Of a stretch of 64,000 nt of DNA, positions 1-64,000 are shown piece by piece (the first letter of the stretch is position 1; the number at the start of each line of letters is the position of its first letter). Origin of the DNA: Actinoplanes xinjiangensis (GTDB taxonomy: Bacteria > Actinomycetota > Actinomycetes > Mycobacteriales > Micromonosporaceae); contig NZ_QGGR01000007.1 in the NCBI RefSeq assembly GCF_003148685.1, forward strand, positions 1 through 64,000, in the 5' to 3' direction. The translations under genes and the position numbers were made by a program. The notes below the pieces were generated by a model that saw only the letters and a list, made by a program, of their open reading frames with translations, searched no databases and had not been told where the DNA came from.

Positions 1-113
1 GGGACGTGAACGCGGCCCGCAACATTCTGGCCGCCGGGCTGGCGGTGACGGCCTGTGGAGCTGATGCAAGACCTCAACGGGGAACCACCTCCCGGGCGGG
101 CGATCGGCGATGA
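1..113 (+). CDS. tnpB: TnpB (IS200/IS605 family) C-terminal end, partial
   Basis: The window opens inside this gene; the readable frame runs from base 3 to a TGA at 111-113 and gives 36 residues. It begins DVNAARNIL, the RuvC-III motif of TnpB/OrfB nucleases, where the Asp is a catalytic metal ligand. The tail AGLAVTACG followed by a basic, Gly/Arg-rich stretch is common in actinobacterial TnpB proteins. TnpB is an RNA-guided DNA endonuclease encoded by IS200/IS605 and IS607 elements and is the ancestor of Cas12. The rest of the gene and any tnpA lie upstream of the window, so whether the copy is intact cannot be judged. Confidence 0.85.
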   Translation, partial: DVNAARNILAAGLAVTACGADARPQRGTTSRAGDRR

Positions 114-175
114 AGCAGGAACGACTCTGGGGCGACCCAGTGGAATCCCCGTCCCTTCAGGGCGGGGAGATGTCA
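114..175 (+). mobile_element. Right end of IS200/IS605-type element (omega-RNA 3' scaffold)
   Basis: Just after the tnpB stop lies a hairpin at 147-167: CCCCG, a bulged T, CCC, loop TTCA, then GGGCGGGG. It is followed by GGAGATGTCAA, ending at 175. This hairpin plus a TCAA end is the usual right-end structure of IS605-family elements in actinobacteria. In characterised systems the same segment is transcribed with the tnpB 3' end as the omega-RNA scaffold, and the bases just outside the element act as guide, here starting at about 176. The left end is not in the window. Confidence 0.7.
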
Positions 176-365
176 AGTGGGTGATCCATGCCCGGTTCGG
201 GGTGGGGTCAATCGGATCGCCTCGGCCCGGCGGTCGCGCCGCGGCCGGGACGTGGCACTCTGCTCGCGGGGTGGCCCGGGGGCGGGGTGGCTGCGGTCGA
301 TGGGGTGTGGCTCGTACCCCGGTTGCGATGTTGATTTGAATCGTGCTTCACTCCTTTCCTTCAGT

Positions 366-379
366 TGAATCCGGATTCA
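366..379. promoter_or_regulatory. Palindromic operator TGAATCCGGATTCA before TetR gene
   Basis: A perfect 14-base palindrome sits 18 bases before the chosen ATG of the TetR gene. A start at the upstream TTG (365) would place it inside the coding region, which argues for the start at 398. It is a plausible self-regulatory operator for the TetR-led lipid operon. Binding is inferred from position and symmetry only. Confidence 0.5.
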
Positions 380-397
380 GAGTTTGGGGGTCTCCGG

Positions 398-1033
398 ATG
401 CCATACCGGCCGACCGCGTTGACCAGGCAGAACGCGCTGGACAAGCGAGACGGGTTCCTGCGTGCGGCCCGAGGGCTGGTGGCCGCCGACGGCTTCAAGG
501 CCGCCACCGTCGCCGCGATCGCCGCCCGGTGCCAGGCCAGCGTCGGCTCGGTCTACTCGTATTTCGACAGCCGCGACCGCCTGCTCGCCGAAGTGTTCCG
601 CAGTGCCGCAACTCACGAGATCGACCTGGTCCGCGCGGCCGTGTCGGACGCCGGGCAGCAGGCCTCGGAGCGGATCGGCGAGCTGATCCGGATCTTCAGC
701 GGGCGGGCGCTGCACGGCCGGCGGATGGCCTGGGCGCTGCTGTTCGAGCCGGTCAGCCCGGTCGTCGAGGCGGAGCGGCTGGTCTATCGCAGCTCCTACA
801 CCGACATCGGCGAGCAGATCATCCGGGACGGGCTGGCCAGCGGGGCGTTCGTGCCGCAGGACGCCCGGCTCGCGTCGTCGGCGGTGATGGGTGCGGTGTC
901 CGAGGCCCTGGTCGGGTGGATCCGGCCGGACAGCCCGGAGCCGTCCGCCGGTGAGCTGGAGAGCGTGATCGAGGGGATCCGGTCGTTCTGCTTCCGGGCC
1001 CTCGGAGTGTCGTCTACGGGGGGAATCCGATGA
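398..1033 (+). CDS. TetR/AcrR family transcriptional regulator
   Basis: A 211-residue TetR-type repressor. The N-terminal helix-turn-helix is clear: ARGLVAADGFKAATVAAIAARC followed by SVGSVYSYFDSRDRLLAEVF, the family's recognition-helix region. The C-terminal half is a helical ligand-binding domain. The start was set at ATG 398, which has a GGGGG purine run 7 bases ahead, rather than at TTG 365, which would bury the palindrome at 366-379. The stop overlaps the next gene (ATGA at 1030-1033), so it heads an operon with the thioesterase-patatin fusion, the AidB-like dehydrogenase and the barstar-tailed protein. The neighbours suggest an acyl-CoA or fatty-acid ligand; this is inference. Confidence 0.9.
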   Translation: MPYRPTALTRQNALDKRDGFLRAARGLVAADGFKAATVAAIAARCQASVGSVYSYFDSRDRLLAEVFRSAATHEIDLVRAAVSDAGQQASERIGELIRIFSGRALHGRRMAWALLFEPVSPVVEAERLVYRSSYTDIGEQIIRDGLASGAFVPQDARLASSAVMGAVSEALVGWIRPDSPEPSAGELESVIEGIRSFCFRALGVSSTGGIR

Positions 1034-2394
1034 CCGTGTCGCCGACCTTGGCCACCGCACAACAGGTGCTCGCCGACCAGTCCGTCACCCGGATGCTGGG
1101 GACCCGTCTCGTCGCCTTCGGCCGGGGCAGCGCCGTCGTCGAACTCGACATCCGGCCGGACATCAGCAACCACCACGGCGCCGTGCACGGCGGCATCGTC
1201 GCCTACGCCGCGGACACCGCGATCGCGTTCGCCGGCGGGGCGGCCCTCGGGCCCGACGTCGTCACGTCCGGTCTGACGATCGACTATCTCGGGCCGGCGC
1301 GGGGCCGGACCTTGCGGGCGACCGGCACGGTTCTGCAGGCCGAAGGGCGGCGGGCCGCCTGCCGGTGCGAGCTGCACGCGGTCGCCGAGGACGGCAGCAC
1401 GACCCTGGTGGCCGTGGCGCAGGGCACGATCATCGCGCCCGTCGCATCCGCCGTCGTCCGGGCGCCGGTGACCCGGGGCCGTCGCGGGCCCACCGTCCAG
1501 GAGGTGCTCACCGCACGCCGGCGCACCGGGAGCAACGACGACGGCGCCACCGTCGCGCTGGTCATCGAGGGTGGCGGCATGCGCGGCATCGTGTCCGCCG
1601 CGATGGCCGCGGCGATCGAGGAGGAGGGCTTCCTCGACGCGGTGGACCTGATCGTCGGCACCTCGGCGGGCGCGGTCAACGCCACCGCGGTGGCGGTCGG
1701 CGCGGCCGGCCCGATGGCCGACTCGTACGCCGAGATCTTCTCCTCACCCGAGTTCATCGACATGCGCCGGTTCGTCCGCGGGCGGCCGGTGATCGACGGG
1801 CCTCTGCTGGTGCAGCGGGTCGATGAACTGTTCGGCTTCGGGTCGCTGGCCGGCACCGCCCAGGCCGAGAGACTCGTCATGGTGGCCACCGACGTGGCGA
1901 CCGGCCGGGCCGAGGCACTCACCGACTTCACCGACCGGGACGACCTGGTCGGCTGCCTGCACGCGTCCGGCCTGCTGCCGCTGCTCGCCGGTGACCCGGT
2001 CGAGCTGCGCGGCCGCCGCTGGCTCGACGGCGGCATCGTCGAGGCGGTACCGGTCCTCACCGCGGCGGCGCGCGGCGCCACCCACGCGATCGTGCTGGCC
2101 ACCCGGCCGCCCGGCACCCAGCCGGTCTACGGTGCCGCCGACGTGGTGGTCGAACGCTACCTGCGCCGGCTCAACCCGGAGCTGGCCGCCGCCTACCGGG
2201 GCCGGCCGCACCGCTACCGGGAGACGTTGCAGCAGGTCCGCGACGGCTGGTCACACGGGCTGAGCACCCTGTGCCTGGCCCCGCGCATCGACGACCCGCT
2301 GCCGGGCCGGCTGGAACGCGACCAGACCGCACTGCGTGCCGCCCGGGACGCTGCGGCCGCCGTCGCCCGTACCGTCCTGAAGGAGCTGCGGTGA
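1030..2394 (+). CDS. Hotdog thioesterase - patatin-like phospholipase fusion
   Basis: A 454-residue protein that appears to join two lipid enzymes. Residues about 1-140 are a PaaI-type hotdog thioesterase domain; HHGAVHGGIVAYAADTA is the family's active-site helix region. Residues about 175-370 are a patatin-like phospholipase domain: oxyanion loop GGGMRG near residue 181, nucleophile elbow GTSAG with Ser212, and the DGG motif with Asp333 completing the Ser-Asp dyad. The C-terminal tail is rich in Arg and Ala. The frame is continuous, with no stop between domains. It overlaps the TetR stop and the dehydrogenase start, so translation is coupled. Likely cytosolic, hydrolysing acyl-CoA and acyl-ester bonds in one polypeptide; substrates are unknown. 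Confidence 0.85.
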   Translation: MTVSPTLATAQQVLADQSVTRMLGTRLVAFGRGSAVVELDIRPDISNHHGAVHGGIVAYAADTAIAFAGGAALGPDVVTSGLTIDYLGPARGRTLRATGTVLQAEGRRAACRCELHAVAEDGSTTLVAVAQGTIIAPVASAVVRAPVTRGRRGPTVQEVLTARRRTGSNDDGATVALVIEGGGMRGIVSAAMAAAIEEEGFLDAVDLIVGTSAGAVNATAVAVGAAGPMADSYAEIFSSPEFIDMRRFVRGRPVIDGPLLVQRVDELFGFGSLAGTAQAERLVMVATDVATGRAEALTDFTDRDDLVGCLHASGLLPLLAGDPVELRGRRWLDGGIVEAVPVLTAAARGATHAIVLATRPPGTQPVYGAADVVVERYLRRLNPELAAAYRGRPHRYRETLQQVRDGWSHGLSTLCLAPRIDDPLPGRLERDQTALRAARDAAAAVARTVLKELR

Positions 2395-4010
2395 CCCACG
2401 ACGTCGTCAACCAGGCACCGCCCCGGACCGGCCTGAACGAGTACCTGATCAACCCGGCGCTGACCGAGGCGGTCCAGCGCTACGGCGCATCGTGGGCGGT
2501 GCCGTCGCTGACCGGCGTCGGTGACCTGGTCGGGCGCGCGGACTTCCAGCGCGACGCGGAACTCGCGAACATCCACCCGCCCGTCCTCGCCGTACACGAC
2601 CGCTGGGGCCATCGGGTCGACGCGATCGACTTCCACCCCGGTTATCACCGGGTCATCGGTGCGGCCATCGAGCACGGCGCGCACACCGGCTGCTGGTCGG
2701 CGCCGCAACCGGGCGCCCACGTGGCCCGGGCCGCGACCTTCATGCTGTTCGCGCAGATCGAGCCCGGCCACGCCTGCCCGGTGAGCATGACCCACGCGGT
2801 GGTGCCGTCGCTGCGCTTCACCCCCGCGCTCGCCGACGAGTGGCTGCCCAAGGTCTATTCGCGGGTCTACGACCCGGCGTTGCAGGACCCCGCGGTGAAG
2901 ACGTCGGCGATCTTCGGCATGGCCATGACCGAGAAACAGGGCGGATCAGATGTACGGGCCAACTCGACCCGCGCCGAACCACTCCGTGACGGAACGTGGC
3001 ATCTGACCGGGCACAAGTGGTTCTGCTCGGCGCCACAGTCGGACGCGTTCCTCGTCCTCGCGCAAGCCCCCGGCGGGCTGTCCTGCTTCCTCGTCCCCCG
3101 GGTGCTGCCCGGCGGCGACCGCAACGTCTTCCGCATCCAGCGGCTCAAGGACAAACTCGGCAACAGGTCCAACGCGTCCAGCGAGATCGAACTCGACGCG
3201 ACCGTCGGATGGCTGCTCGGCGAGGAGGGCCGCGGCGTCCGCACGATCATCGAGATGGTCGCGCAGACCCGGCTCGACTGTGTACTCGGCAGCGCGGCCG
3301 GGATGCGCCAGTCCGTCGCCGAGGCGGCCTGGCACGTGCGGCACCGCAGCGCGTTCGGGGCGGTGCTGATCGACCAGCCGGCCATGACGTCGGTGATCGC
3401 CGACCTCCAGTTGGAGGCCGAGGCCGCCACCTGGACCGCCCTGCGGCTCGCCGCCGCCTACGACCAGGACGACGACGAGTCGGTGGCCTTCCGGCGGCTG
3501 GCCACGGCGGTCGGCAAATACTGGGTGTGCAAGCGCGGGCCGAACCACGCGTACGAGGCGCTGGAATGCCTGGGCGGCAACGGGTACACGGAGAGTTTCC
3601 CACTCGCCCGCCGCTACCGGGAACAGCCGGTGATGGCCGTGTGGGAGGGCTCCGGCAACGTCATCGCGCTCGACGTGCTGCGGGCCATGTCCCGCGAGCC
3701 CGCGTCGGTGGAGGCGGTCGACCGGGAGCTGTCGTCGGCCCTCGGCGTGCATGCGGCGTACGACTACCACGTCGCCGCCACCCGCAAGCTGATCGCCGGC
3801 GTCGCCGCGGACCCCGCCACGGCGGCCGGCTCGGCCCGCCGGGTCGTCGAGGCCCTCGCCCTCGGCCTGCAGGGCGCCGTGCTGATCCGCCAGGCCCCGG
3901 CCGCCGTCGCCGACGCCTTCGTGGCCGGCCGCCTCGGACCGGACCGCAGCCTGGAGTACGGTGCCCTCGACCCCCGCCTGGCACTGTCCACCATCGCGGG
4001 CCGCGCCTGA
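2391..4010 (+). CDS. aidB: AidB-like acyl-CoA dehydrogenase
   Basis: 539 residues from GTG 2391, which overlaps the upstream TGA; this is close to the 541 residues of E. coli AidB. Family features: FGMAMTEKQGGSDVRAN (flavin-contacting loop), HLTGHKWFCSAPQSDAFLVLAQ, the central LKDKLGNRSNASSEIE segment, and ECLGGNGYTE followed by VWEGSGNVIALDVLR near residue 417, the AidB/isovaleryl-CoA dehydrogenase signature. The extra C-terminal helical domain of AidB is present. In E. coli AidB is an FAD protein of the adaptive response to alkylation; many actinobacterial relatives act in lipid metabolism instead. The operon with a thioesterase-patatin fusion favours an acyl-CoA role here, though function is not settled by sequence. 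Confidence 0.85.
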   Translation: MTHDVVNQAPPRTGLNEYLINPALTEAVQRYGASWAVPSLTGVGDLVGRADFQRDAELANIHPPVLAVHDRWGHRVDAIDFHPGYHRVIGAAIEHGAHTGCWSAPQPGAHVARAATFMLFAQIEPGHACPVSMTHAVVPSLRFTPALADEWLPKVYSRVYDPALQDPAVKTSAIFGMAMTEKQGGSDVRANSTRAEPLRDGTWHLTGHKWFCSAPQSDAFLVLAQAPGGLSCFLVPRVLPGGDRNVFRIQRLKDKLGNRSNASSEIELDATVGWLLGEEGRGVRTIIEMVAQTRLDCVLGSAAGMRQSVAEAAWHVRHRSAFGAVLIDQPAMTSVIADLQLEAEAATWTALRLAAAYDQDDDESVAFRRLATAVGKYWVCKRGPNHAYEALECLGGNGYTESFPLARRYREQPVMAVWEGSGNVIALDVLRAMSREPASVEAVDRELSSALGVHAAYDYHVAATRKLIAGVAADPATAAGSARRVVEALALGLQGAVLIRQAPAAVADAFVAGRLGPDRSLEYGALDPRLALSTIAGRA

Positions 4011-5164
4011 TGGCGGATCGGTGGCTGCTGCGCGGCACCGTCGGCGGCGGCGGCGATGATGACGACGGCGAGGTGCCGATCGCCGAGTGCAGGGAGATCG
4101 ACGGCCTGTTCGTCGACCTCCCACCCCGCCCGCGAGAGTCGTTCACCCTGATCGGGTGCATGCCTGAGGGAACGCTCGCGACCTGCTCCGACGGCGACCG
4201 GCTCGGCAACATCTGGCTGGCGGCCGGCCCGATCGACGGCGAGGAACTCTGCGACGTCGTCGTCCGCGGCCGGCGGCCGGGCGGCACGGTTCCGGATGCG
4301 GTGGACATCGACCTCGACGGGTTCGTCGACGTCTACGACCGCACGGCCGCGGTCCATCGGCCCCGAGACGTCACCGAGTTCCTGCTGACCGGCCCGGATG
4401 ACATGGCTTACGGGCGATGCGCGGACGTCGTCGGGGTGTTCCGGGCGGCCGGGCCGTCGCTGGTTCCGGAGGTACGGCTGCTCGGCTGCCGGCCGGAACC
4501 CGTGCTCTCCGCCGCACTCGAAACGATCGGGCGCGCCAGCAAGACGGCGACCCACCGTCGCATGATCCACTCCGAGGTCGAGTGGATCGGGGCCGACGGC
4601 ACCACCCACCCCGTCATTCTCGGCGGTGTCGTCGGGACCGTCAGCGCTGTCGAGCCGTCGCCGTTCGGTGAGGGCCTGGTCGACGTTACCGTCGACAGCA
4701 GTGCCGGTGACCCACTACCGACCGGCTACCTCGACATCCTGCGGCACTGGGAGGCCGGCCGGCCCACCGAGAAGAACCTCTGGGCGGGGTACGGCCGGGA
4801 GTTGCGATACCACTGGTGTGGCGTCGCGCTGGCCAACCGCGCCAGCCGGCCGGATCGGCCGCCTGGTGGTACGTACCATTTGGACGGCCGGTTCGTCACC
4901 GATGTAGAGGGTTTCTACGCGGCGCTCGGCGAGGCGGTCAACGGTCCCGGCGGGTACTTCGGCTGGAACCTTGACGCCGTAGACGACTGTTGCTGCGGCG
5001 GGTTCGGTGCCACCACCCCGTTCCGGGTCGTGTGGCACGACTCGGCGGTGGCCCGATCCCATCTGGTCGCCGGCTACGACCACCGGCGGTTACGCGCTGC
5101 CGTCACCCTCGACTACCTTCTCGACCTGCTGACCCGGCGAAGGGTCGAGGTCGAACTGCGCTGA
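4010..5164 (+). CDS. Uncharacterised protein with C-terminal barstar-like domain
   Basis: 384 residues from ATG 4010, sharing one base with the dehydrogenase stop. The N-terminal ~280 residues resemble nothing I recognise; they are acidic early (a GGGGDDDDGE stretch near the start) and lack membrane segments. From about residue 288 the sequence becomes barstar-like: YHLDGRFVTDVEGFYAALGEAVNGPGGYFGWNLDAVDDCCCGGFG, with the FYAALGEA helix and YFGWNLDAVDDCCCGGFG being the inhibitory helix-loop of the barnase-inhibitor family. Barstar proteins bind and block secreted ribonucleases. No barnase-like nuclease is encoded nearby, so this could be immunity to an unlinked or foreign toxin, or a repurposed binding domain. 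Confidence 0.75.
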   Translation: MADRWLLRGTVGGGGDDDDGEVPIAECREIDGLFVDLPPRPRESFTLIGCMPEGTLATCSDGDRLGNIWLAAGPIDGEELCDVVVRGRRPGGTVPDAVDIDLDGFVDVYDRTAAVHRPRDVTEFLLTGPDDMAYGRCADVVGVFRAAGPSLVPEVRLLGCRPEPVLSAALETIGRASKTATHRRMIHSEVEWIGADGTTHPVILGGVVGTVSAVEPSPFGEGLVDVTVDSSAGDPLPTGYLDILRHWEAGRPTEKNLWAGYGRELRYHWCGVALANRASRPDRPPGGTYHLDGRFVTDVEGFYAALGEAVNGPGGYFGWNLDAVDDCCCGGFGATTPFRVVWHDSAVARSHLVAGYDHRRLRAAVTLDYLLDLLTRRRVEVELR

Positions 5165-5174
5165 TGCCGCCGGC

Positions 5175-6338
5175 TCAGGTGGCCGCCCTCTCCGGCCGGG
5201 CCCCGTGGCTGTCGTGGCGCGGGACCGGGATGTGGATCCGGCCGTGGAGCCGGGCGTCCAGGTCGGCGACGAGTTCGTCGATCCAGGCCCGGTCGACGCC
5301 GGGCATGCAGATGATCCGGCCGGTGCGCTCGTCGCCGCCGAGCACCCACGGCCGCGGCAGCAGGTCCGGCTGGGCGAGGGTGATCGTGAACGCGTCCGGC
5401 AGCCGCCGGGTGGGCCAGCCGATCCGGCGTAACGCGCCGTGGGCGTACGCCGCCAGGTCGCGGGATCGCTGGGCCCGGCGCCGGTGCCCGTCGCGGCCCT
5501 GCCCGAGCAGTGAAGCGGCGAGCAGCAGCGGGGTGTGCCCGGAACGCGAACCGCTGATCGTCGTGTCGGCGGAACCGATGTAGGGGATCTGCTCCTGGTC
5601 CTGTACCGACGGACGGCGCGGATAGAGGATCACCGCACACGGTGTCAGGGTGGACAGGAACTTGTGCCCGCTGACGACCAGGCTGGTCGCGCCGGCGTCG
5701 AAGCCGAAACCGGGCTTCGCGCCGTCGGACAGCAGCGCCCGGGGTACGCCGGCCAGCGCCGCGTCGACGTGGATACGCCGGCGGGTGATCCGCAGGTCGT
5801 CGCAGAGCCCGGCGATACCGGCGACGTCGTCGACCGCCTCCCGTTCGGTCGTGCCGACCGTGGCGACGATCATCGCGGCCCGGCCGGTGTCGGCCAGCAG
5901 CCGCTCGCGCAGGTCGTCCAGGCTCATCCGGTCGTGCTCGTCGGTGGCGACCCGGACCAGGGGTGCACGGACCAGGCGGGCGGCCTTGGCGATCGAGTAG
6001 TGGGCGGCGGCCGAGGCGTAGACCGTCACATCGGGATGGGCGGTGGCGGCTTCGTCGACGGCGTGCAGGGTCCCCTCGGTGGCGCCGCTGGTCACGTACC
6101 CCCAGACGTCCGGACCGGCATCGAACAGGTCGCCGAGCCAGCGCACCACCTGGACCTCGGCGTCCTTGGTGTGGTTGTGGCCGTGCCCGTGCTGAAAGGG
6201 GTCGCCGACGTTGTTGAGCAGCCGGCCGGTGACGAGTTCGGCCAGGTACGGGTAGGTGAGATCGGTGGCGCCGGGGAATGCCAGCTCGTAGCGGCGGTCC
6301 CCGAAGTCCGGCCCGCGGGCCGCTGTCCGCATCGTCAT
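5175..6338 (-). CDS. PLP-dependent group II decarboxylase (histidine decarboxylase-like)
   Basis: 387 residues. The PLP lysine is Lys226 in VVSGHKFLS, the base-stacking His113 is in ASAAAHYSIAKAARL, and the PLP-ring Asp192 is in RIHVDAALAG. These three motifs match the histidine/serine decarboxylase branch of group II decarboxylases. NVGDPFQHGHGHNHTKDAEVQVVRWLGDLF near the N-terminus also fits. The enzyme would release CO2 from an amino acid to give an amine in the cytosol. It is the last gene of a minus-strand operon, overlapping the unknown protein upstream (ATGA), and is convergent with the barstar-tailed gene 10 bases away. The linked permease suggests import of the substrate or substrate/amine exchange. 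Histidine is the best guess but not proven. Confidence 0.85.
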   Translation of the reverse strand: MTMRTAARGPDFGDRRYELAFPGATDLTYPYLAELVTGRLLNNVGDPFQHGHGHNHTKDAEVQVVRWLGDLFDAGPDVWGYVTSGATEGTLHAVDEAATAHPDVTVYASAAAHYSIAKAARLVRAPLVRVATDEHDRMSLDDLRERLLADTGRAAMIVATVGTTEREAVDDVAGIAGLCDDLRITRRRIHVDAALAGVPRALLSDGAKPGFGFDAGATSLVVSGHKFLSTLTPCAVILYPRRPSVQDQEQIPYIGSADTTISGSRSGHTPLLLAASLLGQGRDGHRRRAQRSRDLAAYAHGALRRIGWPTRRLPDAFTITLAQPDLLPRPWVLGGDERTGRIICMPGVDRAWIDELVADLDARLHGRIHIPVPRHDSHGARPERAAT

Positions 6339-7195
6339 CGGTCGCCTCGCCGCTCGGCCGCCGAGGTCCGCCGTTGCTCGTCCGCGGCGTGGATCTCACG
6401 GTCGAGTTCGGTCATCACCTGAAGCACCCGGCCGTACCCGGAACGCTCGTACAGCAGCGAGAGGGCCACCCGGGTGTACGGCCACCGGGAGAGGATGACC
6501 GGTGTGCTGAGCGCCTCGTGACTGGAGATGGTCAGGGCGTTGTGGCCGTCGGCGCCGCGCCGGTCGGCGACCAGCGCCCGCTGTCCACCCGGCATCGCCG
6601 GATCATCGGCGAGGTAGAGGATGGTCCCGGGGATCTGGAGTTCCGAGCGGGCGTCCGCGCAGGCCTGGGCGAAGGTGCCGGTGCGGGTGTCGAGGCTGGA
6701 GAACGCCAGGCCGGTGTAGACGGCCTGATCCGGCACGTCGTGGCGGTTGGCGATGGCCGTCCGGACGTCCCACGGCCGCCGCGGATCGCGTGCGCGGGCC
6801 AGATCGACGAGCGCGGACAGCAGGTCCACCGGATCGGACGGGTCCGGCCCGGCCAGCCACAACCGGGTGGCCGCGGTGACCACCATGGCGTTGCCGTCGC
6901 CGGCGCGCTGCCGGAACAGGGCCGCCAGGGCGTACGGGACGAGTGGACGGTGGAAGCGGCGTTCCCACGCGGCCGACGCGTGCCGGGCGCTCAGGGCGTG
7001 CGCGCGCTCGAACAACGCCCACTCCAGGTTCTGCCGGACGAGAGTCTCGGCGTCGGCCGCTTCACGCGCCCGGTTCTGTTCGGCCGGCGGCTGCCAGCCG
7101 ATCGCCGCCGCCGGGGAGCGGTAGGGGGTACGGGGTTGCGGGATCCCGTGGTGCGGCTGATGAGCCCCGGATTGAGGCTCGGCCAGGGCGGTCAT
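6335..7195 (-). CDS. Conserved-context unknown protein in decarboxylase operon
   Basis: 286 residues; I do not recognise the family. The start ATG at 7195 overlaps the permease stop, and its own stop overlaps the decarboxylase start, so it is translationally locked between the two. The N-terminal ~45 residues are Pro/Gln/His-rich and probably flexible; the rest looks globular and alpha-rich, with many Trp, Arg and Leu, for example RPWDVRTAIANRHDVPDQAVYTGLAFSSL and ILSRWPYTRVALSLLYERSGYG. There is no signal peptide or membrane helix. It may assist the decarboxylase or sense the substrate, but nothing in the sequence shows a function. Confidence 0.8.
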   Translation of the reverse strand: MTALAEPQSGAHQPHHGIPQPRTPYRSPAAAIGWQPPAEQNRAREAADAETLVRQNLEWALFERAHALSARHASAAWERRFHRPLVPYALAALFRQRAGDGNAMVVTAATRLWLAGPDPSDPVDLLSALVDLARARDPRRPWDVRTAIANRHDVPDQAVYTGLAFSSLDTRTGTFAQACADARSELQIPGTILYLADDPAMPGGQRALVADRRGADGHNALTISSHEALSTPVILSRWPYTRVALSLLYERSGYGRVLQVMTELDREIHAADEQRRTSAAERRGDR

Positions 7196-8670
7196 ACCTG
7201 AATGTCCTCCAGTGCCGGGTCGAGCACCGTGCGCCCGTCCGGGATGCCACGGCCGATGCCCTGATAGACGTGCGGACGGGTCCGTCGTAGGTAGAGTCCG
7301 GCGAGCGTCGCGGTCAGTGCGCCCGCGCCGATCACCGCGGCGACCAGCCACGGCAGCGACGAGCCGGGTTCGGTGCCCAGCAGCGTGCCGATGCTGCCGG
7401 CCATGAAGAACAGGGCCAGCACGCCGAAGGTCCCGCCGGCCACCGGGCACACCCGCCGGATGAACGCGCTCTCACCGCCGCCGAGCCCCTTCTCGAAGAA
7501 GGTGAACGCCGACCAGGACGTGGCCGTCAGCAGCGCGAGTACGCACACCGCGCCGATGGTCGACAGCCACGGGAAGATGGTGGCCATCGGATCGGCGCCC
7601 GCGAGCGCCATCGTGGTCAGCACCACCGCCGAGGTGACGGCCTGCACGGCGGTCCCGCCCAGTGGGGCGCCGCCCTTGGCGCCCGGGCTGACCTTCTGCC
7701 ATGCGGCGGGGAGCACGCCTTCGCGGGCCAGCGCGAACACGTTGCGGGCGATGGCGGCACCGAACGAGGACTGCGCGGCCAGGATGCTGGTGACCAGCAG
7801 GAGGGTGGACAGTTCGGCGATCCCGGAGCCGTACACCTCGTCGAGCAGCGCCAGCGGCTGCCGGGCGGCGTCGGTGGCTCCGGCCCGCACGTCGGCGAAG
7901 CCGATCCACGCGCCGTACGCCCAGGACGCGACGCAGTACAGGAGTCCTCCGCCGCCGATCGCGACGGCCGAACCGACCGCCATCGCGCGGTGCGAGGTCG
8001 CCTCCTCGGCGTAGGTCATCGCCGTCTCGGTGCCGGCGAACGCGGCGGCCGCGTACACCAGCAGGGTCGAGGTCGCGCCCGCGACGATCAGGCTGGACGG
8101 GGCGAACGCGAGACCGGCGCCCGCCGCGGTGCCGGAGCCGGGCGCCGGGTGGGTGAAACCGGCGAGGATGAACAGCAGGACCACCGCGATCTCCAGGGCC
8201 AGCAGCACCCCGAGCACCCGCGCCCCGACCGCACCGGGGTACTGGCCGAGCAGCAGCACGATCAGCCAGGCGGCCAGCGCCCACATCCACCAGGCGCCGG
8301 CTCCGACCAGGTCGGCGACCGTGGCGCCCAGCAGGGGATACAGGCTGGCCTGGAGCGCGCAGTAACCGATGAGGGTCACCGCGGCCCCGATCAGGCCCCC
8401 GACCGGGCTGCCGCCCCGGGCCAGTTGTGCGTAGAACGGGGCGCCGTGCGGCACGTACCGGCCGACCGCCACGTAGGGGACGGCCAGGATCGCCATCACC
8501 GACATGATCACCAGGAACGACAGCGGCACACCGGCGGCACCGGTCACCGCGTAGGTCGCCGGGATGCCGCCGTTGAGCACCGTCTGCGGCGAGGACGCCA
8601 CGATCGCCGCTCCGGCCAGCGCCGCCGGGCCCATCGAGTAGCGGGCGAGCACCGTCATCGCGGGTTTCAC
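7192..8670 (-). CDS. APC-superfamily amino-acid permease
   Basis: 492 residues with about twelve hydrophobic segments and the APC-family pattern: an early glycine-rich helix after GPAALAGAAIVASSPQ, a FAGTETAMTYAEEA stretch between central helices, and RNVFALAREGVLPAAW in the middle loop. The C-terminus is short and cytosolic. It starts at GTG 8670, which overlaps the stop of a short upstream ORF (GTGA), so it relies on translational coupling; a second in-frame ATG is four codons on. It should import an amino acid or exchange it for an amine across the cytoplasmic membrane, supplying the decarboxylase two genes downstream. Confidence 0.88.
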   Translation of the reverse strand: MKPAMTVLARYSMGPAALAGAAIVASSPQTVLNGGIPATYAVTGAAGVPLSFLVIMSVMAILAVPYVAVGRYVPHGAPFYAQLARGGSPVGGLIGAAVTLIGYCALQASLYPLLGATVADLVGAGAWWMWALAAWLIVLLLGQYPGAVGARVLGVLLALEIAVVLLFILAGFTHPAPGSGTAAGAGLAFAPSSLIVAGATSTLLVYAAAAFAGTETAMTYAEEATSHRAMAVGSAVAIGGGGLLYCVASWAYGAWIGFADVRAGATDAARQPLALLDEVYGSGIAELSTLLLVTSILAAQSSFGAAIARNVFALAREGVLPAAWQKVSPGAKGGAPLGGTAVQAVTSAVVLTTMALAGADPMATIFPWLSTIGAVCVLALLTATSWSAFTFFEKGLGGGESAFIRRVCPVAGGTFGVLALFFMAGSIGTLLGTEPGSSLPWLVAAVIGAGALTATLAGLYLRRTRPHVYQGIGRGIPDGRTVLDPALEDIQV

Positions 8671-8723
8671 CGGCTCACCGCCATGGCGTCGAAGCGGTGT
8701 TGCGCACCAAACGATCCGCGCAT
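8667..8723 (-). CDS. Candidate 18-residue peptide (leader/coupling ORF) before the permease
   Basis: Too short for routine calling. The ATG at 8723 has a full Shine-Dalgarno GGGAGG seven bases ahead, far better than the permease's own start. The peptide reads MRGSFGAQHRFDAMAVSR and its TGA overlaps the permease GTG. This layout is typical of a translationally coupled leader ORF. The peptide has one His and no Cys, and is basic. It could couple translation to the permease, act as a regulatory leader, or encode a real small protein. I do not recognise a family. Confidence 0.5.
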   Translation of the reverse strand: MRGSFGAQHRFDAMAVSR

Positions 8724-9061
8724 GGCGGAGCCTCCCGAGAGGTTGAATGCAGGAAGAACGAACCGGGACCTGTACGCGGGTCCACCGTGCGTCGGCGTCG
8801 GCATCGGCGGAGCCGCGGGGGTTCGTCGAGTACGCCTTGGGCCCTCATCACCGGGCCGTACGCAACACTTCCACACCGGGTATCACCAACACCCGCAACG
8901 TCACGACATCGAGCGACGACGTAACCGTCCAAAGACCCCGAAACGCCTTGCAGCTATCGAAACCGGCAAAAGCGTCTTTCGGCGTACGGCACAAGCCGTT
9001 GATCCGATATGGGAGCGCTCCCGTATAGCCGGGCGTACCGCAGGCTCAGGGGAGGCTCCCA
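8724..9061. other. Divergent intergenic region, permease operon / GH5 cellulase
   Basis: 338 bases without a convincing gene. It must hold the minus-strand promoter of the permease operon and the plus-strand promoter of the cellulase. The clear element is the CebR-type palindrome at 9010-9023. A looser inverted pair CGAAA...TTTCG lies around 8957-8981. I see no RNA gene or terminator here. Confidence 0.6.
9010..9023. promoter_or_regulatory. CebR-type (LacI family) operator
   Basis: The core GGGAGCGCTCCC at 9011-9022 is a perfect palindrome and matches the known CebR operator TGGGAGCGCTCCCA of actinomycetes except for the last base (G). CebR represses cellulase and cello-oligosaccharide genes until cellobiose or cellotriose is present. 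The site lies 39 bases before the GH5 cellulase start, a natural repressor position. No cebR gene is in this window. Confidence 0.8.
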
Positions 9062-10579
9062 ATGTACAGATCGCGTTTCGACATGTCCCGTCTCCGGTCG
9101 CGCCGGTGGCAGCTCGGCGCGGTGGCCGGTGTCACCGTCATCGGTCTCGGTGTCGGACTGGGTGTCGCCTCCGCCGGTGAGGCCACCCCCACGGTCAGCT
9201 GCCCGGCCGTCCGGATCGGTGTCGCCGTGCCCGCTCAGCAGCGCGCCGACGTGCAGCGCAACCTGGAGCTGCTCAACACCCAGATCGACGAGGCCAACAA
9301 GCGGATCGTCAGCACCCGGGGGCAGGGCGGCCCGAACTTCGTCCAGAACGCCATCCTGGGCCCGCTGAAGGACAAGCGCTTCGCCACCATCGAACGCATC
9401 GAGACGGCGATCGCCCGCAACGCGAAACGCCCCGACCTGAACGCCGACGGCCTGGCACCCTGCACGCTCGACACGAAGGGCGGCACGCCCGCGAAGCAGC
9501 CGACCGCGGTTCCGGCCACCGCCGCCCCGGCCGCGACCACGAAGCCGCCGGCCGCCCCCACCAAGGCGCCCACCAAGGCTCCCACCAAGCCGTCCGCCAC
9601 CACCGCGCCCACCGCCGCACCCACCACGGCCGCCCCGGCGACCGGCACGCCGGTCGCCGTCAACGGCCGGCTGCGGGTCTGCGGGGTGAACCTCTGCAAC
9701 CAGGCCGGCCAGCCGATCCAGCTGCGCGGCATGAGCAGCCACGGCCTCCAGTTCTTCCCGAACTGCGTGAACCCCGGCTCCCTGAACGCGCTGCGCAACG
9801 ACTGGAAGGCCGACTTCATCCGGCTCAGCATGTACGTCCAGGAGGGCGGCCTGGAGACCGACCCGGCCGGCTTCACCGCCAAGGTCAACGGGCTGGTCAA
9901 CGAGGCCACCAGACTCGGGCTGTACGTGATCGTCGACTTCCACACCCTCACGCCCGGCGACCCGAACGTGAACACCGCCCTGGCCAAGAAGTTCTTCGCC
10001 GACGTGACCGCCGCGCACCGCGCCAAGAACAACGTGATCTACGAGATCGCCAACGAGCCCAACGGCGTCAGCTGGGACGGCATCCTCAACTACGCCAACC
10101 AGGTGATCCCGGTGATCCGGCAGAACGCGCCGGACAGCGTGGTGCTCGTCGGCACCCGCGGCTTCTCGTCGCTCGGCCTCACCGACGGCAGCGACGAGAC
10201 CGAGATCCTCAACGACCCGGTCGAGTTCGCGAACATCATGTACACGTTCCACTTCTATGCCGCATCGCACGGCGCCGACCGGCGGGCCGTCGTGGCCCGG
10301 GCCGCGAAGAAGCTGCCCCTGTTCGTCAGCGAGTTCGGCACCCAGACCTTCACCGGCGACGGCGGCAACGACTTCGCCAGCACCGACGCCTGGCTCGACC
10401 TGCTGAAGGCGAACAGGATCGGGTACGGCATGTGGAGCCTCTCCGACGGCCGCGAGACCAACTCGGCCTTCAAGCAGGGCACCTGCGCGGGCTCCACCTT
10501 CGCCGGCACCGGCGTCCTGACCGAGGCGGGCCGCTACATCCGCAGCCGCATCCTCACCGGCGCCGGCAGCCCCCGCTAG
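9062..10579 (+). CDS. Secreted GH5 endoglucanase (cellulase)
   Basis: 505 residues. It has a signal peptide (basic start, hydrophobic GAVAGVTVIGLGVGLGVA, Ala-Gly-Glu cleavage region), then a short helical domain with four-odd conserved charged segments (residues ~45-140), an Ala/Thr/Pro/Lys linker (~145-198), and a C-terminal GH5 catalytic domain. The catalytic acid/base is Glu332 in YEIANEPNG and the nucleophile Glu424 in FVSEFGT, 92 residues apart as usual. It hydrolyses internal beta-1,4 links in cellulose outside the cell. A good ribosome site, GGGGAGG, precedes ATG 9062. Transcription is probably released by cello-oligosaccharides through the operator at 9010. The N-terminal domain is not a carbohydrate-binding module I recognise. 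Confidence 0.92.
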   Translation: MYRSRFDMSRLRSRRWQLGAVAGVTVIGLGVGLGVASAGEATPTVSCPAVRIGVAVPAQQRADVQRNLELLNTQIDEANKRIVSTRGQGGPNFVQNAILGPLKDKRFATIERIETAIARNAKRPDLNADGLAPCTLDTKGGTPAKQPTAVPATAAPAATTKPPAAPTKAPTKAPTKPSATTAPTAAPTTAAPATGTPVAVNGRLRVCGVNLCNQAGQPIQLRGMSSHGLQFFPNCVNPGSLNALRNDWKADFIRLSMYVQEGGLETDPAGFTAKVNGLVNEATRLGLYVIVDFHTLTPGDPNVNTALAKKFFADVTAAHRAKNNVIYEIANEPNGVSWDGILNYANQVIPVIRQNAPDSVVLVGTRGFSSLGLTDGSDETEILNDPVEFANIMYTFHFYAASHGADRRAVVARAAKKLPLFVSEFGTQTFTGDGGNDFASTDAWLDLLKANRIGYGMWSLSDGRETNSAFKQGTCAGSTFAGTGVLTEAGRYIRSRILTGAGSPR

Positions 10580-10598
10580 GGACCGGCCTGGCGAAGAG

Positions 10599-10633
10599 CC
10601 GCCGGGATGCTGCTGTCCGGAGCATCCCGGCGG
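10599..10633 (+). terminator. Intrinsic hairpin after GH5 cellulase
   Basis: A perfect 13-base stem (CCGCCGGGATGCT and its complement) with a 9-base loop begins 20 bases after the cellulase stop. There is no U-tract, which is usual for high-GC actinomycetes. Confidence 0.8.
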
Positions 10634-10674
10634 TCGTCCGTCCGGGCTGGACGGGTGCGCCTAGCCTGTGACGA

Positions 10675-11205
10675 ATGCGGGAGTCCCTGGGGTGGCGTGG
10701 TGCGGCGGGACTGGTGGCTCTGTCGATGCTCGCCGGCTGTGCCGGCCGGCCGGCCGCCGGGCCCGTGTTCCCCGCGCCGGAGCCCTCGGTGACGGTGTCC
10801 GCGTCAGCGCCGGTGGATCCCCGGCCGCCCGGTGACGGCCCGCCCCACTACACCGACAACAGCAACTGGAAACAGCGTCACGAGTTGACGGCCGCCGAGC
10901 GGAAGGAAGGCGACCGGCTCGCCGGCCGAATCCGGCCGGCTCTGGCCGAGCTGCGTGCGGCCGGGGACTTCGCCCCCGAATCCACCCGCCGGGCGCTGCT
11001 CGGGCTCGGCCTGGCGGCGGACCGGGTCGGCGTCACCGCGATGCGGAAACCGTCCTGGTCGGACGAGGTGCCGGTGGGCGCGGTGTTCGAGGTCCGGTTC
11101 GGCACGGCCGGGTGTGTCACCGGTGACGTACGCCCGGAGCGCCTCCTGGTCGACGTGAGCGGCGCGGCCGCTGAGTTCGGGTGCCTGGAGCCGTACACCC
11201 ATTGA
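10675..11205 (+). CDS. Putative lipoprotein
   Basis: 176 residues with a lipoprotein signal: basic start, hydrophobic stretch and lipobox LAGC. A Pro/Ser-rich spacer follows, then a small domain from about residue 60 with RHELTAAERKEGDRLAGRIRPALAELRAAG and a C-terminal portion with two cysteines (GCVTGD and FGCLEP) that could form a disulfide outside the membrane. A -10-like TAGCCT at 10662-10667 lies seven bases before the ATG, so the transcript may be leaderless. It is isolated between two strong hairpins. I do not recognise the family. Confidence 0.75.
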   Translation: MRESLGWRGAAGLVALSMLAGCAGRPAAGPVFPAPEPSVTVSASAPVDPRPPGDGPPHYTDNSNWKQRHELTAAERKEGDRLAGRIRPALAELRAAGDFAPESTRRALLGLGLAADRVGVTAMRKPSWSDEVPVGAVFEVRFGTAGCVTGDVRPERLLVDVSGAAAEFGCLEPYTH

Positions 11206-11210
11206 GAAGC

Positions 11211-11243
11211 GGGTCGCGGTCGCGCCCATCGCGACCGCGACCC
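11211..11243 (+). terminator. Intrinsic hairpin after lipoprotein gene
   Basis: A perfect 14-base stem (GGGTCGCGGTCGCG and complement) with a 5-base loop, five bases after the lipoprotein stop. Confidence 0.85.
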
Positions 11244-11346
11244 ACCGATGTCCCTTTGGTGTGACGCCGGTAACAGGGTTCTCGCAGGCGTGGGAGACTG
11301 TCAATCCGCGCCACCTGACCGGGGTACACAGCCGGGGAGGGTTCCC

Positions 11347-11676
11347 ATGCACGAGCTGGCGATTGCCGAGAACATCGTCGACACGGTCTGCACCCGGGCC
11401 GCGGGCCGGCCGGTCCGGCGGGTCATCCTGCGGATCGGGGCCCTGACCGCGGTGCTGCCGGACCACATGCGGTTCTGTTTCGAGCTGGCCGCCACCGGGA
11501 CGGCCGCGCACGGTGCCGCCCTCGACCTGGACCTGCGCCCGGCAGTGGTGTTCTGCCGGACGTGCCGGATCGAGCAGCGGCTACCGGACCGGATCCCGCT
11601 GTGCCCGTGCGGCAGCGCCGACGTCACCGTCACCACCGGCCGGGAGCTGGACATCATCGCAATGGAGACGGCCTGA
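11347..11676 (+). CDS. hypA: Hydrogenase nickel-incorporation protein HypA
   Basis: 109 residues, the usual HypA length. It starts MHELAIAENIVDTV; His2 and Glu3 form the conserved nickel-binding MHE motif. The zinc site is seen as CRTC and CPCG, separated by 13 residues. HypA delivers Ni(II) to [NiFe]-hydrogenase or, with partners, to urease. No hydrogenase, hypB or urease gene lies in the window, so this is an orphan copy, or its partners lie elsewhere. Its 3' end overlaps the convergent DUF4386 gene by 23 bases. Confidence 0.88.
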   Translation: MHELAIAENIVDTVCTRAAGRPVRRVILRIGALTAVLPDHMRFCFELAATGTAAHGAALDLDLRPAVVFCRTCRIEQRLPDRIPLCPCGSADVTVTTGRELDIIAMETA

Positions 11677-12328
11677 CCTCGGCGGTCTTACGGACGCCGA
11701 CGAACAGCAGGTAGCCGATCATCCAGAACTCGCCGATCGACGCCGCGATCGTCAGCGGGGCGAAGTGGACGAACGCGTTGAGCACGTAGCCGACGCCACC
11801 CACGATCAGCACCCAGCCGAGCGCACGGGGCATCCAGCCGGTACGCAGCACGGCCGTGCCCATCGGGATCAGCCACAACCCGAAGAAGACCGCCCCGGCC
11901 GTCCACAGCTCGCCGCTGGTCAGGAACAGCAGCTGGACGGTGTTCGCCGCGTCGCCGAACGGCGCCGAGGCGATGGTGTCCGCGGCTGACAGCAGTGCCG
12001 CGCTGACCAGGATGACAGCGGCGTTGACCAGGCCGAACGCACCGATGCCGAGAGCCGACACCGGGTCGCCGGGCCGGAACAGGCGGTAGAACCAGGCCGC
12101 GGCCAGCGCCTGGGTGAGAACGATGAGCAGCTCGAACACCACCAGCGCGGCGGCCAGACCCGGCTGATGGGTCAGGTTGCTCAGGGTGGCACCGGGATCG
12201 CCGCTGTCGAACAGCCGGGGGCGGGTGACCAGGAACCCGAGCATGCCGGCGACGGCCAGGCCCAGGTAGAGCGATCCGGTGATGCGGGCGGTCCGGACTA
12301 GGTGCGATCTATCGGTTTGGTGCGGCAT
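11654..12328 (-). CDS. DUF4386 family integral membrane protein
   Basis: 224 residues with about six hydrophobic helices. It has the family's early TARITGSLYLGLAVAGMLG helix, LIVLTQALAAAWFYRLFRPGDPVSALGIGAFGLVNAAVIL in the middle, and the GELWTAGAVFFGLWLIPMGTAVLRTGWMPRALGWVLIVGGVGYVL ending. The start is ATG 12328. The role of the family is unknown. It is divergent from a TetR gene across a 43-base gap that holds a near-perfect operator, so it is very likely the regulator's target. Confidence 0.85.
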   Translation of the reverse strand: MPHQTDRSHLVRTARITGSLYLGLAVAGMLGFLVTRPRLFDSGDPGATLSNLTHQPGLAAALVVFELLIVLTQALAAAWFYRLFRPGDPVSALGIGAFGLVNAAVILVSAALLSAADTIASAPFGDAANTVQLLFLTSGELWTAGAVFFGLWLIPMGTAVLRTGWMPRALGWVLIVGGVGYVLNAFVHFAPLTIAASIGEFWMIGYLLFVGVRKTAEVRPSPLR

Positions 12329-12344
12329 GTCTGCTCCTGACTGG

Positions 12345-12367
12345 GCTACCTTACGATGTAAGGTAGC
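12345..12367. promoter_or_regulatory. TetR operator between divergent genes
   Basis: Two perfect 10-base inverted arms, GCTACCTTAC and GTAAGGTAGC, with a 3-base spacer GAT. It lies between the divergent DUF4386 and TetR starts and 4 bases before the TetR GTG. Position and symmetry make it the likely operator for both genes. Confidence 0.8.
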
Positions 12368-12371
12368 TCCT

Positions 12372-13013
12372 GTGCGCAAGGCAGAGAGGGAGCCGCTGAA
12401 CCGCGAGCGGGTGCTCACCACCGCGGTCACGATTGCCGACCGGGACGGGATCGCCGCGGTCACCATGCGCCGGCTCGGCGCCGAGCTGGGCGTCGAGGCG
12501 ATGTCGCTCTACTACCACCTGCGGGGCAAGGACGCGCTGCTCGACGGCGTCGCCGAGACGCTGATCGAGGAGGTCCTCGCGGCGGTCGCCCGGGCCGGCG
12601 GCGAGGGGGAGTGGCGTGCCGTCCTGCGGGCGCGGTTCCTCGCGGCGCGGGAGGTGATGCTGCGGCACCGATGGGGGCCGGGCGTACTCAACTCGCGCAC
12701 CACGGTGCCGCTCGGCGTCCTGCGGTATTACGACTCGATCATCGCCGTGATGCGGGACGCCGGGTTCTCGTACCGGATCGCCCACCGTGCGCTGCACGCC
12801 TTCGGCAGCATGCCGCTCGGTTTCGTCCAGGAGGTCTTCAGCCCGTCCGCCGACGAGGGCACCGACATGAGCGCCGTCGCCGACCTGGTGCCCCACCTCG
12901 TCGCGATGGTCACCAGCGAGGCACACGATGCCGATCTCGGCTGGTGCGACAGCCAGGTCGAGTTCGAGTTCACTCTGGACCTGCTGCTGGACGGCCTTGA
13001 TCGGGCACGCTGA
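12372..13013 (+). CDS. TetR/AcrR family regulator with TetR_C_1-type ligand domain
   Basis: 213 residues from GTG 12372. The start follows the operator and gives the usual short basic N-terminus (RKAEREPLNRERVL). The helix-turn-helix is TIADRDGIAAVTMRRLGAELGVEAMSLYYHLRGKDALLDGVA, where SLYYHL with GVEAM is characteristic of the TetR(D)-like C-terminal subgroup. The C-terminal domain contains MLRHRWGPGVLNSRTT and a helical bundle for ligand binding. It probably represses itself and the divergent membrane protein through the site at 12345-12367. Confidence 0.9.
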   Translation: MRKAEREPLNRERVLTTAVTIADRDGIAAVTMRRLGAELGVEAMSLYYHLRGKDALLDGVAETLIEEVLAAVARAGGEGEWRAVLRARFLAAREVMLRHRWGPGVLNSRTTVPLGVLRYYDSIIAVMRDAGFSYRIAHRALHAFGSMPLGFVQEVFSPSADEGTDMSAVADLVPHLVAMVTSEAHDADLGWCDSQVEFEFTLDLLLDGLDRAR

Positions 13014-13017
13014 AGAA

Positions 13018-13040
13018 ATGTCGGTGGGCTCGCGTAAGCT
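13018..13040 (+). promoter_or_regulatory. PafBC-type (RecA-NDp) DNA-damage promoter 1
   Basis: ATGTCGGTG, eight bases, then TAAGCT. This fits the actinobacterial RecA-NDp motif (TTGTCRGTG, 8 bases, TANNNT), used by the WYL regulator PafBC for LexA-independent DNA-damage induction. The same segment, 28 bases with a single mismatch, recurs at 17740-17767. It lies just before the tRNA-like RNA and the LRR gene. Match by eye to the known consensus; regulation is inferred. Confidence 0.65.
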
Positions 13041-13045
13041 CCGGC

Positions 13046-13127
13046 GCGGCGAGGTCGTAGCGCAGAGGTCGTCGCGCCTTGGCATCGAGCAGGAGGACGC
13101 CGGTTCGAATCCGGCCGGTCTCGCCGC
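13046..13127 (+). ncRNA. tRNA-like RNA with atypical anticodon arm
   Basis: Bases 13051-13123 fold as a tRNA except for the anticodon arm. The acceptor is GAGGTCG (13051-13057) with CGGTCTC (13116-13122), including two G-U pairs; it can extend outward to 12 pairs. U8-A9 are present, the D-arm is GCGC, loop AGAGGTCGTC with the conserved GG, GCGC, and the T-arm is GCCGG, TTCGAAT, CCGGC, which is canonical. The 21 bases between D and T arms (13078-13098) are two short of normal and do not form a 5-pair stem with a 7-base loop; a small hairpin CTTG/CGAG is possible. It begins about 10 bases after the promoter at 13018, so it would sit at the transcript's 5' end. It may be a specialised or decayed tRNA. 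Confidence 0.55.
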
Positions 13128-13158
13128 CCTACTTCGCGAGCCCGGGGGAGGCGGCGAC

Positions 13159-14253
13159 ATGCAGGTGCGGTGCCCGGCCATCACCGACCCGGACCGTGGG
13201 CTGGCCGACCCGGCCGACTTCGACGGCATCCTCGGCCGGCTCGCCACACCCGGCCCGGTCACCGCCACCGAGGAGTTCGCGCGGGGCCTGCTGCGCCCCG
13301 ACGGCCGCGTCGACCTGTGCAAACAGGGCCTCGGCCCGGTCCAGGCAGCCCGGGTCGTCGAGGTCGCGGCCGGCTCACCACACGCCACTCATCTGCTGCT
13401 CGGCACCAACGGCCTCGGCACCGAGGGGGCCCGCGCGGTTGCCGGCGCCCTGCCACCCGGGCACCGCATCAGCACCGTCTACCTGGGATGCAACCGGATC
13501 GACGCGGCCGGCGCCGGGGCGCTCGCCGACCGGCTGGCCGGCGACGACGCCGTCCGGGCACTCTGGCTCAAGCGCAATCCGATCGGGAACGAGGGAGTGG
13601 CCCGGCTGGCGTCCGCGCTGCCGGGCAACCGTGCTCTGCGTACCCTCGATCTGGTCAACACCGGCCTCACCGCCGCCGGCCTGGAACCGCTCGCCGACGC
13701 CCTCGCCGCCCGCCCGGCCGGGCTGGAGCGTCTCTTCCTCGGCGGCAACGGCCTGCGGCCGGACGCCGTCCCGGTCCTCGCCCGGCTCGTCCGCGAGGGC
13801 GGGGTCCGCGAGCTCTACCTGGCCGTCAACCACCTGGGCGACACCGGCCTCGCGGCCCTCGCCGACCACCTCGGGGGGTATGCGATGACCCTCGGCCTGG
13901 GCGGCAACGGCATCACCGACGTCACCCCGCTGGCCGCGAACCTCCACGAGTGGACCGCTCTCGACCTGTCCCGCCCGCCCTCCGAGCGGGCCCTCGGCGG
14001 CCGGCCCAACCTGCTCGGCGACACCGGGGCCGCCCTGCTCGCCGACGCCCTGCCGGGCAGTGCGCTGCGCCGCCTCGACGTGCGGTTCACCGGCATCGGC
14101 GGGCGTGGCGCCAAGCTGCTGCTCGCGGCCGGGGCCGGCCTCGAGCACCTGGGCATCAACGGCGGCGTGCCCCGCCGCATGCGGCGACTCGCCCCGCGAT
14201 CGGCGGCCGCGCCCCACGAGGACATCACGGCCATCGTGAGCGTGTACCGGTGA
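13159..14253 (+). CDS. Leucine-rich repeat protein (ribonuclease-inhibitor type)
   Basis: 364 residues from ATG 13159, which has GGGGGAGG ahead of it. After a ~75-residue N-terminal part there are about eight RI-type leucine-rich repeats of roughly 28 residues: LLLGTNGLGTEGARAVAGAL, VYLGCNRIDAAGAGALADRL, LWLKRNPIGNEGVARLASAL, LDLVNTGLTAAGLEPLADAL, LFLGGNGLRPDAVPVLARL, LYLAVNHLGDTGLAALADHL and later weaker copies. Such repeats make a curved protein-binding surface. There is no signal peptide, so it is cytosolic. Its stop overlaps the first ankyrin gene. In this cluster it looks like a recognition or adaptor subunit for the MoxR-VWA pair; this is inference. Confidence 0.85.
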   Translation: MQVRCPAITDPDRGLADPADFDGILGRLATPGPVTATEEFARGLLRPDGRVDLCKQGLGPVQAARVVEVAAGSPHATHLLLGTNGLGTEGARAVAGALPPGHRISTVYLGCNRIDAAGAGALADRLAGDDAVRALWLKRNPIGNEGVARLASALPGNRALRTLDLVNTGLTAAGLEPLADALAARPAGLERLFLGGNGLRPDAVPVLARLVREGGVRELYLAVNHLGDTGLAALADHLGGYAMTLGLGGNGITDVTPLAANLHEWTALDLSRPPSERALGGRPNLLGDTGAALLADALPGSALRRLDVRFTGIGGRGAKLLLAAGAGLEHLGINGGVPRRMRRLAPRSAAAPHEDITAIVSVYR

Positions 14254-15824
14254 GGCGTTCCCTGTTCCTGTCCGACTGGCGGCAGATCCGCAGGTACGCG
14301 GTGCCGGCCCGGATGATCGCCGAGTGCACCGCGGCACGCGGGCGCGGCGACTGGCGGGCCGCCTGCGCGGCCGCCCGCATCGACGTCGACATCGACCCCG
14401 CTCTGGCCGCCGAGGCTCCGCTCGCGCACCTCGCACCCGACCTGCTGCGCTGGCACCTGCCGCGGGCCCTGCACGGCTCCACCGGATTCGCCGCCGGGCA
14501 CCTCTACCTGCTGATCCCCGACGAGCCGGTCCGGCCGGACACGGTGCTGCTCACCGTGCGGTCACCCGACACCCCGGAGGGACGGCAGCGGCTCCGGCTC
14601 GGCGCCGTGCGGGGAGCGGCCGGGCTGCACGACGGCCGGGCGGCGCCGGTTCCGGCGTACCTCTGGGATGTCCGGCACGCCGCCGGGCTGCGCACCGCGC
14701 TCGGCGGCTCACCGCAGCGCCTGCCGCTGCTCACCCCGGCCGGGGAGCCCCGGCCGGAGGACGCCCTCGGCGCCGGTGACGACCTGCCGGCCCGCGCCGA
14801 ACGGGTGTGGCGGGCGCCCCGGCGGCGGCAGGCGTTCGTCGAGGCCGGCTTCCAGCCGGCCGCCGGGCAGGACCAGCAGTGGTCGACCGCCGACCACAGC
14901 TGGCCGCTGGAGCCGCTCGACCCGCTGCGGCTCGCCCACGACGTCCGCTGGCTGGTGGCCCGCCTCGGCGAGCCGGCCTGGACGCTGCTCGGCAACTCCT
15001 ACCGGCAATGCGAGGTGACCATGGACGGCGACGCGATGCGGGTCTCCTGGACCACCGGATCCGACCGGACCGCGAGCACCCGGATCGACCTGGTCCGGTA
15101 TTGCGCCGACCTCGAACTGATCCGGCAGGGCCGGCTCGCACCGGGCGCCCTGCACCCGCTCGTGCGCGACGTTCTCTTCCCCGGGGCTCCGGCGGCCCCG
15201 TTCGTGCCCACCGACGGCGAGCTGGTCCGGGTCCGCTGCGGTGGCGTCTGGCACGAGATCGAGGCACGGCTCGGGCGGCTCGATCCACTCGCGCACACCG
15301 TCGACGAACGGCTGCGGGAACGCGCGGTGCGCGCCTTCGGCGGACCGGTCACCGGCTGTTTCGCGGTCGAGCATCTGTGGTACGGCGCGCTCGGCCGGCT
15401 ACCACGTCGGCTGCGCGCCTACCGGGCCGACCTGTGGCAGCACCTGTTCCACGGCGGTACCCGTACCCTGCTCGAACTCCTCGACACCGGTCTCGACCCG
15501 CAGCTGCGCGACGGCGCCGGCGGCACCCTCATCCACCGGATCGCGGCGTTCGACCACCGGGAGCTGCTGCCCCGCCTGCTCGCCGCCGGCATCGACATCG
15601 ACACCGCCGACAAGGAGGGCAACACCGCCCTGCACCGCATCGTCCTCCAGCACGGGCCGGCCGACGTGATCACCACCCTGCTCGACGCCGGTGCCGACCC
15701 CCGGATCCGCAACCGCAACGGTGAGACGGTGCTCGACTACGCGAAGAAGACGCTGAGGTATAGCAGCCGCCTGCGCCCCGACTTCCAGGAGGCGCTGGAG
15801 CAGCTGCGCAAACAGGCGCGGTGA
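14250..15824 (+). CDS. Ankyrin-repeat protein, paralogue 1
   Basis: 524 residues from GTG 14250, overlapping the LRR stop. The N-terminal ~380 residues are an unrecognised domain, shared with the next gene, beginning WRQIRRYAVPARMIAECTAARGRGDWRAA and containing HLAPDLLRWHLPRAL, AYLWDVRHAAGLRTALGGS and VRCGGVWHEIEARLGRLD. The C-terminal ~130 residues contain about three ankyrin repeats: TRTLLELLDTGLDPQLRDGAGGTLIHRIAAF, ELLPRLLAAGIDIDTADKEGNTALHRIVLQH and DVITTLLDAGADPRIRNRNGETVLDYAKK. Cytosolic. Ankyrin repeats bind proteins; the shared N-terminal domain probably holds the specific activity, but I see no catalytic motif. Confidence 0.85.
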   Translation: MRRSLFLSDWRQIRRYAVPARMIAECTAARGRGDWRAACAAARIDVDIDPALAAEAPLAHLAPDLLRWHLPRALHGSTGFAAGHLYLLIPDEPVRPDTVLLTVRSPDTPEGRQRLRLGAVRGAAGLHDGRAAPVPAYLWDVRHAAGLRTALGGSPQRLPLLTPAGEPRPEDALGAGDDLPARAERVWRAPRRRQAFVEAGFQPAAGQDQQWSTADHSWPLEPLDPLRLAHDVRWLVARLGEPAWTLLGNSYRQCEVTMDGDAMRVSWTTGSDRTASTRIDLVRYCADLELIRQGRLAPGALHPLVRDVLFPGAPAAPFVPTDGELVRVRCGGVWHEIEARLGRLDPLAHTVDERLRERAVRAFGGPVTGCFAVEHLWYGALGRLPRRLRAYRADLWQHLFHGGTRTLLELLDTGLDPQLRDGAGGTLIHRIAAFDHRELLPRLLAAGIDIDTADKEGNTALHRIVLQHGPADVITTLLDAGADPRIRNRNGETVLDYAKKTLRYSSRLRPDFQEALEQLRKQAR

Positions 15825-15828
15825 CGGA

Positions 15829-15843
15829 CGGTTCGCGTATGCT
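15829..15843 (+). promoter_or_regulatory. Weak promoter resembling the cluster's damage promoters
   Basis: GGTTCGCG then TATGCT (15838-15843), followed by CCGGT, resembles the downstream half of the promoters at 13018 and 17743. The upstream TGTCGGTG element is absent or badly degenerate. It lies 25 bases before the second ankyrin gene. It may be a constitutive -10 or a decayed copy. Confidence 0.3.
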
Positions 15844-15867
15844 CCGGTCGGTTCGGAAGGGGTTGTG

Positions 15868-17706
15868 GTGAGCGGTCACGATCCACTCGCGCTCGCCGAG
15901 TGGCAGCGCATCCGCCGCTATGCCGTACCGCAGCGGATGATCACCGAATGTGCCGCGGCCCGGCAGCGCGGTGACCAGCGGGCCGCCTGGACGGCCGGCC
16001 GGATCGACGTGACCGACGCCTTCGCGGAACTGACCACCCACCTCGCGCCCGACCTGCTGCGCTGGCACCTGCCGCGGGCCCTCGGCGGGTACACCACGCT
16101 CGCCGTCGACCAGCGCTACGTACTCGTCCCGGCCGGCGCGGTGATCGACCCGGAAACCGAGGTGCCCGTCCTGGACGCGCTCTCGTCGATGTTCGGTTCC
16201 CAGCGGCTCAGCCTCGGCACCGCCCGCTGGGGAGAGCTGAACCCGGCAGAGGTGTCACTGCTGCCCGCCCACCTGTGGGACGCCCGCCACGCCGATGAGC
16301 TGCGGACCGCGATCGGTGGCTCCGCCGAGCGGGCGCCCGGGTTCACCGCCGACGGTGTCCCGCTGCCGGCTGAGGCGCTCGGGCGCGGGAACGACCCGGC
16401 GTCGCGGGCCGAGCGGGTGCGCCTCGCGCCCACCCTCTCCGCAGCGTTCGCCGAAGCCGGGTTCGTCATCGGTGACGAACCCGGGGTGCCCTGGCCCGGC
16501 TATCCGGACGAGACGACCATGCGGTCCGTCGACCCGACACGGCTGGCCGATCACGTACGGCGGTTCGCCCGGCAGTTCGGCATGAACACCTGGATGCTCT
16601 GGCTCGGCTATCCCGCGTACCTGCGATGCGACGTGGACGGCGACACCGTGCGGGTCACGCCGCAGACCGCCGGCGGCCATCGCTACTCGGCTACGCGGGG
16701 CCTACCCCGCCTCCTGCCGGACCTGGTCCGCTATCAGGTCGACCTCGACCTGATCCGGGCCGGCCGGATCACCCCGGCTGAGGTGCATCCGATCGTCCGT
16801 GCCGCGTTGTTCCCCGGCGTTCCCGGGTCGGCGGTCGTTCCGGCTCCCGTGACCGGTCTGGCATCGGCGGTGGATCGGGCTTCCGTGGCTGGCCCGGCGT
16901 CGGCGGTGGTTCGGGATTCCGCGGCCGGTCTGGCGTCGGCGGTCGTTCCGGCTTCCGTGGCTGGTCCGGCGTCCGCGGTGGTCGGGGATTCCGTGGTTGG
17001 TGGTTCGGTGCCGTCGGGGGTCTGGGGTTCCGTGGCCGCCGGTTCGGTCTCGGCCGGCGCTTCGGATCTCGTCGCCGAACCGGTGCCGGTGGTCGTTGTC
17101 GGGGCCGTCCGGGTCCGGTGCCGCGGCGAATGGCACGAGATCGGAGTCCGGCTCGGGCGGCTCGACCTGGTAACGCACACCGACACCGAGCGGCAGCGCG
17201 AACGTGCGCTCAGCGCCTTCGGCGGCACCGTCAGCGGATGCTTCGCCGCCGAGCAGGCGTGGCACGGCGCACCCGGCCGCCTACCCCGTCGGCTCCGCGC
17301 ACACCGCGAGGACCTGTGGCAGCTCATGATCCACGGCGGTACCCGGACCGTGCTCGAACTCCTCGACGCCGGCATGGACCCGCACCTGCGTGACAGCCGG
17401 GGACGGACGCTGATGCACCGGATCCGCTCCTTCGACCATTCCCGTCTGCTACCGCGCCTGCTCGCCGAGGGCCTCGACATCAACGCCCGCGACAAGGAGG
17501 GCAGCACACCGCTCTACCTCGCCGTGGTCCACCAGTGGCCGGCCGGCCTGATCATCGCCCTGACCGAAGCCGGCGCCGACCCACACCTGCCCAACCAGGA
17601 CGACATGTCGGTGATCGACCACTGCGACGAGATCCTCAACTACCACGAAGACCTCGACCCCGACTTCGAGGCCGCCGTGGCTCACCTGCGGAAACGCTCA
17701 GCCTGA
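15868..17706 (+). CDS. Ankyrin-repeat protein, paralogue 2, with 12-residue repeat insertion
   Basis: 612 residues from GTG 15868; this start is preferred over GTG 15865 because GGAAGGGG is then five bases away. It is a paralogue of the preceding protein along its whole length: WQRIRRYAVPQRMITECAAARQRGDQRAA, HLAPDLLRWHLPRALGG, AHLWDARHADELRTAIGGS, VRCRGEWHEIGVRLGRLD, and three C-terminal ankyrin repeats (TRTVLELLDAGMDPHLRDSRGRTLMHRI and following). It differs by an insertion at about residues 320-410 made of five 12-residue units rich in Ser, Ala and Val, lying between the N-terminal domain and the conserved HEIGVRLGR segment. The insertion is probably a flexible linker grown by slippage. Function unknown. 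Confidence 0.85.
   Translation: MSGHDPLALAEWQRIRRYAVPQRMITECAAARQRGDQRAAWTAGRIDVTDAFAELTTHLAPDLLRWHLPRALGGYTTLAVDQRYVLVPAGAVIDPETEVPVLDALSSMFGSQRLSLGTARWGELNPAEVSLLPAHLWDARHADELRTAIGGSAERAPGFTADGVPLPAEALGRGNDPASRAERVRLAPTLSAAFAEAGFVIGDEPGVPWPGYPDETTMRSVDPTRLADHVRRFARQFGMNTWMLWLGYPAYLRCDVDGDTVRVTPQTAGGHRYSATRGLPRLLPDLVRYQVDLDLIRAGRITPAEVHPIVRAALFPGVPGSAVVPAPVTGLASAVDRASVAGPASAVVRDSAAGLASAVVPASVAGPASAVVGDSVVGGSVPSGVWGSVAAGSVSAGASDLVAEPVPVVVVGAVRVRCRGEWHEIGVRLGRLDLVTHTDTERQRERALSAFGGTVSGCFAAEQAWHGAPGRLPRRLRAHREDLWQLMIHGGTRTVLELLDAGMDPHLRDSRGRTLMHRIRSFDHSRLLPRLLAEGLDINARDKEGSTPLYLAVVHQWPAGLIIALTEAGADPHLPNQDDMSVIDHCDEILNYHEDLDPDFEAAVAHLRKRSA
16828..17007 (+). repeat. In-frame 36-base tandem repeat inside ankyrin paralogue 2
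   Basis: Five consecutive 36-base units, each encoding a 12-residue block of the form SAVVxxSxAGxA. Unit boundaries are near 16828, 16864, 16900, 16936 and 16972; the last is diverged. The first ankyrin paralogue lacks the repeat, so it arose after the duplication, probably by replication slippage. Confidence 0.8.
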
Positions 17707-17742
17707 GCCGGTCCACCGCCCGGCGCGAAATCGTGGCCGGAA

Positions 17743-17765
17743 ATGTCGGTGGGCTCGCGTATGCT
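17743..17765 (+). promoter_or_regulatory. PafBC-type (RecA-NDp) DNA-damage promoter 2
   Basis: ATGTCGGTG, eight bases (GGCTCGCG), then TATGCT. It fits the RecA-NDp consensus and is identical to the motif at 13018 except for one base in the -10 (A to T). It lies about 300 bases before the MoxR gene, ahead of the 31-base repeat array, so the array would be in the 5' leader. Confidence 0.65.
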
Positions 17766-17820
17766 CCCGGCCACCGCCTACCTCCGGGGATCTTGTCGAT
17801 GTTCTTTCCAGAGAGAGTGC

Positions 17821-18068
17821 ATGACCGCCGGGCTCGTTCCTGGGAGTCTGCAGGATCGCCGGGCTCCTTCCTGGGAGTCCGCATGCCTGGCGGGCTGATT
17901 CCTGGGAGTCCGCATGCCTGCGGGGCTCAATCCCGGGAGTCCGCAGGACCGCTGCGCTTGTTCCAGGGGCCGTGTGACCGGCCGCGTTCATTTCAGGAGA
18001 CGTGCGTGACTGCCGGGCTCATTTCAGGGGAGAGCACATGACCGCCGGAATCGACCCAGGGAGTGTGC
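17821..18068 (+). repeat. Array of eight 31-base units each carrying an RBS and start codon
   Basis: Eight degenerate units of 29-32 bases (starts near 17821, 17852, 17883, 17914, 17945, 17974, 18006, 18038) lead directly into the MoxR start at 18069. The typical unit is ATGACCGCCGGGCT..., then TTCCTGGGAGT or similar, so each repeats the gene's own initiation region: a start codon followed by codons for Thr-Ala-Gly-Leu, and a GGGAG/AGGAG ribosome site for the next unit. Because 31 is not a multiple of three, successive starts fall in different frames. The last ones form short ORFs with stops overlapping the next start, such as GTG 18006, whose TGA overlaps ATG 18038. Not a CRISPR: there are no spacers. 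Confidence 0.85.
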
Positions 18069-19247
18069 ATGACCGCCGGGCTTGAGGCCGCCGACGTTCT
18101 GCTGCGCCGGATCCGGGTCACCCGGACCGAGCCGGTCACCGACCACCGGGCCGCCGCCCTGTCGCTGTGCGTAGCCGCCAACCTGCCGGTGCTGCTCTGG
18201 GGCGAACCGGGCATCGGCAAATCGGCGACCCTGGCACAGCTCGCCGACGGTCTCGGCCTGCCGTTGGAGACGGTGATCGCCAGCGTGCACGAGCCGTCCG
18301 ACTTCGCCGGCCTGCCCATCGTCGGCGACGACCCGGCCGTCCAGGGCGTCCCGATGGCCCCACCCGACTGGGCGGTCCGGCTCGCCCGACACGGCCGTGG
18401 CCTGCTCTTCTTCGACGAGCTGTCGTCCGCACCGCCCGCCGTGCAGGCCGCCCTGCTCCGCGTCGTCCTGGAGCGCCGGGTCGGTAGCCTCACCCTCCCC
18501 GACGAGGTCCGGATCGTCGCCGCCGCCAACCCGCCGTCCTCCGCCGCCGACGGTTGGCACCTGAGCCCACCCCTGGCCAACCGTTTCGTCCACCTGCACT
18601 GGATCCACGACCCGCGCGTCGTCGCCCGCGGCCTGGCCGGGGTGTGGCCGCGTATCGACGTGCCGACCGTCGACCCGGACCGGGCCGCCGGCGCGCTCGC
18701 CCGGGCCCGTGGCGTGATCGCCGGCTTCCTCACCGCCCGGCCCGGCCTCACCCACCACCTGCCCACCGACGCCGAGGCCCGCGGGGGAGCCTGGCCGTCC
18801 CCGCGCACCTGGGACATGGCGTTGCGCCTGCTCGTCTTCCACTTCTGCGCCGGCACCAGCCGGGAGGCACTGGCCACCGCCGTCATCGGCGCCGTCGGCG
18901 ACGGCGCCGGCCTGGAACTCACCACCTACCTCGACGAGGTCGACCTGCCCGATCCCGAGCGCGTCCTCGCCAACCCGGCGGCCTTCGCCCTTCCCGATCG
19001 CGGCGACCGTCAGCTGGCGTTCCTCACCGCGGTGATCGCCGCCATCGAAGCGCGGGTGACGCGCGAACGCTGGGAAGCCGGCTGGACGGTCCTGGCCAAG
19101 GCCGTCGACGCCGGTGTTCCCGACGTGGCCGCCCGGGCAGCCTTCGACCTGGCCCGCATGCGCGACCCGTCCTGGCCGGTCCCGGCGTCGATCGACGCGT
19201 TCCTCGAGGTGCTCACCGCTTCCGGATTGCTGACCGGTGGCTCCTGA
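18069..19247 (+). CDS. MoxR-type AAA+ ATPase
   Basis: 392 residues. Walker A is GEPGIGKSA near residue 45, Walker B is LLFFDEL near residue 118, and the sensor region reads VRIVAAANPPSSAADG. The central segment HEPSDFAGLPIV with VPMAPPDWAVRL is typical of MoxR/RavA relatives. These ATPases act as chaperones or remodelling motors with von Willebrand factor A partner proteins, the partner here being the next gene, which overlaps it by 11 bases. Start ATG 18069 was chosen over the GTG at 18063 because CAGGGAG is then 6 bases ahead and the start matches the repeat unit. Expression is likely driven by the damage-type promoter at 17743 through the 31-base initiation array. Confidence 0.9.
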   Translation: MTAGLEAADVLLRRIRVTRTEPVTDHRAAALSLCVAANLPVLLWGEPGIGKSATLAQLADGLGLPLETVIASVHEPSDFAGLPIVGDDPAVQGVPMAPPDWAVRLARHGRGLLFFDELSSAPPAVQAALLRVVLERRVGSLTLPDEVRIVAAANPPSSAADGWHLSPPLANRFVHLHWIHDPRVVARGLAGVWPRIDVPTVDPDRAAGALARARGVIAGFLTARPGLTHHLPTDAEARGGAWPSPRTWDMALRLLVFHFCAGTSREALATAVIGAVGDGAGLELTTYLDEVDLPDPERVLANPAAFALPDRGDRQLAFLTAVIAAIEARVTRERWEAGWTVLAKAVDAGVPDVAARAAFDLARMRDPSWPVPASIDAFLEVLTASGLLTGGS

Positions 19248-20895
19248 CCCGCCCCCACCCATCCCGGCCGACTCCGGCCCGGGGGCCCGGCCACACCCGG
19301 TACCGCCTCGACGTGATTCCCCTGACGGGCCGACCGTCCCGCTGTCTTCCGCCGCCCCGGACGGCCCGGGTGGCCCGGCCGCGGTGGCCTCCCCGGGCAG
19401 CCCGCCGGAGCCGGCGACAGCTCGAGGTGCGTCCCAGGTGGGGCCCGTGCCGCCGCTTCAGCGGGCTTCTTCCCAAGTGGGGCCGGTGGTGCCGTCTCGG
19501 CCGGCTTCTTTACCGGTGGAGCCGGTCGTGCCGTCCCAACGAGCCTCTTCGCCGAGGGTGCCGGTCGTGCCGTCTCGGCGGGCTTCTGTACCGGTGGTGC
19601 CGTCTCCGCAGGATTCTGCCCCGGTGGAGCTGGATTCGCCGTCGCTTGAACGGGCTTCGTCCCGGGTGGAGCCTGGAGTACCGGCTGAGGCCCGGGCCGA
19701 GCGGCCGGCCGACGCCGGCCGGGTTCTGGACCGGACGAAACTGCTGGCCGCGCGTCTGAAAGCGGCCGGCTCCCAGCCCTACCTGGCGTCCGCCCTCTAC
19801 AGCCTGACCGTGGTGCCCAGTTACGGAGTGCCGAGCATGGGCGTTGACCGGCACTGGCGCTGCTACGTGAATCCGGCGTTCGTCGATGCCACACCGGTGT
19901 TCGAGCTGGCCGCGGTCTGGGTGCACGAGGTCGCTCACCTGCTGCGCGACCATCACGGCCGGGCCGGCCTGCTGGCGCCGGAGCTGCGCCACGATCACCA
20001 TCGGATCAACATCGCGCAGGACTGCGAGATCAACGACGACATCTCGGCACTGCCGTCGAACGCGTTGCGCCCGAGCATGTTCGATCTGCCGGACGGGCGG
20101 ATGTTCGAGCAGTACCTGCCGGGTATCCCACCGTCCCGGCACCAGCCGGAGTGCGGTTCGGGGGCGCACGGCCACCGGATGCCGTGGGAGGTGTCCGACG
20201 CGGCCCGGGTCAGCCCGGTCGAGGCGGCGGCGATCCGGCGCCAGACCGCCAACGAGATGCGTGCCCACGCCAAGGCCCGGGGACGGATCCCGGCCGGTTG
20301 GCGCCGCTGGGCCGACGAGATCCTGGAACCCACCGTCGACTGGCGACGGGCTCTCACCGGTGCTGTCCGGGAGGCCGCGTCCTGGGCTTCCGGGGCGGTC
20401 GACTACACCTATCAGCGTCCGTCACGGCGCGGGTCGGCCGTACCCCGTGTGGTCTTTCCGAGCCTGCGCCGCCCGATGCCGAGGGTGGCCGTCGTCGTCG
20501 ACACGTCCGGTTCGATGGGTGACGGCGAGTTGCGCGCTGTTCTCGGTGAGGTCGCGGGCGTGCTGCGTACCGTTGGCATCGGCCGTAATCGGGTCACCGT
20601 CCTGTCCTGTGACGCCGACGTCCACGCCGTGCGCCGTGCGAACACGGTCGGTGACGTGGTCCTGGAGGGTGGCGGCGGCACCGACATGCGGGTCGGCATC
20701 GAGCAGGCGATGCGTACGCAGGAGCGCCCGCACATCATCATCGTCCTGACCGACGGTTACACCCCGTGGCCGGAGTCCCGTCCCGGCAACGTTCGCGTGA
20801 TCGCAGGCGTGGTCGGCGAAGGCGCCGACCCCCCACCGTCCTGGATAGAGACCGTCACCATCCCCCTCGACCAGGTGTCCGCCGGCCAGCATTAG
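19237..20895 (+). CDS. DUF2201-type metallopeptidase-VWA protein, partner of MoxR
   Basis: 552 residues. Residues 1-170 are a low-complexity Pro/Ser/Val/Arg region with imperfect repeats (PVVPSxxAS). From about residue 175 there is a putative metallopeptidase domain with HEVAHLLRDHH, the HExxH zinc motif, and AQDCEINDDISALP downstream, which supplies acidic ligands in this family. The C-terminal ~140 residues are a VWA-like domain with the MIDAS motif DTSGSMG, a Thr in GGGGTDMRVG and an Asp in VLTDGYTPWP. MoxR plus VWA pairs work as ATP-driven remodelling or metal-chelation machines. The zinc motif suggests substrate cleavage after recruitment by the LRR or ankyrin proteins; this is inference. 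Confidence 0.88.
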   Translation: MAPDPPPPIPADSGPGARPHPVPPRRDSPDGPTVPLSSAAPDGPGGPAAVASPGSPPEPATARGASQVGPVPPLQRASSQVGPVVPSRPASLPVEPVVPSQRASSPRVPVVPSRRASVPVVPSPQDSAPVELDSPSLERASSRVEPGVPAEARAERPADAGRVLDRTKLLAARLKAAGSQPYLASALYSLTVVPSYGVPSMGVDRHWRCYVNPAFVDATPVFELAAVWVHEVAHLLRDHHGRAGLLAPELRHDHHRINIAQDCEINDDISALPSNALRPSMFDLPDGRMFEQYLPGIPPSRHQPECGSGAHGHRMPWEVSDAARVSPVEAAAIRRQTANEMRAHAKARGRIPAGWRRWADEILEPTVDWRRALTGAVREAASWASGAVDYTYQRPSRRGSAVPRVVFPSLRRPMPRVAVVVDTSGSMGDGELRAVLGEVAGVLRTVGIGRNRVTVLSCDADVHAVRRANTVGDVVLEGGGGTDMRVGIEQAMRTQERPHIIIVLTDGYTPWPESRPGNVRVIAGVVGEGADPPPSWIETVTIPLDQVSAGQH

Positions 20896-20946
20896 GGCGG
20901 CTCGCCCCCTTTCCGGCACATGCCGACGGCCGCCGATCCAGCTCGG

Positions 20947-21190
20947 CTGGTCCTCACCGTCCTCTCAACGGCCTTGAGACAGCGGTGGGGTCCAGCCGGC
21001 AGGGTTCGGCTGGTTGTCACCGTTGTCTCGGTGGCCTTGAGGCAGCGGTGGGGTCCAGCTGGGAGGGTTCGGCTGGTTGTCACCGTTGTCTCGGTGGCCT
21101 TGAGGCAGCGGTGGGGTCCAGCCGGGAGGATGCGGCTGGCTGTCACCGTTGTCTCGGCGGCCTTGAGGCAGCGGTGGGGTCCAGCCGGGG
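20947..21190 (+). repeat. 63-base tandem repeat array after the VWA gene
   Basis: About 3.9 copies of a 63-base unit: a partial 25-base copy from 20947, then units at 20972, 21035 and 21098, and a partial copy from 21161. Copies 2 and 3 are almost identical, so expansion is recent. As 63 is divisible by three, several frames stay open across it, but none shows believable protein sequence or a ribosome site. The array begins ~50 bases after the VWA stop. Confidence 0.85.
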
Positions 21191-21553
21191 GTGACCCAAC
21201 GGTGCGCCGGACGGGGCCTCGTGCGGCCGGTGCGGGGCGGGTGCGGGTGCCGTCGCCGGGGTTGCCGCCGCCACAGGTTCGCATGATCGCGGGGTGCCGT
21301 GAGCGTCGAGGCTGGGGTCGGCGTGGGTGACGGCGCCGTCGGGGTTGAGGTCGCCGGCGTGTCGGCTGTCCGTGGTGACGGGGCGCCGGAGGGGTCCACG
21401 GGCTACAGGCGCCGTCCTGTCCTGTGGTCGACACGGCCAGCATGGAAGCGTGCATTGCCCATTGTCAACGCGACTATTCCGAACGCGCCGGCGTGACAGA
21501 TTTTCGGACATCATCTTGTTCACATTCCGCATTCATTGATCGACCGCCTTCGC
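21191..21553. other. Non-coding stretch between repeat array and hemicellulase operon
   Basis: About 360 bases with no gene I can support. The last 90 bases are unusually AT-rich for this genome (around 21490-21550) and lead into the -35 of the GH127 promoter. No clear terminator hairpin for the VWA gene is visible. Confidence 0.5.
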
Positions 21554-21582
21554 TTGACATGGTGGAAACGCCGCCTTAACGT
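21554..21582 (+). promoter_or_regulatory. Candidate sigma-70-type promoter of hemicellulase operon
   Basis: TTGACA at 21554-21559, 17 bases, then TAACGT at 21577-21582. It lies ~195 bases before the GH127 start, leaving a long leader. A direct repeat of GTCATAC (21596-21602 and 21603-21609) just downstream of the -10 could be a repressor site. Confidence 0.5.
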
Positions 21583-21776
21583 CGGCCGAGCAAAGGTCAT
21601 ACGTCATACGCAGGCAGGACGGCCCCGCCGGCCCGTCCCGCGATCCCCACTGCGCTGACGCCGCCCCCACGTCGAGCGGATCGATCTCCAACCGGCCCGA
21701 CCACGTCGCCGACGTGTCCGAACCGGTGACGAGCCGATCGGACGCCGACGTCATCCCCCCTGCGCTGGAGTTCCCC

Positions 21777-25558
<3,782 letters not shown>

Positions 25559-25611
25559 CCCCCGCCGTGCCCGTCAGCCCACGCCGTCCTTCCACCAGAC
25601 AGGGGACCCCG

Positions 25612-27978
25612 GTGTACGTACCGTCATCGTCAGCACTCAAGAAAAGGTGGGTCGTGGCCGCGGCGGCGGCCCTGACCGTCGCCGGCACCACCGTCGTCGC
25701 GGGTCCCGCGTTCGCGGCCACCACCACCCTCTACGCCGCCCCGTCCGGGACCGGTACGAGCTGCACCGCGGCCCAGCCGTGCTCGCTGACCGGGGCACAG
25801 ACGGCGGTGCGATCGCTGGCCGGTTCGATGTCCGGCGACATCGTCGTCCAGCTGGCCGACGGGGTCTACCGGCAGTCCGCGCCGTTACGGCTGACCGCCG
25901 CCGACTCCGGCACCAACGGCTACCGCGTGGTGTGGCAGGCGGCGCCGTCGGCGCGTCCGGTGATCAGTGGCGCGCGGGCGGTGACCGGGTGGTCGCTGGC
26001 CGACTCCGGCCGCAACATCTGGCGGGCGAATGCGGGCGCCGGGATCGACAGCCGGCAGCTGTACGTCAACGGCGCGGTCGCCACCCGGGCCCGCACGCAG
26101 GTCAACCGCGCGGACTTCACCGCCGACAGCACCGGTATGCGCTTCACCAACGGCGCGCTGTCCTATCTCAACAATCTGGCCAACCAGAGCCGGATCCAGC
26201 TGGAGAGCGTGGGCTCCTTCACCGACCGGTACGTCTCGGTGCAGCGGATCAGCGGCAATCAGATCACCATGCAGCAGCCGGGCTGGGGCAACAACAACTT
26301 CGGGTTCGACACGTTCGCCCGGCCGCACCGGGCCGGGCCGCTCTACCTGACCAACGCGTACGAGTTCCTCGACGCGCCGGGGGAGTGGTACCTCGACCCG
26401 TCGACCGGTGCGCTGTCGTACATCCCGCTCGCCGGCCAGAACATGGCCAGTACCGCCGTGGAACTGCCGACGCTGCCGTCACTGGTTCAGGTCGGCGGCA
26501 CCTACGACGCGCCGGCGCACCACGTCACCTTCAGCGGCATCACCTTCACCGGTACGAGCTGGCTCGGCCCGAGCAGCAACCAGGGGTACGCCGACCAGCA
26601 GACCGGCGCGTACATCACCGGTGACTGGAGCCGGCCCGCCTTCGACTCCTGTCACCAGGGCTGCCCCCAGTTCGAGGCCACCCGGCCGAACTGGCTCCAG
26701 TCGCCCGCCGCCGTGCAGGTCTCCGCCGCGAACAACATCACCTTCACCGACTCCCAGTTCGTCAACCTGGGACAGACCGCGATCGGCATCGGCAACGACG
26801 TCTCCGCCCATGGCAGCGGTGTCGGGCTGGGCGCTAGTGGCATCACGGTGACCCGCTCGGAGATCGCCCGCAACGTGGCCGGCGGCATCATCGTCGGCGG
26901 TGTCCGGGCCGACGCCCACCATCCGGGCGATACGCGCATGGTCAACCGGAACATCACGATCAGCAACAACCGCCTGCACGACCTGGGTCTGGAGCACCGC
27001 GGCATCGTGTCGGTGCTGACCACGTACGTCACCGGCGCCACCGTGTCGCACAACGAGGTCTACAACCTGCCGTACACCGGCATGTCGATCGGCTACGGCT
27101 GGGGTTCCAACGACGCCGGGGGCAGCAACCACTACGCCGACCGGGGGCTGTACAACTACCAGCCGCGCTACTCGACGGCCACCACCGCCTCCGGTAACCA
27201 GCTGACCGGCAACTTCATCCACGACGTCATGCAGCAGATGACCGACGGTGGATGCATCTACACCCTCTCGGCGAACCCGGGCGCGCTGATCAACGACAAC
27301 TACTGCCTGCGCAGCAACGGGTTCGGGCTCTACTTCGACGAGGGCTCGCGGTATTACACCGCCCGCAACAACGTCTTCTCGTCCACCGGCACCTGGGCCA
27401 CGGCCAACTACTGGTACGCCGAGAACATGGGCAACTTCACCGTCACCGGCAACTGGTCGACCAACGGCAGCACCAACGTCACCAACGGCGACCGGGGCAA
27501 CGTGGTGTCGGGCAACGTGACGGTGACCAACGGCAACTGGCCCGCGGGCGCCCAGGCCGTGATGGCGGCCGCCGGCCCGCAGTCCACCGGGACCGAACAG
27601 CCCGTGCAGCTGAAGGGTGTCCAGTCCGGCCGCTGCATCGAGGTCGCCTCCGCCACCAACGGGGCCCAGGCACAGCTGGGCGACTGCGGAACCGGTGCCA
27701 ACCAGCGGTGGACCTACACCACCGGGAAGCAGCTGCGGTCGAGTGGCAACAAGTGCCTCGACGCCTCCGGCCAGGGCACCGCGAACGGTACCGCGGTGAT
27801 CGTCTGGGACTGCAGCGGACAGGCCAACCAGCAGTGGAACCTCAACGCGAACGGCACCGTCACCGGTGTTCAGTCGGGTCTGTGCCTGGACGCCGTCGGC
27901 AACGGCACCGCGCCCGGTACCAGGATCAACCTGTGGGCCTGCCACGGCGGTGCCAACCAGCAGTGGACCAGGTCCTGA
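25612..27978 (+). CDS. Secreted right-handed beta-helix protein (GH141-like) with ricin B lectin
   Basis: 788 residues from GTG 25612 with AGGGGA ahead. A signal peptide ends near AFAATTT. Then TLYAAPSGTGTSCTAAQPCSLTGAQTAVRSL and VVQLADGVYRQSAPLRLTAADSG begin a long parallel beta-helix, with repeating turns such as NITFTDSQFVNLGQTAIGIG, NITISNNRLHDLG and TVSHNEVYNLPYTGMSIGYGW. The layout is like GH141 or other pectate-lyase-fold enzymes; the exact activity (fucosidase, xylanase or lyase) cannot be read off. The C-terminal ~125 residues are a ricin B lectin/CBM13 with three QxW repeats (NQRWTY, NQQWNL, NQQWTR). Third gene of the operon, followed by a strong terminator. Confidence 0.88.
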   Translation: MYVPSSSALKKRWVVAAAAALTVAGTTVVAGPAFAATTTLYAAPSGTGTSCTAAQPCSLTGAQTAVRSLAGSMSGDIVVQLADGVYRQSAPLRLTAADSGTNGYRVVWQAAPSARPVISGARAVTGWSLADSGRNIWRANAGAGIDSRQLYVNGAVATRARTQVNRADFTADSTGMRFTNGALSYLNNLANQSRIQLESVGSFTDRYVSVQRISGNQITMQQPGWGNNNFGFDTFARPHRAGPLYLTNAYEFLDAPGEWYLDPSTGALSYIPLAGQNMASTAVELPTLPSLVQVGGTYDAPAHHVTFSGITFTGTSWLGPSSNQGYADQQTGAYITGDWSRPAFDSCHQGCPQFEATRPNWLQSPAAVQVSAANNITFTDSQFVNLGQTAIGIGNDVSAHGSGVGLGASGITVTRSEIARNVAGGIIVGGVRADAHHPGDTRMVNRNITISNNRLHDLGLEHRGIVSVLTTYVTGATVSHNEVYNLPYTGMSIGYGWGSNDAGGSNHYADRGLYNYQPRYSTATTASGNQLTGNFIHDVMQQMTDGGCIYTLSANPGALINDNYCLRSNGFGLYFDEGSRYYTARNNVFSSTGTWATANYWYAENMGNFTVTGNWSTNGSTNVTNGDRGNVVSGNVTVTNGNWPAGAQAVMAAAGPQSTGTEQPVQLKGVQSGRCIEVASATNGAQAQLGDCGTGANQRWTYTTGKQLRSSGNKCLDASGQGTANGTAVIVWDCSGQANQQWNLNANGTVTGVQSGLCLDAVGNGTAPGTRINLWACHGGANQQWTRS

Positions 27979-28017
27979 CACCCTGCTGACGACCGCCTCC
28001 GGGCGGTGCGGTGGTCC

Positions 28018-28052
28018 GGGGCCGGACGTTCGGACGGGGAACGTCCGGCCCC
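28018..28052. terminator. Bidirectional hairpin between hemicellulase operon and GntR gene
   Basis: A perfect 13-base stem (GGGGCCGGACGTT and complement) with a 9-base loop, lying between two convergent genes and so serving both. Confidence 0.8.
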
Positions 28053-28055
28053 CGA

Positions 28056-28820
28056 TCAGCCGGCCGGCCGGCTGTCCGCCCCGGGCCGGGAGGGTTCGAA
28101 CCGGCGCTGCTGCCAGGACCCGATGATGTGCGTGCGCATCGCCTGCTCCGCCGCGGCGACGTCCTGGCGCGCGATCGCGTCGACGACCACGGCGTGCTGG
28201 TCGAGGGTGGAACCGAACGCTCCCTCGTACATCATCCCGTGGTATCGGTTGCTCTCGAGTGCGCGGCGGTAGAGGCGCTTGGTGATGTTCTCGGCGAGGC
28301 GGATCCGGGAGAGCTCCATCACCGTGAGGTGGAAGACCACGTCCGCCTGACGGAAGGAGTCGCTCTCGTGCTGCATCTCGCGCATGACCTGCAACGCGTG
28401 CTCGATGCGGGTCAGTTCCTCCGCGGTGCGGTGCGCGGCGACGGCACCGGCCATCGCGGCCTCCAGGTTTCCCCGGACCACGGTCAGCTCGTCGAGCACA
28501 CCCAGTGACTCGTCGTTGTCGATGAGCGCGGACAGCACGACCGGGTCGAGCATGTTCCACGAACCGGACTGGGCCACCTGGGTACCCCGGCCCTGGCTGA
28601 TGATCAGCAGCCCCTTCTCCTCCAGTCGCTTGGCCGCCTCGCGGATCACGGTCCGGCTGACGCCGAAGTGCTCGCTGAGTGGTCCCTCGGGCGGCAACAG
28701 CGTCCCCTCGGCCAGCTGACCGGTGACGATCAGCTCGACCAGTTCGGACACGACGGCGACACTCAACCGCTCGGCACGCCGGCGGGGAGGCAGCTTGAAG
28801 GCGTCGGGGTAGGCCGTCAT
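28056..28820 (-). CDS. GntR-family regulator, FadR subfamily
   Basis: 254 residues from ATG 28820. The N-terminal winged helix is VSELVELIVTGQLAEGTLLPPEGPLSEHFGVSRTVIREAAKRLEEKGLLIISQGRGTQVA. The C-terminal FCD helical domain has the usual metal/ligand Asp and His residues (VVFHLTVMELS, DQHAVVVDAI, MRTHI). FadR-subfamily proteins answer to sugar acids, organic acids or acyl-CoA. It ends four bases from the hemicellulase terminator and is divergent from the MpaB-type gene. It may control either; the convergent layout gives no promoter link to the hemicellulases. Confidence 0.92.
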   Translation of the reverse strand: MTAYPDAFKLPPRRRAERLSVAVVSELVELIVTGQLAEGTLLPPEGPLSEHFGVSRTVIREAAKRLEEKGLLIISQGRGTQVAQSGSWNMLDPVVLSALIDNDESLGVLDELTVVRGNLEAAMAGAVAAHRTAEELTRIEHALQVMREMQHESDSFRQADVVFHLTVMELSRIRLAENITKRLYRRALESNRYHGMMYEGAFGSTLDQHAVVVDAIARQDVAAAEQAMRTHIIGSWQQRRFEPSRPGADSRPAG

Positions 28821-28880
28821 GGCTGGTACCTTACTCAGCGCTCCGGAGGCGCCGGTGAGGTCGTGGTCTACCGTCGCGAC

Positions 28881-29696
28881 ATGGATGAAGGTCTCTTCGA
28901 CGACGGCGCGGTGATTCGGCGCGTGGCCCGCGAGGGGCTCCTGCTGGCCGGGGGCGGCCGGGCCACCCTGCTCCAGATCGCCCACCCGCGGGTCGCTCAG
29001 GGCGTCTACCACCACAGCGACTTCACCGAACGTCCTCTCGACCGGCTGCGGACGACGTTGAGTTACGTGTTCGGCGTGCTCTTCGGCACCGTGGAGGAGG
29101 GCCGCGCGATCAGCCGCGCCGTCGCCGCGATGCACCGGAAGGTGACCGGGCCGGGTTACTCCGCCGACGACCCGGACCTGCAGGTCTGGGTCAACGCCAC
29201 CCTCTACGACACCGCTGTCCTGCTCTATCAGCGGGTGTTCGGCCCGCTGTCGCCGACCGAACTCGACGAGTGTTTCCGGCAGTACGGCGTGCTCGCCACC
29301 TCGATCGGCTGCCCGCCGGACGCCTGGCCGGCCGACCGGGCCACGTTCGGTGCCTACTGGGAGGACACCGTCCGCACGCTGCGGGTCGGCGACGAGGGCC
29401 GGGAGATCGCGGCCGCGCTGATGCGGCCGGAGAACATCCCGCTGGTGATGCACCCGGCCAAGCCGCTGAACCGGCTGGTCACCGTCGGCCTGCTGCCGAA
29501 GCCGATCCGGGCGCAGTTCGGCCTCCCCTGGTCCCCGCGGCATCAGCGGCTGTTCGACGGCTTCTTCGGCGTGACGAAGCTGGTCTACCCGCGCCTGCCG
29601 GGGAGGCTGCGCGACGCGGTGAAGGACCACTACCTCGACGACCTGCGCCGGCGGCTGGCCCGGCGGCGCAACCCGCTCAGCACCGACGGCGGCTAG
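28881..29696 (+). CDS. MpaB/DUF2236 family oxygenase-like protein
   Basis: 271 residues. It has the family's pattern: LLLAGGGRATLLQIAHPRVAQGVYHHSDF near the start, RTTLSYVFGVLFGT, AAMHRKVTGPGYSADDPDLQVWVNATLYDTAVLLYQRVFGPLS in the middle, and GLPWSPRHQRLF near the end. His and other polar residues in these segments bind heme b in relatives such as latex-clearing protein and fungal MpaB. It is cytosolic, substrate unknown. It is transcribed away from the GntR gene across a 60-base gap, so the two could share a control region. Confidence 0.85.
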   Translation: MDEGLFDDGAVIRRVAREGLLLAGGGRATLLQIAHPRVAQGVYHHSDFTERPLDRLRTTLSYVFGVLFGTVEEGRAISRAVAAMHRKVTGPGYSADDPDLQVWVNATLYDTAVLLYQRVFGPLSPTELDECFRQYGVLATSIGCPPDAWPADRATFGAYWEDTVRTLRVGDEGREIAAALMRPENIPLVMHPAKPLNRLVTVGLLPKPIRAQFGLPWSPRHQRLFDGFFGVTKLVYPRLPGRLRDAVKDHYLDDLRRRLARRRNPLSTDGG

Positions 29697-29767
29697 CAGG
29701 ACTTTCGCCGTCCCGCCGCACGGCCCCGCCGCGGACGGCATCCTGGGACGAGAAGACGCTGGGAATA

Positions 29768-29788
29768 TGCAATTAGTTGCACAGCAAC
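29768..29788. promoter_or_regulatory. Overlapping inverted repeats before PadR gene
   Basis: TGCAA, four bases, TTGCA (29768-29781) overlaps GTTGC, ACA, GCAAC (29776-29788), 24-44 bases before the PadR start. PadR repressors commonly bind short AT-containing dyads before their own operon. The region is AT-rich for this genome. Confidence 0.5.
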
Positions 29789-29811
29789 GAGGTGCATAGC
29801 ATGATGCGAGG

Positions 29812-30357
29812 ATGGCGCTGGAGCACGCGATCCTGGTCTCCCTGCTGGAGCGGCCCGGATCCGGATACGAGCTGGCCCGGCGTTTCGAGCGCTCGATCGG
29901 CCGCTTCTGGACCGCCACCCACCAGCAGATCTACCGCGTCCTCAGACGCATGGAGGCGGACGGCTGGGTGACCGCCGAGGAGATCGGCCAGGACGGGCGG
30001 CCCGACAAGCGCAGCTTCTCCGTGGCGGGGGAGGGCCTCGCCGTGCTGGCCGAGTGGCTGCGCGCGCCGGTGCAGGCGGAGGCGGTGCGGCACGAGCTGG
30101 CCGTGAAGATCCGCGGGGCGGCGTTCACCGACGACGCCGGGCGGGCCGCGCTGATCGGCGAGGTCGAACGTTACCGGGCCGACCACGAGACCCTGCTTTC
30201 CACGTACCTCAATGGTGAGAAAAGGGATTTTCCTGATCTTGATGGCCGGGACGCCGGGCAGCGGCTCCAGCACGTGGTGCTGCGCGGCGGCATCGCCTAC
30301 GAGCGGATGCTGCTCGACTGGCTCGACGACGTCCTCGACACGCTCCGAGCACTCTGA
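29812..30357 (+). CDS. PadR-family transcriptional regulator
   Basis: 181 residues. The N-terminal winged helix is the PadR type: ALEHAILVSLLERPGSGYELARRFERSIGRFWTATHQQIYRVLRRMEADGWV followed by GRPDKRSFSVAGEGLAVLAEWL. The C-terminal helical region (Vir_act_alpha_C) gives dimerisation. The first codons lie shortly after overlapping dyads at 29768-29788, a likely self-operator. It is 12 bases upstream of an acyl-CoA dehydrogenase, so it probably controls a small fatty-acid or aromatic-acid operon. Confidence 0.92.
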   Translation: MALEHAILVSLLERPGSGYELARRFERSIGRFWTATHQQIYRVLRRMEADGWVTAEEIGQDGRPDKRSFSVAGEGLAVLAEWLRAPVQAEAVRHELAVKIRGAAFTDDAGRAALIGEVERYRADHETLLSTYLNGEKRDFPDLDGRDAGQRLQHVVLRGGIAYERMLLDWLDDVLDTLRAL

Positions 30358-30369
30358 AAGGACCGTTCC

Positions 30370-32076
30370 GTGCTCTTCAACCCGAACACCTACGACCCCG
30401 CGCACCTCGACGACGAGAGCCGCCGGCTGCTGCGGGCGCTCGTCGCCTTCTTCGAGGAACGGGGTAAGAACGCGCTCGTCAAGAGCTACATCGACCGCGC
30501 CTGGTACGACGACTTCCTCGCGTTCTCCGCCAAGGAGGGCCTGTTCGCGACGTTCCTGACGCCGGCCGCCGACGGTAGCGGGGACAAGCGCTGGGACACC
30601 GCCCGCAACGCCGCCCTCAGCGAGATCCTCGGCTTCTACGGACTCGACTACTGGTACACGTGGCAGGTGACCGTCCTGGGCCTCGGGCCGGTCTGGCAGA
30701 GCGCCAACGAGCGGCAACGACAGCGGGCCGCGGAGTTGCTCGACGAGGGCCACGTGATGGCCTTCGCGCTGTCCGAGCGCAGCCACGGCGCCGACATCTA
30801 CGCCACCGACATGATCCTCACGCCCACCGGCGACGGCGGCTTCACCGCGAGCGGCACCAAGTACTACATCGGCAACGGCAACGTGGCCGGTCTGGTGTCG
30901 GTGTTCGGCCGCCGGGCCGACGTCGAGGGCCCCGACGGCTACGTGTTCTTCGCCGCCGACAGCCGGCACGAGAACTACCATCTGATCAAGAACGTCGTGA
31001 ACAAGCAGATGTACGTGAGCACGTTCGAGCTGCGCGACTACCCGGTGCGCGAGCAGGACGTCCTGCACACCGGCAAGGCCGCCTTCGACGCCGCGCTGAA
31101 CACGGTCAACGTCGGCAAGTTCAACCTGTGCACGGCCGCGATCGGCATCTGCGAGCACGCCATGTACGAGGCCGTCACCCACGCCCACCAGCGCATCCTC
31201 TACGGCAAGCCGGTCACCGCGTTCCCGCATGTGCGGCGTGAACTGACCGACGCGTACGCCCGGCTCGTCGCCATGAAACTGTTCAGCGACCGCGCCGTCG
31301 ACTACTTCCGCAGCGCCGGCCCCGACGACCGCCGTTATCTGCTGTTCAACCCGATGACGAAGATGAAGGTCACCACCGAGGGCGAGAAGGTCGTCGACCT
31401 GATGTGGGACGTGATCGCGGCCAAGGGCTTCGAGGCGGACACCTACTTCGACAAGGCCGCCATGGACATCCGCGGCCTGCCGAAGCTGGAGGGCACGGTG
31501 CACGTCAACCTGGCCCTGATCCTCAAGTTCATGCCGAACTACCTGTTCAACCCCACGACGGAGTACGCGCCGGTGCCGACCCGGCACGACCCGGCCGACG
31601 ACGCGTTCCTGTTCCGGCAGGGGCCGGCCCGCGGGCTCGGGGCCATCCGGTTCCACGACTGGCGCACCGCGTACGACACCCACGCGACCGTGCCGAACGT
31701 GGCCCGCCTCCGGGAACAGGCCGACGCCTTCTGCACCCTGCTCCAGAAGCACGCCCCCACCGGGGAACAGCAGAAGGACCTGGACTTCCTGCTGTCGGTC
31801 GGGCACCTGTTCGCGCTGATCGTCTACGGGCAGCTGATCCTGGAGCAGGCCGCGCTCACCGGCGTCGGCCGGCCGCTGCTCGACGAGATCTTCGCGATCC
31901 TGGTGCGCGACTTCTCCGCGTACGTCACCGAGCTGCACGGCAAGGCCGCCACCACGCCGGAGCAGGCGGAGTGGGCGCTCGCCGCCATCCGCCGCCCGGT
32001 CGTCGACGAGTCCCGCGACACCGCCGTGTGGGAGCAGGTCCTCGCGCTGGCCGGCGCCTACGAGATGCGTCCCTGA
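30370..32076 (+). CDS. Acyl-CoA dehydrogenase family protein
   Basis: 568 residues from GTG 30370. Signs of the family: MAFALSERSHGADIYATDMIL (flavin-side loop), FTASGTKYYIGNGNVAGLVSVFGRR (middle beta domain), RILYGKPVTAFPHVRRELTDAYARLVAMKLF (C-terminal helices) and KMKVTTEGEKVVDLMWDVIAAKGFEADTYF. There is an unusual N-terminal extension, and EGLFATFLTPAAD replaces the more usual helix. Longer than typical short-chain enzymes (~380), it resembles the large actinobacterial acyl-CoA dehydrogenases. FAD-dependent alpha,beta-oxidation of an acyl-CoA is expected. It is co-transcribed with the PadR regulator and followed by a terminator. Confidence 0.88.
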   Translation: MLFNPNTYDPAHLDDESRRLLRALVAFFEERGKNALVKSYIDRAWYDDFLAFSAKEGLFATFLTPAADGSGDKRWDTARNAALSEILGFYGLDYWYTWQVTVLGLGPVWQSANERQRQRAAELLDEGHVMAFALSERSHGADIYATDMILTPTGDGGFTASGTKYYIGNGNVAGLVSVFGRRADVEGPDGYVFFAADSRHENYHLIKNVVNKQMYVSTFELRDYPVREQDVLHTGKAAFDAALNTVNVGKFNLCTAAIGICEHAMYEAVTHAHQRILYGKPVTAFPHVRRELTDAYARLVAMKLFSDRAVDYFRSAGPDDRRYLLFNPMTKMKVTTEGEKVVDLMWDVIAAKGFEADTYFDKAAMDIRGLPKLEGTVHVNLALILKFMPNYLFNPTTEYAPVPTRHDPADDAFLFRQGPARGLGAIRFHDWRTAYDTHATVPNVARLREQADAFCTLLQKHAPTGEQQKDLDFLLSVGHLFALIVYGQLILEQAALTGVGRPLLDEIFAILVRDFSAYVTELHGKAATTPEQAEWALAAIRRPVVDESRDTAVWEQVLALAGAYEMRP

Positions 32077-32087
32077 GCACCCGTGCG

Positions 32088-32123
32088 ACGGCCACCCCGC
32101 CCCATGGCGGGCGGGGTGGCCGT
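32088..32123 (+). terminator. Strong hairpin after acyl-CoA dehydrogenase
   Basis: A perfect 15-base stem (ACGGCCACCCCGCCC and complement) with a 6-base loop starts 11 bases after the stop. A T-containing stretch follows. Confidence 0.88.
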
Positions 32124-32207
32124 TATCAGCTGTTCACCTGCGGAGTCCTCGGGATCCCGGTCCCGTCGTCCGATACAGCGGGGACGCACCCAGGGAGAGG
32201 ACCATCG

Positions 32208-34532
32208 GTGACCCAGACGCAACCCGCCGGGCGGCCGATCGAGCACCTGCGCCGGGACCCGGTGCTGCGGGGGCTGATCGGGTTCACGCTGCTCGGCTGC
32301 GTGCTGTTCGTCCTGCTCGACGGGCAGCCGATGCGGCAGGTCCAGGTCTTCTGGCTGGTGCAGGTACCGCTCGACGCGGCACTCGCGCTCGGCGGATGGC
32401 GACTGCGGCGGCTCGCCCACGTGCGCTACCGCCGCTTCTGGTCGATGATCGGCTTCGCCGGGGCGTCGTTCACGGTCGGCGACGCGTACCACGCCCTCGA
32501 GGTCCTGATCCGGCCCGGTGAGCCGTCGCTCACCGGGGGAACCGTGCAGACGGTGTTCTTCGCCATCGGCATGAGCAGCAACGTCATCGCCTGCCTGATC
32601 TTCCCGCAGGGTCTGCGGACCGCCCGCGAACGGTTCGTCTTCTGGCTCGACGCGACCACCGTGCTCGTCGGCGGCGGAGTGGTGGCCTGGTGTTTCGCGT
32701 TCAACCCGCTCGACGGCGGCACCGACCGGGTCAACGCGAGCGTCACCGCGGCGCTGGTGCTGGTCGCGACGTTCTCCGCGACCAAGGTCGCGCTCATCCG
32801 CAACCCCCCGATGGCGCGGGTGGCGGCCTGGCCGATGGTCTCCGCCGCGATGGTCCAGGGCGTCAGCACCCTGCTGCCCGGCGACTTCCAGAGCCTCGAT
32901 CACGCGTACGTGTACGCGATCCGCCTGCTGCCGAGCGTCCTCATCGCCGTCGGGCCGTGGATCCAGGTCATCGTCGTGCGCGCCGGCGACCCACGGCACA
33001 CCGTCAAACGCCGCCCCTACAGCCTGCTGCCGTACGGGATGATCGCCGTCACCTTCGTGGTGTTCTTCCTGATGCTGCCGGACACCGCGTCCTCGCAGCT
33101 GGTCGGGGCCACGGCCGGCGTCGTGGTGATCACCTGCCTGGTCGCCGGCCGGCAGCTCATCGCGTTCCACGACAACATGAACCTGATCACCCGCCTCGAC
33201 GTGGCCCTCGGTGACCTGCGCGACCAGGAGGTGCAGCTGCGCGAGCAGGCATCCTTCGACGGGCTGACCGGGCTGGCGAACCGCACCCACTTCAGCGCCG
33301 AGATGACCCGCCTGCTGTCCGCCGATTCGTCGCTGCTGCTCATCGACCTGGACGACTTCAAGACGGTCAACGACACGATGGGCCACGCGGCCGGCGACGC
33401 GCTGCTGGTGATCGTGGCGTCCCGGCTGCGCGACGCGGTCCGCGGCGGCGACCTGGTGTGCCGGCTGGGCGGCGACGAGTTCGCGGTGCTGCTGCCGGAC
33501 ACCGGCCCGGCCGGTGCCGAGGTGGTCGCCGAGCAGATCCTGCGCCGCCTCGCCGCGCCGATCGTGCTGCTCCAGCACACCCTGGTCACCCGGGCCAGCA
33601 TCGGCCTGACCGGCGCCCGCCCCGGCGAGGACCCCTCGACACTGCTCGCCAACGCCGACATCGCCATGTACGAGGCGAAGCGCCGCGGCAAGGGGATGTG
33701 GATCGCGTACGCCGACGAGATGGGTGCCCGGATCGGCGCCGAGGCGGTCCTGATCCGCCAGCTGGACGTGGCCGTCGAGCAGGACCAGTTCACCCTGCTC
33801 TACCAGCCGATCGTGCGGCTCTCCGACGGCCGGCTGGTCGGCGTCGAGTCCCTGATCCGCTGGAACCACCCGGTCCGTGGCCTGGTGCCACCGGTCGACT
33901 TCATCCCGGTCGCCGAGCGCACCGGCCAGATCGTGGCGATCGGCCACTGGGTGCTGCGGCAGGCCTGCCGGCAGGGTGCCGCCTGGCTCGCCGAGTTCCC
34001 CGGCGAGGTCCCGCTGCAGGTCGGCGTCAACGTGGCCGGCCCGCAGCTGCGCGACCCGGGCCTGGTCGCCGACGTCGCCGCGGTCCTCGCCGAGACCGGC
34101 CTGCCCGCCGGAAGCCTGGTCATCGAGGTCACCGAGACCGCGGTCCTGGACGACGAGCAGTCGCACGCCACGATGATCGCGTTGCGGGCCCTCGGCGTGA
34201 AACTCGCCCTCGACGACTTCGGCACCGCCGCGTCGTCGCTGGGCCTGCTGCTCACCTGCCCGGTCAGCTCCCTGAAACTGGACCGCTCGTTCGTCGAGTC
34301 GATCACCACCGTCAGCCGGCAGGCCGCGGTGGCGACCGCCGTCAGCCAGATGGCGGCGGCCCTGGAGTTCGGGTCGGTGGCCGAGGGCATCGAGACCGAG
34401 GAGCAGCGTGATCTGGTCCGCGAACTCGGCTACGAGCACGGCCAGGGCTACCTCTGGTCACGGCCGGTCCCGCCGGAGCGGATCAGCGAACTGCGCACGC
34501 ACGACCTGACGCCGCTGACCGTCGCACCGTAG
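32208..34532 (+). CDS. Membrane-bound GGDEF-EAL protein (cyclic di-GMP)
   Basis: 774 residues from GTG 32208 (GGGAGAGG ahead). About eight or more hydrophobic helices fill residues 20-320 and form a membrane sensor with no family I recognise. A GGDEF domain follows (DGLTGLANRTHF, IDLDDFKTVND, RLGGDEFAVLL), with the active-site GGDEF intact. An EAL domain follows (GVESLIRWNHP in place of the usual EALxRW, FIPVAERTGQI, INVAGPQLRDP, LVIEVTET, LALDDFGTAASSL, LKLDRSFV, VAEGIETEEQ). The EAL first motif reads ESL, while the other metal-binding Asp/Glu residues look conserved. It could make and/or break c-di-GMP. Monocistronic. Confidence 0.92.
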   Translation: MTQTQPAGRPIEHLRRDPVLRGLIGFTLLGCVLFVLLDGQPMRQVQVFWLVQVPLDAALALGGWRLRRLAHVRYRRFWSMIGFAGASFTVGDAYHALEVLIRPGEPSLTGGTVQTVFFAIGMSSNVIACLIFPQGLRTARERFVFWLDATTVLVGGGVVAWCFAFNPLDGGTDRVNASVTAALVLVATFSATKVALIRNPPMARVAAWPMVSAAMVQGVSTLLPGDFQSLDHAYVYAIRLLPSVLIAVGPWIQVIVVRAGDPRHTVKRRPYSLLPYGMIAVTFVVFFLMLPDTASSQLVGATAGVVVITCLVAGRQLIAFHDNMNLITRLDVALGDLRDQEVQLREQASFDGLTGLANRTHFSAEMTRLLSADSSLLLIDLDDFKTVNDTMGHAAGDALLVIVASRLRDAVRGGDLVCRLGGDEFAVLLPDTGPAGAEVVAEQILRRLAAPIVLLQHTLVTRASIGLTGARPGEDPSTLLANADIAMYEAKRRGKGMWIAYADEMGARIGAEAVLIRQLDVAVEQDQFTLLYQPIVRLSDGRLVGVESLIRWNHPVRGLVPPVDFIPVAERTGQIVAIGHWVLRQACRQGAAWLAEFPGEVPLQVGVNVAGPQLRDPGLVADVAAVLAETGLPAGSLVIEVTETAVLDDEQSHATMIALRALGVKLALDDFGTAASSLGLLLTCPVSSLKLDRSFVESITTVSRQAAVATAVSQMAAALEFGSVAEGIETEEQRDLVRELGYEHGQGYLWSRPVPPERISELRTHDLTPLTVAP

Positions 34533-34536
34533 CCGG

Positions 34537-34905
34537 TCACCTTTCGGGCGGGACGTAGCCGCGCCCGCCGGGCTGGGTCTCTTTCCACTGAGTGATGAGC
34601 GCCCCGCCGAGAATCGTCACCGGGACGACCGAGCTGCCGACGACCAGGGCCATGCCGAGCGCCGCCGCCGTCCAGGCCCGGCCGGTGCTGCGGGCCCGCC
34701 GGGCCCGGACCCACAACCAGACCGCCAGCGGGTACGCGATCAGCGCCGGCAGCCCGAGCACCAGAACGTAGGGGTGGATCGACTCCGCGTTGACGGCGAG
34801 CATGGCGAAGAACAGGGCGGACGGCAGCCCGCAGACGCCGATCACGCCGACGGCCGTGATCAGGAGCGCACCGGGCAGTCGTGACGGCCGGACATCAGGA
34901 TCCAC
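34537..34905 (-). CDS. Small integral membrane protein
   Basis: 122 residues from GTG 34905 with three hydrophobic helices (LPGALLITAVGVIGVCGLPSALFFAMLAV, YVLVLGLPALIAYPLAVWLWV and AWTAAALGMALVVGSSVVPVTILGGALI). The second helix is followed by a basic RARRARSTGR loop. The C-terminal tail is short and polar. No family is recognised. Convergent with the GGDEF-EAL gene, four bases away. Confidence 0.7.
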   Translation of the reverse strand: MDPDVRPSRLPGALLITAVGVIGVCGLPSALFFAMLAVNAESIHPYVLVLGLPALIAYPLAVWLWVRARRARSTGRAWTAAALGMALVVGSSVVPVTILGGALITQWKETQPGGRGYVPPER

Positions 34906-34941
34906 GCGGCGACCGTAACGGCCGCCCGCAATGTCCCTGCG

Positions 34942-35343
34942 TCATGCGGCCGGGCTGTCGAACTCCCAGTACGCCCGGAGTGCGGCGATCCGGCCGGCGC
35001 CGTCGGTGCGGTACGTGAAGACGCCGTGCACCTGCGTGGCGTGGCCGCCGGGCATGGTGAGGTGGATGGTGCCGACGTCGGCGACCTCGTCGCCGCACAG
35101 GTAGGAGCGTTCGATCGCGAAGTGCATCCGGTCGACCTGGCCGATCACGGTGTCGTAGAAGCCGGCGATGGCCTCGGCGCCGTGATGACCGCGGCCGTCG
35201 GGGCAGAGCGGGGACGGACCGACCGGATCCTCCACCACCGCGTCCTCGGCGAACAGGGCGAGCCAGGACTCGCGGTCCTTCGCCCCGGCCGCCGCCTGGG
35301 ATCGGCGGGCCAGGTCGCGGGCGGTCGGAACGGTGGACTCCAT
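34942..35343 (-). CDS. SnoaL-like / ketosteroid isomerase-like protein
   Basis: 133 residues with the NTF2-like cone fold: ARRSQAAAGAKDRESWLALFAEDAVVEDPVGPS near the start and VFTYRTDGAGRIAALRAYWEFD at the end. Asp/Glu residues in FAEDAVVEDPVG and YWEFD match the substrate-binding area of steroid delta-isomerase-like and polyketide-cyclase-like proteins. The start ATG at 35343 lies nine bases from a KstR-type palindrome. That makes a role in steroid or sterol side-chain metabolism plausible, though catalysis cannot be proven from the sequence. Confidence 0.8.
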   Translation of the reverse strand: MESTVPTARDLARRSQAAAGAKDRESWLALFAEDAVVEDPVGPSPLCPDGRGHHGAEAIAGFYDTVIGQVDRMHFAIERSYLCGDEVADVGTIHLTMPGGHATQVHGVFTYRTDGAGRIAALRAYWEFDSPAA

Positions 35344-35352
35344 GACGCCGAG

Positions 35353-35370
35353 ACTAGAACACGTTCTAGT
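35353..35370. promoter_or_regulatory. KstR-type palindrome ACTAGAACACGTTCTAGT
   Basis: An 18-base near-perfect palindrome (8-base arms, 2-base spacer) upstream of the SnoaL-like gene. It contains TAGAAC, two bases, GTTCTA, agreeing with the KstR consensus (TNNAAC, two bases, GTTNNA) of the mycobacterial and rhodococcal cholesterol regulon. The nearest TetR gene (35500) does not resemble KstR; the regulator may lie elsewhere. Confidence 0.7.
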
Positions 35371-35499
35371 TGGGGGCAATCCGTTCCGGTGCCGTGCCGC
35401 CTCCGCCCGAGAGGCGCCCTGGTGGGCCGCACGGCCCGCCTGCGTCGCGGTGTGGCCACGGTGCTTCGGGTGGCCGTACGAAATGATTAGGGTTTCGGG

Positions 35500-36087
35500 G
35501 TGCCCCGCGTCTCCGAAGCCCACCTCGCCGCCCGCCGCCGGCAGATCCTCGACGCCGCCGGGCGGTGTTTCGTGCGCAACGGGTTCCACCAGACGTCCAT
35601 GCAGGACGTCATCAAGGAGGCCGGGCTGTCGGTCGGCGCCTTCTACCGGTATTTCAAGAGCAAGAACGAGCTGATCACCGCGATCGCGAGCGAGAAGATC
35701 ACCGCGGTCACCGGCGTGCTCGACGGACTGCTCGCCCTCGATCCGATGCCGTCGATCCCGGAGATCCTCGAACGGCTGCTCGAACGCGTCGATGTGGCCG
35801 TCGTCGAGGACGGCACCGTGCGCATCGCCGTGCAGGTGTGGGGCGAGGCGGTGCACGACCCGGAGGTGGCCGCGGTGGTCGCCGAGATCTACGGGCGGGT
35901 CCGGGACCGGGCGGTGCACACCGCGGAACGCGCCCAGGCCGCCGGGCAGATCCCGCCGGACGCCGACCCGGCCGGCATCGGAGCGGCGTTCTTCGGCCTG
36001 GTCCAGGGCTACATCCTCCAGCGGATCCTGCTCGGCGGCACCGACCGGCAGACCTACATGAACGGCGTCCGCGCGCTAATGGGCTAG
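35500..36087 (+). CDS. TetR/AcrR family transcriptional regulator
   Basis: 195 residues from GTG 35500. The helix-turn-helix is clear: ILDAAGRCFVRNGFHQTSMQDVIKEAGLSVGAFYRYFKSKNELITAIA. The C-terminal ligand domain contains DVAVVEDGTVRIAVQVWGEAVHDPEVA and a last segment QRILLGGTDRQTYMNGVRALMG. It runs convergently into the YwiC-like gene (12-base overlap) and is divergent from the SnoaL-like gene, with the KstR-type palindrome between them. It may or may not act there. Confidence 0.9.
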   Translation: MPRVSEAHLAARRRQILDAAGRCFVRNGFHQTSMQDVIKEAGLSVGAFYRYFKSKNELITAIASEKITAVTGVLDGLLALDPMPSIPEILERLLERVDVAVVEDGTVRIAVQVWGEAVHDPEVAAVVAEIYGRVRDRAVHTAERAQAAGQIPPDADPAGIGAAFFGLVQGYILQRILLGGTDRQTYMNGVRALMG

Positions 36088-36807
36088 CGCCGCCGCGGCC
36101 AACACCAGCACACTGGCGCCGATCTCCACCAGACCCACCTGCTTCGGCGTCATCGGGCGGCCGGGCAGCAGCCAGGCCCGGGCCAGCAGAGCGCCGGAGA
36201 CCACCGCGGCGAAGGCGCCGATCAGCGTCGCCGCGGCGAGTGCGGCCAGGTGATACCCGATCGAGGCCCGGCGGTACGCGACGGAGCCCCGCTCCCGGAT
36301 CATCGTCTTGACGAACAGCACCGTGCCGGTGAAATAGAGCAGAACCACGGCGAACGGCTGCCAGCGCGGCGTGACCTCGGCGACCACCGCCACCACGGGG
36401 ACCATGAGGCAGCCCTGCACCACCGACGCGAGATCGTTGAGCAGGGCACGCTCGCGGCGCCGCCACGCGAACCAGGCGTTGACCGCGAGCAGCACGGCGT
36501 AGGCGGGGGCGAACCACAGCACCGCGGGGCGGGTCACCACGACCGGCACGGCCAGGGCCACGGTGATCGGCGCGTACAGCAGGATCTGCGGCCGGAACCG
36601 GGTGAACCGTCCCGTCTTGATCGCCTGGAGCAGGTAGTACGACAGCAGATACCCGCCCACCCAGGCGCCCAGCAGCGGGGCCGCCGGCCAGGCGAACCCG
36701 GAGACCAGCAGCCCGGCCAGGTAGGGCAGCAGCAGCATCGCCCACGCACCGTGCTGCGGCGGGACGAACTGCCGCACGGTCCGGCGGCGGGCGGTCGCGG
36801 TGGTCAC
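36076..36807 (-). CDS. YwiC-like family membrane protein
   Basis: 243 residues from GTG 36807. The start VRQFVPPQHGAWAMLLLPYLAGLL is the family's hallmark, followed by about eight helices. YwiC-like proteins are often found with nitrate reductase or nitrate-transport genes in Gram-positive bacteria; here nar lies ~15 kb away, so no direct link is visible. It is divergent from cysE across ~110 bases. Function unknown. Confidence 0.85.
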   Translation of the reverse strand: MTTATARRRTVRQFVPPQHGAWAMLLLPYLAGLLVSGFAWPAAPLLGAWVGGYLLSYYLLQAIKTGRFTRFRPQILLYAPITVALAVPVVVTRPAVLWFAPAYAVLLAVNAWFAWRRRERALLNDLASVVQGCLMVPVVAVVAEVTPRWQPFAVVLLYFTGTVLFVKTMIRERGSVAYRRASIGYHLAALAAATLIGAFAAVVSGALLARAWLLPGRPMTPKQVGLVEIGASVLVLAAAALAH

Positions 36808-36918
36808 GGCATCGACGTTAGGCGCCCGGACGGCGGCGGTGACAGGGCGAAAGGCCCCTGAACGGCCGGCGCATGATCGGATAGCCTGGCCACTCCCCGC
36901 TCTCTCGAGGAAAGCTCC

Positions 36919-37470
36919 GTGCTGGAAGACATCCGCGCCTACTGCCGGCGCGACCCCGCCCTGTACGGGATCAAGGTGGCCGAGGTGCTGCTCTATCCCG
37001 GGCTCTGGGCGCTCTGGGGTCACCGGGCCGCCCACCTGCTGCACCGGGCCCGCATCCCGTTCCTGCCGCGCCTGCTCTCCCAGCTGATGCGGTTCTTCAC
37101 CGGCATCGAGATCCACCCGGGCGCGGAGATCGGCCGGCGGCTGTTCATCGACCACGGGGCCGGAGTGGTGATCGGCGAGACCGCCCGCATCGGCGACGAC
37201 GTCACCATGTACCACCAGGTCACCCTCGGCGGACGGGGCTGGCAGCGCGACACCAAGGGCAGCCGCCGTCACCCGCAGGTGGGAGATCGGGTCACCCTGG
37301 GGGTGGGCGCCACCGTCCTCGGCCCGGTCAGTATCGGCGACGACGCCGAGATCGGCGCTCTCGCGCTGGTCGTGGCGGACATTCCGGCCGGGGCCCGGGT
37401 GCGCGCCCCGGCTGCCGAGACTGTTGCATCAACACCGAACGCCGGCATCAACCCAGGAGCGAGGAAATGA
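36919..37470 (+). CDS. cysE: Serine O-acetyltransferase (CysE/EpsC)
   Basis: 183 residues from GTG 36919. The left-handed beta-helix hexapeptide repeats run from [44 protein letters not shown] to [37 protein letters not shown]. The catalytic His is in FIDHGAG and the binding residues in YHQVTLGG. It transfers acetyl from acetyl-CoA to serine, giving O-acetylserine for cysteine synthesis. The short N-terminal part is of the EpsC type found in many Gram-positives. It overlaps cysK (ATGA). Confidence 0.93.
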
Positions 37471-38387
37471 TCTACAACGACGTCACCGAGCTGATCGGCC
37501 GAACTCCGATGGTGCGGCTGACCCGTTTCGAGCCCGGCCTGCCGGCCAAACTGATCGCCAAGCTCGAGTCCGCCAACCCGGGCGGCAGCGTCAAGGACCG
37601 GATCGCCCTCGCCATGATCGAGGCGGCCGAGGCCACCGAGGAACTGCGCCCCGGTTCGGCGATCGTCGAGGCCACCAGCGGCAACACCGGCATCGGCCTG
37701 GCCCTGGTGGCGGCCGCGCGAGGCTACCGCCTCACCCTGACCATGCCGGACAGCATGAGCGCGGAGCGGCGGGCACTTCTTCTGGCGTACGGGGCGAAGC
37801 TGGTCCTGACCCCCGCCGCCGAGGGCATGAAGGGCGCCGTCGCCAAGGCCCTGGAGATCGCCGAGGAGCAGCGGGCCTGGCTGCCGATGCAGTTCGACAA
37901 CCCGGCCAACCCGGACGTGCACCGCCGCACCACCGCACTGGAGATCTGGAACGACACCGACGGCGAGGTGGACCTGTTCATCGGCGGTGTCGGCACCGGC
38001 GGCACCCTCACCGGTGTCGGTCAGATCCTCAAGGAGAAGCAGCCCGACCTGCGGGTCTACGCGGTCGAGCCGGAGGAGTCACCGGTGCTGTCCGGTGGTG
38101 TGTCGGGACCGCACGGCATCCAGGGCATCGGTGCCGGATTCGTACCGGAGGTCCTCGACCCGACCATCTACGACGAGGTCTTCCGGGTGACCGTGGAGCA
38201 GGCGCGCGACGCGGGGCGGCAGCTGGCCCGTACCGAGGGCATCCTCGCCGGGGTGTCGAGCGGCGCCACCCTGCACGCCGCGCGGGAACTGGCCTGGCGG
38301 GCCGAGAACGTCGGCAAGACCATCGTGGTCGTGCTCCCCGACACCGGCGAGCGTTACCTGAGCACCCCGCTGTTCTCCACACCCTGA
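37467..38387 (+). CDS. cysK: Cysteine synthase A (O-acetylserine sulfhydrylase)
   Basis: 306 residues, the usual length. The PLP lysine is in [17 protein letters not shown], the O-acetylserine-binding loop is [14 protein letters not shown], and the phosphate-binding [13 protein letters not shown] and C-terminal [15 protein letters not shown] are present. It replaces the acetate of O-acetylserine with sulfide to give cysteine. It forms a two-gene operon with cysE, which overlaps it, and the product pair typically forms the cysteine synthase complex. A hairpin follows at 38402. Confidence 0.95.
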
Positions 38388-38401
38388 CCGCGCGATGACG
38401 A

Positions 38402-38424
38402 CCCGGCGTGCGATCCACGCCGGG
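38402..38424. terminator. Hairpin between convergent cysK and lipoprotein gene
   Basis: A perfect 9-base stem (CCCGGCGTG and complement) with a 5-base loop, between the two stops. Confidence 0.7.
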
Positions 38425-38436
38425 CCGTACGGCGCA

Positions 38437-38928
38437 TCAGTACCGGGTGGTGACGCCGGCCTTCTTGCACGCGGCGTTGACGGCCTTGCCGGACTTCTCC
38501 GACTCCGGGGTGTCCAGTGCGGTCGTCGGGTCCTTGGCCGCGGCCGCCTCGGTCGCCTGCGAGGAGATGAGCCGCACGGCCTTCGCCACCGCGGTGTCGC
38601 TGCCCTCGGCGGCCTTGTCCAGCTGCTTGGCCAGGTCGGTCAGCATCGCCTTCTGGTCGGCGGCCGAGATGTCGCCGGTGGTCTGGAAGAGGGTCGTCAT
38701 GGCCTTCTTCAGCGACTCGTTCGCCTTGTTCGCGGCCTCGCAGATCTCCTTGTCGGAGGCGCCGGCGGCGGCCGGCGGGGTGGTCGCCTCGGCGGTGGCC
38801 GCGGGAGCCGCGGCGGTGGTGGCGGCGGGCGGCTGGGCGGAGGTGGCGGGCGCCTCCTCCGAACAGGCGGCGAGGGACAGAACGGAGACGCCGGCAAGCA
38901 CGGCGGTGAGGATTCGCGTGGTGATCAC
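38437..38928 (-). CDS. Putative lipoprotein
   Basis: 163 residues. Lipoprotein signal MITTRILTAVLAGVSVLSLAAC with lipobox LAAC at residue 22, then an Ala/Thr/Pro-rich spacer, and a helical domain with KEICEAANKANESLKKAMTTLFQTTGDISAADQKAMLTDLAKQLDKAAEGS. Two further Cys (EICEA and NAACKK) could form a disulfide. The helical part resembles extracytoplasmic coiled-coil domains of actinobacterial small lipoproteins. Convergent with cysK. Function unknown. Confidence 0.75.
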   Translation of the reverse strand: MITTRILTAVLAGVSVLSLAACSEEAPATSAQPPAATTAAAPAATAEATTPPAAAGASDKEICEAANKANESLKKAMTTLFQTTGDISAADQKAMLTDLAKQLDKAAEGSDTAVAKAVRLISSQATEAAAAKDPTTALDTPESEKSGKAVNAACKKAGVTTRY

Positions 38929-39060
38929 CGCGAGAAGCTAGTTGATCAACTTCCGGAGAATCAACCCCATAGGCAACGCCTTGGTCACGACAGCCCGCCC
39001 GTCCTGGTCGCCGATACGGTCATGGAGCACGATCGATCACACGAACGGTACGGGGGTGTC

Positions 39061-40191
39061 GTGCGCAAGAAATGGTCGATGCTCGTCACGGTGCTCGCCG
39101 GGCTCCTGCTCGCCGGGTGCCCGGCCGGTTCCACCGAGCCGCTGGAATACCGGATCGGCGTCGCCCGGATCGGCGACGACTACCACCTGTTCGCGCCGGT
39201 CTGCCCCGGCGACGCACTCGCCGGGGTGCGCGTCAGCGACACGGAGGGCGACCTGTCCGGCGCCGACGACCCGTCCCTGCCCGACGCCTCGGTCACCTGG
39301 TGGGCCGCCGGCGGCCCGAAGGACCCGGCCGGCCGGCCGCACGAATTCGTGCGACTCGGTGACGACGGCCCGTTCCACCACATCGCGGTGGCCGCCGGCG
39401 GCCACCAGCGGATGCCCGGCGACTTCCGGGCCACCACCACCTACACCGACGGCCACGGGGGAGAGCTCGACAAGTCGATCACCCTGCGACTGTCCGCGGT
39501 GCCCACCTATCCGGCCGGAACCGACCCACGGCAGGTGCTCTACCTGACCCGGCCGCTCGGCGACATGGGCGACCTGGCCCGCCCGGAACAGATCCGCAGC
39601 CACTCCGACTGTGCGGACCCCACCGAGACCCCGCTCCGGCAGACGGCCGGCTCGCTGCGATCCGAGGCACCCGGCCGGGTCGACGGCGCGATGCTCGAAT
39701 CCGGCGCCGTCAGCTGGCTGGTGCCCGTCGCGCCCAGGGCGGCTCCCGCCGAGGACGTCGCCGGGCACCTCTGCGGCAACGGACCGGGATTCGGGGCGCT
39801 GGTGGCCGCGTTCGGGCGCGAACAGGTCTGGCGCGAGCCGGAATTCGACGTGGAGACCGGCGCGGAGGTCCGGCAGTTCGCCGGGGCGTACGGGCGGATC
39901 ACCGCAGCCGAGGCGATCGACCAGGTCGACGGCCGGTTCGGGTGCACCCGCTACACCGACGGCACGACCGGCTACACCGGGACGCACCGGATCGGCCTGC
40001 CCGCACTGCCGGGTGCCGACCGGCACCTGCTCTACTGCGAGGAGTCGGAGCACGGCGCGGGCCGCTGCACCCTGCTGCTGGCCCGCGGTGACATCCTCAG
40101 CCGGCTCGTCGTGCACGCCGCCACCGGCGAGCTGGCGCAGACCTCGGCGCGGGCGCTCGCCGACGACGCGGCCGCCGCACTCGCCGGCTAG
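39061..40191 (+). CDS. Putative lipoprotein
   Basis: 376 residues from GTG 39061. Signal RKKWSMLVTVLAGLLLAGC with lipobox LAGC. The extracytoplasmic part is mostly beta-rich, with four or more cysteines that may pair. No domain is recognised; EYRIGVARIGDDYHLFAPVCPGD and TEPLRQ-like segments give no match I trust. It is monocistronic and followed by a long hairpin at 40190. Confidence 0.75.
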   Translation: MRKKWSMLVTVLAGLLLAGCPAGSTEPLEYRIGVARIGDDYHLFAPVCPGDALAGVRVSDTEGDLSGADDPSLPDASVTWWAAGGPKDPAGRPHEFVRLGDDGPFHHIAVAAGGHQRMPGDFRATTTYTDGHGGELDKSITLRLSAVPTYPAGTDPRQVLYLTRPLGDMGDLARPEQIRSHSDCADPTETPLRQTAGSLRSEAPGRVDGAMLESGAVSWLVPVAPRAAPAEDVAGHLCGNGPGFGALVAAFGREQVWREPEFDVETGAEVRQFAGAYGRITAAEAIDQVDGRFGCTRYTDGTTGYTGTHRIGLPALPGADRHLLYCEESEHGAGRCTLLLARGDILSRLVVHAATGELAQTSARALADDAAAALAG

Positions 40192-40239
40192 GGCCCGTTT
40201 CGTCGGGGAAGTCGAGCTGCCCCTACGGGAACGGGCCCT
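40190..40239 (+). terminator. Extended hairpin after lipoprotein gene
   Basis: Arms AGGGCCCGTT (40190-40199) and AACGGGCCCT (40230-40239) pair perfectly. An inner CGTCGGGG/CCCCTACG pairing extends the stem with a mismatch. It begins at the stop codon. Confidence 0.7.
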
Positions 40240-40314
40240 GGCGTCATCACCTCAGCCGGGCCCGATTCCGGCCGATCTGGGTCCCGGAAGGTGCCGACGG
40301 GCGAGAGGCCGACG

Positions 40315-42678
40315 ATGCGTGGATCCGACGACACCCCGGGTCCGCCACCCCGGGACCGGGTGCTGGCCGTACTCCTGAGCGTGGGTCTCGCCGTCCTGGC
40401 GGGCGTGCTCGGCTGGCTCGCCTGGCGCGACCCGCGGGACGTGCTCCTCGGTAACGCCTTCGGCACCGTGATCGCGGCGTGCGCCGCCGCCGCGTGCTAC
40501 CGGGTCAGCCGGCTCGCCACCGACCGCGCGGTCCGCTCGTTCTGGTGGCTCTGGGCCGGATCGGCGGCCGCCCTGCTGGTCAGCACGCTCTCCTCCACGG
40601 TCGCGGCGATCCGCGGCGACGCCGACATGCCGCCCTACGAGGCCGCGTCGAACGTGCTCAGCCTGGTCCTCGGAATGATCGCGTTCCGGCACGTGCCGAT
40701 CACCTCCCGGACCCGTCTCGACTGGGTGCGGCTGCTGCTCGACGGGGCCGCGGTGATCGTCGCCGGCTCGGTCTTCTTCGGGTACGTCGTGCTGCGGACC
40801 GTCCCCGACGGGACCCCACTGGCCACCCGTGCCGCGGCCGGCGTGGTCGGCATCTGCTGCCTGCTCGGCCTGGTGATCTTCAGTCGCGCGGCGATCATCC
40901 CCGCCGGGCGCGTCGACCCGCTCGCGCTCGGCATCCTGGCCTTCGCACCGGTCGTCGGCCTGGCCACGGTGCTCGCGTTCCTGATCGGCAACGACCTGAG
41001 CGTGACCCTGGTGTCCTACCTCGGATACCCGCTCGTCGGCCTCGGCATGTCACTGGGCGCCTACCGCCAGGGCCGGGTCGTCAACCTGCCGCCACGGCAC
41101 CTGCGCTGGTCGTTCGCCGACCCGCTCCAGTTCCTCTCGGTCGCCGTCACCGCCGTACTCGTCATCATGGTGTCCGCCCGCGACCTCGACCTCCGCGGCC
41201 GCGCCGTGATCGTCGGCGCGGTCCTGATCGCCGCGATCATCGTGGCCCGGCAGCTGCTCAGCCTCCGCGAGAACAACCGCGCCCTCCGCGGCATCCGCCG
41301 CCAGCAGGCCGAACTCGAACGCCTCGCCCTCACCGACAACCTCACCGGCCTCGCCAACCGCACCGGCTTCCTCGTCGAACTCACCGAACGCCTCGACGCC
41401 GGCCGGCCGGCCACCGCCATGTTCCTCGACATCGACGACTTCAAGATGGTCAACGACACCCTCGGCCCAGCCGCCGCCGACCAGCTGCTGCGCCAGATCG
41501 CCCAGCGCCTCCAGGACAGCGTCGGCGGCGACGAGTGCGTGGCCCGGCTCGGCGGCGACGAATTCGCGGTCCTGCTGCCGACCGACCGCCCCACCGTCGC
41601 CGAGGCCGCCGCCACCCGGTTCCAGACCACCGTCGGCCGGCCCGTACACACCGCGGAACAGCAGTTCCTCCTGCACGCCAGCGTCGGCATCGCCGTCGCC
41701 GAGACCGGCGAGACCGCCGACGAGGTGCTCCGCAACGCCGACATCGCCCTCTACGCGGCCAAGGAGTCCGGCAAGGCATCCTGGGTACGGTTCGAACCCC
41801 GCATGCGCCAGGACATGACCGCCCACGCCCGTCTCGCCGGCGAACTCCACGACGCCATCCTCGGCGGGCAGCTACGGTTGCTCTACCAGCCCGTGTACGA
41901 CCTGGTCACCGGCCGGATGCACGGCTGCGAGGCGCTGGTCCGGTGGCAGCATCCCGAACGCGGGTTCATCTCACCCGCCGACTTCATCCCCGTCGCCGAA
42001 CGCTCCGGGCTCATCGTCCCCCTCGGCGCGTGGGTGCTCCGGGAAGCCTGCGCGCAACTCGCCGAATGGCGCGCCACCCTCGGCGCCGACGCCGTCGAAG
42101 CGGTCAACGTCAACGTCGCCGTCCGGCAGCTCCGGGAGAGCGGATTCGTCGACGAGGTCGCGGCCGTCCTCAGCGACACCGGCCTCCGACCACGCCATCT
42201 GATCATCGAGGTGACGGAGTCGTCGGTCGCCGACGGGCCCCAGGTCACCGAGGCGCTGGAAGCCCTCCACGAGATGGGCGTACGGTTGGCCCTCGACGAC
42301 TTCGGCACCGGACAGTCCTCCCTCAGCCTGCTCCGCGCCTTCCCCGTCGACGTCCTAAAACTGGACAAGTCCTTCGTCGACGGCATCGCCGACGGCGCCG
42401 ACCGGGGCCGCCTCGCCGTCGCTGCCGCGGTCGCACAGCTGGTGGAGTATCTGCAGCTCAAGGCGGTGGCCGAAGGTATCGAAAGCCAGGCCCAGCTGGA
42501 ACGGCTCCGGGACATGGGCTACCGGTACGGCCAGGGCTACTTCATGGCCAAACCGCTGCCGCCGGCGGAGTGCGGCACGCGGATGGCCGACGCTATCTGG
42601 TACGGACCACCGAACGGCCCCGTGCCGGTCCCCGCGACCGTCTCCCCAGCCCGGACCGAAACGCGGCCGCCAGGCTGA
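40315..42678 (+). CDS. Membrane-bound GGDEF-EAL protein (cyclic di-GMP)
   Basis: 787 residues; start ATG 40315 has GAGAGG 6 bases ahead. About ten hydrophobic segments span residues ~15-330. The GGDEF domain has DNLTGLANRTGF, LDIDDFKMVND and RLGGDEFAVLL (active site intact). The EAL domain has GCEALVRWQHP, FIPVAERSGLI, VNVAVRQLRES, LIIEVTES, LALDDFGTGQSSL, LKLDKSFV and VAEGIESQAQ, all close to consensus, so both cyclase and phosphodiesterase activity look possible. It is similar in layout to the protein at 32208, but the two share only moderate similarity in the membrane part. Cyclic di-GMP turnover for motility, development or biofilm is expected. Confidence 0.93.
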   Translation: MRGSDDTPGPPPRDRVLAVLLSVGLAVLAGVLGWLAWRDPRDVLLGNAFGTVIAACAAAACYRVSRLATDRAVRSFWWLWAGSAAALLVSTLSSTVAAIRGDADMPPYEAASNVLSLVLGMIAFRHVPITSRTRLDWVRLLLDGAAVIVAGSVFFGYVVLRTVPDGTPLATRAAAGVVGICCLLGLVIFSRAAIIPAGRVDPLALGILAFAPVVGLATVLAFLIGNDLSVTLVSYLGYPLVGLGMSLGAYRQGRVVNLPPRHLRWSFADPLQFLSVAVTAVLVIMVSARDLDLRGRAVIVGAVLIAAIIVARQLLSLRENNRALRGIRRQQAELERLALTDNLTGLANRTGFLVELTERLDAGRPATAMFLDIDDFKMVNDTLGPAAADQLLRQIAQRLQDSVGGDECVARLGGDEFAVLLPTDRPTVAEAAATRFQTTVGRPVHTAEQQFLLHASVGIAVAETGETADEVLRNADIALYAAKESGKASWVRFEPRMRQDMTAHARLAGELHDAILGGQLRLLYQPVYDLVTGRMHGCEALVRWQHPERGFISPADFIPVAERSGLIVPLGAWVLREACAQLAEWRATLGADAVEAVNVNVAVRQLRESGFVDEVAAVLSDTGLRPRHLIIEVTESSVADGPQVTEALEALHEMGVRLALDDFGTGQSSLSLLRAFPVDVLKLDKSFVDGIADGADRGRLAVAAAVAQLVEYLQLKAVAEGIESQAQLERLRDMGYRYGQGYFMAKPLPPAECGTRMADAIWYGPPNGPVPVPATVSPARTETRPPG

Positions 42679-43291
42679 CCCCGCCGTGCGGGGCGCATCT
42701 ATCTGTCCCTTCGGCCGGATACCCGGCTTGCTGTCCTCGGCCGGATACCCGGCTTCGTTCTCCAGCGGTCGGGCGGGCGATGCGGTACCCGCACCACAGC
42801 CGGAGCTGCGGTCGGAGGTCTTGTTGATCGCCCGGCTGTGGGCGAGGAACGCTAAAACGGCTGGGAGACAGCCATATCGCATACCCCACTGATCAGAAGG
42901 GCCCCGAAACAGGGCCGACCTGTGGCTTATCGCTGTTATCAACGGACGCGCACCGCTGGCGATGGCCACGCCGCTCGTAGATCCGGTTCGGTGGCGCGAC
43001 GACGACGGTGTGGGAGGCGTTGTCGTCATCGACCGGATGCCGATGGCGTGGCGTGTGTGGGACCGGCCCGAATCCCGACCGAGGAAGTTCCGGCGCCGAG
43101 GTCTGCAGCCCATACCGCGATCTTGCGGAGTCCCGCGATGACGGTGCGCCGGAAATCAATGGGACCGCGGGCGTGGACCCCGTAGTCGAAGGTCTTCGGG
43201 AGTGGGACTCATCGCGCCCGCTATTCGTGCTCCAGATCCGGTGTCTCGCATCCTTCGTCGGTGGATGCACTCCTACTTCGCCCGGCCGAAA
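42679..43291. other. Long intergenic stretch, no supported gene
   Basis: About 610 bases before the PafBC-like motif at 43292. A weak hairpin, CCCCGC, CGT, GCGGGG (42679-42693), may terminate the GGDEF-EAL transcript. A direct repeat of the 19-base segment TCGGCCGGATACCCGGCTT occurs twice in tandem near 42712-42760. Several open frames exist but none has a ribosome site or family match. Local base content is slightly lower in GC. No IS ends are seen. Confidence 0.5.
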
Positions 43292-43314
43292 GTGTCAGAG
43301 GGTGTCGGTAGCCT
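43292..43314 (+). promoter_or_regulatory. PafBC-like promoter before DinB-like gene
   Basis: GTGTCAGAG, eight bases, TAGCCT (43309-43314). It agrees with RecA-NDp (TTGTCRGTG, 8, TANNNT) at seven of nine upstream positions plus the TANNNT part. It lies 38 bases before the ATG at 43352. Confidence 0.45.
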
Positions 43315-43351
43315 CGCCCCGACCGATAGCCGACGACCGGTGGTGGCCCTG

Positions 43352-43819
43352 ATGTCCGATGTTCCCACGACCGATGATCGCGATCCTGCCGCCGTGGTGA
43401 CCGGCATGATCAACCAGGTGCTCGACCTGGCGTCCACCTGGACCGCCTGGGACGGGAAGCCGATCCCGATCGACGACCGTGTCTACACCCCGCACAAGGC
43501 TCTACGCCGGGTCACCGACCACCTGATCGACCACCTGGCTGAGATCGAGGCCCGCGTGGCCGGTGCCCCGACCATCCCCGATCACTGGCAGGCTTCGGCG
43601 AGCACCACGGCCGCCGACCTGGCACCCTTCACCACCGAGGACCTCGACGAGGCCCGCAGCCGACTGGGCCGTCTGGCGCAGATCTTCGAACTACGCCTCG
43701 GCAAGCTGACCGTTCCCGAGCTGGACCTTCGCGAAGGCGACGCATGGTCCGTGCGCCAGATCGCCTTCCACCTGGAGATCTCGCTCTACTACGCCACCGC
43801 TGTCGGTCGCCTTTCCTGA
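43352..43819 (+). CDS. DinB-like helical-bundle protein
   Basis: 155 residues from ATG 43352. TPHKALRRVTDHLIDHLAEIEARVAG and DAWSVRQIAFHLEISLYYATAVGRL carry spaced His residues in the pattern of the DinB / mycothiol-dependent isomerase four-helix bundle, whose three His bind a metal. It is cytosolic, its function not assignable. A start further upstream (43202) is in frame, but there is no ribosome site and the sequence before 43352 looks non-coding. Immediately downstream lies a LuxR-type remnant. Confidence 0.65.
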   Translation: MSDVPTTDDRDPAAVVTGMINQVLDLASTWTAWDGKPIPIDDRVYTPHKALRRVTDHLIDHLAEIEARVAGAPTIPDHWQASASTTAADLAPFTTEDLDEARSRLGRLAQIFELRLGKLTVPELDLREGDAWSVRQIAFHLEISLYYATAVGRLS

Positions 43820-43901
43820 CCTGGCAGAGGAGGCGCTGAAACTCGTCGCCGAGGGTCACCCGTCGAAAGAGATCGCCGACCTGCTGATGATCAGCGTCAA
43901 G
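43815..43901 (+). pseudogene. Remnant of a LuxR/NarL-type HTH domain
   Basis: Translated from 43815 in a frame different from the preceding gene, the DNA reads PDLAEEALKLVAEGHPSKEIADLLMISVK. This is the conserved LuxR-type output helix-turn-helix (consensus REREVLKLVAEGxTSKEIADLLxISVKTVExHR). It has no start codon, no receiver domain and no continuation after SVK, where the family would read TVEHHR. It appears to be a recombination scar of a response regulator. Confidence 0.65.
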
Positions 43902-43936
43902 TACGGGGCGCATCCCGCGGTCAGGGCCGGAGGACC

Positions 43937-44485
43937 TCAGCCGCCGGGCCGGCTGCACGGTGCGCCGATCGACAGCTCGGCCGTGGCGTCGCCGCCGGTG
44001 GCCGTGGTGATCCGGATCGGGACGCAGTCGGCCTCGGCCACCCAGGTACCACCGGCGAAGACCGACCAACCGGCGCCGTCCCGGCACGCGGTCACCCGGA
44101 CCGCGGCGGCCGGCCCGGCATCGGTGTCTCCCCAGCCCAACCGGGCCCGATCGGCCCAGCCCGGTAGCAGGCTGACATCGACTACCGCACCGGCGCGAAC
44201 CAGCAGCCCCCATTTGGCGAACAGACGGGTCGGGCCCTCACCCGAGGTCTGAGGGGCCGGTTCCAGCACCCGGTCGGCCGCGGGAACCGCCACCACGTCG
44301 GCGACCACCTGATACGTGTCGCGGGGAGCGTCCTCCTGACCGATCGCGTCCGGGCAGCCGACGACCGGGCCGGCCGTGACGAGCCCGCCCGACGGCGCCG
44401 GTGGGTCCGGGATGCCGGGATCGTCACCGCAGCCGGCGGCGCCGGCCACCATGAGCAGGGCGATCACCTTCCGTACGATCGGCAT
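43937..44485 (-). CDS. Putative lipoprotein
   Basis: 182 residues. Signal MPIVRKVIALLMVAGAAGC with lipobox AAGC (Cys19). A Pro/Asp-rich spacer is followed by a small beta-rich domain with Cys residues (VGCPDAIG, VTACRDGAG, EADCVPIR, GAPCSRPG) that could form two disulfides. No recognised family. It is divergent from the MFS gene, sharing a ~40-base control region with the PafBC-like motif. Confidence 0.72.
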   Translation of the reverse strand: MPIVRKVIALLMVAGAAGCGDDPGIPDPPAPSGGLVTAGPVVGCPDAIGQEDAPRDTYQVVADVVAVPAADRVLEPAPQTSGEGPTRLFAKWGLLVRAGAVVDVSLLPGWADRARLGWGDTDAGPAAAVRVTACRDGAGWSVFAGGTWVAEADCVPIRITTATGGDATAELSIGAPCSRPGG

Positions 44486-44494
44486 GCCCCGATT

Positions 44495-44517
44495 TTGTCA
44501 GAGGGTCCGTCTAATGT
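44495..44517 (+). promoter_or_regulatory. PafBC-like promoter before MFS gene (leaderless)
   Basis: TTGTCAGAG, eight bases (GGTCCGTC), TAATGT (44512-44517). It agrees with the RecA-NDp consensus at eight of nine upstream positions and in TANNNT. The ATG at 44525 lies seven bases after the -10, so transcription would start at or next to the start codon. Confidence 0.55.
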
Positions 44518-44524
44518 GCCCGGC

Positions 44525-45721
44525 ATGGACCCCGCGCGCCGTGGCCGGATCGCCACCTCCCTCGTCTTCCTGATGTTCGGCGCCGCTCTCGGCGTGTGGA
44601 CGGCCCGGATCCCGGCGGTCAAGGAGAGTCTCGGCCTCAGCGACGGCCGGCTGAGCGTCGCGCTGCTCGCGTTCGCCGCGGGCTGCATCACCGGGATGGC
44701 ACTGATCGGTCGTCTCACCGACCGTTTCGGCAGCTCACGGGTTCTCGTCCCGGCCGCCCTGCTGGAGGGCCTGCTGTTGATCCCACCGGCGTTCGCGGGC
44801 GGGCTGGTGACGCTCAGCCTGGCCCTGTTCGTGTTCGGCGCCGTCCACGGCACGCTCAACATCGCGATGAACGCCAACGCCGCCGAGGTCGAGCGGGCGC
44901 ACGGGCGGCCGATCATGGCCTCGTTCCACGCCCTCTACAGCATCGGCGGGTTCCTCGGCGCGATCGCCGGCAGCCTGTTCGCCCACGCCGGGCTCTCCGT
45001 GGCGACGACCCTGATCAGCGTCGGGCTGCCGGCATTCGTGCTGGCCGCCGGAGCGTCACGGTGGGTGCTGCGGTCGCCGGCGGCCGAGGCGAACCTGACC
45101 GATTCCGACGAGCGGGGTGCGGCAGCAGCGCGCCGCCCTCTGCTCGTCCTCTTCGGGATCGTGGTGCTCTGCACGCTGGTCGGCGAGGGTGCCGCCGCCG
45201 ACTGGAGCGCGGTCTACCTGCGCGACGATCTCGGTGCTTCCGAGGGCTTCGCGGCGTACGGCTACGCCGCCTTCGCGATCATGATGACCGCCGGGCGGCT
45301 CGTGGGGGACCGGATCGCCGGCCGATTCGGGTCACCCGCGCTGATCCGGGCCAGCGGCCTCGTCGCGGCCGCCGGGCTCGGGCTCGGTCTGCTGATCGAC
45401 CACCCGCTGGCCGGGGTCGCCGGCTTCGGGCTGCTCGGGCTCGGGCTGTCGTGTGTCGCCCCGCAGTTCTTCTCGGCGGCCGCCGCCGTCGACCCACGCC
45501 GGGCCGGGCAGGCGCTCTCGACCGTGGTGAGTATCGGCTACCTCGGCTTCCTGCTCGGGCCGATCGCGATCGGCGCCGCCGCCACCGTGGTCGGGCTGAC
45601 CACGGCGCTGTGGATCCCGGTGGCGCTGGCCGTCTTCGTCGCACTGAGCGCCGGCAGCATCCGGTCCGCGATCCGGCCGTCCGCCGCCCACAGCGGCGAG
45701 CGACCAGCCACGGCTTCCTGA
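44525..45721 (+). CDS. MFS transporter
   Basis: 398 residues from ATG 44525 with twelve predicted helices. IATSLVFLMFGAALGVWTARIPAVKESLGLSDGRLSVALLAFAAGCITGMALIGRLTDRFGSSRVL is the MFS motif-A region (GRLTDRFGSS). A duplicate in the second half is GRLVGDRIAGRFGS. It resembles the Bcr/CflA- or sugar-efflux-like group in actinobacteria; the substrate cannot be said. It starts directly at the putative PafBC-like promoter, so a DNA-damage-linked exporter is possible. Downstream is a tandem repeat, then a convergent lactate oxidase-like gene. Confidence 0.88.
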   Translation: MDPARRGRIATSLVFLMFGAALGVWTARIPAVKESLGLSDGRLSVALLAFAAGCITGMALIGRLTDRFGSSRVLVPAALLEGLLLIPPAFAGGLVTLSLALFVFGAVHGTLNIAMNANAAEVERAHGRPIMASFHALYSIGGFLGAIAGSLFAHAGLSVATTLISVGLPAFVLAAGASRWVLRSPAAEANLTDSDERGAAAARRPLLVLFGIVVLCTLVGEGAAADWSAVYLRDDLGASEGFAAYGYAAFAIMMTAGRLVGDRIAGRFGSPALIRASGLVAAAGLGLGLLIDHPLAGVAGFGLLGLGLSCVAPQFFSAAAAVDPRRAGQALSTVVSIGYLGFLLGPIAIGAAATVVGLTTALWIPVALAVFVALSAGSIRSAIRPSAAHSGERPATAS

Positions 45722-45817
45722 TCCACAGCCGAGTGGGCGGCGGGTGGCGGCTGCACTGGCTAGCGGCCGGGTGGGCGACGGCGGCCTGAACTGCGGGCCG
45801 CACGCCGCCATCCGGTC

Positions 45818-45899
45818 GCGGTTGGGGTCAGGCGTGGCCGGGCGGCTGTTGCGGTTGGGGTCAGGCGTGGCCGGGCGGCTGTTGCGGTCGGGATCAGGC
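45818..45899. repeat. 33-base tandem repeat between convergent genes
   Basis: Units begin at 45818 and 45851, with a partial third copy from 45884. The unit begins GCGGTTGGGGTCAGG. The last copy overlaps the stop codon region of the minus-strand gene (TGA at 45894-45896), so its C-terminus abuts the array. Confidence 0.8.
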
Positions 45900-47156
45900 A
45901 GTGGTCAGCAGGCTCCGGGTGATCGCGGCGACGTCGCGGGCGCCGGCCAGGGCCATCGTCAGGTCCAGTTCGGCGATCACGTTGCGGATCACGTCCTCGA
46001 CACCGGTCTGACCGGCGAGAGCCAGGCCGTACATGTAGGGGCGGCCCAGCAGCACGGCGTTCGCGCCGAGGGCCAGCGCGGTGAAGACGTCGGCGCCGGT
46101 GCGGATGCCGCTGTCCAGCAGCACCGTCGGGTCCGGGCCGAGTTCGGAACGAATGGCGACCAGCGCGTCGAGGGAGGCGATGGCATTGTCGATCTGGCGG
46201 CCACCGTGGTTCGACACGACGATCGCGTCGGCGCCCAGGCCGAAAGCGCGACGGGCGTCGTCCGGGTGCAGGATGCCCTTGAGGACGATCGGCAGGCGGG
46301 TCCGGCTCCGGAGCGTGGCCAGATGATCCCAGCTCAGGCCGGGGTTGGAGTAGATGTCGAGGAACGTCTCCACCGACGCCTTCGGCAGCGGCGAACGCAG
46401 GTTCGCCCAGAAGCGGCCCGGATGGTTGCGGGTCATCGCCAGCAGTGTCCGGACGGCCCCGAGCGTCACCTCCGGCTTCGGCGACGGCTGCCCGGCCCGT
46501 TCGGCGGCGATCTGCTGAAAGCGGGGATCCGAGGTGTACTGCGCGATGCCCTCACCACGGCTGAACGGCAACGAGCCCAGATTGAGATCCTGTGGGCGCC
46601 AGCCGAGCACCGTCGTGTCCAGGGTGACGACCAGCGCGCCCGCCCCGATCGCCTCGGCCCGGGCGATCAGGCTGTCGACGAGTTGCTCGTCCTTGCTCCA
46701 GTACAACTGGAACCACCGGGCGGCGTCACCCATCGCCGCCGCGCAGTCCTCCATCGGATTGCAGCCCTGATTGGAGAAGACGTAGGCGGTGCCGGTGGCG
46801 GCCGCGGCGCGGGCGATCTTCAGGTCGCTGTCGGCGGCCATCAGCGCGCCGGCCCCGACCGGCGCGAGCAGCAGTGGGGTCGTGTGGCGGGCGCCGAGGA
46901 GATCCACCGAGAGGTCGCGGTCCACGGCACCCGACGCCATCCGCGGCACGATCGCCCGGCGGTCGAAGGCCTCCCGGTTGCGGCGCATGGTCCGCCCCTC
47001 ACCGGCGCCGCCGGCCACGTAGCCCCAGGCGCGGGTGCTGCTGGCCCGGCGGGCACGGCGCTCCAGCTCGGCGAAGTCCGCCGGAACGACGGGCCGGCGA
47101 CCGAGGACGCCCTGACGGTAGATCGTGCTCAGGCGGGCAAGGCCGGCTCCGGACAT
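45894..47156 (-). CDS. FMN-dependent alpha-hydroxy-acid oxidase (lactate 2-monooxygenase-like)
   Basis: 420 residues. The FMN-dependent alpha-hydroxy acid dehydrogenase fold is recognisable by YVAGGAGEGRTMRRNREAFD near the start, LAPVGAGALM, PIVLKGILHPDDARRAFGLGADAIVVSNHGGRQID (catalytic His and Arg in SNHGGRQ) and LLDSGIRTGADVFTALALGANAVLLGRPYMYGLALAGQTGVEDVI. The Asp in LDTTVLGWR fits. The length and the N-terminal extension suit lactate 2-monooxygenase of actinobacteria. It would oxidise L-lactate or another 2-hydroxy acid with O2. It is divergent from a TetR gene across two dyads at 47392-47420. Confidence 0.9.
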   Translation of the reverse strand: MSGAGLARLSTIYRQGVLGRRPVVPADFAELERRARRASSTRAWGYVAGGAGEGRTMRRNREAFDRRAIVPRMASGAVDRDLSVDLLGARHTTPLLLAPVGAGALMAADSDLKIARAAAATGTAYVFSNQGCNPMEDCAAAMGDAARWFQLYWSKDEQLVDSLIARAEAIGAGALVVTLDTTVLGWRPQDLNLGSLPFSRGEGIAQYTSDPRFQQIAAERAGQPSPKPEVTLGAVRTLLAMTRNHPGRFWANLRSPLPKASVETFLDIYSNPGLSWDHLATLRSRTRLPIVLKGILHPDDARRAFGLGADAIVVSNHGGRQIDNAIASLDALVAIRSELGPDPTVLLDSGIRTGADVFTALALGANAVLLGRPYMYGLALAGQTGVEDVIRNVIAELDLTMALAGARDVAAITRSLLTTA

Positions 47157-47391
47157 CGGCTCCTCCGAGAAGGTTGTTCAGGTGCTGCTGGTTCAAGGCT
47201 GAAACGAGACCCACGGCGATGGCCGGCGATCCGGGAACGGCGCCCAGGGGATTTGCCGGCAGAACGGGACCCGGGGGACTGCCGGAAGAACGGGATCTGG
47301 GGATTGCGGGCAGAACGGGGAACAGGCTGCACGGGTTGGTGGAAGGGATGGTGGCGGCGGGCACCGTGGGGCGTGGCTGACACGCTAAACC

Positions 47392-47420
47392 AAGTCATCT
47401 GACTTGAGAAGTCAGCTGAC
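47392..47420. promoter_or_regulatory. Tandem TetR operator, two AAGTCA..TGAC dyads
   Basis: Perfect AAGTCA, TC, TGACTT at 47392-47405 and an imperfect second copy AAGTCA, GC, TGAC at 47409-47420. It lies in the divergent gap between the oxidase and the TetR start at 47442. Two dyads 17 bases apart suit cooperative binding of TetR dimers. Confidence 0.7.
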
Positions 47421-47441
47421 CGGGAAAGTTAGGATCGAGGG

Positions 47442-48053
47442 GTGACACAGGGTGGCGGGGTTCGGGCGGCGCGGCGTGAGCAGGCGGTCGAGGCCCTACT
47501 CGACGCGGCCCTGGAGAGTCTCGTCACCGTCGGGTTCGCCGCCACGACGACCCGCGGTGTGGCTCAGCTGGCGGGCGTCAGCCAGGGCCTCCAGCAGCAC
47601 TACTTCCCGACGAAGGCGGCACTCATCGACGCCGCGATCAACCGCCTGGCCACCAGACTCCTCGAGGAGGCATCCCGGCCGGTCGAGGGCGCCACCGAGC
47701 GGCAGCGGGCCGAGCTGTTGCTGCGGCGGTTGTGGGACAGCTTCAGCTCGCCGGTGCTCACCGTCGTGGCGGAACTGCTCGTTCTGGCGCGCATCCACCC
47801 GGACACCGCCGAGAAGACGGCTGCCACGCTGGTGGCGGTCACCGATCGGGTGGTCGCCGTCGCCGAGGAGGCACTGCCGACCTACGCCCGCCGGCCGGGA
47901 TTCCGGGATGCGCTGCTGCTCGCGCTGAGCGCCATCCGCGACACCACCACCGTGGCCCGCATCCCCGGCACCGAACGCGCCCTCCCCACCTGCGAGACGA
48001 TCACCGCCGGTTTCCTCAGCGCGTTCAACGAGAAGCCCCACCGGCGGCGTTGA
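47442..48053 (+). CDS. TetR/AcrR family transcriptional regulator
   Basis: 203 residues from GTG 47442. HTH: ALLDAALESLVTVGFAATTTRGVAQLAGVSQGLQQHYFPTKAALIDAAI, the QGLQQHYFPTK segment being a variant of the usual GxLYYHFxSK. The ligand domain includes LARIHPDTAEKTAATLVAVTDRVVAVAEEALPTYARR. It probably represses the divergent hydroxy-acid oxidase from the dyads at 47392. Its last ~30 bases lie in a 40-base repeat array that spills into the gap and on into the convergent GNAT gene. Confidence 0.9.
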   Translation: MTQGGGVRAARREQAVEALLDAALESLVTVGFAATTTRGVAQLAGVSQGLQQHYFPTKAALIDAAINRLATRLLEEASRPVEGATERQRAELLLRRLWDSFSSPVLTVVAELLVLARIHPDTAEKTAATLVAVTDRVVAVAEEALPTYARRPGFRDALLLALSAIRDTTTVARIPGTERALPTCETITAGFLSAFNEKPHRRR

Positions 48054-48210
48054 CGGCGGCGCGTTCAGCAAGAACTTCACCAGCGGGTTGCGGTGGGACG
48101 TTCAGTGAGAAGTTGCACCGGCGGCGTTGACGGCGGCGCGTTCAACGAGAGGCCCCACCGGCGGCGTTGACGGCAGGGCGCTCAGCGAGAAGCTCCATCG
48201 GTGGCGGTGC
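48021..48210. repeat. ~40-base tandem repeat array spanning two gene ends
   Basis: Five degenerate units of 38-40 bases (48021, 48061, 48099, 48138, 48178) share GCGTTCAxCGAGAAG, CCCCACCGGCGGCG and TTGACGGCGGC. The array includes the last codons of the TetR gene and of the convergent GNAT gene, so both C-termini (FNEKPHRRR and AGRKGTATDGASR) derive partly from repeat DNA. Confidence 0.8.
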
Positions 48211-48817
48211 CCTTCCGGCCGGCGGGGGTCCGGATGCCCAGGTAGGTGAGGGGACCGGGGTCCGGGACGGGGAGGACGGTGAAACCGAGCCGATCGTAGA
48301 AGCCGCGTGCCTTGACGTTCGCGGTGAGCATGCCCAGATGAACGCCAGGCGCGTCGACCGTCGTCAGGAAGCGGTCGATGAGGCGGCGGCCGAAACCGCG
48401 CCCCTGGTATGCGGGCAGCAGGTCGATGTGCAGGTGCGCCGGGTAGCCGTCCAGCCCGTCGACGAGCATGCGTTCCGGGTCGTAGTGCAGGGCGACCATG
48501 TCCTGCTCCAAGGTGCGCGGTGGCGGTGGCGGCTCCGGGTACCTGTCACCGACCAGCGGAATCCACTCGGCGCGGTAGCGGCGGACGAATCCGGCGGTGT
48601 CAGCCGTGCCGACGACGTAGCCGACCACCTCGCCGCCGTCCTCGACCACGAACGCCAGATGCGGGTCCAGCCAGGCGTAAGGGCCGGCGAACAGGTCACC
48701 CATCAGGTCGTCGCTGGAATACCGTCCGCGGGCGTCGCCGCCGGCATCGGCGGTGCGGACACAGATGTCGTAGAGGGCGGCGCGGTCGGCGGGCCGGTAC
48801 AGGCGAATCTCAGGCAC
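48182..48817 (-). CDS. GNAT family acetyltransferase
   Basis: 211 residues from GTG 48817 (no clear ribosome site; perhaps leaderless). The acetyl-CoA-binding P-loop is HIDLLPAYQGRGFGRRLIDRFL (QGRGFG), with ICVRTADAGGDARG at the start and LGMLTANVKARGFYDRLGFTVLPVPD near the end. It acetylates an amine of an unknown acceptor. Its C-terminus lies in the 48021-48210 repeat array. A LacI-type palindrome lies 17 bases upstream. Confidence 0.88.
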   Translation of the reverse strand: MPEIRLYRPADRAALYDICVRTADAGGDARGRYSSDDLMGDLFAGPYAWLDPHLAFVVEDGGEVVGYVVGTADTAGFVRRYRAEWIPLVGDRYPEPPPPPRTLEQDMVALHYDPERMLVDGLDGYPAHLHIDLLPAYQGRGFGRRLIDRFLTTVDAPGVHLGMLTANVKARGFYDRLGFTVLPVPDPGPLTYLGIRTPAGRKGTATDGASR

Positions 48818-48833
48818 GCCGCACGGTATGCGG

Positions 48834-48847
48834 TGAAAGCGCTTGCA
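48834..48847. promoter_or_regulatory. LacI-type palindrome TGAAAGCGCTTGCA
   Basis: A near-palindrome with central CG, agreeing with the LacI-family pattern TGNAANCGNTTNCA (one mismatch to symmetry). It lies just upstream of the GNAT start and could serve an unlinked LacI regulator. Confidence 0.45.
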
Positions 48848-48908
48848 CCGCAACCCCGCCCGAGAATGAGCGATCGGTGAGGCCGTGACCCGCGGCCCGA
48901 AGACGTGG

Positions 48909-49160
48909 GCGATTCGACGGCGGCCGGGCGGCTGCGGCCCGGAGGCGTTGCGATTCGACGGTGGCCCGGGGGCTGCGGCCAGGAGAGGTGGGCGATTCGA
49001 TGGTGGCCGGGCGGCTGCGGCGCGGAGGCGTTGCGATTCGACGGTGGCCCGGGGGCTGCGGCCAGGAGAGGTGAGCGATTCGATGGCGGCCGGGCGGCCG
49101 GGTGGCTGCGGCCCGGAGGCGTGGGCGATTCGATCGTGGCCGGGGCTGCGGCGGGGAGAC
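48909..49160. repeat. 41-base tandem repeat array, six units
   Basis: Units start at about 48909, 48950, 48992, 49033, 49075 and 49125. Consensus begins GCGATTCGACGGTGGCC and continues GGGCTGCGGCC, ending in GGAGAGGTG or GGAGGCGT. Units alternate between two subtypes, suggesting duplication of a two-unit block. It lies in the 570-base gap between GNAT and VOC genes; the remaining part (49161-49387) holds nothing I recognise. Confidence 0.85.
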
Positions 49161-49387
49161 GCGAGGGCAAGAGCGAAGGCCCTGACCGAGAGGCGGGCAG
49201 GTGCGGTGCCGCCGCGATGTGCGGCGGTGCGATGTGCGGTGCCGCGATGCGGTCGGCTTCCCGTGCGTTGTCGGCCATTTCAACCCTTGCCGGTACGAGC
49301 CAGGCCGCCCCCGACCGCAACCATTCGTCCCGTCGGCTTCCTCGGCGACGGGGCTGCCTGGTGGCGGCCGGAGCGGCGGCGCCGGGC

Positions 49388-49801
49388 TCATGAGCCGGGC
49401 GAGGCGAGGACCTCCAGGTAGTGCTGGTTGTACATGACGCCGAGGATGTTGCCGAACGGGTCGGTGACGGAGGCCGTGATGAAGCCGGGACCGCGTTCGG
49501 TCGGCTTGTCGTGGGTGGTCGCGCCGAGGTCCAGCAACCGCCGGTAGGCGGCCTCGACGTCGTCGACGGCCCAGTAGATGATCGCCCCGGACGGGCGCCC
49601 GGCCGGCTGGTGTGGCGCGAACCTGCTGTTGAGCACGCCGAACTCGTGCTGGTAGTCACCGGCTCGCCATTCCAGGTAGGCGTGTTCGGGGCCGGCGTCC
49701 CGGACGAAGTAGGGCTCTGCCTCGAAGACCTCGGTGTACCAGGCGCGGGCCGAGGCCATGTCGTCGGCGAAGAACGTGACGGTGGTGAATCCGCGGAGCA
49801 T
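49388..49801 (-). CDS. VOC family protein (glyoxalase/bleomycin-resistance type)
   Basis: 137 residues. FTTVTFFADDMASARAWYTEVFEAEPYF and the second-half VDDVEAAYRRLLDLGATTHDKPTERGPGFITASVTDPFGNILGVMYN are the two beta-alpha-beta-beta-beta modules of the VOC fold. Metal-ligand candidates are E in YLEWRAGDYQHEFGV and the late GNILG segment. It could be an enzyme or a drug-binding protein. It is divergent from a WYL regulator, with a perfect dyad between them. Confidence 0.88.
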   Translation of the reverse strand: MLRGFTTVTFFADDMASARAWYTEVFEAEPYFVRDAGPEHAYLEWRAGDYQHEFGVLNSRFAPHQPAGRPSGAIIYWAVDDVEAAYRRLLDLGATTHDKPTERGPGFITASVTDPFGNILGVMYNQHYLEVLASPGS

Positions 49802-49846
49802 GTCGGTGTCCTCTCGTGTCGCTGTCGAGGACCATCTTTCCGGGTT

Positions 49847-49869
49847 AAGTGCTCACCTTCTGAGCACTT
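49847..49869. promoter_or_regulatory. Inverted-repeat operator AAGTGCTCA / TGAGCACTT
   Basis: Perfect 9-base arms with a 5-base spacer CCTTC, centred between the divergent VOC and WYL genes and ending 19 bases before the WYL start. It is likely the WYL regulator's binding site. Confidence 0.75.
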
Positions 49870-49888
49870 TCTCTGCGAACCTGACGGC

Positions 49889-50872
49889 ATGCGTGCGGAC
49901 CGGCTCGTCGCCACCCTCCTGTTCATGCAGACCCGTGGGCGGGTGACCGCCGCCGAGGTCGCCGCCGAACTGGAGGTGTCGGTCGCGACCGCCCGTCGCG
50001 ATCTGGAGGCGCTGTCCACGGCCGGGGTGCCGGTCTATCCCCAGCCCGGCCGGCACGGCGGATGGTCGCTGGTCGGCGGCGCACGGACCGATCTCAGTGG
50101 GCTGTCAGCGGCCGAGGCGCGGGCGTTGTTCCTGCTGGCCGGCCCGACCGCGGTGTCCGCCGAGGCGAAGGCGGCGCTGCGCAAACTGCTGCAGGCGCTG
50201 CCCGCTCCGTTCCGGACCGAGGCGGAGGCCGCCGCCGGGGCGACCCTCGTCGACCCGGCCGGCTGGGGGGAACGGGCGAAGCAGCCACCCGAGGTGGTGG
50301 GCCTGCTCCAGGAGGCGGTGGTGCGCCGCCACCGGATCCGGTTCACCTACCGGAGCCCCGGCCGCGGAGACCGGGGTGCGGCCGGGGCGACCGGCGGGGA
50401 TGACGAGCGGGTGGCGGACCCGTGGGGCGTGGTCGACAAGGGGGACGTGTACTACCTGGTCGCGGGCACGGCGAAGGGCCGGCGGACCTTCCGGGTGGAC
50501 CGGATGTCGGCGGTGACGGCGACCGGGGAGACGTTCGGGCGCCCGGCTGACTTCGACCTGGACACGGCCTGGGGCCAGGTGGTCGGCGAGGTCGAGGGGA
50601 TGCGCTCCCGGACCTGGGCGACACTGCTGATCGCCGACCGTTTCGTCTGGGTGCTGCGCGACCACTTCGGCCGGCACTGCGAGGTGCTGGAGACCCTCGC
50701 CGACGGCCGGGCCCGGGTGCGGGTGGGCGCTCCGGAGGCCCGGGACATCGCCCGTACCCTCTCGGGCTGGGGTGCCGCCGTGGAGGTCCTCGACCCGCCG
50801 TCGGTCCGTGCCGAACTCGGTCGCATCGGCGCCGAACTGGTCCACCTCTACCCGGCTGCGCCGCCGGCCTGA
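49889..50872 (+). CDS. HTH-WYL domain transcriptional regulator
   Basis: 327 residues from ATG 49889. The N-terminal winged helix is MRADRLVATLLFMQTRGRVTAAEVAAELEVSVATARRDLEALSTAGVPVYPQPGRHGGWSL. The WYL-like middle part has IRFTYRSPG, VADPWGVVDKGDVYYLVAGTAKGRRTFRVDRM, where the family's W-Y-L signature appears as DPWG...YYLVA. The C-terminal WCX-like domain is short. It belongs to the DeoR/YafY-like group, not to PafB/PafC, whose HTH-WYL genes are tandem. Likely controls the divergent VOC gene through the dyad at 49847. Confidence 0.9.
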   Translation: MRADRLVATLLFMQTRGRVTAAEVAAELEVSVATARRDLEALSTAGVPVYPQPGRHGGWSLVGGARTDLSGLSAAEARALFLLAGPTAVSAEAKAALRKLLQALPAPFRTEAEAAAGATLVDPAGWGERAKQPPEVVGLLQEAVVRRHRIRFTYRSPGRGDRGAAGATGGDDERVADPWGVVDKGDVYYLVAGTAKGRRTFRVDRMSAVTATGETFGRPADFDLDTAWGQVVGEVEGMRSRTWATLLIADRFVWVLRDHFGRHCEVLETLADGRARVRVGAPEARDIARTLSGWGAAVEVLDPPSVRAELGRIGAELVHLYPAAPPA

Positions 50873-50875
50873 CGG

Positions 50876-51832
50876 TCAGGCGGTGGCCCGCAGGACCGGC
50901 CGGCTCGGGAACAGGCGGTCGCGGGGTGCGGCGCCCAGGGCGGCTTGCGCGGCGGCAGCGGCGATCAGTTCGACCGGGTGGGTGGCAGTGGACAGGGCGG
51001 GGACGGCGCAGGCCGCGAACGGGACGTCGTCGAAGCCGGTGACGGCCACGTCGTGGGGGACCCGCACACCGGTCTCGGCCAGGGTCTGGAGGACACCGAG
51101 TGCGGTGGCGTCGCTGACCGTGGCGATGGCGTCGGTGTCCGGCCAGCGGCGCAGGACGGTTCGGGCGGCGGTACGGCCCCGGGCGGTGGTGAAGTCGCCC
51201 GGAACCACCCGGATCGGCAGGCCGGCCTCCCGCATCAGCCCGGTGTAGGTGTGCAGCGGGGCGCGGGCGGCGGCGAGCCACGGCGGGCCCCCGATCAGCG
51301 CGATCCGTCGCCGGCCGGTGGTGTGCAGATGCCGCAACAGGGCGCCGATGCCGGCCGTGCTGTCCACGTCCAGCCCGCCGGCGCCGATCGCGGCGAAACG
51401 GCCGCGCAGGCCGGTGGGCAGATGGTCGAGCAGGTCGCCGTCGTGACCGGCCAGCACCACGGCGGCGACACTGCGGTCGGCGGCGATCCGGTCCAGCTCG
51501 GCGGCCGCGTCCAGGGGCAGGCGGCGCAGGCAGACGCCCAGCCCGTCCGGGTCGGTGGCGGCGGCCATCGCGGTGGCCGCCCGGGTGACGAACGGGTCGG
51601 AGAGGATGTCGGTGCGGCGGTCCCGGACCGCGAAGAGGAGCCGGGTCCCGGTGCCGCGGGCCAGGCGGCTGGCCACCGGATGCGGCACGTAGCCGAGGTC
51701 GGCGGCGGCCCGGAGGACGGCGGCCCGGCTGTCCGCGGAGGCCGGCCCGCGCCCGGACAGCACACGGGACGCGGTCGCGGCGGACACTCCGGCGAGCCTG
51801 GCCACCTCAGCGAGTACCGGACTGCTGCTCAT
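50876..51832 (-). CDS. LacI-family transcriptional regulator
   Basis: 318 residues from ATG 51832. N-terminal HTH: LAEVARLAGVSAATASRVLSGRGPASADSRAAVLRAAADLGYVPHPVASRLARG. The periplasmic-binding-like sugar domain follows, with LLFAVRDRRTDILSDPFV, AAVVLAGHDGDLLDHLP and VAVTGFDDVPFAACAVPALSTATHPVELI. It probably senses a sugar. It is divergent from narG; the DosR-type box at 51891 is between them. It is not expected to control nitrate reductase; its own target is not evident. Confidence 0.9.
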   Translation of the reverse strand: MSSSPVLAEVARLAGVSAATASRVLSGRGPASADSRAAVLRAAADLGYVPHPVASRLARGTGTRLLFAVRDRRTDILSDPFVTRAATAMAAATDPDGLGVCLRRLPLDAAAELDRIAADRSVAAVVLAGHDGDLLDHLPTGLRGRFAAIGAGGLDVDSTAGIGALLRHLHTTGRRRIALIGGPPWLAAARAPLHTYTGLMREAGLPIRVVPGDFTTARGRTAARTVLRRWPDTDAIATVSDATALGVLQTLAETGVRVPHDVAVTGFDDVPFAACAVPALSTATHPVELIAAAAAQAALGAAPRDRLFPSRPVLRATA

Positions 51833-51890
51833 GCGGCAAATATGCAGGATCCGTGGATGCCCGGCAATCACGCCCGAGGGGGCCGGAGGC

Positions 51891-51904
51891 GGGACTTTGG
51901 TCCC
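51891..51904. promoter_or_regulatory. DosR/DevR-type box GGGACTTTGGTCCC before narGHJI
   Basis: An almost perfect palindrome matching the core of the DosR/DevR box (GGGACTTTNGTCCC), which drives hypoxia- and NO-responsive genes in mycobacteria and, through related DevR proteins, in Streptomyces. It lies ~105 bases upstream of the narG start. A degenerate second copy, GGGGACCGCGGCTC, follows around 51914. Confidence 0.75.
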
Positions 51905-52009
51905 GGGCAGAGGGGGACCGCGGCTCAGGCGGCCCGGCACGTCTTCGGACAGATTTGAGGAGCGCCGGGCAGCCGCCCGGCCGATCGTCCACCGGCGAAG
52001 GAAACCACC

Positions 52010-55000
52010 GTGTCCCTGGACCCCGGAACCGCCCCTCTCCTGGGCGCACGCCGCTTCCTCACCCGCGAGACGGTCGGTGACCACGGGCGCACCCTGCACC
52101 GGGTCGACGACAGTGAATGGGACGCGTTCTACCGGGACCGCTGGCGCTACGACAAGGTCGTCCGGTCGACCCACGGCGTCAACTGCACCGGCTCCTGCTC
52201 GTGGAACGTGTTCGTCAAGGACGGGCTGATCACCTGGGAGCACCAGGCCACCGACTATCCGACGACCGGGCCGGACACACCCGACTACGAGCCGCGGGGC
52301 TGTCCCCGCGGTGCGAGCTTCTCCTGGTACGAATACTCGCCGTCGCGCGTGCGTCACCCGTACCTCCGTGGTGTTCTGGCCGAGATGTTCCGTGAGGCGC
52401 GGCAGCGTCTCGGTGACCCGGTCGCCGCGTGGGCGGAGATCGTCGAGACGCCGTTGAAGGCGCGGGCCTACAAGGCTCAGCGTGGGCGTGGCGGGTTCGT
52501 GCGGGCCTCCTGGGACGAGGCGATCGAGCTGATGGCGGCGGCGCACGTCTACACCGTGAAGGCGTACGGCCCGGACCGGGTCGTCGGTTTCTCGCCGATC
52601 CCGGCGATGTCGATGGCGTCGTTCGCGGCCGGCACCCGCTATCACGCGCTGCTCGGCGGCACCCTGCTGAGTTTCTACGACTGGTACGCGGACCTGCCGA
52701 TCGCGTCGCCGCAGATCTGGGGTGACCAGACCGACGTGCCGGAGGCGGGCGACTGGTGGAACTCGACCTACCTGATGATGTGGGGGTCCAACATCCCGGT
52801 GACGCGTACGCCGGACGCGCACTTCCTCACCGAGGCCCGGTACAAGGGCACCAAGGTCGTCGCGGTGAGCCCGGACTACGCGGACAACGTGAAGTTCGCC
52901 GACGACTGGCTGGCCCCGCACCCGGGCACCGACGGCGCGCTGGCGATGGCGATGGGCCACGTGATCCTGACCGAGTTCTTCCGCGACCGCGAGGTCCCGT
53001 ACTTCACCGACTATGTTCGTCGATATACGGACCTGCCGTTCCTGGTGACGATCGTGGACGGCAAAGCGGACCGCTTCCTCACCGCCGCCGACCTCGGCCA
53101 CGAGGACGGTGAGCACAAGACCGTGCTCATCGATCAGGCCGGGGACCTGCGAGTCCCCCACGGCTCCCTCGGATACCGCTACTCCGAGCCGGGGCAGTGG
53201 AACCTCGACCTCGGCGACGTCGTTCCCGCACTGGGTATCGACAGCGACGAGGCCATCGAGATCGAGATGGCACGGTTCGACATCGGCGACACCGAGGGCG
53301 GCACCACGATCCGCCGCGGCGTCCCGGTCCGCCGGGTCGGCGAGCACCTGGTCACCACCGTCTTCGACCTGGTCATGGCCCAGTACGGCGTCCGCCGCGG
53401 CGATCTCCCCGGTGACTGGCCGGCCGGCTACGACGACGCGGACTCCCCGAACACCCCCGCCTGGCAGGAGAGGATCACCGGCGTCGACGCCAAGCTGGCG
53501 GCCCGGATCGGCCGCGAGTTCGCCCGTAACGCCGAACGCAGCAACGGCCGCTCGATGATCGTCCTGGGTGCCGGCGCGAACCAGTGGTTCCACTCCGACA
53601 TGACCTACCGCGCGTTCATCTCCCTGGTCACGCTGACCGGCTGCCAGGGTGTGAACGGCGGCGGCTGGGCGCACTATGTCGGCCAGGAGAAGGCCCGCCC
53701 GATCACCGGCCAGCAGCACATGAGCTTCGCCTTCGACTGGCAGCGGCCGATGCGCCACCAGGCGTCGACACCGTTCTGGTACCTGCACACCGACCAGTGG
53801 CGCTACGAGCGTGTCCCGGCCGACGAACTGGCGTCCCCGCTGGGCAGTGGCCGGTTCAAGGGAATGGCGTTCGCCGACACGGTCGCGGCCGCGCAGCGGA
53901 TGGGCTGGAGCCCGGGCCACCCGTTTTTCAACCGCAACCCGCTCGACCTGGCGGCCGAGGCTGCCGAGGCCGGTAAACCGGTGCAGCAGTACGTCGTCGA
54001 GTCGCTCAGGGACGGCTCGTTGACACCGGTGGCCGAGGATCCGGACGACCCGGCCAACTTCCCGCGCTGCCTGACCCTGTGGCGGGCCAACCTGCTCGGC
54101 TCCTCGGGCAAGGGCAACGAGTACTTCATGCGGCACCTGCTCGGTGTCGAGGGCACTGCGACCGCCACCGAATGCGGCGCCGGCGAGCGCCCCCGCGACG
54201 TGACCTGGCGCGACGAGGCGCCGGTCGGCAAGCTCGACCTGCTCACCACCATGGACTTCCGGATGACCAACACCGGTCTGCACTCCGACCTGGTCCTGCC
54301 CGCCGCCACCTGGTACGAGAAGCACGACATCTCGACCACCGACATGCACCCGTTCGTGCACGCGTTCAGCCCCGCGGTCCCGCCGCCCGGTGACGCGCAC
54401 ACCGACTACGACACGTTCCTGGCCCTGGCCGACAAGGTCAGCGAACTGGCGGTCGTCCACCTGGGCACCCGTACCGACGTGCTGGCCGCGCCCCTGCAGC
54501 ACGACACCCCGGACGAACTGGCCATGCCCGGCGGACGGGTGCGTGACTGGAAGTTCGGCGAGTGCGAGCCGGTGCCCGGCAGGACCATGCCGAAACTGAT
54601 CGAGATCGAGCGGGACTACACCCTGATCGGCAGGAAGATGCGTACGGTCGGCCCGCTCATGGAGAAGCTCGGCACCACCACGAAGGCGATCACCGTCGAC
54701 GTGAAGGCCGAGGTCGCCTACCTGAAGCACCAGAACGGGGTGATCGACGGCCGGCCGTCGCTGGCCACCGCCGACCGGATGTGCGAGGCGATTCTCAGCT
54801 TCTCCGGGACCACGAATGGGCGGGTCGCGCGAGCCGGCTTCGAGGAACTGGAGAAACGCACCGGCCGGCGGTTCACCGACCTGATCGAGGGACACGAGAC
54901 CGACCGGGTCACCTTCCAGCAGACCCAGGAGGCGCCGCAGCCCGTCTTCACCAGCCCGGAGTGGTCCGGCTCGGAGAAGGGCGGCCGCCGCTACTCGCCG

Positions 55001-55624
55001 TTCACGATCAACGTCGAGCGCCTCAAGCCGTGGCACACCGTCACCGGCCGCCAGCACTTCTTCGTCGAACACGACTGGGTGGCCGAACTCGGCGAGCAGC
55101 TGCCGGCCTTCCGGCCGCCGCTCAACATGGCCCGGCACTTCGGCCGGCCCGGCGACGCGGTCGACGGGGGAGTGACGGTACGGTTCCTGACCCCGCACGC
55201 CAAGTGGTCGATCCACTCGATGTACCACGACAACGAGCTGATGCTGGCCCTGTCCCGGGGCGGTCCGGTGATCTGGATGAGCGTCCCGGACGCCGCGAAG
55301 ATCGGGGTCCGCGACAACGAGTGGATCGAGGCCCACAACCGCAACGGCGTCGTCGTGGCCCGTGCCGTGGTCTCCCACCGGATGCCCGAGGGCACCGTCT
55401 TCCAGTACCACTCGCCGGAGCGCACGGTGAACGTCCCCAAGGCCGAGAAGTCCGGCAGGCGGGGCGGCTACCACAACTCGATGACCCGGCTGCTGATCAA
55501 GCCGACCCACCTGGCCGGCGGGCACGCCCAGCTCACCTATGCCTTCAACTACTACGGCCCGATCGGCAGCCAGCGCGACGAGATCACCGTGATCCGCCGC
55601 CGCACCCAGGAGGTGGAGTACTGA
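52010..55624 (+). CDS. narG: Respiratory nitrate reductase alpha subunit NarG
   Basis: 1204 residues, as usual. GTG 52010 has GAAGGA ahead. The FS0 iron-sulfur motif is HGVNCTGSCSWNVF (His55, Cys59, Cys63). The molybdenum ligand is Asp242 in WGDQTDVPEAGDWWNS, equal to E. coli Asp222. MGD-binding segments such as MMWGSNIPVTRTPDAHF, GANQWFHSDMTYRAFISL and LTGCQGVNGGGWAHY are all there. It reduces nitrate to nitrite with two electrons, at the inner face of the membrane, anchored by NarI. No Tat signal is visible, as expected for cytoplasmic NarG. It overlaps narH by one base. Likely induced under low oxygen via the box at 51891. Confidence 0.97.
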   Translation: MSLDPGTAPLLGARRFLTRETVGDHGRTLHRVDDSEWDAFYRDRWRYDKVVRSTHGVNCTGSCSWNVFVKDGLITWEHQATDYPTTGPDTPDYEPRGCPRGASFSWYEYSPSRVRHPYLRGVLAEMFREARQRLGDPVAAWAEIVETPLKARAYKAQRGRGGFVRASWDEAIELMAAAHVYTVKAYGPDRVVGFSPIPAMSMASFAAGTRYHALLGGTLLSFYDWYADLPIASPQIWGDQTDVPEAGDWWNSTYLMMWGSNIPVTRTPDAHFLTEARYKGTKVVAVSPDYADNVKFADDWLAPHPGTDGALAMAMGHVILTEFFRDREVPYFTDYVRRYTDLPFLVTIVDGKADRFLTAADLGHEDGEHKTVLIDQAGDLRVPHGSLGYRYSEPGQWNLDLGDVVPALGIDSDEAIEIEMARFDIGDTEGGTTIRRGVPVRRVGEHLVTTVFDLVMAQYGVRRGDLPGDWPAGYDDADSPNTPAWQERITGVDAKLAARIGREFARNAERSNGRSMIVLGAGANQWFHSDMTYRAFISLVTLTGCQGVNGGGWAHYVGQEKARPITGQQHMSFAFDWQRPMRHQASTPFWYLHTDQWRYERVPADELASPLGSGRFKGMAFADTVAAAQRMGWSPGHPFFNRNPLDLAAEAAEAGKPVQQYVVESLRDGSLTPVAEDPDDPANFPRCLTLWRANLLGSSGKGNEYFMRHLLGVEGTATATECGAGERPRDVTWRDEAPVGKLDLLTTMDFRMTNTGLHSDLVLPAATWYEKHDISTTDMHPFVHAFSPAVPPPGDAHTDYDTFLALADKVSELAVVHLGTRTDVLAAPLQHDTPDELAMPGGRVRDWKFGECEPVPGRTMPKLIEIERDYTLIGRKMRTVGPLMEKLGTTTKAITVDVKAEVAYLKHQNGVIDGRPSLATADRMCEAILSFSGTTNGRVARAGFEELEKRTGRRFTDLIEGHETDRVTFQQTQEAPQPVFTSPEWSGSEKGGRRYSPFTINVERLKPWHTVTGRQHFFVEHDWVAELGEQLPAFRPPLNMARHFGRPGDAVDGGVTVRFLTPHAKWSIHSMYHDNELMLALSRGGPVIWMSVPDAAKIGVRDNEWIEAHNRNGVVVARAVVSHRMPEGTVFQYHSPERTVNVPKAEKSGRRGGYHNSMTRLLIKPTHLAGGHAQLTYAFNYYGPIGSQRDEITVIRRRTQEVEY

Positions 55625-57126
55625 TGCGCATTCGAGCGCAGGTCGCCATGGTGATGAACCTGGACAAGTGCATCGGCTGCCACACCTGCTCGGTCACCTG
55701 CAAGCAGACGTGGACCAACCGCGAGGGCACCGAGTACGTCTGGTTCAACAACGTCGAGACGAAGCCGGGCATCGGCTACCCGAAACACTACGAGGACCAG
55801 GACCGCTGGAAGGGCGGCTGGAAGCTCGACGGCAAGGGCCGGCTGGTGCTGCGCGGCGGCGGCCGGGTCAAGCGCCTGAGCCGGATCTTCGCCAACCCCG
55901 ACCTGCCGAGCATCGACGACTACTACGAGCCGGCCACCTTCGACAAGGACATCCTGGTCAACGCACCGGCCGGGCTGAAGGACACCCCGGTCAAGCAGCC
56001 CTACTCGGCGCTCACCGGCGAGCCGATGGCCATCACCTGGGGCGCCAACTGGGAGGACTCCCTCGGCGGCGACACCTTCGACCAGGACCCGAACCTGAAG
56101 AACCTGACCGAGAAGGTCACATTCGAGTTCGAGAAGACCTTCATGTTCCACCTGCCGCGGATCTGCGAACACTGCCTCAACCCGGCGTGCGTCTCGGCCT
56201 GCCCGTCCGGCGCCATGTACAAACGCGAGGAGGACGGCATCGTCCTGGTCGACCAGGACCGCTGCCGCGGCTGGCGGATGTGCGTGTCGGCGTGCCCGTA
56301 CAAGAAGGTCTACGTCAACCACGCCACCGGCAAGGCCGAGAAGTGCACCCTCTGCTTCCCGCGGATCGAGGCCGGGCAACCCACGATCTGCAGCGAGACG
56401 TGCGTCGGCCGCCTCCGCTACCTGGGCATTCTCTGGTACGACGAGGACGCCGTCCTCGCCGCGGCATCGGTCGGGGACGAGGACCTGCTGGACGCCCAGC
56501 GCGCCGTCTTCCTGGACCCCTTCGACGAGACCGTGCAGCGGGCCGCCCGCGACGCCGGCCACCCGCAGGAGTGGATCGAGGCCGCGCAGGCGTCCCCGGT
56601 GTGGAGACTGATCAGCGAGTACCGGATCGCGCTGCCGTTGCACCCGGAGTACCGGACCCTGCCGATGGTCTGGTACGTGCCGCCCCTGTCGCCGGTCCTG
56701 GACGCCGCGGGCGCCGCCGGCCGTGACGACACGAACGCCGACGACATCTTCCACACCATCGACGACCTGCGGATCCCCGTCGAATACCTGGCGTCGCTGT
56801 TCACCGCCGGCGACACCGCGGCGGCCGGTGGCGTGCTGATGAAACTGGCCGCGATGCGCGCCTACATGCGGGCCCGCACCCTGGACGGCACCGTCGCGCA
56901 GGAGTTGCTCGACGGCATCGGCATGACCGGCGAGCAGGTCGAGGCCATGTACCGGCTGCTGGCGATCGCCAAGTACGACGAGCGCTACGTCATCCCCGCC
57001 GCGCACCGGGCCCAGGCCGCGGCGCTCGACGGACTCGGCGGCTGCTCCCTCGACGGCGAGGGCGGGCCCGGCATGGGCGGCAGCGGCGCGGTCCCGGTCA
57101 CCATCACCACCGGACGGAGCCGATGA
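55624..57126 (+). CDS. narH: Nitrate reductase beta subunit NarH
   Basis: 500 residues. Iron-sulfur motifs in order: DKCIGCHTCSVTCKQTW, CEHCLNPACVSACPSG, DRCRGWRMCVSACPYKK (the Trp in place of a Cys marks the [3Fe-4S] cluster), and EKCTLCFPRIEAG then CSETC. This matches three [4Fe-4S] and one [3Fe-4S] cluster, an electron wire from NarI hemes to NarG. It shares one base with narG (TGATG) and overlaps narJ (ATGA). The C-terminal part (LDGLGGCSLDGEGGPGMG) is Gly-rich. Confidence 0.97.
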   Translation: MRIRAQVAMVMNLDKCIGCHTCSVTCKQTWTNREGTEYVWFNNVETKPGIGYPKHYEDQDRWKGGWKLDGKGRLVLRGGGRVKRLSRIFANPDLPSIDDYYEPATFDKDILVNAPAGLKDTPVKQPYSALTGEPMAITWGANWEDSLGGDTFDQDPNLKNLTEKVTFEFEKTFMFHLPRICEHCLNPACVSACPSGAMYKREEDGIVLVDQDRCRGWRMCVSACPYKKVYVNHATGKAEKCTLCFPRIEAGQPTICSETCVGRLRYLGILWYDEDAVLAAASVGDEDLLDAQRAVFLDPFDETVQRAARDAGHPQEWIEAAQASPVWRLISEYRIALPLHPEYRTLPMVWYVPPLSPVLDAAGAAGRDDTNADDIFHTIDDLRIPVEYLASLFTAGDTAAAGGVLMKLAAMRAYMRARTLDGTVAQELLDGIGMTGEQVEAMYRLLAIAKYDERYVIPAAHRAQAAALDGLGGCSLDGEGGPGMGGSGAVPVTITTGRSR

Positions 57127-57737
57127 TGGACCGCTCCCGCCTCTTCCAGCTGGCGTCGCTGCTGCTCACCTACCCCGACGAGGAACTGCGGGCGGCCGGC
57201 GGCGAGTTGCGCGCGGCCGCGGCCGGTGTCGGCGAGTTCGAGCGGTTCGTCGAGTGGCTGCTCACCGGCACCCTGACCGAGGTGCAGCGGCACTACGTCG
57301 AGACGTTCGACCTGCGCCGCCGGTCCGGGCTCTACCTCACCTACTACCTGCACGGCGACACCCGCCGGCGGGGGATGGCGCTGCTCATGCTCCAGCAGCG
57401 GTACCGGGTGCACGGGCTGCGCGTGGCCGACGGGGAACTGCCCGACCTGCTGCCGATCGTGCTGGAGTTCGCCGCCACGGCCGGGCCCGGCGACGGGGAG
57501 GCCCCGCTGCGCCAGCACCGGCAGGGCATCGAACTGCTGCGGGCGGCATTGCACGACGCTCGTACGCCGTACGCGCTGATCCTCGATGTCGTCTGTGCCG
57601 CCCTGCCGCGACTGACCGAAGAAGATCTCACCGCGCTGACGTCCCTGGCCGTCGACGGGCCACCCGTCGAGACCGTCGGCCTCGCCGAGGTGGGCCTCGG
57701 GCCCGACCTCGCCCCCTACCCGGAGGTGTGCCGATGA
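57123..57737 (+). CDS. narJ: Nitrate reductase assembly chaperone NarJ
   Basis: 204 residues. LFQLASLLLTYPDEELRAAG at the start and VQRHYVETFDLRRRSGLYLTYYLHGDTRRRGMALLMLQQRYR are typical of NarJ. It binds apo-NarG to insert cofactors and to hold it until assembly with NarI. It overlaps narH and narI by four bases (ATGA). Two Met codons at the start; the first is used here. Confidence 0.95.
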   Translation: MMDRSRLFQLASLLLTYPDEELRAAGGELRAAAAGVGEFERFVEWLLTGTLTEVQRHYVETFDLRRRSGLYLTYYLHGDTRRRGMALLMLQQRYRVHGLRVADGELPDLLPIVLEFAATAGPGDGEAPLRQHRQGIELLRAALHDARTPYALILDVVCAALPRLTEEDLTALTSLAVDGPPVETVGLAEVGLGPDLAPYPEVCR

Positions 57738-58468
57738 GCACCCTGGTCTGGATCGTGCTGCCCTACACCTGCCTGGTGGTCTTCGTGGCCGGGCACGTGT
57801 GGCGGTGGCGGCACGACCAGTTCGGCTGGACCACCCACACCAGTCAGCTGCTGGAGAACCGGCTGCTGCGGCTCGGCTCGCCACTGTTCCACCTGGGCGC
57901 CTTCGGGGTGATCGGCGGGCACGCGATGGGCCTGCTGATCCCCGCCTCCTGGACGGCGTTGCTCGGCATCTCCGGGCACACCTACCACCTGGTGTCGGTC
58001 ACCGGCGGCACGATCACCGGAATCATGCTGGTGGTCGGCCTGGCGCTGCTGATCGCCCGCCGTTTCATCAGCGGCCGGATCCGGCGGGTCACCACGACCA
58101 TGGACCGCATCCTGTACGCCGCACTGACGGTCATGGTCGCGCTCGGCATGAGCGGCACCGTGGCCGTCAACCTGCTCGGCGAGGGCTACGACTACCGGGA
58201 GACCATCGCCGTCTGGTTCCGTGGCATCTTCTGGTTGCAGCCCGACCCGTCCCTGATGAGCGGCGCCCCGCTGGTCTTCCGGCTGCACGCGATCGGTGGA
58301 TTCCTGTTCCTGGCGCTCTGGCCGTTCACCCGGCTCGTGCACGTGTGGTCGGCACCGCTGGCCTACCTGTGGCGCCCGTACGTCGTCTACCGCCGCCGTC
58401 GCACACCCGCACCGCAGCCGCAGCCGGCTCCGGCGGCGGCCCGGAAAGTTGTCACACCCTCGTCCTAG
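57734..58468 (+). CDS. narI: Nitrate reductase gamma subunit NarI (cytochrome b)
   Basis: 244 residues with five membrane helices. Heme-b ligands are visible as His in LGSPLFHLGAFGVIGGHAMGLL (two) and in FRLHAIGGFLFLALWPFTRLVHVWSAPL (two). It takes electrons from the quinol pool and passes them to NarH. The tail after LAYLWRPYVVYRRRR is Pro/Gln-rich. It is the last nar gene of the operon; the isochorismatase follows 10 bases later, perhaps on its own promoter (TAGGGT near 58466). Confidence 0.96.
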   Translation: MSTLVWIVLPYTCLVVFVAGHVWRWRHDQFGWTTHTSQLLENRLLRLGSPLFHLGAFGVIGGHAMGLLIPASWTALLGISGHTYHLVSVTGGTITGIMLVVGLALLIARRFISGRIRRVTTTMDRILYAALTVMVALGMSGTVAVNLLGEGYDYRETIAVWFRGIFWLQPDPSLMSGAPLVFRLHAIGGFLFLALWPFTRLVHVWSAPLAYLWRPYVVYRRRRTPAPQPQPAPAAARKVVTPSS

Positions 58469-58478
58469 GGTGGGAACC

Positions 58479-59033
58479 ATGACGACTCTGACCGATCGGC
58501 CCCGCACCGCCCTGCTCGTCATCGACGTCCAGGTCGGTGTGGTGGCCGGCGCGCCCCGCCGCGACGACGTGATCGCCAACATCAACACCCTGGTCGACAA
58601 GGCCCGCTCCGAGGACGTCCCGGTCATCTGGGTGCAGCACTCCGACGACGGCCTCGCCCGCGACAGCGACTCCTGGCAGTATGTTCCGGAGCTCAGCCGC
58701 CGCGACGACGAGCCACTGGTCCACAAGAACTACGGTGACTCCTTCGAGGCCACCGGCCTGGAGGCGCTGCTCGCCGAGCGCGGCGTCGGCCGGCTGATCG
58801 TCACCGGTGCGCAGAGTGACGCCTGCATCCGCTCCACCCTGCACGGCGGGTTCGTCCGGGGCTACGACGTCACACTCGTCTCCGACGCGCACACCACGGA
58901 GGATCTGTCGGCCCATGGTGCACCCGCCCCCGAGCAGGTCATCGCCCACACCAACCTCTACTGGCAGTTCCAGAGCGCTCCCGGGCGCACCGCCGGCACC
59001 GTCGAAACCGGGAAGGTCGAGTTCACCGCGTGA
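58479..59033 (+). CDS. Isochorismatase family cysteine hydrolase
   Basis: 184 residues from ATG 58479. The triad is Asp in ALLVIDVQVGVV, Lys in LVHKNYGDSFE and Cys in GAQSDACIRSTLHGG. These are the features of the isochorismatase/nicotinamidase-like hydrolase fold. It may hydrolyse an amide, or isochorismate; the substrate is unknown. Because it follows narI by 10 bases it could be partly co-transcribed with nar, though no nar-specific role is known to me. Confidence 0.9.
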   Translation: MTTLTDRPRTALLVIDVQVGVVAGAPRRDDVIANINTLVDKARSEDVPVIWVQHSDDGLARDSDSWQYVPELSRRDDEPLVHKNYGDSFEATGLEALLAERGVGRLIVTGAQSDACIRSTLHGGFVRGYDVTLVSDAHTTEDLSAHGAPAPEQVIAHTNLYWQFQSAPGRTAGTVETGKVEFTA

Positions 59034-59102
59034 CCACCGTGAGGGCATGATCGGGATGCATGTCGCCGCACCCGGCTGGACGGAAGAGGTAACCACCGCA
59101 CC

Positions 59103-59699
59103 ATGAGCACCACCGACAACCTCTGGCTACAGAAGATCGCCGCCGACCCGAACCACTCCCGGTGGTATATCGACCGGTTCCGTCAGATGGCCGCCCGCGG
59201 CGAGGACCTGGCCGGCGAGGCCCGCATGATCGACGCCATGGTGCCGCGCGGCGCCCGGATCCTGGACGCCGGCTGCGGCACCGGGCGGGTCGGCGGCCAT
59301 CTCGCCGCGGCCGGCCACGAGGTCACCGGGGTCGACCTCGACCCCGAGCTGATCGCCGAGGCCCGGTCCCAGCATCCCGGGGCGACATGGCAGGTCGGCG
59401 ATCTCAGCGTCCTGGACCTGCCGGCCCGGTTCGACGTGATCGTCTGCGCGGGCAACGTGATGGCGTTCGCCGGGCCCTCCACCCGCGGCGAGATCCTGTG
59501 CCGGTTCCGGGCACACCTCGCCGACGGCGGCCGGGCCGTGGTCGGGTTCGGGTCGGGCCGCGGTTACGAGTTCGACGCCTTCCTCGCCGACGCCGCCGCG
59601 GCCGACCTCACGCCCGACCTGCTGCTCGACACCTGGGACCTGCGGCCACGCACCCCCGGCGCCGACTTCCTCGTCGCCGTCCTCAGCCCCACGGCCTGA
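59103..59699 (+). CDS. SAM-dependent methyltransferase
   Basis: 198 residues. Class I SAM motif I is ILDAGCGTGRVGGHLAAAGHEVTGVDLDPELI, motif II is RFDVIVCAGNVMAFAG, and post-I acidic Asp is in GVDLD. The protein is short and lacks extra domains. Acceptor unknown. It follows the isochorismatase by ~70 bases and its 3' end overlaps the convergent DUF6232 gene by 17 bases. Confidence 0.9.
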   Translation: MSTTDNLWLQKIAADPNHSRWYIDRFRQMAARGEDLAGEARMIDAMVPRGARILDAGCGTGRVGGHLAAAGHEVTGVDLDPELIAEARSQHPGATWQVGDLSVLDLPARFDVIVCAGNVMAFAGPSTRGEILCRFRAHLADGGRAVVGFGSGRGYEFDAFLADAAAADLTPDLLLDTWDLRPRTPGADFLVAVLSPTA

Positions 59700-60006
59700 A
59701 CGGGGTGCCCCCGGCCTGCGGCGGCCGGGGTCGCTCGTCCAGGGCCCTGCGCAGAGCACGGGTCACCATGTTGAAGACGCGTGGTTCCCGGCTCTCGTAG
59801 AGGGTGACCGTACGTCCCTGGTAGCGGGCCTGCAGCACCCAGACCTGCTTGGTACGCCACGGCTCCCACCAGTTGCGCTCGACGACCTCGACGGTGACGT
59901 CCCCGATGTCGGCGATCGCATACGTCTCCGGCGTCCCGCCGGTCTCCCGGATGAACGCCTCACTGGTGACCTCGGCGTCGTAGCTGCGGTAGTAGACCCT
60001 CCTCAA
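59683..60006 (-). CDS. DUF6232 family protein
   Basis: 107 residues. VYYRSYDAEVTSEAFIRETGGTPETYAIADIGDVTVEVVERNWWEPW is typical of actinobacterial DUF6232 proteins (usually starting with a VYYR segment). The start is an uncommon TTG at 60006: it is favoured by a full GAGAGGAG ribosome site six bases ahead, and no ATG/GTG option exists upstream in frame. Unlike many members, no C-terminal membrane helices are seen; it ends in a Pro-rich tail. Function unknown. Confidence 0.75.
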   Translation of the reverse strand: MRRVYYRSYDAEVTSEAFIRETGGTPETYAIADIGDVTVEVVERNWWEPWRTKQVWVLQARYQGRTVTLYESREPRVFNMVTRALRRALDERPRPPQAGGTPFRPWG

Positions 60007-60153
60007 CCAGGACTCCTCTCGGAACGCTTCCCGAGGTCAATGTCCCACGGGTGTCGACGCACCTCAATCCGTCAGACGCCCCACCCCACCCCCGCCGCGC
60101 CGTTCCCCCGAACTCGATGCCATCGCGACGCGGGACGGGGGCCATGCGGGAAG

Positions 60154-60167
60154 GGGTCCAACGTCCC
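60154..60167. promoter_or_regulatory. Weak DosR-type box upstream of narK
   Basis: GGGTC, four bases, GTCCC. It differs from the DosR core (GGGAC, four, GTCCC) at one position and is ~77 bases upstream of narK. A GGGAC half-site sits at 60132-60136. The fit is weaker than the narG box. Confidence 0.4.
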
Positions 60168-60243
60168 TGTCGGCGTGGGCGGGACGGCGGCGAGGCTGGT
60201 GACGACCCGCAGACCGGGCCACCACCGGACGATGGAGTGGAAC

Positions 60244-61449
60244 ATGAGCACACCGCAGACCCCGACCGCCCGCACCGGAGGCCGGGCCGGACTGATGCTC
60301 GCCCTGGCAACCCTCGGCTTCGCGGTCAACTTCTGGGCATGGGCCCTGCTCAGTCCGCTCGCCACCAGGTTCCAGACCGCTCTGCACCTGACACCGTTCC
60401 AGCAGGCGCTGCTCGTCGCCGTGCCGGTCGTCGTCGGCTCGGTCGGCCGGATCCCGGTCGGCGCCCTCACCGACCGCTACGGCGGCCGCGTCATGTTCCC
60501 GCTGATCTCACTCACCACCATCGTGCCGGTCCTCTACCTCGGCCTGTTCGGCCACGACGCCCTCACCGCACTGCTGGTCGGCGGATTCTTCCTCGGCATC
60601 GGCGGCACCGCGTTCGCGGTCGGTGTCCCGTTCGTCAACGCCTGGTTCCCGCCGGAGCGGCGCGGACTCGCCGTCGGCGTCTTCGGCGTCGGCATGGGCG
60701 GCACCGCGATCAGCGCCCTGACCACCGTCAAGCTCGTCGACGCCGGCGGGACCGCCACCCCGTTCCTGATCACCGCGGGGGTGCTGGCCGCGTACGCCGC
60801 CCTCTCCTGGCTCGTCCTCCGGGACGCGCCCGGCCGTTCCGTGCCCACCGCACCGCTCGCGCGGCGGCTCGCCGCCGTCCTCCGCCTGCGGATCACATGG
60901 CACGCGTCCGCGCTGTACGCCGTCGCCTTCGGCGGATACGTCGCCTTCTCCGTCTACCTGCCCGCCTACCTGAAGACCGCCTACGGCCTCACCCAGGCCG
61001 ACGCCGCCAACCGGATGGCCGGATTCGTGCTGCTGGCCGTGGTCATGCGCCCCGTCGGCGGCTGGCTCTCCGACCGGTACGCCGCCGGCCGCGTCCTGGC
61101 CGTCGCTCTCGGCGTCGTCGTCCTCGGCGCCGTCGCACAGTCCTTCACCCCGGGCCTGGCCCCGGTCGGCACGATCGCCTTCCTCGCCATGGCCGCCGCC
61201 CTCGGCACCGCCAGCGGCGCCACCTTCGCCCTCGTGGCGCAGACCGCCCCCGGCGACCAGGTCGGCGCGGTCACCGGGATCGTCGGCGCGGCGGGCGGCC
61301 TCGGCGGGTTCATTCCGCCGCTGGTGATGGGCGCCATCTACGGGCGGTTCCAGTCGTACGCCCTCGGCCTGGCCCTCCTCGGGGTCGTCGCCCTGGCCGC
61401 CCTCCTGCTCGACGTCCTCTCCGTCAGCCGCCGCCGGGTGACCGCCTGA
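60244..61449 (+). CDS. narK: Nitrate/nitrite transporter NarK (MFS)
   Basis: 401 residues with twelve helices. NFWAWALLSPLATRFQTALHLTPFQQALLVAVPVVVGSVGRIPVGALTDRYGGRVMF is the NarK/NNP-family N-terminus, and GIGGTAFAVGVPFVNAWFPPERRGLAVGVFGVGMGGTAIS holds the NNP nitrate signature (Gly-rich; NAWFPP). The second nitrate signature is in GIVGAAGGLGGFIPPLVMG. It imports nitrate or swaps it with nitrite, feeding the nar enzyme. ATG 60244 has GGAGTGGAAC ahead. It stands 1.8 kb from narI behind three unrelated genes and has its own promoter. Confidence 0.93.
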   Translation: MSTPQTPTARTGGRAGLMLALATLGFAVNFWAWALLSPLATRFQTALHLTPFQQALLVAVPVVVGSVGRIPVGALTDRYGGRVMFPLISLTTIVPVLYLGLFGHDALTALLVGGFFLGIGGTAFAVGVPFVNAWFPPERRGLAVGVFGVGMGGTAISALTTVKLVDAGGTATPFLITAGVLAAYAALSWLVLRDAPGRSVPTAPLARRLAAVLRLRITWHASALYAVAFGGYVAFSVYLPAYLKTAYGLTQADAANRMAGFVLLAVVMRPVGGWLSDRYAAGRVLAVALGVVVLGAVAQSFTPGLAPVGTIAFLAMAAALGTASGATFALVAQTAPGDQVGAVTGIVGAAGGLGGFIPPLVMGAIYGRFQSYALGLALLGVVALAALLLDVLSVSRRRVTA

Positions 61450-61479
61450 GCCGCGGCCCCGGTGCGCGGCCGGTGAGGG

Positions 61480-62346
61480 TCAGGCGGCGGCCAGGAACTC
61501 CCGGATGGCGGTGGCGACCGGGATGGGCGCCTCCTCGGCCTGGTGATGACCGCTCCTGATCACGACGTGGCGCAGCGGGACGGTGAGCCAGGGAGCCCAG
61601 ATGGATGCCGGGTCGCCGTGGATGTCCAGGTCGTCGTCGGCCGACTCCAGCAGCATCGTGGGGCACTGGACCCGGCGGCCCGCCGCGCGGTCCTCCTCGT
61701 CGTGGCGGCGGTCGATGCGCAGGTTGGCCCGGTAGTCCTCGCACATGCCGTGCACCACGGCGGGATCGCGCAGCGCCGCCCGCACGTCCTCGTGATTGCC
61801 CTCGCCCATCTCGGCGGGGGACGCCAGGCGGTACCACGCGTCCGGATCGGCGTTGATCACCCGCTCGGCGGGCTTGTCGGTCTGGCCCAGGAACCACCAG
61901 TGCCACCAGGCCAGCGCGAACGTGGCGTCGGTGCGCTCGAGATGTTCGACCGCGGGCAGGCCGTCCATCACCACCAGATGCGACACCCGCTCCGGGTGGT
62001 CCATCGCGGTACGGAACGCGGCCACTGAACCGCGGTCGTGGCCGACGACCGCGAACCGGTCGTGACCCAGGTGGGACATCAGGCGGACCACGTCCAAGGC
62101 CATGGCCCGTTTGCTCGACTGGGCGTGGTCGGGCTGGTCCGGTGGGAGCGTCGACTGCCCGTACCCTCGAAGGTCGGGTGTCACCACGAAATGGTGCGTG
62201 GCCAGGCGGGGAGCGACGTCGTGCCAGGTGGTGTGGGTGCGGGGATGACCGTGCAGCAGCACCACCGGGCTACCCGCGCCCCCGTGCCTGACCCGCAGCG
62301 TCACGTCGCCGACGGTGACGTGTTCCAGCTGAAATCCGTCGAACAT
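61480..62346 (-). CDS. Alpha/beta hydrolase, haloacetate dehalogenase-like
   Basis: 288 residues from ATG 62346. VVLLHGHPRTHTTWHDVAPRLA and VVTPDLRGYGQS precede the nucleophile elbow VVGHDRGSVAAFRTAMDHPERV, where an Asp in GHDRG replaces the usual Ser, as in fluoroacetate/haloacetate dehalogenases. The Arg in DLRG and the late His in RSGHHQAEEAP (compare GHFFPEEAP in the family) fit too. It should displace a halide by an ester intermediate. Physiological substrate unknown. Confidence 0.87.
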   Translation of the reverse strand: MFDGFQLEHVTVGDVTLRVRHGGAGSPVVLLHGHPRTHTTWHDVAPRLATHHFVVTPDLRGYGQSTLPPDQPDHAQSSKRAMALDVVRLMSHLGHDRFAVVGHDRGSVAAFRTAMDHPERVSHLVVMDGLPAVEHLERTDATFALAWWHWWFLGQTDKPAERVINADPDAWYRLASPAEMGEGNHEDVRAALRDPAVVHGMCEDYRANLRIDRRHDEEDRAAGRRVQCPTMLLESADDDLDIHGDPASIWAPWLTVPLRHVVIRSGHHQAEEAPIPVATAIREFLAAA

Positions 62347-62442
62347 CGGCACCACGCTACCCCGTTCCCGGACGGGATCGCCGGCCTCCACGGGCAGGCC
62401 ATGTTCGATACGGCGCCCTCGGGGAGATCGGGTGAGCGGGCG

Positions 62443-62940
62443 TCAGACGTTCCCGCCGGGACCGGATCCGATCACCAGGAACGTGTTGTCCGGCCACGGC
62501 TGCTCGGGGTCGGGCTCCGACGGCGGGCGGAGGAACACGATGCGGACTTGACGGGGCCACCATTCCACCGGCTCCGTCCACGTGCACCAGAGCCGTCGGC
62601 GGCCGTTGTCGAGGCAGTCGCCGGCCTGGTCCCAGCCGCTGAGCTGGGCGGCCACCGCCGACTGCACCTGCTCCCACGTCGTGCCGGGCGGCATGGCGTA
62701 GGTGCGCACGTCGGCCCGGCCCCGATCGCTGCCGAGGTCCTGGTGCAGCTCGCTGAAGCGGAGGTCGACGACCGGTTCGTAGGCGCCTTCCGGCAGCGTC
62801 TCGGTGGCCCCGGGTGGCGCGGTGACGGTGACCGGCTCACCGGCGGTCAGCCATCGCGCGCCACTGACAATCGCCGCGGCGAGGACGATGATGGCCACGG
62901 TGGCGATGACTGCGGCACGTATTCGTCGATCGATCTGCAC
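62443..62940 (-). CDS. Membrane-anchored protein of unknown function
   Basis: 165 residues from GTG 62940. A single N-terminal helix (AAVIATVAIIVLAAAIVSGARWL) anchors a soluble domain. Two Cys (DCLDNGRRRLWCTW) probably form a disulfide, and the Trp/Arg-rich CTWTEPVEWWPRQVRIVFLRPPSEP segment follows. It seems to be exported to the outer side of the membrane. No family recognised. Monocistronic and divergent from the GrpB remnant. Confidence 0.7.
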   Translation of the reverse strand: MQIDRRIRAAVIATVAIIVLAAAIVSGARWLTAGEPVTVTAPPGATETLPEGAYEPVVDLRFSELHQDLGSDRGRADVRTYAMPPGTTWEQVQSAVAAQLSGWDQAGDCLDNGRRRLWCTWTEPVEWWPRQVRIVFLRPPSEPDPEQPWPDNTFLVIGSGPGGNV

Positions 62941-62967
62941 GCCCGCAGTCTAGGAAGGGCGGACGAC

Positions 62968-63053
62968 ATGCGGCGCGACCCGATTCGGATGGTGGTATAC
63001 CGGCCGGAGTGGGCCGCCGAGTTCGAGCGCGAACGGGCCCGGACGGCTGCCGC
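62968..63053 (+). pseudogene. GrpB/UPF0157 family N-terminal remnant
   Basis: From ATG 62968, with an AGGAAGGG ribosome site ahead, the frame reads RRDPIRMVVYRPEWAAEFERERAR, the typical start of the GrpB/UPF0157 nucleotidyltransferase-like family (consensus PIxLVxYxPxWPxLFERE). Family members are ~170 residues; here the similarity ends after about 29 residues at the 3' end of the convergent GNAT gene. It is truncated, presumably by a deletion that also brought in the GNAT gene. Confidence 0.7.
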
Positions 63054-63620
63054 TCATTCAGGCCGTGCTGGCGCGGGCCACTCGGGAGCGAGGATCGACA
63101 TGACCGTGGCGTCGATCCAGTCGTCGCCGGCCCGCAGCGCCTGCCGCAGCACGCCCTCGGCGACGAAGCCGACCTTCTCGTAGACGCGGCGGGCGCGGGG
63201 GTTGTGCGCGTACACCTCGAGCGAGATCCGGTGCAGGGCCAGCCGCTCGAAGCCGTAGCCGACGATCAGGCGTACCGCTTCGGTGCCGAGCCCCCGGTTG
63301 CGGCCGGCCGCCACGAACAGCGTCCGGAAGTTGCAGCTGCGGTTGTACGGGTCCCACTCGTTGAGGACCACCTCGCCGACGCACGCGCCGCTCGCCCGGT
63401 CGACGACGGCCAGATCCAGGCGGTCGTCCCGGCTGTTGCGGCTGCCGTACCAGGCCCGGGTCCGGTCCTCGTCGGGCGCGTCCCCCGGCGGGCTGCCGGT
63501 CAACCGGGCCACCTCGGGGTCGGCGATCGCCTCCAGGAACACCGGGACGTCCTCGTCGACGAACGGCCGGAGGATCACCTGGTCGCCGGTGAGCACCGGC
63601 TTGATCGAGAAGTCGGACAT
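63054..63620 (-). CDS. GNAT N-acetyltransferase, RimJ/RimL type
   Basis: 188 residues from ATG 63620 (GGAGG ahead). DQVILRPFVDEDVPVFLEAI and PYNRSCNFRTLFVAAGRNRGLGTEAVRLIVGYGFERLALHRISLEVYAHNPRARRVYEKVGFVAEGVLRQALRAGDDWIDATVMSIL are the RimJ/RimL pattern: the acetyl-CoA P-loop (RNRGLGTEA) and the NPRARRVYEKVGF strand. It would acetylate an alpha-amino group of a protein or a small amine. Probably cytosolic. Confidence 0.9.
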   Translation of the reverse strand: MSDFSIKPVLTGDQVILRPFVDEDVPVFLEAIADPEVARLTGSPPGDAPDEDRTRAWYGSRNSRDDRLDLAVVDRASGACVGEVVLNEWDPYNRSCNFRTLFVAAGRNRGLGTEAVRLIVGYGFERLALHRISLEVYAHNPRARRVYEKVGFVAEGVLRQALRAGDDWIDATVMSILAPEWPAPARPE

Positions 63621-63686
63621 CCGCTGATCCTCCGGCCGCCGGGTGGAGCCGTCAAAGGAAATAGCCACGGCGGTTGCGGGCAGCGG

Positions 63687-64000
63687 TCAGGACGGGGTCA
63701 GGCTCTGGGTGCCGATCACGGTGAGCAACTTGAGCCGGTCGGCGGCGTCGCTGCCGACCGGCGCCGAGTAGGCGACCATCTTCACGTCGCTGCCCGGCGC
63801 GGTCAGCACATCACAGTCGACCACGAACATGCCCACCTCGGGATGGTGCACCGTCTTGCTGTTCGACTCGTGGACACCGACGACACCGCTGTCCCAGAGC
63901 CGCACGAACTCGGGACTCGCCGACCGCAGGCCGGCCACCAGGTCCCGGAGCCCGGGATCGGCGGGATACCGGGCGGTCGCCGCCCGCAGATCGGTGACCA
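63687..64000 (-). CDS. XRE-family regulator with MmyB-like domain, C-terminal part
   Basis: Only the C-terminal ~104 residues are in the window; the gene continues past 64000. FVRLWDSGVVGVHESNSKTVHHPEVGMFVVDCDVLTAPGSDVKMVAYSAPVGSDAADRLKLL is typical of the MmyB-like ligand-binding domain that follows an XRE helix-turn-helix in actinobacterial regulators (compare FxxLWxxHxVxxxxxGxKxxxHPxVG). The HTH part would be further to the right, outside the window. Confidence 0.88.
   Translation of the reverse strand, partial: VTDLRAATARYPADPGLRDLVAGLRSASPEFVRLWDSGVVGVHESNSKTVHHPEVGMFVVDCDVLTAPGSDVKMVAYSAPVGSDAADRLKLLTVIGTQSLTPS

Follow-up and report, generated by a model that had tools for sequence, protein, structure and literature searches.

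The closest described counterpart of the locus reported here is a Streptomyces gene published as a decoding 'tRNA-Asp-AUC', which lies beside LRR, PE-PGRS, MoxR and hypothetical genes (Chen et al. 2022, PMC9262613). According to the available part of that article, the gene improved a GAU-codon reporter, A34 was unmodified, expression was seen by small-RNA sequencing and was constitutive, and the tRNA was taken to be limited to 32 streptomycetes; the same text makes no mention of a wider family, an extended acceptor, a metallopeptidase-VWA domain or a damage promoter. MoxR-vWA ternary systems, as described in the accessible portions of PMC7159879 and PMC8195603, are encoded in the order third component, MoxR, vWA and have multicellular actinobacteria among their hosts, both as at the present locus. 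In group 2.2 jumbo phages, MoxR has as its neighbour a vWA protein that bears a metallopeptidase domain at its N-terminus, again as here; a virion-assembly role was proposed for the pair, and RNA, LRR and ankyrin partners are not mentioned in the available text (PMC7824862). In Salmonella, DNA damage leads to tRNA cleavage and switches on an operon that includes a tRNA-like RNA; the tRNA-like part of this RNA has been suggested to inhibit an anticodon nuclease competitively (Hughes et al. 2020, PMC7790460, in the part available).

The cluster and its published counterpart

The window is a stretch of 64,000 nucleotides from the soil actinobacterium Actinoplanes xinjiangensis. The cluster within it comprises two exact PafBC-type promoters, a tRNA-like RNA (TRL), an LRR protein, two ankyrin paralogues (ANK1 and ANK2), a MoxR ATPase and a DUF2201 metallopeptidase-VWA protein (Table 1). 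An earlier, sequence-only reading had taken these parts for one undescribed, damage-induced system, in which the LRR/ankyrin proteins would select what is to be unfolded or cleaved. As an observation this was borne out, and the cluster proved larger than noted; as an interpretation it stood in part, with one system of conserved gene order supported, and with literature novelty and the generality of the promoters lost. The available text of PMC9262613 already describes the Streptomyces homologue together with its neighbours, although the likeness of that cluster (Streptomyces SPC6) to the window cluster is drawn from description and not from a sequence alignment. The multi-copy family nature of the RNA had been missed, and the TRL, given only an accessory place earlier, probably tells more than any other part of the cluster.

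Table 1. Features of the cluster, with positions in the window
Feature	Position	Strand	Evidence and remarks
PafBC-type promoter 1, TGTCGGTG-N8-TAAGCT	13019..13040	+	exact consensus; same element before relatives' TRLs
TRL, 12-bp acceptor helix	13046..13127	+	covariance model R1 match, covariation, -10 offset
Leucine-rich repeat protein, 364 aa	13159..14253	+	Pfam LRR_6; four genus orthologues 77-86%
ANK1	14244..15824	+	Pfam Ank; start GTG at 14244 or 14250
ANK2, ANK1 paralogue with internal 36-bp tandem repeat (16823-16996)	15865..17706	+	46-59% identical to ANK1 across aligned pieces
PafBC-type promoter 2, TGTCGGTG-N8-TATGCT	17744..17765	+	exact consensus
31-bp tandem repeat, 8.5 copies	17819..18082	+	unit resembles MoxR start region
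MoxR-type AAA+ ATPase	18069..19247	+	Pfam AAA_5; Walker A and B
DUF2201 protein, HExxH metallopeptidase domain and VWA-like domain	19237..20895	+	Pfam DUF2201_N, DUF2201

Promoters and proteins

The PafBC promoter consensus is tTGTCRgtg-8 nt-TannnT (quoted in PMC5656591), and both members of the promoter pair claimed earlier fit it. The exact pattern occurs at 10 sites in the 10.8 Mb genome, two of them in the cluster, and once in the reversed control; other PafBC-type sites precede a DinG-family helicase gene and xseA, as well as ispE and others. In the same genome, two adjacent WYL matches and a Pup ligase gene lie about 9 kb apart, and PafBC was not among the ORFs scanned beside two of the three Pup-ligase matches. 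Promoter 2, said to lead MoxR, is present, but the gap of about 300 bp to MoxR is mostly taken up by the 31-bp tandem repeat, and no TRL stands behind this promoter in the window genome. In region L032, a third promoter is followed by an apparent TRL remnant.

The LRR, MoxR and DUF2201 metallopeptidase/VWA proteins are each backed by Pfam, and where a single ankyrin protein had been claimed there are two. ANK1 consists of a conserved N-terminal domain and ankyrin repeats, and models are confident both for the whole protein (AlphaFold, mean pLDDT 91.5) and for the N-terminal domain (mean pLDDT 90.5). The domain has no Pfam family, and no PDB fold matched it at E <= 0.001. Its best structural alignment was with the toxin-antitoxin chain 8yxv_E (Z 4.7, rmsd 3.2, 68 residues), followed by RelE, YafQ and YoeB chains, and its profile gave three matches up to E 1 against PDB sequences (best 0.054); this modelled resemblance to toxin-antitoxin chains is a lead only.

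The MoxR-VWA pair is present with intact motifs, Walker A and B being found in 29/29 MoxR proteins, HExxH in 29/30 DUF2201 proteins and MIDAS-type motifs in 30/30. In the window DUF2201 protein, the VWA domain occupies residues 417-542 of 552, with the protease domain ahead. Its gene adjoins MoxR as claimed, but the claimed overlap hinges on the start picked for a repeat-rich N-terminus; the matches of genus orthologues mostly fall short of this stretch, starting at residues 155-164 and in one case at 94, and the conserved core begins at about 19700.

In the ternary systems effectors lie C-terminal to vWA, whereas here the protease domain is N-terminal to it. The window cluster further differs in having a dedicated RNA and a MoxR without VMAP-type aromatic motifs N-terminal to the AAA+ domain (no W within the 41 residues preceding the AAA+ match); its third component has no Pfam family, the known third components of those systems being VMAP, iSTAND and TERNS3 (PMC7159879 and PMC8195603, as accessible). 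No system model of PADLOC 2023 was matched by the core proteins, which gave weak ankyrin-repeat or AAA matches only. The rsr-yrlBA-rtcBA operon of Salmonella resembles the cluster in its link to damage and its tRNA-like noncoding RNA, and differs in its Ro60-type protein, RtcB/RtcA and RtcR control (PMC7790460, available part). The window proteins scanned gave no match to Ro60-type proteins, RtcB or RtcA, a weak AAA match to RtcR and, with Pfam, no TROVE match. Band-7 proteins are also said to accompany a tRNA-like RNA in RNA-repair systems, reportedly described by Burroughs and Aravind in 2016; such systems likewise encode a scaffold protein with a tRNA-like RNA, but no Band-7 or ligase match was found among the cluster proteins scanned.

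Anatomy of the RNA

The claimed tRNA-like RNA was matched by ARAGORN (13051-13125) and Rfam (13051-13123). Its tRNA-family score of 39.5 bits is the third lowest of 85 such matches in the genome, and it scores 95.7 bits against R1, a model with the window TRL in its training set. The -10 box of TRLs stands at a near-fixed offset, positioned to start transcription at the TRL 5' end, and on this sequence pattern transcription of the window copy would be expected to start near 13047.

Across the family, the D and T arms are near-constant, the acceptor helix exceeds 7 bp and the anticodon arm is variable, ranging from 15 to 31 nt. The GG and GGTTCGA columns are invariant, and the elbow elements G18G19 and TTCNANT present, in 41 aligned TRLs, which were found by patterns favouring these D- and T-loop elements. 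Two-sided changes were observed in 11/12 acceptor pairs and 5/5 anticodon-stem pairs, with 0/500 shuffles for all five measures of covariation. A single-sequence fold of the window TRL was not better than shuffles (z -0.24); the structural claim rests on covariation. In a set of 215 TRLs, from which those without full flanks and identical sequences were left out, acceptor pairs 8-10 were formed in 82, 82 and 80%, as against 31, 22 and 54% of 78 genuine tRNAs; GC-rich strands pair easily, and strands drawn from different TRLs formed them in 49, 64 and 59%. TRLs thus depart from the 7-bp acceptor with an unpaired discriminator of a decoding tRNA, the window helix having 12 bp.

The anticodon arm of the window copy forms three of five stem pairs, with an open inner stem, a GCAUCGA loop and no U33. 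A perfect stem with a 7-nt loop is found in 122 of 231 TRLs and is accompanied by U33 in 92 of these, so that some members, unlike the window copy, have an arm of the tRNA kind. The exact 17-nt anticodon arm of genuine tRNA-Trp occurs in eight TRLs. The window loop is identical to none of the genuine tRNA loops compared, and 6 of 58 distinct TRL loops equal genuine ones, as against a mean of 4.3 for column-shuffled loops; tRNA mimicry is therefore strong only for Trp, and the idea that TRLs copy many tRNAs loop for loop was not supported beyond it.

Distribution and gene neighbourhood

TRLs, numbering 231 distinct sequences, were found in Actinoplanes, Micromonospora, Streptomyces, Actinomadura, Lentzea and others, and form a wide and largely unrecognised family. 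Matches with E near 5e-10 (93/200 genomes at 1e-9), some of them probably genuine tRNAs, were excluded from the TRL counts. A phylum-wide R1 sample gave 2/296 genomes, the window genome and one Streptomyces, and an earlier pattern for the whole core gave 7/394 genomes of the class, all of one genus and missing the window genome itself; the family is thus concentrated in certain groups.

Forty Micromonosporaceae regions were chosen by the TRL alone and 20 Streptomyces regions were added, all hand-picked for spread from a larger number of TRL matches. In the former, an ankyrin, SDR or LRR gene follows 53/69 TRLs, after 21 TRLs too close to a locus end had been left out. TRL, MoxR and DUF2201 occur together in 21/60 regions, and the order TRL-LRR-ANK-MoxR-DUF2201 in 5/20 Streptomyces regions. 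The gene directly before MoxR is ANK in 18 of the 21 complete clusters and LRR in L276 and L279, whereas L286 differs; in L040-L043, the protein before MoxR matches the N-terminal part of the ANK profile. Complete clusters in both Micromonosporaceae and Streptomyces show that gene order is kept beyond close relatives, as the sequence-only reading required of a single system. Moreover, TRLs were found in 6/6 genomes with a MoxR orthologue and in 3/18 without (p = 6e-4). Related MoxR-DUF2201 pairs without a TRL within the 19 kb fetched also exist.

A PafBC -35 element was found on 28/107 protein-linked TRLs and 0/108 others, counts in which the window TRL was assigned by hand to the LRR-linked class; it had first been called 'none' because the gene caller began the LRR gene inside the TRL. 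The element was seen on none of the Streptomyces TRLs collected; the eight protein-linked ones listed score 2 or 3 of 8 for it, and six of these have the -10 TATGAT. Damage-type promoters are thus no general feature, and universal PafBC control was rejected. A mobile-element origin found no support in plasmid, viral-contig and phage-record searches: the LRR protein had no plasmid match at E <= 1e-20, viral contigs held no exact TRL pattern, and all MoxR matches in 156 phage records were below 60% identity.

Possible roles of the RNA

The anatomy of the TRL is shown by sequence, while its function is inferred. That it is a decoding tRNA (tRNA-Asp-AUC, for GAU codons) beside the remains of an integrative element, as put forward in the available text of PMC9262613 (Chen et al. 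2022), appears improbable. The GAU reporter, the small-RNA sequencing and the unmodified A34 speak for decoding, as do the purine 32, C33 and AUC that the window TRL has in common with the Streptomyces tRNA. The family-wide anatomy argues against it, in the long acceptor helix and the unequal anticodon arms, as do the missing U33 and open inner stem of the window copy and the gene order that follows the RNA alike in many genomes from two families; moreover, the main text of that article does not contain the words aminoacyl, charged or synthetase. That the TRL acts in cis as the leader of the operon mRNA, with a tRNA-shaped 5' end that is processed by RNase P/Z or cut by a tRNA nuclease and so sets the stability or translation of the gene that follows, is unlikely too. 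The -10 offset would indeed make the TRL the very 5' end, and in protein-linked copies the next gene mostly starts about 20-180 nt from the T arm, but 108/215 TRLs have no ANK/SDR/LRR gene following within 450 nt, some stand in tandem or remote from such genes, and Streptomyces copies also lie in unrelated neighbourhoods. These remote and tandem copies point to a role in trans. A passive decoy, or sponge, mechanistically unrelated to the adjoining MoxR-DUF2201 machine, would fit the exact Trp arms, the Trp-, Cys-, Glu- and Ser-like triplets and the many canonical-loop TRLs that are orphans; we hold it to be improbable as well, given the tight linkage to ANK/SDR/LRR families across genera and the mostly non-tRNA-like loops of TRLs leading LRR genes.

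Our tentative preference, held with somewhat less than even confidence, is that the cluster may be a chromosomal stress-response system built around a dedicated tRNA mimic, a trans-acting bait or cofactor of a MoxR-vWA system. In Micromonosporaceae and Streptomyces, the promoter-TRL unit precedes LRR, ankyrin-N-domain or SDR genes, with MoxR-DUF2201 behind. Acting in trans and bound by the LRR and ankyrin-N proteins, the TRL would report when tRNA is attacked, for instance by anticodon nucleases that DNA damage or a phage sets free, and may be a stress or damage sensor. Once it was cut or captured, MoxR and the VWA domain would remodel the complex, by which the HExxH protease would be freed or loaded; orphan TRLs with tRNA-Trp-like and Cys-like loops could be decoys or further sensors. 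Covariation, acceptor pairs 8-10, ANK/SDR/LRR linkage, MoxR co-occurrence, the PafBC -35, the Trp arm and the Salmonella parallel speak for a tRNA-mimic system. The reported GAU decoding and constitutive expression, the window loop unlike any genuine one, loops near the shuffled level beyond Trp, the easy pairing of GC-rich strands, the single-sequence fold no better than shuffles, Streptomyces TRLs without a PafBC -35, the missing PADLOC match, viral contigs free of the TRL pattern and TRL-free MoxR-DUF2201 pairs speak against it.

Implications

A broader and more doubtful possibility is that TRLs form a new noncoding-RNA class of bacteria: tRNA mimics linked to stress, whose body is constant while the anticodon arm can be exchanged, and which would serve as baits coupling tRNA attack to a MoxR-driven protease switch, in effect a 'guard' with an RNA decoy. 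Were this true, the variable anticodon arms would predict that every mimic reports on, or soaks up, one particular enzyme that cuts tRNA, and ARAGORN-style calls of TRLs as tRNA-Trp, -Cys, -Ala or -Asp would need correcting. The published 'new tRNA' would take its place in a broad family of tRNA mimics, MoxR-vWA systems would gain an RNA component, and the surveillance of tRNA could be put directly to the test in actinobacteria that produce antibiotics.

Promoters and layout of the cluster

In the window, promoter 1 is followed by the tRNA-like RNA (TRL), a leucine-rich repeat (LRR) gene, two ankyrin genes, promoter 2, a 31-bp tandem repeat and the MoxR and DUF2201 genes. The sequence-only reading was right to place an ankyrin gene here but counted one where there are two; its two PafBC-type promoters are borne out, as both match the mycobacterial recA P1 (PafBC) consensus quoted in PMC5656591 and the exact pattern is rare, with 10 sites in the whole genome and one for the reversed control. 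Besides the cluster's two there are eight sites, and the downstream gene could be scanned for six, encoding a DinG-family helicase, xseA, ispE, an HSP90-family protein, an STM4015-family protein and one protein without a family. Two adjacent WYL matches lie approximately 9 kb from a Pup ligase gene and could plausibly be PafBC; a further WYL-domain match lies within the window (50291-50518). The 31-bp units are similar in sequence to the ribosome-binding site and ATG start of MoxR, as though this start of translation had been copied several times over.

Features of the cluster and its surroundings in the window
Feature	Position	Remark
Promoter 1	13019..13040	PafBC-type
TRL	13046..13127 (+)	acceptor helix of 12 bp
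LRR gene	13159..14253	
ANK1	14244..15824	ankyrin
ANK2	15865..17706	ankyrin
36-bp-unit tandem repeat	16823-16996	within ANK2
Promoter 2	17744..17765	PafBC-type
31-bp tandem repeat	17819-18082	between promoter 2 and MoxR
MoxR	18069..19247	
DUF2201 protein	19237..20895	HExxH metallopeptidase and VWA-like domains
39-bp-unit tandem repeat	19461-19602	in DUF2201 N-terminus
63-bp-unit tandem repeat	20943-21189	downstream of cluster

In relatives, a PafBC -35 element (at least 6 of its 8 letters matching, with N8 between it and TANNNT) precedes 28 of 215 TRLs, compared with 3 of 192 in the shuffled control. By downstream gene, it is found before 8/22 LRR (window counted), 12/51 ankyrin (ANK) and 8/34 SDR genes, and before none of 108 other TRLs. 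All 28 lie outside Streptomyces loci, and eight protein-linked Streptomyces TRLs examined score only 2 or 3 of 8. Predicted damage-type control is thus not family-wide, but belongs to the branch of the window and a few others.

Anatomy and distribution of the TRL family

The D and T arms are near-invariant in 41 TRL sequences, which were found by patterns in those same arms. The acceptor and anticodon helices covary, with 17 of 25 pairs changed on both sides and a score of 0.395, as against 0.166 after shuffling and no more than 0.142 with slid partners. The acceptor helix is longer than that of tRNA: pairs 8 to 12 are formed in 82, 82, 80, 58 and 62% of 215 TRLs, compared with 49, 64, 59, 42 and 48% when the strands come from different TRLs, and pairs 8 to 10 in 31, 22 and 54% of 78 genuine tRNAs, mostly of the window genome. 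Among 191 TRLs having a TANNNT box, it lies 20-25 nt before GTAGC in 182, most commonly starting 22 nt upstream (71/191), an offset from which transcription would be expected to begin at or beside the 5'-most base of the extended acceptor helix.

A covariance model trained on 41 members scores 40 of them at 84.8-99.8 bits (one overlapping member is unlisted) and all remaining matches, ordinary tRNA genes included, at no more than 46.5 bits. At E <= 1e-12 it detects TRLs in 37/150 Streptomyces genomes and, phylum-wide, in 2/296 genomes, both already known carriers. The D-arm pattern (up to three mismatches) matched 24 of 67 same-genus genomes, with four genomes and one match each for the reversed control, and in five further genomes of the genus each orthologous cluster has between one and three TRLs. 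A scan of named genomes gave at least 119 matching stretches at at least 80 loci; taxa among the matches listed include Actinoplanes, Streptomyces, Lentzea, Saccharothrix, Actinomadura, Nocardiopsis, Micromonospora, Dactylosporangium, Rhodococcus and others.

The second TRL of the window genome (G000:C36:84077-84158) has a Cys-like (GCA) loop, and no LRR, ankyrin or SDR-family (F60) gene was found adjoining it. Its locus, L097, and four other orphan loci (L099, L101, L102, L105; five genomes in all) lie amid shared gene families (F4, F11, F24, F25, F26, F53-F55), each present in some loci. Elsewhere in this genome, G000:C19:35397-38565 holds 19 tRNA-family matches in 3.2 kb, many low-scoring, and resembles a tRNA array.

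A perfect anticodon stem with a 7-nt loop occurs in 122 of 231 distinct TRL sequences, and 92 of these have U33, with triplets CCA (38), GCA (10), CUC (9), GCU (8), CAU (5) and others. Of the 22 LRR-leading TRLs, the window copy included, 20 are non-canonical, and 13, again with the window copy, combine a GCAUCGA loop with an open inner stem. In eight TRLs the whole 17-nt anticodon arm is identical to that of a genuine tRNA-Trp. Beyond this case, copying of tRNA loops in general is not supported, since 6 of 58 distinct TRL loops are identical to genuine ones and column shuffles average 4.3.

Associated genes and proteins

In 40 Micromonosporaceae regions chosen by TRL matches, independently of proteins, 53 of 69 TRLs have an ANK (28), SDR (18) or LRR (7) gene as their nearest downstream neighbour on the same strand, within 450 nt, the SDR profile being built from two sequences and possibly including unrelated SDRs, and genes being predicted with our own caller. 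Of the 709 genes in the regions, 82 belong to these families. Among the matches listed from named genomes the figure is 29/77, leaving out 21 further TRLs at locus ends. TRLs also precede ANK, SDR or LRR genes in 8-kb loci of Actinomadura, Herbidospora, Planotetraspora, Acrocarpospora and Nocardiopsis. TRL, MoxR and DUF2201 occur together in 21 of 60 TRL-picked regions (40 Micromonosporaceae and 20 Streptomyces). The gene order singled out by the sequence-only reading recurs in other actinobacteria, with complete clusters in other Micromonosporaceae and in Streptomyces, whose two families are the only ones in which they were found. In the genus, 24 genomes were searched for both; the TRL pattern is present in 6/6 with the MoxR orthologue and 3/18 without (p = 6e-4). 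More distant MoxR-DUF2201 pairs have no TRL within the 19 kb fetched, suggesting that the RNA link is younger, or less widespread, than the protein core itself; in four of them (L040-L043) the ANK profile matches, through its N-terminal part, the protein preceding MoxR.

Walker A and B motifs are present in 29/29 MoxR copies, and DUF2201 proteins retain HExxH in 29/30 and MIDAS-type motifs in 30/30. The ANK N-terminal domain is confidently modelled, with no Pfam family assigned in the window member, only two families (one weak match each) over 39 members, and no clear fold match in the PDB. Within it, modelled residues 201-273 of ANK1 weakly resemble RelE/YoeB/YafQ-type toxins (structural Z up to 4.7). 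ANK occupies the third-component position of the MoxR-vWA ternary systems described in PMC7159879 in 18 of 21 complete clusters.

Possible function of the TRL

Chen et al. (2022; PMC9262613) described tRNA-Asp-AUC in 32 streptomycetes, with gala LRR, PE-PGRS, MoxR-like and hypothetical genes as 3' neighbours, and suggested an integrative-element origin; as described, it has purine 32 and cytosine 33, as does the window loop. The words acceptor and aminoacyl are absent from the main text of that paper, and no further description of the TRL family or protein set was found in the open-access literature available. That TRLs are decoding tRNAs for GAU, with element remains as neighbours, draws on the reporter result and constitutive expression of that study, and the result for this one member is unrefuted by sequence evidence. 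Across the family, however, such evidence weighs against ordinary decoding, and this explanation appears improbable. It is doubtful that the TRL is a cis-acting leader of the operon mRNA, and rather unlikely that it is solely a sponge, mechanistically separate from MoxR-DUF2201.

Published parallels and TRL anatomy suggest an RNA acting in trans. Upon DNA damage in Salmonella, tRNAs are cleaved and an operon that includes a tRNA-like RNA is induced (PMC7790460), anticodon loops are cut sites of VapC toxins (PMC13273310), and vWA-MoxR pairs have a proposed role in remodelling protein complexes (PMC7159879). The TRL may therefore be a bait or cofactor RNA, which LRR and ANK N-domain proteins would hold and to which MoxR-DUF2201 would provide the response arm.
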